From the IMG/VR virus record IMGVR_UViG_3300000116_000158, positions 1 to 27,884 of that record: 27,884 bases of DNA. One strand, written 5' to 3'. Under the pieces are notes generated by a model. The model was not told the DNA's origin. It made no database searches and worked only from the letters and a program-made list of their open reading frames with translations. Each line of letters opens with the position of its first letter. Within the stretch, counting starts at the first letter, position 1. A program made the position numbers and the translations under genes. This document shows, one piece after another, positions 1 through 27,884 of the stretch. Source of the DNA: a virus.

Positions 1-3000
1 CATAGAGCTAGCAGTTATCTGTCCATCTGTAGTTAGTTCAAAGTTAGAAGCACTTATAGCAAGCGTTCCAGCAGAGCCTTGAAAATCTATGTAACTACCT
101 GTTCTGTTTGGCTGACCTACGAAGAACTTTTCTGTTTGACTATCTATGTGAAACTTTGAAGAACTGATTTCTATATTACCTTCCGAACCGCTTACAAAAT
201 TTTGATTTTTATCACCAAGTAAGAATGTAGGAGCTTCCAATTTAATATTTGAACCTGAAAGAAAAGCAACCTCGCTCATCAATCCAAAGCCTTGAAATCC
301 TGCAGGCACATTTCTGGTTCCAGCTACACCGCTTAAATCACCTAATCTAGCTTTTAACTCTACATCATAAATACCACTACCTGTTCTTTCAACAATGTCC
401 ATATATGGCGTTGCTTTATTTTTAGGATTAGCATTTAATCTTATGTATCCGGTTCCTACTGTATTATTTCCTGTTCCACTAATATACCTACCGGTGCTTA
501 CTACAACTTGACCTTCTGTATAATTTGTTGGTCCTCCAATTGGATCTCCAACCGAGCCACTATCGCCTGTTCCTACGCTTCCGATAGAACCGTAATCTAA
601 AGATGCTGTAAAATGTTCTAGTTTTAGAAAAGCATCATTGGTAGAATCAGTTACACCGACAACTTGCATTTTAATTTTTGAACCGGTAGCTACGCCAGAG
701 GGGAAGTATAATTCTTTTTCAATCGGGCCCGCGCCATCAGCAGTATTCCAAAATGGAAGTGTTCCGATGACAGAATCACTATCAGTATTATTTAATAATC
801 TTAAACTTAAACTAGTCCCATCGCCAACGACAACACTACCGGTTACATTTACATAAAAAGAACCAGAGCTTACATGACTACCTGACACGTGTATACCGGT
901 ATTCGTTCCATTTGCATAAAGTCCTGCTGCAGATACTCCTGTATTAAATTTCAAATCAGTCACTACAGGATCTGTGTTACTACTTCTAAAACCTATAAAC
1001 CCAAGATAAGTTGATGCATCAGCACCATAATATTTTAATTCTTTTCTTGTATAATATCCATTACCTCTCTGAACAAGTATATTTCCAGCTAAACCATCGG
1101 GATCAGAATCCCCGCCTGCATTTACTCTAGATGATGAAACAACTTTCACATATTCAGTATTGAAGCCTGTATCGGTTACTTTTTTAATTAGTAAAACTTC
1201 ACCCTTAGCAAATCCGGTTACATTTTTTAAAGACATAGAAACTTCTGTAGCGGCTACAGCCGAACCGCTAAGAGCAGCTGAGTTAGCAACAAACAACTGA
1301 CCGCCAACAGCATTAACGCTTTCCTTTTCAAAGGTAGTAGTAGCCATTGTTCCTCTTATTTTACAATTTTCAAATTCAGCGTAACCATTTTCTTCTGCGG
1401 TTATGATAAATCCGGAGAAGTCGCTTACATAATCGCTTGATTTTATAGAACCATCCTTTCCTAAAATTAGATTTCCACCTTGTATTGTTGATTCGCTTAG
1501 CTTCCACCCACCAATGTCACCACCGATAAATTTTACAGTTGAACCTGTAACTTGTCCTGAGCCGCTTAAGATTAGAGAACCATCCGCACTTTTAATAGCC
1601 ACAGAATTAACATCAAAGCCACCAATCGATGCTGATACGAATTTGGCAAATCCATTTGAATCTAATGATGAAGAAGCATTAAGAACTGTAGATGTTTCTC
1701 CATCTATTATTGCTGGTAGGAATAAATTATTAACAGATAAACTTCCAACTACTGTAAGTGTATCGTTAACAAATTGTAAATAGTTTCCACCACCTTTATC
1801 TCCTAATAAAATAGCACTAGCAGTCACATTACCTTCAGGCGTTAAATGAAAATCTGATGAGCTTATTTCTATATTTCCTGTTGAACCGCTAATGAATTGT
1901 AAATCTTTGTTTCCTACAAAGAATGCATCTGCTAAAACCTCAAATACAGATGGGTTGGTTCTAAATTTTAAAGAGCCACTTTCGCCAACTAATTCTAAAC
2001 CAACACCTTTATAATTATCTCCACTATCAGGTAAAACAGAACCACTGTATATCATAAATCCATAGGAACCTGATTGAGCAGAAGCTGATATAAATCCTTG
2101 ATATCCAACTGATCTCATAAAGCCTGATCCGGTAGCTCCATCCTTACCTGTTTCAGGTAATGTAGAAGTGACTCCACCTAAATGCATACCACTTCCTGTA
2201 TTGTCTCCGCCAATAAACATATTACTTTCTAAAACATTATCTTTACCACTTATAGACATATTAGCGCCATCGAAAAGAATACCGGCATTGTATGCTACAG
2301 TATCAGCAATATTATTATTTACATCATAGAACTCTGCTAAAAACTCAAATGTATCCGGTCTTTTATGACTTAATTCTGCAGGTATTTGTTGGCTAAATTG
2401 AAAGAATGATGGTGAAAAGCCTGTATCAGCAGCAGGAGCTATAGACATATCTGATATATTCCATATACCGGACAATACTCTAAATTGTAAAACACCATCC
2501 CCACCTAAATCATTTGAGAAGGGTTGGTTGACTAATCCAAAATTTACTGTTTCATCATCACTAGCTTTTACTGACAAAGCACCTATTCTCCTTCCATATT
2601 TATTGGATTCCGGCACATAAACAGAATTACCCTCATCAAAATATAATTTATCCGATTGTTTCATAGCAGAGCCAGAAACATATACCAACATAACTGCTTC
2701 TTTGGTTGGCTTTATTTTCTTACCCACTGCTGTAAATGAAATAGAATAGTCCATTCCATTCACCATATCAAATTTATATTCATCTTTTAATTGAAATCTT
2801 ATATGTTTGCTAGAATCATCAGAAAGTGCTATGCTACTGGATAATTCTATCGCATCCAATATAGTAGAGTTACTGTAAGAAGCGGTTATTGATGCATCAG
2901 TTACAGCTGTTAATCCATTCTCATTTCCGAAAATATCCCAATACTTATCAATCTCAGATTGTAATATCACATAACCAGTTCTTTCTGCTTGACCAATAGA

Positions 3001-4320
3001 TTCTGTATCTACTAATAGTTCTTTGCTTTCTAATGGAACTTCTGAAAGTAATTTATAATCATCAAATCCACCTTCACTTTTAACATAGACTTTTACCTTA
3101 TAAACATCACCTGAAAAGGTTCTCATATTAGATAATTTGACATCAGCATACGATACTAAATTAGCAGCAGCATAAGAACCGGTTGGCATATTTTCATATG
3201 CTATTTTAGCTTTAGCGAATATAGGTAGAATTATATTCTCCCCATTATTATTTTTGTTAGTAAATGGTAATTCTACAACAGCTGTTTTGTCATTTATTAA
3301 ATCTACGATAGAAGCAGTATACATAGAAGCGGATACATTAATTATTCCCTGCTCTTTCAATGTGTCAAAGGTTGGCGTATCAATTATACCAGAATCGCTT
3401 AATACGCTAGAAGGATAGAAATTAGAATTTGTAAAGGTATTACCTAAATCAGATTCAAAAAATGTTACAGATCCACCTATATGAGCAGTATTAAATCTAA
3501 ATGATTCAGCTCCATCGAACTCTCCTATCCTTAACTGATACGGAAATGTTGCAGGTGAATTTGTTTTTGATAAAAGACCAGATCTTTTAAATGCGCTATT
3601 TTTACGAAGTCCTTTTTTATTCTTTCTTTTTCTACTTTCTATATAAGCTTTAATATTTCTTTGTTTTTTAGGGGAAGCAGTTCCACCACTACCTTGTTTA
3701 ATATCATTATCTATAGCACCATGCGGTTTAAATAATAAATCAGAATCTGTGGGTGTTCCTTCTACATTAAATTCGGGTGTAAACTTAGAGCCAGTAACCT
3801 CTGACCTTACCATAGTTCCTTTTCTTATTTCACTAACATTTATTTTTGGTTGGTCAAAGAATTTAATTATTTGAGTATTAACTGCTGTAGGATTTATGAC
3901 TACTTGCTTTGTTAATCTAATATTATAAGCACCTTGATACTCTACCGGCACAGGATCTACATCACTAAAAATAGTCGTATCTTCTGGAACTGATTCTAAC
4001 TCACCAACGATTATCAATGTTGCTATTCCAGGAGCAGTATCACCATATACTTCAGCAGATACCCTTCTAGCAGTCCCCTCTAAATATTCAGATACGGGCT
4101 CTAAGTATATACTCGCACCTTCATTGTCAATAAAATCCATTTGAATTTCAACACCATCTTTCATAAATGGTGAAAGTTCTATAAGAAAAGAACTCTTTCC
4201 TTGCGGTAAGCTATCAGGTAAATCGGAAACTATTATATGTCGTGACTTATCAGTCTCGTCAATGAGAACATCAATTTCATCTAAGTCAAGAAGTTCATTA
4301 AATCTTTTTACTATTGCCAT
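1..4320 (-). CDS. Giant tail-fibre / host-contact structural protein, N-terminal part (3' end outside window)
   Basis: The minus-strand frame opening at the ATG at 4320 (MAIVKRFNELLDLDEIDVLI) shows no stop where I followed it codon by codon near both ends, and it is still open at base 1, so at least 1440 residues are encoded and the C-terminus is missing. The first ~250 residues look like beta-rich, Ig-like segments. A Lys/Arg-rich stretch follows around residues 215-245. The rest is Ser/Gly/Thr-rich and beta-strand-like, as in phage fibres. A repeated module with the theme hhG-x-K-x-x-F-x-SGS-x-GNIEISSS-x-FH occurs around residues 795-840, 1360-1395 and, more diverged, 1398-1440. No enzymatic motif is visible. 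The gene lies alone behind a late-promoter-like element (4342-4352). A long distal fibre is inferred from composition and context; the receptor-binding tip would be off the window. Confidence 0.8.
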   Translation of the reverse strand, partial: MAIVKRFNELLDLDEIDVLIDETDKSRHIIVSDLPDSLPQGKSSFLIELSPFMKDGVEIQMDFIDNEGASIYLEPVSEYLEGTARRVSAEVYGDTAPGIATLIIVGELESVPEDTTIFSDVDPVPVEYQGAYNIRLTKQVVINPTAVNTQIIKFFDQPKINVSEIRKGTMVRSEVTGSKFTPEFNVEGTPTDSDLLFKPHGAIDNDIKQGSGGTASPKKQRNIKAYIESRKRKNKKGLRKNSAFKRSGLLSKTNSPATFPYQLRIGEFDGAESFRFNTAHIGGSVTFFESDLGNTFTNSNFYPSSVLSDSGIIDTPTFDTLKEQGIINVSASMYTASIVDLINDKTAVVELPFTNKNNNGENIILPIFAKAKIAYENMPTGSYAAANLVSYADVKLSNMRTFSGDVYKVKVYVKSEGGFDDYKLLSEVPLESKELLVDTESIGQAERTGYVILQSEIDKYWDIFGNENGLTAVTDASITASYSNSTILDAIELSSSIALSDDSSKHIRFQLKDEYKFDMVNGMDYSISFTAVGKKIKPTKEAVMLVYVSGSAMKQSDKLYFDEGNSVYVPESNKYGRRIGALSVKASDDETVNFGLVNQPFSNDLGGDGVLQFRVLSGIWNISDMSIAPAADTGFSPSFFQFSQQIPAELSHKRPDTFEFLAEFYDVNNNIADTVAYNAGILFDGANMSISGKDNVLESNMFIGGDNTGSGMHLGGVTSTLPETGKDGATGSGFMRSVGYQGFISASAQSGSYGFMIYSGSVLPDSGDNYKGVGLELVGESGSLKFRTNPSVFEVLADAFFVGNKDLQFISGSTGNIEISSSDFHLTPEGNVTASAILLGDKGGGNYLQFVNDTLTVVGSLSVNNLFLPAIIDGETSTVLNASSSLDSNGFAKFVSASIGGFDVNSVAIKSADGSLILSGSGQVTGSTVKFIGGDIGGWKLSESTIQGGNLILGKDGSIKSSDYVSDFSGFIITAEENGYAEFENCKIRGTMATTTFEKESVNAVGGQLFVANSAALSGSAVAATEVSMSLKNVTGFAKGEVLLIKKVTDTGFNTEYVKVVSSSRVNAGGDSDPDGLAGNILVQRGNGYYTRKELKYYGADASTYLGFIGFRSSNTDPVVTDLKFNTGVSAAGLYANGTNTGIHVSGSHVSSGSFYVNVTGSVVVGDGTSLSLRLLNNTDSDSVIGTLPFWNTADGAGPIEKELYFPSGVATGSKIKMQVVGVTDSTNDAFLKLEHFTASLDYGSIGSVGTGDSGSVGDPIGGPTNYTEGQVVVSTGRYISGTGNNTVGTGYIRLNANPKNKATPYMDIVERTGSGIYDVELKARLGDLSGVAGTRNVPAGFQGFGLMSEVAFLSGSNIKLEAPTFLLGDKNQNFVSGSEGNIEISSSKFHIDSQTEKFFVGQPNRTGSYIDFQGSAGTLAISASNFELTTDGQITASSM

Positions 4321-4341
4321 TTATGCCTCTATAGTGGTTCT

Positions 4342-4352
4342 TATATAAATAT
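4342..4352 (-). promoter_or_regulatory. Late-promoter-like element A, upstream of the tail-fibre gene
   Basis: The minus strand reads ATATTTATATA, ending 21 nt before the ATG at 4320. The same 11-mer precedes three other structural operons. Read on the plus strand it contains TATAAATA, the T4 late-promoter octamer, 55 nt upstream of the plus-strand RHH gene. This copy could therefore serve the fibre gene, the RHH gene or both. There is no recognisable -35 box, as in T4 late promoters. Confidence 0.55.
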
Positions 4353-4406
4353 TAAAAATTTAAAATTTAGTATTTATTATATGTATAAAGTATGGAGATT
4401 GTCGGT

Positions 4407-4580
4407 ATGAAAAAGAAATGTTCTTTTACAATAGATGAAGATTTAATGAAATGGTTTAGAGGTTATGTGAGTGAAGAAAGCACCACAATGTCAGCGGTGC
4501 TTAATCAACACATTTTGAAATTAAAAAGAGAGGTTAAGAAACCTAAGAATTTACTTTCTAGTCAAAAGAAACATTACTAA
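4407..4580 (+). CDS. Small ribbon-helix-helix (Arc/CopG-type) DNA-binding protein
   Basis: This 57-aa protein is the only convincing plus-strand gene in the window. It begins MKKKCSFTIDEDLMKWFRGY, a short basic strand alternating polar and hydrophobic residues, followed by two helices (about 10-20 and 26-40, the second containing SAVLNQHIL), then a basic tail. This is the layout of ribbon-helix-helix repressors, which bind operators as dimers. An in-frame ATG lies 15 nt upstream (4392), but GGAG at 4394-4397 sits 9 nt before the ATG at 4407, so I prefer the shorter start. The gene diverges from the fibre gene and converges on the recombination nuclease gene, overlapping its 3' end by 23 nt. 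A phage transcription regulator is inferred; the target is unknown. Fold confidence is moderate because the protein is very short. Confidence 0.65.
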   Translation: MKKKCSFTIDEDLMKWFRGYVSEESTTMSAVLNQHILKLKREVKKPKNLLSSQKKHY

Positions 4581-7500
4581 AGTTATTCTCTTTCTTAATT
4601 TCTAATAAGGTATCCACAGCATCTCTCATAGAATCTATATGAGAAACAATCATAGTGAATTGGAATTGAGATTTTAAATACTGAAATAGATTGTAAACAG
4701 AATTTAGATTATCGGAATCCATCGTTCCCCACCCTTCATCAATAGCTAAGAAGTTAGCTGCTGGTAGATTAGATACATTTATTAATCCCACACGCATTGC
4801 TAGGGATGAAATAAATCGTTCCATACCGCTAGATAACTCAAGAGGCCAGACATTATCATCATCGTATACTATGTAACAATTAATATTCTTGCCATCCATT
4901 TCTAATATCATAGAGAAATCTACAATCTGTGAAAGTATATCATTTATAGCACCCTCAATAGTTGGAAGTGCTTTGGATATTAATTCGTATGGAACACCAT
5001 CACGTTTAATAGCATCCATATAGTATTGATAAGCAGCATGTTTATCTTCTAACTCTTCAACTTTGTCTATACTAGCCATTATGTTTTCACGATTGGTTTC
5101 TAATACTTTTATCTCACCATTTACTATTTGAAGTTTTTTATCCATATCTTCTATGAACTGTTCTATAACATCAGATTGTTGTTGCGCATCTTCGATATCT
5201 TTAATTAACTTTCTATTAAATATGATATCCATTTCTTGTTCATGATATATATTAATCTTATCTTCAATTATTGCTAATTGACTTATTAGATTTTTTCTTC
5301 TTTCAATAGTTAGTTTTTCTTCGCTATCCAATTTACTTACATTAGCAGTAAGTAAACTAAGGCTCTGTATGGATTCATCTAATTGAGCTTTATGCGATTC
5401 TATATGAGATAATCCATTTATTATAGTATCTAAACTATCAGATTTTTTGACAAACTCATTAGCTAATAACTTATCATCATTTAATTTCTTTTTAGTTTCC
5501 ATAGCATCTATTGTAAATGGATTCTTCATACAAAAATCACAATCAGGATCATATTCTAAATCACCAAGCTTTTCAATCTTATCTAACTTATTCTTAACTT
5601 CTATTTTAAGCTTATCAATTTCGATTTGATTAGTTGACTTTTCAACACTATATTGTTCCAATTGGGCAAACTTCTTATCCACTTCATTTTCAATAAAGAT
5701 ATTTATCTTCTCATTTAGTTCAGTTTCTTCTACTGAAAGTTGTTTGGATAAGGTTGCTATTTCACCTACTCTCTCATCTACAGCATTTAATGAGTTAGTT
5801 AACGTAACCTTTCTTTCCTCCAACTCACTTATGCTATCAGCAGTTTCATCTACTTTTTTAAGCTGCTTTGTTAAGCCTATGATTTCTTTATCACATTCTT
5901 TCTTTTCTGTTAGCAGAGCTTTTCTTTGAACATCTAACTTTTTAAATTTCTTCTTATCTTCACTAAGACTATCTTTTATATCTGCTAACTGAACATCATA
6001 GTTAGTTTTCTTAAAAGATTTCAAAAGAGAACTTACATCATGTATCTCATCAGCAGCCAAAGTATAAAGTTGGTCAAATACACCAATCCCCATAAATTGC
6101 GCAAGCAAGTCCTTTCTTTCTTTCTGTGTCTTATCAATAAAAACAGTTGAGTTAGTTTGAAGAGAAAGTGCTGTCATAATAAAGTCATCATAAGTTCCAA
6201 TAACCTTACGAATATTGACATCGGTAGTTCTTCTCTGATCACCATTTAAAGATACCTTTTCTCCATCGTCAGCAAATGTATAAAAATCAACATCTACCTT
6301 TACGTGACCAGCTCTACCCTTCTTACCTTTTCTTTCGATGACATACTCAGTTCCTTGAACCTCTATCGTAGCTTTACAACTAAATCTATCCTTTTTATTA
6401 TTAAGAACATTTATAGCTTTATATGCTCGAGATGAAGTGTCGAATAAACAGAATGAGAGAGCATCCAACAAAGATGATTTGCCACTAGCGTTCGGAGCAA
6501 ATATACCGACTATCCCACTAAGCTTAGTAAAGTCAACAACATTATCTTCTCCATAAGAAAACATATTATCAAACTCAAACTTCTTAACCTTCCAAGTTAC
6601 CCCTCTGTTAATATTATCTTCCGGCAATCTATTATTGAGTTCTTCATTTATTTTCTTAATATCTATAAGAGTTGCTTCATCTACAAAATGATTTGTCTTT
6701 AGATACTCTTCTATCAATCCATACTGATAGCCTGTATCCATTACGTTACCGACAGCTATTCTTTGTCCTCTAACCTTTTCAATAGAACCGAATGAGTCCG
6801 TTTTTGTTACAGATACTTCTTTTACATTATACTTACTATGAATTATGCTCATAGCCTTTTTAAGTTGAGATGGAGTTGTGTCTGAAACCCTTACTCTTAA
6901 ACGAGCTTTGCTTGGCATATCAGGACAATCTGGAAACTCACCATCTTTAATATCTAATGTATAGTAACCATAATCATTTATAACTTCTATATATTCAGAA
7001 GTTCTCTTTGGAACATCCCATAGTAAATAACCATGCGACAATCCTTCACCGTGATTCTGCTGAACTAATGAGCCACAATAAGATATGGTTTCTTCTTTAT
7101 TAAGATGCTGTCTCTTATGAATATCACCAAGTAGTCCTAAATCATAACCATCAAACTTTGCAATCTTAACATCCGATGGAAGAAAGAATCCTAAATCTGT
7201 TTCAGACTTATCGACTGTTCCGTGAAATAAAACTATCTTTGTTTCGCCTTCAAAGTCTTTAGCCTCTATATAGTCATCTTCTTTTTCCCACACATCCCAA
7301 ACAACAAATTTAACATCAGCGCATTTATATACACCACTATCTTTTAGGTAATGGAGATTAGGATGTTTTAAGTTATTTACAATCGGAGACAACACATCCA
7401 TACGAGAACGATTATTTAGGTTACAATCGTGATTACCTGCAATAATTATCGTAGGACATATATCTGCTAGATTTTTAAATAAGCGAGATAACTGATCGAC

Positions 7501-7713
7501 CAGTTCAGGCGACATCTCAGTTTTTGAATGAGCTATATCACCGCCGATATAAGCTACAGCATTGTCTTTATGTTTTTTTACTTCTTCGTAAGTTCTTTCA
7601 AACACTTCTTCATATTCTACGTGTCGCTTTAGATTTCTGATTTGAATATCAGAAATATGATGTATGTGTTTTAGTTTACGAAAAGGCACTTTTACAACAT
7701 TTTCTTTAATCAA
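4558..7713 (-). CDS. Fused Mre11-Rad50-type recombination nuclease (gp47-gp46 / SbcD-SbcC fusion)
   Basis: This 1051-aa protein joins both subunits of the phage DNA-end-processing complex. Residues ~15-230 form a calcineurin-like nuclease: D22-x-Q24 (motif I), GD59, GNH95D, FH164G and GDIH199. A linker domain follows to ~375. Residues ~375-1051 are a Rad50/SbcC SMC-like ATPase: Walker A (APNASGKSS, K412), a long coiled coil (~560-900) broken by a zinc-hook CDFC (C725, C728), an ABC signature (LSSGME, 960-965), Walker B (FLAIDE, D992/E993) and switch H1025. In T4 the equivalents are separate gp47 and gp46, which resect ends for recombination-dependent replication. Motif I normally reads D-x-H; here a Gln replaces the metal-binding His. 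The start overlaps the stop of the 72-aa gene by 4 nt, implying coupled translation. Function is confident; nuclease activity with Q24 is uncertain. Confidence 0.93.
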   Translation of the reverse strand: MIKENVVKVPFRKLKHIHHISDIQIRNLKRHVEYEEVFERTYEEVKKHKDNAVAYIGGDIAHSKTEMSPELVDQLSRLFKNLADICPTIIIAGNHDCNLNNRSRMDVLSPIVNNLKHPNLHYLKDSGVYKCADVKFVVWDVWEKEDDYIEAKDFEGETKIVLFHGTVDKSETDLGFFLPSDVKIAKFDGYDLGLLGDIHKRQHLNKEETISYCGSLVQQNHGEGLSHGYLLWDVPKRTSEYIEVINDYGYYTLDIKDGEFPDCPDMPSKARLRVRVSDTTPSQLKKAMSIIHSKYNVKEVSVTKTDSFGSIEKVRGQRIAVGNVMDTGYQYGLIEEYLKTNHFVDEATLIDIKKINEELNNRLPEDNINRGVTWKVKKFEFDNMFSYGEDNVVDFTKLSGIVGIFAPNASGKSSLLDALSFCLFDTSSRAYKAINVLNNKKDRFSCKATIEVQGTEYVIERKGKKGRAGHVKVDVDFYTFADDGEKVSLNGDQRRTTDVNIRKVIGTYDDFIMTALSLQTNSTVFIDKTQKERKDLLAQFMGIGVFDQLYTLAADEIHDVSSLLKSFKKTNYDVQLADIKDSLSEDKKKFKKLDVQRKALLTEKKECDKEIIGLTKQLKKVDETADSISELEERKVTLTNSLNAVDERVGEIATLSKQLSVEETELNEKINIFIENEVDKKFAQLEQYSVEKSTNQIEIDKLKIEVKNKLDKIEKLGDLEYDPDCDFCMKNPFTIDAMETKKKLNDDKLLANEFVKKSDSLDTIINGLSHIESHKAQLDESIQSLSLLTANVSKLDSEEKLTIERRKNLISQLAIIEDKINIYHEQEMDIIFNRKLIKDIEDAQQQSDVIEQFIEDMDKKLQIVNGEIKVLETNRENIMASIDKVEELEDKHAAYQYYMDAIKRDGVPYELISKALPTIEGAINDILSQIVDFSMILEMDGKNINCYIVYDDDNVWPLELSSGMERFISSLAMRVGLINVSNLPAANFLAIDEGWGTMDSDNLNSVYNLFQYLKSQFQFTMIVSHIDSMRDAVDTLLEIKKENNFSNVSFD

Positions 7714-7928
7714 GTATTATCCTTTAAGAATTTCTTCACTTTGTTTATTTGTTTATTCGGAACAATGAAATCCCAAGCCGTTTCTTCATCCAATCTACCA
7801 GTTTCATAATATACAGTAGAGTATACCAAACCAAAGCTACTAGTAAGTTTTTTACTGATTCTAGCATCATCGACATGAACTTTCCACTCGTCATCATTAA
7901 ATTTCCAAATATTTTCTTTGTTTACCAT
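7710..7928 (-). CDS. Small conserved-looking protein of unknown function between primase and nuclease
   Basis: This 72-aa soluble protein begins MVNKENIWKFNDDEWKVHVD and ends with a Lys-rich helix. It is rich in aromatic and acidic residues and has no membrane segment, cysteine pair or motif I recognise. Its start lies inside the last 32 nt of the primase gene, with GAGG about 11 nt upstream. Its stop overlaps the start of the Mre11-Rad50 gene by 4 nt. This double overlap in a replication/recombination cassette suggests it is real and co-translated, perhaps as an accessory factor of either neighbour. I do not recognise a family. Confidence 0.65.
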   Translation of the reverse strand: MVNKENIWKFNDDEWKVHVDDARISKKLTSSFGLVYSTVYYETGRLDEETAWDFIVPNKQINKVKKFLKDNT

Positions 7929-8838
7929 CTAATCTCATCCTCATTAAATCAGAAAATGAAGTCTCTTCTGATTTTTTAATAAGAGTAGTTACTTTCTCAA
8001 ATCCCATATCAGAAGGATCTTCTTCTTTTAGTCTTACAAAATAGACATTGATACCATTCTTCATTAACTTATCAGTTAATTTTATTGCGTCTTTAATCGC
8101 GTCATTGTCTAATAATATATATATAGTTCTAACCTGTTTTTCATATATTTTTTTCATTAATTTTTTAGGTATTGTTTTACCAAATAATGGAATGGCATTT
8201 CTTTTTATAGCCATCGCATCAAAAACACCTTCACATAACACAACCGGCTCATCCCAATTAATAAATAAATCAAAGCCGATTACATCTTTAGAGATTGGTG
8301 GATTCTTATATTTCATTCCGCCGCTGTAGATATCCCTTCCAACAAAATAATTAATATTGCCTTCGGAATCATACGATGGCACTATGATACGATTGGCGTA
8401 TAAACCCTCAGAACAATACCCTACATTGTATCTTATAATATCAGCCATACCCATACCCCTCTTGGCTATATAACTCAAAGCATGCCGTTTAATAATGCTG
8501 TCCCCGCCATTCCAAAGTGGATGAAATTCTTTTGGTAAATGTAATGTTTTTCTCTTGACTTTTGAGTTAAATGATGATAGTGATTTTGTCTCTCCCACAA
8601 TATCTTTTAGCTCATCATATTGCTCTTTATTAGCATTTAGCTTTCTAAATAACTGAAATAATTTATGACCACCTTGATTGGATATCCAACAATGCCATTT
8701 TTGTGTCTGTATGTTTATTTGAAGTTTAGGTTTATGATGAGATGTAAAAGGAGACCAATACATATATTCATTGGCTTTCTTTAGTTGTCTGCCTCTATTT
8801 CCTATAACTCTATTCAGTAGATTTACTATATCACTCAT
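7897..8838 (-). CDS. DnaG-type DNA primase with degenerate zinc-binding domain (gp61-like)
   Basis: This 313-aa protein is a phage primase that would make RNA primers for lagging-strand synthesis. Residues ~1-60 correspond to the CHC2 zinc-binding domain: SPFTSHHKPKLQIN and WHCWISNQGG align by eye with the usual CPF(C/H)...HCxxC pattern. However, only C50 remains; the other three ligand positions are S29, T32 and S53. The TOPRIM catalytic core follows: RIIVPSYDSEGN (~150-161), the acidic motif CEGVFDAMAIK (E203-G204) and LLDND (D244, D246) for metal binding. It is shorter than bacterial DnaG and lacks an obvious helicase-binding domain. It overlaps the PD-(D/E)XK nuclease gene upstream by 8 nt and the 72-aa gene downstream by 32 nt. 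No phage helicase gene lies in this window. Confidence 0.88.
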   Translation of the reverse strand: MSDIVNLLNRVIGNRGRQLKKANEYMYWSPFTSHHKPKLQINIQTQKWHCWISNQGGHKLFQLFRKLNANKEQYDELKDIVGETKSLSSFNSKVKRKTLHLPKEFHPLWNGGDSIIKRHALSYIAKRGMGMADIIRYNVGYCSEGLYANRIIVPSYDSEGNINYFVGRDIYSGGMKYKNPPISKDVIGFDLFINWDEPVVLCEGVFDAMAIKRNAIPLFGKTIPKKLMKKIYEKQVRTIYILLDNDAIKDAIKLTDKLMKNGINVYFVRLKEEDPSDMGFEKVTTLIKKSEETSFSDLMRMRLDGKQRKYLEI

Positions 8839-9166
8839 TGATTAATTCTATAAATTTCTCTATGTTAATAACTGCATAAGTTTTAGTTCTGTTTCTTTTA
8901 AATATCAGAACAGGATCGTAATCACCACTATTTTCTTCTGCTTGTTCCAATGATTTCCATATATTTAAAGCTTCTTGATTCTTACATTCAAATGAATAAG
9001 GGATTAGTCTACGAGCCGCTGGGGATAATTTAATATCCTCTCCAGATTCGCCCATTATAGCAGATTTAATATCATCAGGCTCTAACTGATTAAATGTTTC
9101 TAACAAAAGATCTCTTACATTATTTTGAAGTCTCTTGCCTTTATTCTTAGCGCTTCTTGATTTCAT
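8831..9166 (-). CDS. PD-(D/E)XK nuclease, probable Holliday-junction/branched-DNA resolvase
   Basis: This 111-aa protein has a basic N-terminus (NKGKRLQNNVRDLL, a helix carrying positive charge) followed by GESGEDIKLS (D44) and FECKNQE (E60-x-K62). This spacing is that of the PD-(D/E)XK nuclease fold used by Hjc-type resolvases. The SFECKNQE...IWKSLEQAE...VLIFKRNRTKTYAV arrangement fits small phage nucleases of that fold. It is the first gene of the primase and Mre11-Rad50 group, preceded by 175 nt of non-coding DNA containing tandem repeats, and overlaps the primase start by 8 nt. A resolvase role parallel to T4 endonuclease VII (different fold) is inferred from context. It could instead be another repair or restriction-like nuclease. 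Confidence 0.68.
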   Translation of the reverse strand: MKSRSAKNKGKRLQNNVRDLLLETFNQLEPDDIKSAIMGESGEDIKLSPAARRLIPYSFECKNQEALNIWKSLEQAEENSGDYDPVLIFKRNRTKTYAVINIEKFIELINE

Positions 9167-9341
9167 AAGTTATTACTTTATACTTGTTATACTTGCTACT
9201 TGTTATACTTGTTACTTGTTATACTTGTTACTTGTTAATAGTTAATTACAAATTTAAAAAACAAGGCATAGTAATTTAATTAAAAAACTATTCAGAATTT
9301 TTTAAAGGAATTGTATGTTAACATTATTAATATATATAAGA
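9167..9341. other. Intergenic region between zincin and nuclease genes, with tandem repeats
   Basis: This 175-nt AT-rich gap contains a 16-bp tandem repeat (9181-9238) next to the nuclease gene. The remainder (9239-9341) is A/T-tract-rich, with no coding frame of note and no GC-rich hairpin. TATAAC hexamers recur inside the repeats on the minus strand, and a weak TTGTTT/TATTAA pair with an 18-nt spacer lies just upstream of them. I do not call a promoter from these alone. Confidence 0.6.
9181..9238. repeat. 16-bp tandem direct repeats, iteron-like
   Basis: The plus strand has TACTTGTTATACTTGC at 9181-9196 and TACTTGTTATACTTGT at 9197-9212 and 9213-9228, then a partial unit TACTTGTTAA (9229-9238). 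Each unit carries two copies of the heptamer ACAAGTA on the minus strand, at alternating centre-to-centre distances of 9 and 7 nt. There are about seven heptamers in all, one as GCAAGTA. The array ends 14 nt before the nuclease ATG (9166). Iterated protein-binding sites are a natural reading, serving either as an operator for the replication cassette or as part of an origin. There are no unique spacers, so it is not a CRISPR array. Confidence 0.85.
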
Positions 9342-9872
9342 CTAAAACCTGTTATTCAAATATTTTTTTACTTCTTTTTGAGCCCATCTTTCAGCTCGTT
9401 CTTCCCACTTATTATCATCGTGAGGATCTAATCCATCATACTGAGCCATTGTTCCTGCTTGAGCGTATTTCTTTATAAATTTTCTCTTACCTAAGTTCTG
9501 AGCATCTAATGCATGTTTTATCTCGTGCAATACAGTTATCAAAAATATCTTTACTGATTTATAAGATGGTCTTAGTGTTATTGTATCCGTTTCAGGTATA
9601 TATTCACCAAAGTTCTTACCACTACCTATTTTCACTTTAGATTTCAGTTTATACTTCTTAATCATTCTCTGTGCAGTATCTAAATAGTCTACTCTCTCTA
9701 CTAATAAATACCCCATAGCTTTTTTATAAAAGGAAGCCATTGATTTATTTCTTTCCTTAAATTCATCAGGATCTTTTATAAAAGCTGCATATCCTTTTGG
9801 ACCAGGTGAGTTTGTTGAAGCAGTGCTTTCTTCTATAGAAGTAACTTCCATCATTTTTTTAAATTTACCCAT
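9342..9872 (-). CDS. Putative zinc metallopeptidase (HExxH zincin)
   Basis: This 176-aa protein carries HEIKH at residues 116-120 inside a hydrophobic helix (FLITVLHEIKHALDA), the zincin signature with H116 and H120 as zinc ligands and E117 as catalytic base. A likely third ligand is in WEERAERWA (E157/E158 or E161), about 40 residues downstream, as in gluzincins. A beta segment (ETDTITLRPSYK, ~94-105) precedes the helix, as in SprT/ImmA-like minimal zincins. The N-terminal ~50 residues are polar and probably disordered. There is no signal peptide, so it probably acts in the cytoplasm or during assembly. It is the first gene behind a sigma70-like promoter (9892-9920), suggesting early expression. 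The substrate is unknown; prohead protease families have other active sites. Confidence 0.72.
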   Translation of the reverse strand: MGKFKKMMEVTSIEESTASTNSPGPKGYAAFIKDPDEFKERNKSMASFYKKAMGYLLVERVDYLDTAQRMIKKYKLKSKVKIGSGKNFGEYIPETDTITLRPSYKSVKIFLITVLHEIKHALDAQNLGKRKFIKKYAQAGTMAQYDGLDPHDDNKWEERAERWAQKEVKKYLNNRF

Positions 9873-9891
9873 ATACTATCTCCGTTGAGTA

Positions 9892-9920
9892 AATATACAA
9901 ACATTTAAGATAAAAGTCAA
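9892..9920 (-). promoter_or_regulatory. Sigma70-like (early/middle) promoter for the non-structural island
   Basis: On the minus strand, TTGACT (9915-9920) and TATATT (9892-9897) are separated by exactly 17 nt, each one base from the bacterial consensus. The -10 box ends 19 nt before the zincin ATG at 9872. GGAG lies in the short leader. It contrasts with the single-element motif in front of the structural operons. Confidence 0.6.
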
Positions 9921-9932
9921 GATATTTTTTCA

Positions 9933-10952
9933 TTATGCGTCAAACCTCACTACAAATCCTAATGATAAATTTTTATCATTTTTAATAGGAGCAGATAATT
10001 GACCTACTGCTAAGAGTTCATCAAAGTCATTATACAAACCTATTTTAGTAACATATGGTGCAAAATCAGAATGAGTTACAAATGCTTCATATTTAGTAGC
10101 AGCATTAAAAGAGCTACCATATGAACCTGATTTTGTTACAGCATCACCTATTGGAAAAAATTTCCAAGACTCGTCTCCGTTTGCAGTTATACTGCCGCTT
10201 CGTTCAAATGTGGCTGTAATATTAGTTGTCGAATTAAATTCATTTTCACCTGATACGCAAGTGTAAGAATATTCATTTAATGTAACTTGTGCTTTATACT
10301 TTAACAAAAACCCATCAGAACCTTTTCCTGTTCCTACATTTACAAAGTTAGAGCCTGTATTTGTAAATACCAATACTCCTTCTTCATAAAAAACATTACC
10401 CGCAAAACTAGCAGTAGAATGTTCTATATCAGCATCAGCAAATCCACCAGAAGCAAACAATGCAAAGCTAGAAGAAAGGCTTTTGTCAAACAAGTTACCT
10501 TTACCATCATCTACTATGGTAATTGTTGCAGATGTGCTGTCATCTTCTAATTCTATTGATCTTGGCTTAATTCGCTCACCATACAAATTATCAGGCACAG
10601 ATATTATAGATGCTGATTTGTGTAATAATCTATATTGAGTTGATTGATTAGAACCAAAATTATTATATGGATTTATAGTAGAAAATTCTCTTCTTAAACC
10701 GGAGGTTTTTTGTCTATAATATCTATTATTTATCATAAAGTAAGAAGGAATGTGATAAAAATGCTGTGGTGTTTCAGTTTCTGTATGGAATGAGGTTTTC
10801 TCACCTAATGCAGTTGTAAATCCTCTATGACTTCCGCTTATAGCCCTAAAATTATATACAAAACTTCCGCTATCAGCCTCTGTTAAGCTAAACTGCTTAT
10901 ATACCTTAAATGGTGTTTTATCTACATCCGTTGGGTCTAGCCTTTTAAACAT
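9933..10952 (-). CDS. Tail/baseplate structural protein, paralogue of the upstream 361-aa protein
   Basis: This 339-aa beta-rich, Ser/Gly/Phe-rich protein begins MFKRLDPTDVDKTPFKVYKQ and lacks cysteine clusters, membrane segments or catalytic motifs. Its last ~45 residues (VTKIGLYNDFDELLAVGQLS) match the end of the 361-aa neighbour (ITQVGLYNDDGELLAVAKLS), and both then show a Lys/Pro/Leu turn and a final beta strand. The two therefore share a C-terminal domain and probably arose by duplication. The gene is the last of a three-gene late operon, 18 nt after the paralogue, and ends with tandem stops (TAATGA). A virion role is inferred from composition and position; the exact place in the tail is unknown. 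Confidence 0.75.
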   Translation of the reverse strand: MFKRLDPTDVDKTPFKVYKQFSLTEADSGSFVYNFRAISGSHRGFTTALGEKTSFHTETETPQHFYHIPSYFMINNRYYRQKTSGLRREFSTINPYNNFGSNQSTQYRLLHKSASIISVPDNLYGERIKPRSIELEDDSTSATITIVDDGKGNLFDKSLSSSFALFASGGFADADIEHSTASFAGNVFYEEGVLVFTNTGSNFVNVGTGKGSDGFLLKYKAQVTLNEYSYTCVSGENEFNSTTNITATFERSGSITANGDESWKFFPIGDAVTKSGSYGSSFNAATKYEAFVTHSDFAPYVTKIGLYNDFDELLAVGQLSAPIKNDKNLSLGFVVRFDA

Positions 10953-10970
10953 GACCTTTGTCTCCCAATT

Positions 10971-12056
10971 TTAGAAATCTAATTTAACTTTGATAATCGC
11001 TTCTCTCGAATAAGATTTCAGTAGTGGTTTACTTAACTTAGCAACTGCTAATAGTTCACCATCATCATTGTATAATCCAACTTGTGTAATAAATGTTTTT
11101 GGATTTTTAAAGAATGTAGCTTGAGTTAATGAGCCATCAGACGCAGTAGCAAATGTAGGATTAGAACTAAAATTAAATTCTTTGTTTGGTATTCTACAAA
11201 AATAATGCTGTGATGTAATAACTTCTTCTCTACGAGCAGCAAAGTATCCGGTAAAGCCTGTATGAGCACTTCCTGTTATAGCTCTGAGAAATTTAACATT
11301 ATTTCCACCTTCAACATTAGATGTTAAGCCTGTTTGTAAAGAAGCAGAAGCGTTTACTATAGGACCATTTAAAATTATTATTCCTAAGTCAGGATAAAAC
11401 AATCCAAGAGCACCACCTGGTTGTTCTGCAGCGGTGAACTTAGTAACAGCAGTTCCAGTAGCAATAGACCCACTAACAACATTGAATACCCTACCACCCT
11501 GATTTACTTCAGGATTAGTAGTAGCACCACTATCGTCAATTAGTTTTATTTTACCTTGAGATCCACTTGTATTACCATATGCGCTACCACTTAAATGTAG
11601 TTCCCAATTACCTGGATCCATTTTTTCTCTGAGTTGCTGTCTAGCCATTGATATAGCGTAAATATATTTTGGTTTTATATTAGTTCCACTTCCAGCAAAT
11701 GTAAATTGACTTTTATTAGGTCCTAATAATGTATTGGATAATTGTCGATAAATAGCAGCTGATGCTCTATTTCCAGCAACTCCTTGCTTTCCAACAGAAC
11801 CACTTCCGTTAAAATGACCATACGCAACAGAAAATTGAGGTTTAGCTGTAGTATCGGTTGACGGATTAGCTGAATAAACATCTAAATAATGAGCGCCTGA
11901 ACTGCCTGATTGAGTAGATGAAGTAAAAAATGTAGTTATAGAAGCTTTTCCAGCATCAAACATTCCTGAGGAAACTATATCTTTTGCATTTGTCACCACA
12001 TCTCCCGATTCAGGACTTTGAGCTGAAACTATATTAAATTCCTTATAAATAGACAT
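10971..12056 (-). CDS. Tail/baseplate structural protein with C-terminal domain shared with the next gene
   Basis: This 361-aa protein (MSIYKEFNIVSAQSPESGDV) is Ser/Gly/Thr-rich with many short predicted strands, typical of phage baseplate or fibre-attachment proteins. A Tyr/Asn patch (AIYRQLSNTLLGPNKSQFTF, ~105-125) and MARQQLREKMDPGNW (~138-152) are its most distinctive segments. The C-terminal ~45 residues carry the GLYND-x-x-ELLAVA-x-LS theme shared with the 339-aa protein. The ribosome-binding site AGGAG overlaps the stop of the 227-aa gene, 11 nt upstream, suggesting coupled translation. Assignment to the tail is by context and resemblance to structural proteins of marine T4-like phages. 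Confidence 0.75.
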   Translation of the reverse strand: MSIYKEFNIVSAQSPESGDVVTNAKDIVSSGMFDAGKASITTFFTSSTQSGSSGAHYLDVYSANPSTDTTAKPQFSVAYGHFNGSGSVGKQGVAGNRASAAIYRQLSNTLLGPNKSQFTFAGSGTNIKPKYIYAISMARQQLREKMDPGNWELHLSGSAYGNTSGSQGKIKLIDDSGATTNPEVNQGGRVFNVVSGSIATGTAVTKFTAAEQPGGALGLFYPDLGIIILNGPIVNASASLQTGLTSNVEGGNNVKFLRAITGSAHTGFTGYFAARREEVITSQHYFCRIPNKEFNFSSNPTFATASDGSLTQATFFKNPKTFITQVGLYNDDGELLAVAKLSKPLLKSYSREAIIKVKLDF

Positions 12057-12067
12057 AAATTACTCCT

Positions 12068-12751
12068 TTAACCAAACGCACCAGCACCAGCGCCAGCGGT
12101 TATGATTACCTTATTGGTAACTGTTATAGATATTGTAGCACCTGTATCATTACCGATTACTGTTAATTGTGTTGTTTTACCTTGTGCAGTAGCTCCCACC
12201 GATAGAGGTAGAAGTCCAATCCTAACGGATCCAGCAACTAATGTTTTACTATTTGGAACATCATCATCACCTAAGAAAAATGGTGTGGTTGCTCCTGCAC
12301 CACCACCACCAGCAGCATTTACGACAGTCATTGTAGCTACTGACTGATCATGAAGGATAAAAGTATAGGATGTGTCAGCTACATTTGCAGTTGTTGGTGT
12401 AATTACTACAGGAGGTTGATTTAGTCCACCACCTGCTTCAAAAGTTACAGTATTTGGCTGAACACTAATGATAGGCATCTTTCTAGTGCTTTTCGGTAAT
12501 GTCACCAGCTTATACCTCATAATATGATTTTCATCAGGAAAAGCTTCTAATAATGGCATGTTTTCAATTACAGCTCCATAAAAATCAGAACCGTTTGGAT
12601 GAGATACATCAAAAAGTCTATAATCAACCTCATCATCTGCCAAAGCAAATTTTGTTATGTTAAAAGCGTTAGTTCCTTGTGCTAATAACTCTCTACCTTT
12701 TTTGGTGAGAATAGCATCAACGGTAACTGTTGTGTTATTTAGAAATCCCAT
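12068..12751 (-). CDS. Tail-associated structural protein with Ig-like/Gly-rich C-terminus
   Basis: This 227-aa protein has a distinctive N-terminus (MGFLNNTTVTVDAILTKKGR, then GTNAFNITKFALADDEVDYR), a segment I associate with structural proteins of T4-like environmental phages. From about residue 95 it changes to an Ig-like beta-sandwich pattern (VQPNTVTFEAGG...TSYTFILHDQSVATMTV...GKTTQLTVIGNDTGATISIT) with a Gly-rich loop at ~148-155. It ends in alternating AGAGAGAFG. It opens a three-gene operon behind late-promoter-like element B, with GGAG 9 nt before the ATG. Ig-like domains in phage tails usually mediate weak surface binding; that is inference here. Confidence 0.75.
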   Translation of the reverse strand: MGFLNNTTVTVDAILTKKGRELLAQGTNAFNITKFALADDEVDYRLFDVSHPNGSDFYGAVIENMPLLEAFPDENHIMRYKLVTLPKSTRKMPIISVQPNTVTFEAGGGLNQPPVVITPTTANVADTSYTFILHDQSVATMTVVNAAGGGGAGATTPFFLGDDDVPNSKTLVAGSVRIGLLPLSVGATAQGKTTQLTVIGNDTGATISITVTNKVIITAGAGAGAFG

Positions 12752-12798
12752 AAGATAACTCCTAATTTAAATGTTTGGATTTTGTATAATTTGATTCA

Positions 12799-12809
12799 TA
12801 TATAAATAT
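12799..12809 (-). promoter_or_regulatory. Late-promoter-like element B, upstream of the 227-aa gene operon
   Basis: The minus strand reads ATATTTATATA followed by TG, 47 nt before the ATG at 12751. It lies in the 108-nt gap after the 2233-aa gene. It is identical in core to the elements at 4342, 24037 and 26493. Confidence 0.6.
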
Positions 12810-12859
12810 ACTAATATCAAATTTTTATTAAATAAAATACTATTTTCTAAGACTTTCTT

Positions 12860-15800
12860 CTAACCAAATCTTCTTGGTTTCTTCTTCTTCTTCTTCTTTC
12901 TTCTTGGCTTCTTATTTTTAATACCAGCAGCCGCTTGAAAATCCTGTATTGCCGCTTGATACGCAGCAGGACCAAAAGGTGAATTTGGTGGTGAAGCTTC
13001 TCTAGCCTGCTCAATTGCTTGATTAGCATTCTGCGGCCTTACTCTTCTTGCACTAAAGAAACTTTTCTTACTTTTCTTGCGCCTCTTTGGTTTAAATTTA
13101 GCAGTTGTTCCTTCTCCTGTATCTAATGATGATTCTCCAGGAGTTTTCTTTACAAGTCTTGTTGGTGATGTAAGAGTAATCTCAATTGGAGGACCACCAT
13201 CAATTGTGGTTAGAGCAGTATTTTTAACACCATCAAAATAGGAACGAACTCTAGCTTCGGTATCTTCTAACAAGTAATCTATATCAACATTGAAAAAAGA
13301 GGATGAGTAAGAATTACCAACCGAAGCGCTTAATGGTGTAGTATAGAACTTCATTTCTCGTGTGTTATTGCCTCTAGTAACAGACTCCGAAATTGATGGT
13401 TGAACAGCTTCAAAGTATTTGAAATCTCCGAAAGACATAGTTACATTTGAGTAAAATTTATCAGGCTTCTTTAATCTTTGCCATAAGGACAGTTCATAAC
13501 TCTCATCTAAGAATTGTGAAGATGATCCTTCATAGGTGGGAACTGATCCTGTAATGTTGTAAATAGAAGATCCAGATTCATAGCTATACATATCTATTCT
13601 TCCATCATATGAATTGAAATTTGTTATTGCATAGTTGTTTTCGTGATTATACGAACTTGACACAGTAATTAAATCCACTCCAACATCAATGGATGATGTA
13701 TAATAAAAGTTTTCAAATTTAGGAGCTTTACCTATTATCACTTTATTTCTTTCAAATATATTCGGCTCTACTAAAATACCTAAATTTGCTTTAGCTCTAG
13801 CAGGAATCATTTTCCTTATCTGACCAAATAAAGATTGGTCGTAAAATTTTATAAGTCTGATATAATCCCAAAAGTTATTTGGTGAGTTATATTTCTTCCA
13901 ATAATTATCAGCAGCATTTTTCAAACCACGATATTCTAATTCTTGCAAATCTCTAGGATCGCCTAAGAAGTTATCAAAATTTAAATCAGCTACGGATTCT
14001 ATTATATCTGTATTAATTACATCAGTTGGAGCAAAGAAAACACCTACTTTATTAGAATCGTTAGGAGCAGTATCATATGCACTTACTGTAGCTCTGTGCT
14101 TAGAGTTTAAATTAAATCCATTCTTCAAAGGATTTGGTTCAATCCTTATTTTATTAGTAGTTCTTCTCAAAGCACCAATGCTCGGAACATTACTTTTTGT
14201 CTCATCAACAACACTACTAAAAAAGTTTCCTGTAAATCCATTGTGAGATCCCGAATATGCATTAGTTGAGTTAGCACTAACATCTCTAATACCATTTGTA
14301 TCTGAACTTAAATTTTTATTATCATCAAAAGAATATCTTAATACTAAATTTTCATATGATGAAGATAATGAATTTCCATTGTAAGCTTTTGGATTTCCTA
14401 CGTGATTTCTAAAGGAGCCGGTGTTTAATACTTCTGTCCAATGTCTATATTCCATAATAGAGCCACTAAATTGTGCCCCTACTGTTGAAGTTACAGCAGC
14501 ACTTCCACTACCACCTATATAAATTTCCCCATCATTGTTCCAACTTTGGTTATATGATGATGATGCGGCTATATCAGTTACTAATGTAGATTTAGAATAT
14601 AAATTTATTTTACTCCTACTAGCATCATACTTACTTAAATGTAATTCAAAAGATTGAGATACATTTCTATTATCACTTCCGGAAGTTCTACGAACCATAA
14701 CGGAAAAGAAGTCATTATCATATACAGGAAAATTAGAAGATGATACTTCTTTCAACCCATCAGAGCCACTTATCTGAAAAGCCACATACCCATAATTATC
14801 AATTGAATTGTTTTCTTTTAATCTTATGAAAAAGCTAGAAGATAAATTAGGACTTGCCGATTTCTTTTCAACTAGTATTTGATTTGAGCCAGTCGGCGTT
14901 CTGAATCTGAATTCAATCGTATCCGGCTTTCTTCCCGATGAAGAGTCATCAACCCAAGCTGTTTTAACAAATTGAGCACCTCTAAAATCTAATGACTTTG
15001 TAAACTTTCTTCCTATTTCAAATTGAGGAGCAGCGTTATCCGGCAAATCAGGTCCACCATATTCCTTAACTCTTAAAATAGTTGATGGTATACCATATGA
15101 ATTTATTAAACCTTTAATAGCTCTAACACTTCCTTTATTTTTTAAGAAGTATGGCATGTTGTTAACAATCCTACTCCAAATTTCTCTTGAAGTATCACGT
15201 TCCGGCTGAGATGAATGAGCTGAAAAAGAAGAGCCTGTTACTTCTTTACCCAGTGCGTATTTAGCAAGAGAAATTGTATCCTTACCATCATTTAATTGCC
15301 ATCCTAATGATTTAGCAACACTCATAAACAAATCCTTAGACATACCTTCCGATAGTTTTTCTCTTCTATCGTGCACATCACCCATAGCTTTAATGTAAAT
15401 CCATATATTATCAAAATGATGCGCTACCATATTTACTAAATCTATATAGGTTTGATTATTAGTATCAAATTTTATATGCTGTGGTATAATATTACTTAGT
15501 TTATTAAAACTATCTTCGTCATATAAAGAAGCGCTGGCATTTTGAATAGCATACCAATTCTTAGCTTTAGATGATGTGGTATGTGCTAAGACATATGCAT
15601 CTCCGACCTTTCCTGTTCCAGAAGTTTTAGGCCAAGCATTGTCGAAAAATTCACCCAATGAGCTCGTTACATATGATGAAGATTGAAAATACATATATTT
15701 CTCAAACCCATCAAAGTTATTTTTCAGCTCATCGATAGAAGATACAGCCGCTTTAACATCAGCGCTTGAACCGCTGACACCATTGTAGGATGCACTTGTT

Positions 15801-18800
15801 GCTACATAACCTTCAATCTGACTTAATTTATATTTAAAATTATTTATCCTTTTTGATACTGAGCTGAAATTTATAAAGTTTCTAAAATTACCATAATCTA
15901 CATTTATCTCTACACTATCCATACTTTGACTTAAAAATTCATCTCTTAATAAACCAGATACAGTGCTATCCTCACTTAAAATTTTAGTTTGAGACGTGTA
16001 ATCAGTTGTTCTTCTTTGTATAGGACTTTCAGCATTCATTAAATCAGGCGATTTTAAAACCACATCTCCAATTTCAGTATCAACAAAATCCACAATCTCA
16101 ATATTTTCTTCAACTACATCAGCCATTTCTTTTACAACAATTACTTCATCTAATCTTTCAATATCAGTTGGTAATGGCTCGTATAATTTATATACAACTG
16201 AATATGGATAGGGCATTGTTACAAAATCTTTTTTAAAATTAGTAGTTAAAAACATCCTATTTCCAAATTTTATATAGGTTCTCATATCATACGGATTATA
16301 TACAAGATAAGAAACTGAAAAGTTAGGAAAGTTTACAGGATTGCTATCATCCTCATAATCCGTAACATTTTCATTTGTTTCAATTAATTCTCTGCCAGCA
16401 TTTTTCCAATGCTTATCAACCATTATCGCTGATCCCTCTCCTTGAATTCCAGTTATAGTAGCTTCATAGTCTGCGTATATCGGTTGTCGCGTCTGCTGTT
16501 GATTTAATGTAAAGTCTATAAATAAATTATCAACCCACGTTATTCCATATGAATTATCTGCTGTCAGCCCTTTGCTTGTATCCCAAGTATTATCACCTCT
16601 TACCTCTAGAAAAAAGTCTGCTGTCAAAAGCCAATCAGTTGGAACATCTACATCAAGTTCTAAAGTGCTCCAACCACCAGCATTTAATGTAAATGCTTCT
16701 ACTCCAACCTTTTCATAAATATATGAAATAGCGGCGTCTTGTGAGTTCCAAGTAGCTGCTTGTCCATCCCATACCCATTGTTCTGCTGGACTTAAAGTTC
16801 CATCCTTAGTCGGATTTAAATCATAACTAAATTCACTACTCCCATCATCATATAATGCAAATTGATTATAATTATCAGCACCTGGATTTCTACTACCAAA
16901 TATTATTTCTTCACCCTCAGTTCCCTTAACACCAGCATTGTAAAATACATCCTGTAAAGACAATGTTTTATCAACACCATCTTTTGTATCATTTTTTGAA
17001 AAATATACTTGATCTCCTACTATACCAATATATTTTGAACTAAATCCTGAATTCTTAGCAAATGCAACTTCATACTCTGCTGGAATATCTGAAGAAAATC
17101 CTTCTGCAAAAGGTTTTGGATCTTGAGAAAAGAAACTATCTTCATCAGATGCAGCCTCATAGTAATCTCCATCTCCATCATCCATTCTGTAGTATAATCC
17201 GGTGCCAGATATTGTAAAGTAATGTATAAAATTGCTATCTTTTTTAAACCAGGTTTCAAACTTACCATCACCTTCATTTAATCTATCATTGAATCCTTCG
17301 TCAAGATCTATCCAAGAAACTACGCCCTTATTTCCTTTGACATCTACTCCATCAAAATTGTCATCACCCTTTTTTGCAATAAACATTCTGTTTTGATCTT
17401 CAGCACCAGTTCCATTACTATAAAATATTATATACCGACTATTCCAAACACCATTACGGTTCGGGTCCCTAACTCTAGAAACACTCTGTATAAATCCATA
17501 TCTAAAAATGTCATCGAATAAAGAAACTGTAAACGCTTGTCCATCGACTACTTGAGTTATACTTTCATTCCTAACTACAGGAAAGTAATCTTCAAATTTA
17601 TGTAATACTAATTTATTTGAATTTACTGTAAATTCAGGCTCCTTAACTTCCCAAATTAAATCATCTTTAAATAATATTGCGCCATCTCCAACTGTTGTTC
17701 CTGTTTGCCAACCTAAATTTTGACCTTGATTATTTACTCGTTGATATTTAGGCTGACCAGCATCTTCTGTCTGATACGGATGACCATTAACAACGTTCTC
17801 TCCAGAATACTGAACACTGCTGACAGTCCCATCAGGCGGACTAGGACTATTTGCTGAGCCTTTCGTTACCCATTGTGCACCTGACCATTCCCATTCTCCA
17901 TCTTCACTCAACGTTCCCTTTTTCCAATATGGATCTTTTGCAATATTTGGAATCCACACCCATCTTTGAGGAATGATAGATGCTCCTGTGTTGACTCTTG
18001 GTGTTATAATTCCAATTGACCAAGCTCCTTCTCCACCAAAATCTGATGTAGTTTGACCTACTTCTCCGATGAAGGCTGTTACGCCAAAATGTGTTATGAG
18101 CTCTTCTTGTGTCGATGGGGGTTTATTTTCTATATTTGATGCATTAGATTCGTTATTTTCTAAATAACCTTCAGGTATATTTATCGGCTTTGGCTCAGCG
18201 GGCGGAGGAGCAAATGGATTGAAATATCCATTAGGTGGTGAGATTGGCTCAGGTTCAATAAGCCTTTCGGTAGGATATTTAAAATCAATAGCGACACCCT
18301 TTCCAGCAACACTACTCTTTATATCTAACCTAATATTGATTGTATCACCCGCAGCCGCTCCAAAGTTAATTAATGGTGGCATAGTTTGACCAATCATCAA
18401 AAGTCTATGACCACTCGATCCATCCCAAGCTTCAAAGTCTTGATATAAATTATTTTGATCTATAAATTTTATACAATTGCCACCGGAATTTCCTTCTCCG
18501 CTAACAACTTTTGCATGATAACCAATAGCACTGGTTCCAGCATGAGGCTCACCATAGTTGAAGTATCCGCTTGTCCAATCAACTAATTTTATAGCATCGT
18601 TATGTAAACTACCATCCCACCCAGCACTTATTACTGCAGGTGCGCCTGTAGTTGTATCTATTTCTACTTCTTCTAATTCAGCATTCTTTATTATATTTAA
18701 ATCTGTGCGAACTTGTTGAGTTACATATCCGGTTAAGTAAGCATTAGGTAACTTAATAGTTCCACCTATCATATTTTCTGTAAATAGAAACCCACCTTCC

Positions 18801-19561
18801 ACAGCATTAATTTCTATAACTTGCGTAGTATCATATTCCATTTTTGTTTCTGGTGGATTTAAAGCACCTGCGCCTGGTCCTGGAGGTTGTATAACTAAAT
18901 TTCCTTTAAATGCGATTCCATTTGATATATTTTCTACCTTTACGGCTTCTTGTAGTTGTAAAAAGTCTGTTTGATAGTTAAATGGACCTAATGAGGTATC
19001 TCCAATATTCTTAGCTGATAGCCTAATTTCTTTTCTTGTCGGTGAAATTGTTTCAATTTTGTATTTGTAATCTGATATTAATAATTGTTCAGCTGATGCA
19101 GGATTTCTTTCATACTCTTCTTGACTTTTATTAAATATTTTACCTAAATCATTTACATATATATTTTCTGCATTTGTTCCTACCGAAAATATTTCGTTCT
19201 CAAATCCCCTTTGTGTTCTAAGTAAGACAGGATCTTCTCTTCCAGCTAAATTTCTTATAAATCTATATCTAATCTTAAATTTTCCTGTTTCATAACCAAA
19301 TAATTTTAAGTGAGAAGCTGGATTTATTTTTATATAATTCTCATCAATGCCTGCAAAAAATCCTGAAAGAGCGTCATATTTTAATAAATCTCTATATTCT
19401 ATCAAATTGCCATTTTGATCTAATAATTCTACAAGAACATGATCTCTATCAGCATTACCACCTTCGCCCCAATATCCATTTTCATAAGGCTTATCTCCAA
19501 TCTTTTTGGTAATACCTCGAAGTAACCTTTGTTTATCTACATCATTTAATTGGCTTGACAT
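12860..19561 (-). CDS. Giant baseplate wedge/tail-fibre protein with LamG-like domain and basic tail
   Basis: This 2233-aa protein is the largest complete gene here and probably takes the place of a large T4 wedge or fibre component. The N-terminus (~1-280) is beta-rich. Residues ~530-620 are Trp-rich with repeated W-x-W segments such as GEWEWSGAQW. Residues ~1390-1500 (WIYIKAMGDVHDRR to MPYFLKNKGSVRAIKGLINS) resemble the alpha-helical 'phage tail protein I'/wedge type. Residues ~1540-1750 look like a concanavalin/LamG-like jelly roll (EFRFRTPTGSNQ, IYIGGSG, FSGSIMEYRHW). The last ~90 residues are strongly basic and end KKPRRKKKKKKKPRRFG. The start overlaps the stop of the 101-aa gene (TAATG). 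Naming it gp7 would go beyond the evidence; a carbohydrate-binding role of the LamG-like part is inference. Confidence 0.8.
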   Translation of the reverse strand: MSSQLNDVDKQRLLRGITKKIGDKPYENGYWGEGGNADRDHVLVELLDQNGNLIEYRDLLKYDALSGFFAGIDENYIKINPASHLKLFGYETGKFKIRYRFIRNLAGREDPVLLRTQRGFENEIFSVGTNAENIYVNDLGKIFNKSQEEYERNPASAEQLLISDYKYKIETISPTRKEIRLSAKNIGDTSLGPFNYQTDFLQLQEAVKVENISNGIAFKGNLVIQPPGPGAGALNPPETKMEYDTTQVIEINAVEGGFLFTENMIGGTIKLPNAYLTGYVTQQVRTDLNIIKNAELEEVEIDTTTGAPAVISAGWDGSLHNDAIKLVDWTSGYFNYGEPHAGTSAIGYHAKVVSGEGNSGGNCIKFIDQNNLYQDFEAWDGSSGHRLLMIGQTMPPLINFGAAAGDTINIRLDIKSSVAGKGVAIDFKYPTERLIEPEPISPPNGYFNPFAPPPAEPKPINIPEGYLENNESNASNIENKPPSTQEELITHFGVTAFIGEVGQTTSDFGGEGAWSIGIITPRVNTGASIIPQRWVWIPNIAKDPYWKKGTLSEDGEWEWSGAQWVTKGSANSPSPPDGTVSSVQYSGENVVNGHPYQTEDAGQPKYQRVNNQGQNLGWQTGTTVGDGAILFKDDLIWEVKEPEFTVNSNKLVLHKFEDYFPVVRNESITQVVDGQAFTVSLFDDIFRYGFIQSVSRVRDPNRNGVWNSRYIIFYSNGTGAEDQNRMFIAKKGDDNFDGVDVKGNKGVVSWIDLDEGFNDRLNEGDGKFETWFKKDSNFIHYFTISGTGLYYRMDDGDGDYYEAASDEDSFFSQDPKPFAEGFSSDIPAEYEVAFAKNSGFSSKYIGIVGDQVYFSKNDTKDGVDKTLSLQDVFYNAGVKGTEGEEIIFGSRNPGADNYNQFALYDDGSSEFSYDLNPTKDGTLSPAEQWVWDGQAATWNSQDAAISYIYEKVGVEAFTLNAGGWSTLELDVDVPTDWLLTADFFLEVRGDNTWDTSKGLTADNSYGITWVDNLFIDFTLNQQQTRQPIYADYEATITGIQGEGSAIMVDKHWKNAGRELIETNENVTDYEDDSNPVNFPNFSVSYLVYNPYDMRTYIKFGNRMFLTTNFKKDFVTMPYPYSVVYKLYEPLPTDIERLDEVIVVKEMADVVEENIEIVDFVDTEIGDVVLKSPDLMNAESPIQRRTTDYTSQTKILSEDSTVSGLLRDEFLSQSMDSVEINVDYGNFRNFINFSSVSKRINNFKYKLSQIEGYVATSASYNGVSGSSADVKAAVSSIDELKNNFDGFEKYMYFQSSSYVTSSLGEFFDNAWPKTSGTGKVGDAYVLAHTTSSKAKNWYAIQNASASLYDEDSFNKLSNIIPQHIKFDTNNQTYIDLVNMVAHHFDNIWIYIKAMGDVHDRREKLSEGMSKDLFMSVAKSLGWQLNDGKDTISLAKYALGKEVTGSSFSAHSSQPERDTSREIWSRIVNNMPYFLKNKGSVRAIKGLINSYGIPSTILRVKEYGGPDLPDNAAPQFEIGRKFTKSLDFRGAQFVKTAWVDDSSSGRKPDTIEFRFRTPTGSNQILVEKKSASPNLSSSFFIRLKENNSIDNYGYVAFQISGSDGLKEVSSSNFPVYDNDFFSVMVRRTSGSDNRNVSQSFELHLSKYDASRSKINLYSKSTLVTDIAASSSYNQSWNNDGEIYIGGSGSAAVTSTVGAQFSGSIMEYRHWTEVLNTGSFRNHVGNPKAYNGNSLSSSYENLVLRYSFDDNKNLSSDTNGIRDVSANSTNAYSGSHNGFTGNFFSSVVDETKSNVPSIGALRRTTNKIRIEPNPLKNGFNLNSKHRATVSAYDTAPNDSNKVGVFFAPTDVINTDIIESVADLNFDNFLGDPRDLQELEYRGLKNAADNYWKKYNSPNNFWDYIRLIKFYDQSLFGQIRKMIPARAKANLGILVEPNIFERNKVIIGKAPKFENFYYTSSIDVGVDLITVSSSYNHENNYAITNFNSYDGRIDMYSYESGSSIYNITGSVPTYEGSSSQFLDESYELSLWQRLKKPDKFYSNVTMSFGDFKYFEAVQPSISESVTRGNNTREMKFYTTPLSASVGNSYSSSFFNVDIDYLLEDTEARVRSYFDGVKNTALTTIDGGPPIEITLTSPTRLVKKTPGESSLDTGEGTTAKFKPKRRKKSKKSFFSARRVRPQNANQAIEQAREASPPNSPFGPAAYQAAIQDFQAAAGIKNKKPRRKKKKKKKPRRFG

Positions 19562-19866
19562 TATAACTCCCTTAACTCTCTGTCTATTATACCATTAATT
19601 TCATCGGTATCTTTAAGCTGCTCTACTGTTCTAGGTATATAAAGAACTGTGGATTGATCTTCGTATAGTTCACCTGTATACGGATTTTCAAATGCTTGAA
19701 TTACTCCTGCCTTATTTCTAGGTATTAATCCACCATCATATGCAGAACCAGATATTTGTATTTTGGTCATCAATAATTCTTTTTCTACTAAATATTCTTG
19801 CTCGTCAGCACTAGCTAAATTTTGATAAAATGCTAAATCTTTGAGTTCTTCTTTTGTATATGGCAT
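19561..19866 (-). CDS. Small baseplate-operon protein of unknown function
   Basis: This 101-aa acidic, soluble protein (MPYTKEELKDLAFYQNLASA) has an N-terminal helical, Glu/Leu-rich half and a C-terminal half with NPYTGELYEDQSTVLYIPRT. There is no membrane segment or known motif. It is tightly packed between the DNRLRE-like gene (2-nt gap) and the 2233-aa gene (TAATG overlap), so it is probably translated with them and may be a structural adaptor or chaperone for the giant protein. Both suggestions rest only on position. Confidence 0.7.
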   Translation of the reverse strand: MPYTKEELKDLAFYQNLASADEQEYLVEKELLMTKIQISGSAYDGGLIPRNKAGVIQAFENPYTGELYEDQSTVLYIPRTVEQLKDTDEINGIIDRELREL

Positions 19867-19868
19867 TT

Positions 19869-21038
19869 TTACCTCACAACTTTAAATAAAAAATTATCAT
19901 CAAAATATTGAATAGTTTCTTCAGAAGTTCCACTTCCGCTAACCACTTTAAATTCAAACTTATAATATCTTTCTGCTTGAAAAGCATCCATCCACACATT
20001 AAAATAGTTACCCTTAGAGTCACAACTTACAAGTGAGCCTGTTCCAAAGGGAATAATAACGTCAGCAGTCTTATCATCTATTATAGAATAGTAAACTCCA
20101 TCTCCGCCGATATTCTCTAAGCTTCCGCTTGGTAGATACTTTGATGTTAAAAAAGCTGATGATGTATTTGAATAGGATTTAGTTGGATATCTTCCTCTAC
20201 CATTTACTCTAAATTTAACTTTGGATTTTTCTTTATAGGTAGCTCTTATATTTTTCATATAGAAAGCTAAGTCATCTAATTCATCACTATCTAAGGCACT
20301 TAAACTACCAGTAGACCACTTTGTATCAAACCACTCTACTTCTAACTTCGGTGGATAAATTGTATTGGTTTGTCTTGAAAAGAAAGAAAAGTTACCATAT
20401 TTTTTCTTATCTCCTTCTTCACCTGAACCAGATACGAATGCTGCATCTTCAGCCGCACCATTGCCCAAACTACCAGATCTCTTTAAAATGAATCCTTCAT
20501 TTGTATAGGTTGAATCTAACCACTTATTTACAATAGGAGTAACATCCATTCTCATATCTTGAGAACCATAACTAAATGATTGTGAAGCATATACATCACT
20601 ATAAAAAGTTCCACCCTGCGCAACAGAACCTGATAAACTAGCAGAAGCTTCTAACCACCAATCTTCAGAAGTTTCGCTTGTTCTATAATTCCAACTTGCT
20701 CCATCTGTAGTTGCTGGATTATCGAATCTAAACCCCTCTCCGACATCCCAACTTTGACTAACAGGATGAGCCCATATAGATTGACTGACGGACAAATCTG
20801 TTGGATTAGCATCATATAAATTTAGGTAAAACTTTGGATTAGTAATCAATCCTCTGTGTATTGATTGTGATATGTAAGCTAAATCAAATTTCATTAATAT
20901 TCTTGAAACTTTAGTCTTAACTCCGCTATCATCAACATCTTTTCTTATTTCTAATATCTCATCTAAACCAGTATTCATACTTCCTGATGCCGAATATAAT
21001 GTAGTGTCTGATTCTGGATAAATAAAGTAATGCATCAT
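19869..21038 (-). CDS. DNRLRE-like beta-sandwich structural protein
   Basis: This 389-aa protein shows, within the first ~250 residues, the order of elements typical of DNRLRE-type beta-sandwich domains: ESDTTLYSASGSMNTGLDEI (~8-27), a strand RILMKFDL (~46), a tryptophan-containing region (VSQSWDVGEGFRFD, GASWNYR), DVTPIVNKWLDS (~165-176), GFILKRSGS, and finally FFSRQTNTIYPPKLEVEW (~225-243). DNRLRE domains occur in secreted or surface carbohydrate-associated proteins. Here the protein sits between gp6 (stop/start TAATG overlap) and the 101-aa and giant wedge genes, so it is most likely a virion component decorating the baseplate or fibre base. The domain call is by pattern recognition only; the C-terminal ~140 residues are unassigned. 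Confidence 0.7.
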   Translation of the reverse strand: MMHYFIYPESDTTLYSASGSMNTGLDEILEIRKDVDDSGVKTKVSRILMKFDLAYISQSIHRGLITNPKFYLNLYDANPTDLSVSQSIWAHPVSQSWDVGEGFRFDNPATTDGASWNYRTSETSEDWWLEASASLSGSVAQGGTFYSDVYASQSFSYGSQDMRMDVTPIVNKWLDSTYTNEGFILKRSGSLGNGAAEDAAFVSGSGEEGDKKKYGNFSFFSRQTNTIYPPKLEVEWFDTKWSTGSLSALDSDELDDLAFYMKNIRATYKEKSKVKFRVNGRGRYPTKSYSNTSSAFLTSKYLPSGSLENIGGDGVYYSIIDDKTADVIIPFGTGSLVSCDSKGNYFNVWMDAFQAERYYKFEFKVVSGSGTSEETIQYFDDNFLFKVVR

Positions 21039-23014
21039 TAACCTCCCGCTGAGTCGCCAACTACTCTACCTTCGATATCGATAGTTGGAAATTTTAATTG
21101 AAAACAACTTGGGTCCATAGACGGATAAATAACTCCTTCCTTAGTAGCCGTTTTTATATCATATATATTACCAGAGTAACCCGCAGATTTAGCAGATTTA
21201 TTTACTATAGTAACCGGCGGTTTATCATTAGAACTTGATTCCGGATCATCATCTTCAGGCGGAACGACTGCTGAAACTCCGTCAACTAAAGAAATTTGAT
21301 AGGCTAGATCAGCCAACACTATAGGTTGACCAATTTGCCACTTATCAATATCAAAAAACTCCTTAACTCTTTCTATAGCCTGTAAAACTACCTGCTCTTT
21401 ATTATACCCTGCTTTTGTAAGTAAATTAAATTTAACTCCTACATTAATAACATAAGCATCTTTTATGTTTACAGCATCTGTAATCATTCTGAACTGAGTT
21501 AGATAGGTTTGTATATTTGATTTAACGGCTTGATTTACAGCAACTAATCCTTTAGTAGCATTAAAACCTAAAACATATAAGTTAAGAGCTAATGGATTTT
21601 CAATTCTTCCAGCTGCTACTCCTGTATTTCCTATCATTCCAGCAGAAGGATCGATTTGAGAATCCTGCACTATATAGGCCTTTGCTATATTACCATATTT
21701 TGGTGGCATAGCATACACTCTTGTTATATAGTCAGCCTTAGTAACGGCTCTCTGCTGTGCTTGGAAATAAGCTAATGTATTTTGTTTAACTTCTATTACA
21801 CTCTCAGCACTTTTACCACCAGAAGTGGGATCAGGATTAGTAATAGCTAAAGAAGCTTTTGATGTATTAACTAATCCAGTATTTAAACCAGTATCATCTA
21901 AAGTAATATTAATCGAACTTAATGTTTGTATAGAATTTGCTGTAACATTATGATTTACCCCACCACCATATCTATAAGTAATTGTTAATGTTGTATTGGA
22001 TGGCGCCTGCCCATACGTTTTTGTATTTAAAAAATTAGCCGGATCAAATGCAGTATTTAAATATGAAGGCGAGCCAGGCAAAGATGAACCTACGTTATTT
22101 GGATTAGGAACAACTTCTTCATCAGGCGAATCTGATATACCAGCTCCAAATCTAATCTCAGTTCTATTATCGGTAGCTACAAAGGTTACAAATCTTCTAG
22201 AAGTTTTCAATAACTTCATTAAGTAAGGTGCTTGGTCAGCATAAGAAGATAGTTCAGGATCATTAAGTTGTGTATTTTCCATATCTTGAAATACGGTGTC
22301 TTGTGCTAAAAAATCAACCTCATACCAATCATTACCATCATCATCTTTACAAGAAATAACTTCTGTTACTCCCACATTAGCTAATTTAATTCTAGAATAT
22401 TTTTCAGCAGCATTAAAACTAAAAAATTCTGTTGATGTATTTCCGCTTTCAATTTTAACTGTTTTTTTAAGTAAATAAGTTGCGGGGATATTATCAGCAC
22501 TCTCATATACAGAAACAGTCATTGGATCATAAGAGCTTGAAAATTTAAAATTTATATCTTCTACTGTTCTAAAATTAATTCCTGTGTTTGATCCCATTGT
22601 TCCACCAGCATCAACTTTTAGAGCATATCTTAAATCAGGTCTTGTTACAAAGCTAGCTCCTGTTCCTGATGATATAGCAGGCACTGTTTGAAATACTTCT
22701 ACCACACCTGAAGATGGTGAAGATACCTTTGGCTTGTAACCAAAAGATTGAGCCATATTGTAGACTGTCTTTTTTTCTTCAGCGAAAGCTAGTAAGCTTT
22801 CTTTAAATTGATTATCTATATAGTATGATAGAACATCACCCACATAGGATGCCATTTCTATAAACATCATACCTGGTGATGATTCATTAAAATCATTATA
22901 TGTATTTGGAAAATAAACTTTAGCAAATTCGATTAGATTAGCTTTAAATGAAGAAAAATCTTTATTTAAATATCTAACTTCCTTTACTGATTTTTTAGAA
23001 ACTGAATAAGGCAT
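21038..23014 (-). CDS. 6: Baseplate wedge subunit, gp6-like
   Basis: This 658-aa protein (T4 gp6: 660 aa) opens with the conserved gp6/J-like segment: VRYLNKDFSSFKANLIEFAK (~13-32), then FNESSPGMMFIEMASYVGDV (~43-62) and SYYIDNQFKESLLAFAEEKK. The middle is beta-rich. The C-terminal part includes AVTKADYITRVYAMPPKYGN and a late ~60-residue helix-strand region (ERVKEFFDIDKWQIGQPIVL) typical of baseplate J-type proteins, which form the ring around the hub and contact gp25 and gp7. It follows gp25 by 12 nt, with GGAG in the gap, and its stop overlaps the next start (TAATG). Family and role are well supported. Confidence 0.92.
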   Translation of the reverse strand: MPYSVSKKSVKEVRYLNKDFSSFKANLIEFAKVYFPNTYNDFNESSPGMMFIEMASYVGDVLSYYIDNQFKESLLAFAEEKKTVYNMAQSFGYKPKVSSPSSGVVEVFQTVPAISSGTGASFVTRPDLRYALKVDAGGTMGSNTGINFRTVEDINFKFSSSYDPMTVSVYESADNIPATYLLKKTVKIESGNTSTEFFSFNAAEKYSRIKLANVGVTEVISCKDDDGNDWYEVDFLAQDTVFQDMENTQLNDPELSSYADQAPYLMKLLKTSRRFVTFVATDNRTEIRFGAGISDSPDEEVVPNPNNVGSSLPGSPSYLNTAFDPANFLNTKTYGQAPSNTTLTITYRYGGGVNHNVTANSIQTLSSINITLDDTGLNTGLVNTSKASLAITNPDPTSGGKSAESVIEVKQNTLAYFQAQQRAVTKADYITRVYAMPPKYGNIAKAYIVQDSQIDPSAGMIGNTGVAAGRIENPLALNLYVLGFNATKGLVAVNQAVKSNIQTYLTQFRMITDAVNIKDAYVINVGVKFNLLTKAGYNKEQVVLQAIERVKEFFDIDKWQIGQPIVLADLAYQISLVDGVSAVVPPEDDDPESSSNDKPPVTIVNKSAKSAGYSGNIYDIKTATKEGVIYPSMDPSCFQLKFPTIDIEGRVVGDSAGG

Positions 23015-23026
23015 TTATTATCTCCG

Positions 23027-23539
23027 TTAAAAGTCGTAAAATGGATTTACTTCAAAGTCATCGGCATCTTCGTATTCACCTGTATCTTCATTAAATGAAG
23101 TGGCTTCGGTAACTCCATCTCCTACACTTAAATCGCCCTTTGCTAGATTTAAATCTAATTGAGCAACTCTTTGGTCTACATTTATTGTAAACTTTATTTC
23201 AACATTTACGGCATTATCATATTCTCCGCTTGTAGTTACATCGATTGACTCTATGTTTATATAAGATAGCCATTCACCCATAGCTTCTCTTATAGCTTCT
23301 TCTACACTACTTGCAATATTTCCATCATCAGGCTCAAATAAAACTCTGTATAAGTTACTTCCAAATGTAGGATTTCCTAATCGCTCACCTTTTATAGTTA
23401 GTAAAAGGTTTCTAATATTAGAACGAGCTTGATCTAATGTTGTTTTTGTTTTATCAAAAAAACCTTGATTTCCATGAGTTAGAGGTAATGATATACCTAT
23501 AAAAGTATTAGGATCTAAATCTTTTTCAAGAGTTGACAT
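23027..23539 (-). CDS. 25: Baseplate wedge subunit, gp25-like (GPW/gp25 family)
   Basis: This 170-aa protein (T4 gp25: 132 aa) has the family core: DQARSNIRNLLLTIKGERLG (~35-54), PTFGSNLYRVLFEP (~57-70), then SSVEEAIREAMGEWLSYINI and a strand with VNVEIKFTIN. This is the lysozyme-like-named but structural gp25 fold, which clamps gp6 and links the wedge to the sheath. An acidic C-terminal extension (~135-170, EDTGEYEDADDFEVNPFYDF) makes it longer than T4 gp25. The start overlaps the stop of the 160-aa gene (TAATG). gp25 immediately followed by gp6 matches many T4-like and other contractile-tail baseplate clusters. Confidence 0.93.
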   Translation of the reverse strand: MSTLEKDLDPNTFIGISLPLTHGNQGFFDKTKTTLDQARSNIRNLLLTIKGERLGNPTFGSNLYRVLFEPDDGNIASSVEEAIREAMGEWLSYINIESIDVTTSGEYDNAVNVEIKFTINVDQRVAQLDLNLAKGDLSVGDGVTEATSFNEDTGEYEDADDFEVNPFYDF

Positions 23540-24021
23540 TATATCTTACCATCTTTTTTATCTAAAGCTTTCATCACACCCCTATAATCTTTTGTTAAAT
23601 CACCCATTACATCTTGAACTGCTTTATTTGATGTATCAGCACCTGCTGCTTGTGCTGTTTGTATAGCTGACATCTTTCTTTTATCCTCAGCACTACCTAA
23701 CATACCACCATAACCCATAGCCTGTGCCATCTTTGAACTATCAAATGTTCCACCACCTATTGATGGATATTCATCAGTTTCACCGCCATTAGCAGTTTCA
23801 TTTAAAATATCATTTAATATAGGATTTTTGGTATATGTTACTTCTTTTTTTGGTTTAGGTTTTCTTTTAGGTAAAACTTCCACAACACTTTCCTCTGTTA
23901 GAGGAACACTATTTGCCATTGATTTTATACCTTCGTTAATAAATATCTGTCTAACTTCTTTTTTAACTTCTTGTTTGACTATTTCTTTAATTAATGATAA
24001 TAATTTACCTGATTTTGCCAT
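23539..24021 (-). CDS. Structural-operon protein of unknown function, first gene of the gp25-gp6 operon
   Basis: This 160-aa protein begins with a basic amphipathic helix (LLSLIKEIVKQEVKKEVRQI), continues through a Pro/Lys-rich linker (KRKPKPKKEVTY, ~52-64), and then has Gly/Met-rich and Ala-rich segments (MAQAMGYGGMLGS, ~98-110). No catalytic motif or membrane segment is apparent. AGGAG lies 8 nt before the ATG, and late-promoter-like element C ends 15 nt before it, giving a very short leader. Similar small proteins precede gp25 in environmental T4-like phages, but I cannot name the family. A baseplate-assembly or hub-linked role is inferred from position. Confidence 0.72.
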   Translation of the reverse strand: MAKSGKLLSLIKEIVKQEVKKEVRQIFINEGIKSMANSVPLTEESVVEVLPKRKPKPKKEVTYTKNPILNDILNETANGGETDEYPSIGGGTFDSSKMAQAMGYGGMLGSAEDKRKMSAIQTAQAAGADTSNKAVQDVMGDLTKDYRGVMKALDKKDGKI

Positions 24022-24036
24022 TACTAACTCCTATTT

Positions 24037-24047
24037 TATATAAATAT
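24037..24047 (-). promoter_or_regulatory. Late-promoter-like element C, upstream of the gp25-gp6 operon
   Basis: The minus strand reads ATATTTATATA, 15 nt before the ATG at 24021, in a 44-nt gap that also holds the AGGAG ribosome-binding site. If it acts as a -10 element, the transcript leader would be about 10 nt. Confidence 0.6.
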
Positions 24048-24065
24048 AACATTTTTAATTTAATT

Positions 24066-24569
24066 CTAATTTCTTAAAGCTTCTTCTCTATCTTTTTTAA
24101 GCTGATCTCTTCTTTTCTTATCAGCTATAGCTTGAGATAATTTTTTCTTTGTATTTCCGATAAAGTCTTTTAAGTTTTGAACAGCTGGTCCTAAAGAGTC
24201 TTTAGCCGACTTTACATCTTCAATTTCTTTTTCTATTTTTTCTTGTAATTTTTCTTGAACAACTGATATAGCAGCTGCAGCTGGATTCAATGCTGATCCT
24301 ATTGTATTAGCTTCTTTTAGAGCAACCGCCGTTTTTTTAGTAGCTGATATCGTGTTCACTATATTGCCAATTTGTTGTTTGGCTGAATCTAAAGTTTCTC
24401 TTCGTTTCTCTAAGTCTTTTAAATCCTTAAGCAATTTTTCAGCTTCTTCAAGTCCCTTCCCACCTGAATTAATATCTTTAACTACTGAGTTAGCTTTATC
24501 TCCCAATACTTTAGATGGATTATTTACCAAATTCGATATCTGTTTTCGTATTGCATCTCCTACTCCCAT
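24066..24569 (-). CDS. Coiled-coil protein in the baseplate/hub operon
   Basis: This 167-aa, Lys/Glu/Ala-rich protein is almost entirely helical. It has heptad-like segments around residues 38-75 (EEAEKLLKDLKDLEKRRETL) and 100-160 (LQEKIEKEIEDVKSAKDSLG and onward), separated by a small Ala-rich hydrophobic part (SALNPAAAAISVV). No recognised domain. The start overlaps the stop of the 57-aa membrane protein gene (TAATG), so the two are probably co-translated. It is the last gene of the operon begun at 26456. A tail or hub assembly role is positional inference only. Confidence 0.72.
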   Translation of the reverse strand: MGVGDAIRKQISNLVNNPSKVLGDKANSVVKDINSGGKGLEEAEKLLKDLKDLEKRRETLDSAKQQIGNIVNTISATKKTAVALKEANTIGSALNPAAAAISVVQEKLQEKIEKEIEDVKSAKDSLGPAVQNLKDFIGNTKKKLSQAIADKKRRDQLKKDREEALRN

Positions 24570-24742
24570 TATTCCTCAACTCCTTTATCTATATCTGAAA
24601 ATATATTTCTATGCAATTCTTTATTTAAATTATAGCTAACTATACAAGTTGTTATTGTAATAGCTATGTAAAATACTATTGTCCAAAACCTCTCTATAAA
24701 TGGTAGAGTAAAATCTATCCCTTCGATTATCTGATTAATCAT
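24569..24742 (-). CDS. 57-aa single-span membrane protein
   Basis: A minus-strand frame from the ATG at 24742 to the TAA at 24569-24571 encodes 57 residues. A hydrophobic segment at about residues 20-36 (WTIVFYIAITITTCIVSY) forms one likely membrane span, followed by a charged C-terminus (NKELHRNIFSDIDKGVEE). The frame fills the whole gap between two genes, sharing 1-nt-shifted stop/start signals (TAATG) with both the gp5-like gene and the coiled-coil gene. This is strong evidence that it is a real, translated gene. The role is unknown; a holin-like or membrane-tethered assembly factor is possible but not shown. Composition and overlap are unlike a chance frame. Confidence 0.75.
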   Translation of the reverse strand: MINQIIEGIDFTLPFIERFWTIVFYIAITITTCIVSYNLNKELHRNIFSDIDKGVEE

Positions 24743-26061
24743 TATCCACGAACTCCTGCTGTTCCAGTTATTTTTTCAACTTCATACTCTTTGTCGGTAA
24801 CCTCTGCAACTTCTTCCCATTTAGTATCTGTCCATAAAGATTCTAAATTCAACTCATCACTATCTGATGTATTTTTGTCATCAGCTACAAAAACTTTTTT
24901 ACTATAAAAGTCAGCATCTGCTCCTAATCTTTCTGTAAGTGCTTCTAATTCACTTTCAAATTCATCAGAAAATAAATTAACCGAATCTATTATACCTTGC
25001 TCTTTATTGGAAGTTAAAAAAGCTTTCATTCCATTACCATATTTTTTACAGACTACTATAAGATCATTTAAAAAATCTTCTAATTCTTTACCTTTAACAA
25101 TAGGATTAACAGAATCAACCGAGCCTAAATTAATTTCACCAAATTCACTCTCTAAGTTTATACTTGTTCTTGCTGCTAGTGACAAATGTCTTGAAGAATG
25201 AGCAGATATATCACCATTTTTTTTACTATTCAACACTATTGTTTCAGCATTCATAACAATAGCAGATTTAGGATTGTCTCCAACAGCCTTTCCTAACTTT
25301 GGTGTTTTCATCTGACTACCAGCATCTGTCCGTAATTGTATATGTTCATTTGTAGTTATATAAATACTAGCATCATCATTATTGATGTTAGTCTTATGTG
25401 GAACAAATGAATTATTTTCTTTAAGCGTTTGCATTGTATTATTAACTTTTGATTGGCCGACTGTTATTTTAACAAATGGACTTTTATAATCGGATGAACT
25501 ACCAAAATGAATAGATTGACCAAATCTACCTTGCACCAAAGTGTCTCCTTGCTTAGCAGAAATTTTTCTGTTACTATCTAAGTTTTGTGGTAGGACAAGA
25601 CCTTCTCCTCCTTTGTTTATTAACCTATTCATCGAAACAGCACCATTCAAATTCAATGGATTTGAATAATACAAACAACCATTACCACGCATATCAATAT
25701 ATTTAGCAACGTTAACTATTTCTCCCCTTAGTGGATACTGAACTATATGCTGTGATAGAGGTCTTATAGGCTTACTAACTCCTATTAAGCCACCATTAGG
25801 CTGGCTATGCACTAATCGGACAATAACAGCTCCTATAAAGCTCAAATCGGGAACCGGTTCTGTATCATTAGTCTGCGGAAAATTAGGATTAAGAGGATCT
25901 AAATAGACTTCTATAACTTCAGCCGGCTCAATTTCATAGAATTCAGAGCTTTGCTGTAATTGCTTTATTTTATCAACCACTTGATTCATATTTGGATATG
26001 AACCCCCATCTCTTTTTTTTCCGCTCTTAGACTTTATTCTCCTTCTGTATCCGGGCTGCAC
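24742..26061 (-). CDS. Baseplate hub/tail spike protein, gp5-like, without lysozyme domain
   Basis: This 439-aa protein starts at GTG (26061), with GGAG 8 nt upstream inside the end of the previous gene; no upstream ATG is available. After a basic N-terminus (YRRRIKSKSGKK), residues ~40-150 look like the gp5 OB-fold (EVIEVYLDPLNPNFP, GAVIVRLVH, VQYPLRGEIVNVAKY). QGRFGQSIHFGSS (~177-189) follows, then short repeated strands (SAIVMNAETIVLNSKKNG...LSLAARTSINLESEFGEINL, ~270-320) like the beta-prism of the cell-puncturing needle. T4 gp5 has a lysozyme between OB-fold and needle; no such segment with its catalytic Glu/Asp pattern is seen here. An acidic C-terminal extension (~350-430) ends the protein. 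Assigned as the central spike; moderately confident. Confidence 0.75.
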   Translation of the reverse strand: MQPGYRRRIKSKSGKKRDGGSYPNMNQVVDKIKQLQQSSEFYEIEPAEVIEVYLDPLNPNFPQTNDTEPVPDLSFIGAVIVRLVHSQPNGGLIGVSKPIRPLSQHIVQYPLRGEIVNVAKYIDMRGNGCLYYSNPLNLNGAVSMNRLINKGGEGLVLPQNLDSNRKISAKQGDTLVQGRFGQSIHFGSSSDYKSPFVKITVGQSKVNNTMQTLKENNSFVPHKTNINNDDASIYITTNEHIQLRTDAGSQMKTPKLGKAVGDNPKSAIVMNAETIVLNSKKNGDISAHSSRHLSLAARTSINLESEFGEINLGSVDSVNPIVKGKELEDFLNDLIVVCKKYGNGMKAFLTSNKEQGIIDSVNLFSDEFESELEALTERLGADADFYSKKVFVADDKNTSDSDELNLESLWTDTKWEEVAEVTDKEYEVEKITGTAGVRG

Positions 26062-26063
26062 TT

Positions 26064-26456
26064 CTATTCTCCGAACAAATTATCTGATTTTTCTGTTATA
26101 CTATCTGAATGCTTTTGAACATCAGCGGCTACATCTTCAACTGCTGTCATAAGTTGTTCTTTCTCAGCATCAGTTAAACCAAACTCATTACCATCACTAG
26201 CTTTAGCTTCGCTTGAAATCATACGCTGAACTATAGCAGCCATTTTAACTAATTGGTCATCATTCTTAACATTAATCTCTAAGTATTCTTTCAACATAGG
26301 AATAATTTGAACAGCCGTATCTCCATCCTTTATAAATCCAACAACCTCTTTCATAAGGACTTCTAATTGTGTTTTATTCGTTTTGGTATTATCATATATG
26401 TCTTTAAATAAGTCGGATAATGACTTACCCTCAAACACTTCAAAATCGCTAGCCAT
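26064..26456 (-). CDS. Acidic helical structural-operon protein
   Basis: This 130-aa protein (MASDFEVFEGKSLSDLFKDI) is acidic and helical with no cysteines. Segments such as QLEVLMKEVVGFIKDGDTAV and IIPMLKEYLEINVKNDDQLV look like conserved helices. I associate this protein with the position before the gp5-like gene in environmental T4-like phages, but not with a known function. It opens the operon behind late-promoter-like element D and is separated from the GTG-started spike gene by only 2 nt. A structural or assembly role is inferred from expression class and neighbours. Confidence 0.75.
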   Translation of the reverse strand: MASDFEVFEGKSLSDLFKDIYDNTKTNKTQLEVLMKEVVGFIKDGDTAVQIIPMLKEYLEINVKNDDQLVKMAAIVQRMISSEAKASDGNEFGLTDAEKEQLMTAVEDVAADVQKHSDSITEKSDNLFGE

Positions 26457-26492
26457 TATATTTACCTCTTGATATTTTAGGGAATAGTTACA

Positions 26493-26503
26493 TATATAAA
26501 TAT
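26493..26503 (-). promoter_or_regulatory. Late-promoter-like element D, upstream of the hub operon
   Basis: The minus strand reads ATATTTATATA followed by TG, 36 nt before the ATG at 26456. It lies directly downstream of the terminator that closes the sigma-factor operon, so transcription appears to stop and restart here. There is no -35-like box. Confidence 0.6.
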
Positions 26504-26539
26504 AAGTTTATTATTTTTTTAACGAATATTTTTGCGCAC

Positions 26540-26567
26540 AAAAAAAGGGAGTGAAACTCCCTTTTTT
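26540..26567 (-). terminator. Rho-independent terminator after the gp55-like gene
   Basis: A perfect GGGAG/CTCCC stem with a 5-nt loop is flanked by seven A on one side and six T on the other. On the minus strand the hairpin ends in a T tract, 17 nt beyond the stop of the sigma-factor gene. The A/T flanks extend the stem and would allow function in both directions. This is the only GC-rich hairpin terminator I found in the window. Confidence 0.9.
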
Positions 26568-26583
26568 ATTGTTATCGGTGGGT

Positions 26584-27366
26584 TTAGGATTCTTCTCTTA
26601 TTAAAGATCCTGTATATGATAAATCTACGACACCTTTTCTGTCGAATTCATTGTATAGCCTATGTTGATATTTCTTCATAACATTTATTATACGAGTAAT
26701 GTGTTGAGTGTTAGAACCTGTCATCTCACGGATAAGAATATAAAGAGCCTTCTTATTGAAGTTCTCAATATTTTCCTTTATACGAAAGATATGTAATACT
26801 GAATCAGCAACCCTAATATCCTTATCTCTACTGAATATGGATGTAAGGTTATGTTCCCAAAATCTAATTAACTCATCAGTAAATAGCGCATTAACCTCTG
26901 AACGTATTCTTGCACTTTCTTCGCCAACTATATTTCTTTTGTAATCTATAACATCTATCTTATCGTGAATCTTACCCATCTTATAATTCTTATTGTTATT
27001 AAGAATAAGATAGTTCTTAGCCACAATACTGAAGTAAGAGAAAGCTTTACCCTTACCTTCTTTGAATTTATGTATATTCATAACTAAGAAAGCAACCACT
27101 TCATTCTTAACCTCTATTGAATTACTATCGAAGTAATAGAATTTAAAGGTATGGATAATATTCTCAGCTAATTTGTCAAAAGCAGCTCGAATATGTTCAT
27201 TATAAATTTGATTTCTTTCATGAGGATTGGTTGATTTATTATAAGCAATTATACCATCTTCAGTTCCCTGATGAAAATAGTAATTCTTTTTCTTTTTAGC
27301 CCTTTTTTTCTTAGGTTTTACTTGCACCACATTTTCACTTTTTGATGATGATACTGCTGTTGCCAT
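26584..27366 (-). CDS. 55: Late-transcription sigma factor, gp55-like
   Basis: This 260-aa protein (T4 gp55: 185 aa) is a divergent sigma70-family factor that would direct host RNA polymerase to phage late promoters. The core segment GKGKAFSYFSIVAKNYLILN (~98-117) matches the sigma region-2 helix characteristic of gp55 in T4-like phages, preceded by a helical part with FLVMNIHKFKEG. The N-terminus is basic and likely disordered (KPKKKRAKKKKNYYF, ~18-32). The C-terminal ~50 residues (MTGSNTQHITRIINVMKKYQ and onward) could form a helix-turn-helix-like unit. The start overlaps the stop of the 86-aa gene (TAATG); a terminator follows. Its presence makes the shared element at 4342, 12799, 24037 and 26493 a natural target, though that link is inference. 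Confidence 0.87.
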   Translation of the reverse strand: MATAVSSSKSENVVQVKPKKKRAKKKKNYYFHQGTEDGIIAYNKSTNPHERNQIYNEHIRAAFDKLAENIIHTFKFYYFDSNSIEVKNEVVAFLVMNIHKFKEGKGKAFSYFSIVAKNYLILNNNKNYKMGKIHDKIDVIDYKRNIVGEESARIRSEVNALFTDELIRFWEHNLTSIFSRDKDIRVADSVLHIFRIKENIENFNKKALYILIREMTGSNTQHITRIINVMKKYQHRLYNEFDRKGVVDLSYTGSLIREES

Positions 27367-27626
27367 TATTGTTGTTCTCCTTTGAACTTATCTAGTTGCT
27401 TTATTGTATTTTTAATTTGATTGAATATTACTCCGACTTCATCGTCAGCTTCAAAATATCCTTTGTAATCTAATTTTTTCAAATCTATGTTTACCTTATT
27501 TACTGTATTGATAAAATTCTCAATCCAAGATTCTAATAGCTCTGTTTTTGTTATCAAGTTCCATATTACATAACATGAAGTTAAGAATAAAATAGTCATT
27601 AATACAAGACTTATTTTTAAAATCAT
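27366..27626 (-). CDS. Membrane-anchored small protein upstream of the sigma factor
   Basis: This 86-aa protein has an N-terminal hydrophobic segment (LKISLVLMTILFLTSCYVIW, residues 3-22), then a helical cytoplasmic or periplasmic part. It contains YFEADDEVGVIFNQIKNTIK (~57-76), a segment I associate with a small conserved T4-like phage protein near gp55. The LTSC sequence at ~14-17 resembles a lipobox, but charge at the N-terminus is minimal, so an uncleaved anchor is as likely. Stop and start overlap with its neighbours on both sides (TAATG). Function unknown. Confidence 0.75.
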   Translation of the reverse strand: MILKISLVLMTILFLTSCYVIWNLITKTELLESWIENFINTVNKVNIDLKKLDYKGYFEADDEVGVIFNQIKNTIKQLDKFKGEQQ

Positions 27627-27811
27627 TACTTTTTCCCCTTTAACATTCCGGCTAAAATTGACATTCCTAAAGATGGAACTGTAGGTTGTGACTTATCTTC
27701 TAACATTTTAATTAAAATAAGTTCTATTTCTTCACATCTCTTTTCTATGTCTTTAACCTTAGCAGTTAGTTTTCTTATTTTTACAAATTCATTATTATTT
27801 TTTTTCATCAT
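27626..27811 (-). CDS. Small coiled-coil protein of unknown function
   Basis: This 61-aa basic protein (MMKKNNNEFVKIRKLTAKVK) has a predicted coiled-coil helix at ~10-40 (KDIEKRCEEIELILIKMLED) and a short hydrophobic C-terminus (SLGMSILAGMLKGKK). Two consecutive ATGs are present (27811 and 27808); the first overlaps the upstream stop by 3 nt. The tight overlaps on both sides support that it is translated. No family recognised. Confidence 0.65.
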   Translation of the reverse strand: MMKKNNNEFVKIRKLTAKVKDIEKRCEEIELILIKMLEDKSQPTVPSLGMSILAGMLKGKK

Positions 27812-27884
27812 TTATCTCCAAACAACTCTTCAAATAAATCAGCAGACTTTTTGGTTAAGTTAGGATTTTTATTTTCCTTAATCA
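27808..27884 (-). CDS. 3' end of an unidentified gene
   Basis: A minus-strand frame open from the right edge encodes at least 25 residues ending TKKSADLFEELFGDK and stops at TGA (27808-27810), overlapping the start of the 61-aa gene as ATGA. The overlap style matches its neighbours, so it is probably the end of a real gene in the same operon. Too little is present to identify it. Confidence 0.6.
   Translation of the reverse strand, partial: IKENKNPNLTKKSADLFEELFGDK

What the first reader, a model, noticed from the sequence alone, without database searches (positions are those of the whole stretch)
4558..7713. Single-chain Mre11-Rad50 (gp47-gp46) fusion
Nuclease motifs (D22, D59, N94-H95, H164, H199) and a complete Rad50-type ATPase (K412, zinc hook C725/C728, signature 960-965, D992/E993, H1025) lie in one uninterrupted 1051-codon frame. 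In T4 and most bacteria the two are separate genes. A covalent fusion fixes subunit ratio and says how the C-terminus of the nuclease is placed relative to the ATPase head.
Basis: partly seen in the sequence, partly recalled or inferred. Interest (0 to 1): 0.6.

Follow-up and report, generated by a model that had tools for sequence, protein, structure and literature searches.

The report
Phage Mre11–Rad50 nuclease in one protein
This T4-like aquatic phage makes the two halves of a DNA-end-processing machine, the Mre11 nuclease and the Rad50 ATPase, as one protein; the fusion is real and common in uncultured aquatic phages, but such fusions have been described since 2011.

Summary
Window 7713→4558, on the MINUS strand, is one open 1051-codon frame: Mre11-type nuclease and capping domain, a predicted helix-loop-helix, a ~12-residue linker, then a complete Rad50-type ATPase with coiled coil and CxxC hook. 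It is not an assembly artefact: about 158 other contigs carry the same uninterrupted fused frame (24–96% identity), under strong purifying selection across the junction, usually with a primase gene directly upstream. These phages have T4-type capsids nearest to Microcystis phage Mel-JY01, Flavobacterium immuto and Rhodothermus RM378 ("Far-T4"). T4, cyanophages and pelagiphages keep separate genes.

The fusion is a known kind. Yoshida, Claverie and Ogata (2011, PMC3175470) described Mre11/Rad50 fusions (Mimivirus R555 and others) and inferred that abundant aquatic homologues belong to phages beside primase and endonuclease genes. The window shares R555's active-site changes (GDxxH, GDxH), and giant-virus fusions are its best fold matches. 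So: new member of a known kind.

One point went unseen: the motif-I metal-ligand histidine is glutamine (Q24) in the window and every relative at 52% identity or more, and histidine in the rest: one clade-specific change at a catalytic metal site. Likely function, inferred: recombination-end processing like T4 gp46/47.

The parts
4558..7713 (-). Mre11-Rad50 single-chain fusion gene, 1051 codons, TTG start
6979..7713 (-). Mre11/SbcD-type metallophosphoesterase domain, residues 1-245
   Evidence: Pfam Metallophos 16-200; PDB SbcD/Mre11 Z about 23
7642..7650 (-). motif I D22-I-Q24: Q (CAA) replaces the canonical metal-ligand His
7528..7542 (-). motif II G58-D59-I-A-H62
7426..7437 (-). motif III G93-N94-H95-D96
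7222..7224 (-). motif IV H164
7117..7128 (-). motif V G196-D197-I-H199: D replaces the first His of GHxH
6799..6978 (-). Mre11 capping domain, residues about 246-305
   Evidence: AlphaFold model; PDB alignment runs to residue 305
6634..6735 (-). predicted helix-loop-helix (Rad50-binding type), residues 327-360
   Evidence: AlphaFold secondary structure H327-341, H346-360
6598..6633 (-). linker between nuclease and ATPase, residues 361-372
6079..6597 (-). Rad50 ATPase N-lobe, residues 373-545
6472..6498 (-). Walker A, residues 406-414 APNASGKSS (G411, K412 invariant)
5008..6078 (-). antiparallel coiled coil, residues 546-902
5530..5541 (-). zinc-hook motif C725-D-F-C728; both Cys invariant in 162 rows
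4819..4836 (-). ABC signature, residues 960-965 LSSGME
4735..4752 (-). Walker B, residues 988-993 FLAIDE
4639..4641 (-). switch histidine H1025
7710..7928 (-). 72-aa ORF between primase and fusion; its TGA overlaps the TTG start
   Evidence: read from the sequence
7897..8838 (-). DnaG-type primase (CHC2 and Toprim); same type of gene directly upstream of the fusion in 127 of 133 loci
8831..9166 (-). PDDEXK_15 endonuclease, near the fusion in the window's clade

Best explanation
The gene encodes a Mre11-Rad50 (SbcDC, gp47-gp46) fusion of the type first described as Mimivirus R555, in a Far-T4-like phage. Shown here: domains, motifs, open frame, conservation, synteny and predicted fold. Inferred: two chains pair through their Mre11 domains and their ATP-bound Rad50 heads to give the usual M2R2 assembly, with the helix-loop-helix seated on the base of the same chain's coiled coil and the 12-residue linker reaching the Rad50 N-terminus. 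ATP-driven opening and closing of the heads admits DNA ends to the nuclease, producing or trimming 3' single-stranded ends for recombination-dependent replication and host DNA breakdown, as with gp46/47 in T4. Covalent linkage fixes a 1:1 ratio, and the position beside the primase gene suggests co-expression with replication genes.
For: Profiles for both halves. AlphaFold model, mean pLDDT 78, with capping domain, HLH, linker and Rad50 head in order. PDB matches to E. coli SbcCD and to Thermotoga, Pyrococcus and Methanocaldococcus Mre11/Rad50. About 158 other contigs with the same open fused frame; D59, N94, H95, H164, H199, K412, C725, C728, D992, E993 and H1025 invariant in all 162 rows, and D22 in all but one row that is truncated there. 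dN/dS 0.01-0.11 in all segments. In 14 long contigs and Mel-JY01 the fusion is the only strong SbcC-like match; a few weak coiled-coil-range hits remain. T4-type gp23 in 11 of these 15. Primase directly upstream in 127/133. A single well-supported fused group against separate-gene phages and E. coli.
Against: No biochemical data. Q24 and D197 alter the nuclease metal site, so activity and metal preference are not assured. The model is a monomer and pTM is 0.49, so domain placement is uncertain. Immutovirus and RM378, capsid relatives, show no SbcC-like match, so the function is dispensable, or replaced, in some relatives.
Confidence: 0.85

Rival explanations
1. The fusion is an artefact: a frameshift or missed stop joins two genes in this assembly.
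For: None found; the window is a metagenome fragment without read data.
Against: About 158 other contigs from many separate metagenomes, one cultured-phage record and MAG contigs hold the same open frame; dN/dS in the junction is 0.02-0.04.
Confidence: 0.01
2. The gene also yields a free Rad50 subunit from an internal start, so the ratio is not fixed at 1:1.
For: ATG at codon 384 in 158 of 162 rows.
Against: Only 1 of those ATGs has a Shine-Dalgarno-like sequence upstream, no other internal start is conserved, and starting at 384 would drop the first Rad50 strand, 373-382.
Confidence: 0.05
3. In the window's clade the nuclease has lost its first metal (H to Q at motif I) and the protein acts mainly as an ATP-driven DNA tether or clamp, or needs a different metal.
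For: Q24 in all rows at 52% identity or more, H24 in the rest, a supported clade; in LpxH of the same superfamily the H10N mutant loses Mn1 binding (PMC5016852).
Against: All other catalytic residues are conserved and the nuclease domain has dN/dS 0.04-0.05; Gln can be a metal ligand (own knowledge); no activity data exist.
Confidence: 0.2

Closest known systems
Mre11/Rad50 fusion proteins, Mimivirus R555 type (Yoshida et al. 2011, PMC3175470)
   Same: Same domain order; same substitutions GDxxH and GDxH (D for Pfu H206); linker of similar length; aquatic, phage-associated homologues beside primase and endonuclease genes were predicted there. BFVD top matches are giant-virus fusions.
   Different: Carried by a T4-like phage of bacteria; 1051 rather than 1351 aa; motif-I His is Gln in this clade.
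T4 gp47/gp46 and cyanophage/pelagiphage homologues
   Same: Same two domains, T4-type phages.
   Different: Two separate genes, GHxH motif V in those aligned, phylogenetically apart.
E. coli SbcD/SbcC
   Same: Fold of both halves.
   Different: Separate proteins; SbcC alone is as long as the whole fusion (1048 aa); canonical metal ligands.
Microcystis phage Mel-JY01 WWT39521.1 and 484-kb phage LR756508
   Same: 39-40% identical fusions; Mel-JY01 one uninterrupted ORF; T4-type gp23 51-53% identical to that of a window-clade relative.
   Different: His at motif I; in LR756508 the gene is split by a homing-endonuclease-like ORF.

Membership tests
Mre11/SbcD nuclease | calcineurin-like phosphoesterase fold with capping domain | tested here: met
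   Pfam Metallophos 1.6e-7; PDB Z 23.6 over 15-305
Mre11/SbcD nuclease | seven canonical metal ligands (D,H / D / N / H / H,H) | tested here: not met
   five of seven kept; H to Q24 and H to D197. Claimed as a divergent Mre11-type domain, not as a canonical SbcD; TIGR00619 matches below its cut-off
Mre11/SbcD nuclease | Mn-dependent nuclease activity | not testable with these tools
   needs purified protein
Rad50/SbcC ATPase | Walker A, Q-loop, signature, Walker B, His switch in a bipartite ABC head split by a coiled coil | tested here: met
Rad50/SbcC ATPase | CxxC zinc hook at the coiled-coil apex | tested here: met
   C725 and C728 invariant in 162 rows, placed at the turn between the long helices
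Mre11/Rad50 fusion, R555 type | both domains in one frame, Mre11 first, with linker | tested here: met
Mre11/Rad50 fusion, R555 type | substitutions GDxxH and GDxH reported for R555 | tested here: met
   H62 and D197 against PMC3175470
Mre11/Rad50 fusion, R555 type | common descent with R555 | tested here: inconclusive
   giant-virus fusions are the top BFVD matches, but R555-type sequences were not in the tree
Far-T4 phages | gp23 branches with Far-T4/RM378 rather than T4/cyano-T4 | tested here: inconclusive
   gp23 is outside the window; gp23 of contigs with 81-82% identical fusions groups with Mel-JY01, immuto and RM378, away from T4/Syn33/Mosig, but RM378 is a long branch and no Lake Pavin reference sequences were compared
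T4 gp46/gp47 | two separate genes | tested here: not met
   one frame here; separate in T4, Syn33, Mosig

The most novel reading that the evidence does not exclude
In the window's clade the fused Mre11 has remodelled its first metal site (Q24 for His) and, while under strong selection, works with one tightly bound metal, with another metal, or mainly as a structural clamp: a change of chemistry within a fused Mre11-Rad50.
Probability: 0.2. Interest if true: 0.5.

Novelty: new member of a known kind. Interest (0 to 1): 0.33.

Why it matters
It gives complete sequences, gene context and a likely phage group for the abundant aquatic Mre11/Rad50 fusions that in 2011 were known mostly from fragments, and suggests that in Far-T4-like phages the fusion is the normal form of gp46/47. 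A single-chain version is a convenient subject for structure and mechanism, and a natural His-to-Gln series at a catalytic metal ligand can be tested directly.

Tried and rejected
Assembly artefact: rejected by about 158 other contigs. Internal translation start: no conserved start with a Shine-Dalgarno sequence. Presence in cellular genomes: a pattern scan of 84,980 species genomes gave only 7 contigs, all MAG records and thus probably binned phage. Rfam on the window and L002 found nothing at gathering scores; a permissive scan of the insert in L002 gave only chance-level matches. A blast query for the small upstream ORF was cut in the wrong frame, so its lack of hits means nothing. An alignment call failed on a stop in one locus and was redone without it. 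Giant-virus R555 sequences could not be fetched for the tree. Bacillus phage 0305phi8-36 was not retrieved. A dimer prediction was not possible. Literature searches found no later description of this phage fusion in the held library, which does not hold most subscription papers.

Full report
The frame. Window 7713 to 4558 on the minus strand is one open frame of 1051 codons with a TTG start, an AAAGGA ribosome-binding-like sequence just upstream and a TTGA overlap with a 72-aa ORF. The window itself is a 27,884-base virus record whose other genes include T4-type baseplate parts (gp25-like, gp6/J-like), a primase and a PDDEXK_15 nuclease.

Domains. Profiles place a calcineurin-like phosphoesterase at residues 16-200 and Rad50/SMC-type ATPase segments from 376 to 1044. 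The best PHROG is the SbcC-like family, 285-1049. NCBIfam sbcc and sbcd match below their cut-offs, i.e. as divergent relatives. The AlphaFold model (24 sequences, mean pLDDT 78, pTM 0.49) shows nuclease, capping sheet, helices 327-341 and 346-360 (helix-loop-helix), a 12-residue linker, Rad50 N-lobe from 373, a coiled coil with the CxxC hook at its turn, and the C-lobe. PDB matches: E. coli SbcC head Z 26.7; SbcD and Mre11 from several species Z 21-24.

It is not an artefact. In 162 aligned rows (window included; three contigs were fetched twice) the frame is open and spans the whole fusion; shorter hits are cut by contig ends except L002 and L004. dN/dS (NG86) against close relatives is 0.02-0.04 in the HLH/linker segment where dS could be estimated, 0.04-0.05 in the nuclease, 0.01-0.06 in the ATPase lobes and 0.05-0.11 in the coil; in pairs with dS above 1 it is rough. 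No internal start with a Shine-Dalgarno sequence is conserved.

Context. A primase of the same type lies directly upstream in 127 of 133 loci with enough flank, often overlapping the fusion frame by a few bases; in the window's clade a small ORF sits between them. Among 14 long contigs and Mel-JY01, each has one strong SbcC-like match, the fusion; other metallophosphoesterases in some are 220-278 aa and stand alone. Eleven of 15 carry T4-type gp23. By gp23 the nearest named phages to a window-clade contig are LR756508 (53%), Mel-JY01 (51%), Flavobacterium immuto (49%) and RM378 (34.5%), with cyanophages, pelagiphages and T4 much further. T4, Syn33 and Mosig have an SbcC-like gene whose open frame (578-692 aa) does not include the nuclease; LR756511 has separate frames of 683 and 348 aa; immuto and RM378 show no SbcC-like match. 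Far-T4 phages are known as common, mostly uncultured aquatic phages (PMC4360716, PMC7198788). The assignment to Far-T4 is an inference through relatives, as the window has no gp23.

Phylogeny. With separate genes joined head to tail, 24 fused rows form one side of a branch against seven separate-gene rows (100/99), including the distant 735-kb phage (L003) and Tenacibaculum pT24. Several long branches meet and no giant-virus or cellular fusions were included, so this does not contradict the 2011 conclusion of repeated fusion.

The metal site. Sequence alignment to solved Mre11 chains places Q24 at the His of motif I DxH and D197 at the first His of GHxH. D197 is invariant in all 162 rows, and with H62 matches what was reported for R555 (PMC3175470). 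Q24 is in 56 rows, all at 52% identity or more to the window; H24 is in 105, all at 50% or less; in the tree the Q rows form one clade (100/100) with L079 (H) as sister. The distant pT24 protein also has Q there. In the same superfamily the motif-I His binds Mn1, and H10N in LpxH loses that metal (PMC5016852). Whether Q24 binds metal is unknown.

What it does. Shown: a complete, conserved fusion in T4-type phages, with no strong second SbcC in the long contigs. Inferred from gp46/47 and SbcCD: DNA-end processing and tethering for recombination-dependent replication. A 12-residue linker fits the 9-12 residues that Yoshida et al. estimated from the Thermotoga complex for joining the Mre11 C-terminus to Rad50.

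Novelty. Fused Mre11/Rad50 proteins, their abundance in aquatic viromes and their likely phage origin beside primases and endonucleases were published in 2011. Giant-virus fusions are the best matches in the viral structure library. This is a new member of a known kind, with wider sampling, a probable phage group and a clade-specific metal-ligand change as additions.

Noticed in passing
window 7642-7650: Motif-I metal ligand His is Gln in the window's clade only (56 of 162 rows).
   Followed up: partly
L002 (LR756508.1) 4959-9184: The fused gene of this 484-kb phage is split just after GDIHKRQ by a 305-aa ORF with a TnsA-like endonuclease domain, apparently a homing-endonuclease insertion beside the nuclease active site; no Rfam intron found.
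   Followed up: partly
L004 (Tenacibaculum phage pT24) 3995-7927: 1310-aa 'DNA repair' protein with N-terminal Metallophos; matches the window model along its length in BFVD and also has Q at motif I, so probably a divergent fusion.
   Followed up: partly
L003 (LR756501.1, 735-kb phage) 4998-8606: 1202-aa fused Mre11-Rad50, 24-27% identical to the window.
   Followed up: partly
L191 (NC_055915, phage immuto) and L192 (NC_004735, phage RM378), whole records: Capsid relatives of the fusion-bearing phages show no SbcC-like match, suggesting loss or replacement.
   Followed up: partly
window 7710-7928: 72-aa ORF between primase and fusion; the same spacing (about 180-190 nt) is seen in most close relatives and is absent in more distant ones.
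   Followed up: no
window 18184-18268: ARAGORN reports a tRNA-??? with a four-base anticodon on the strand opposite the 2233-aa ORF; probably a false positive.
   Followed up: no
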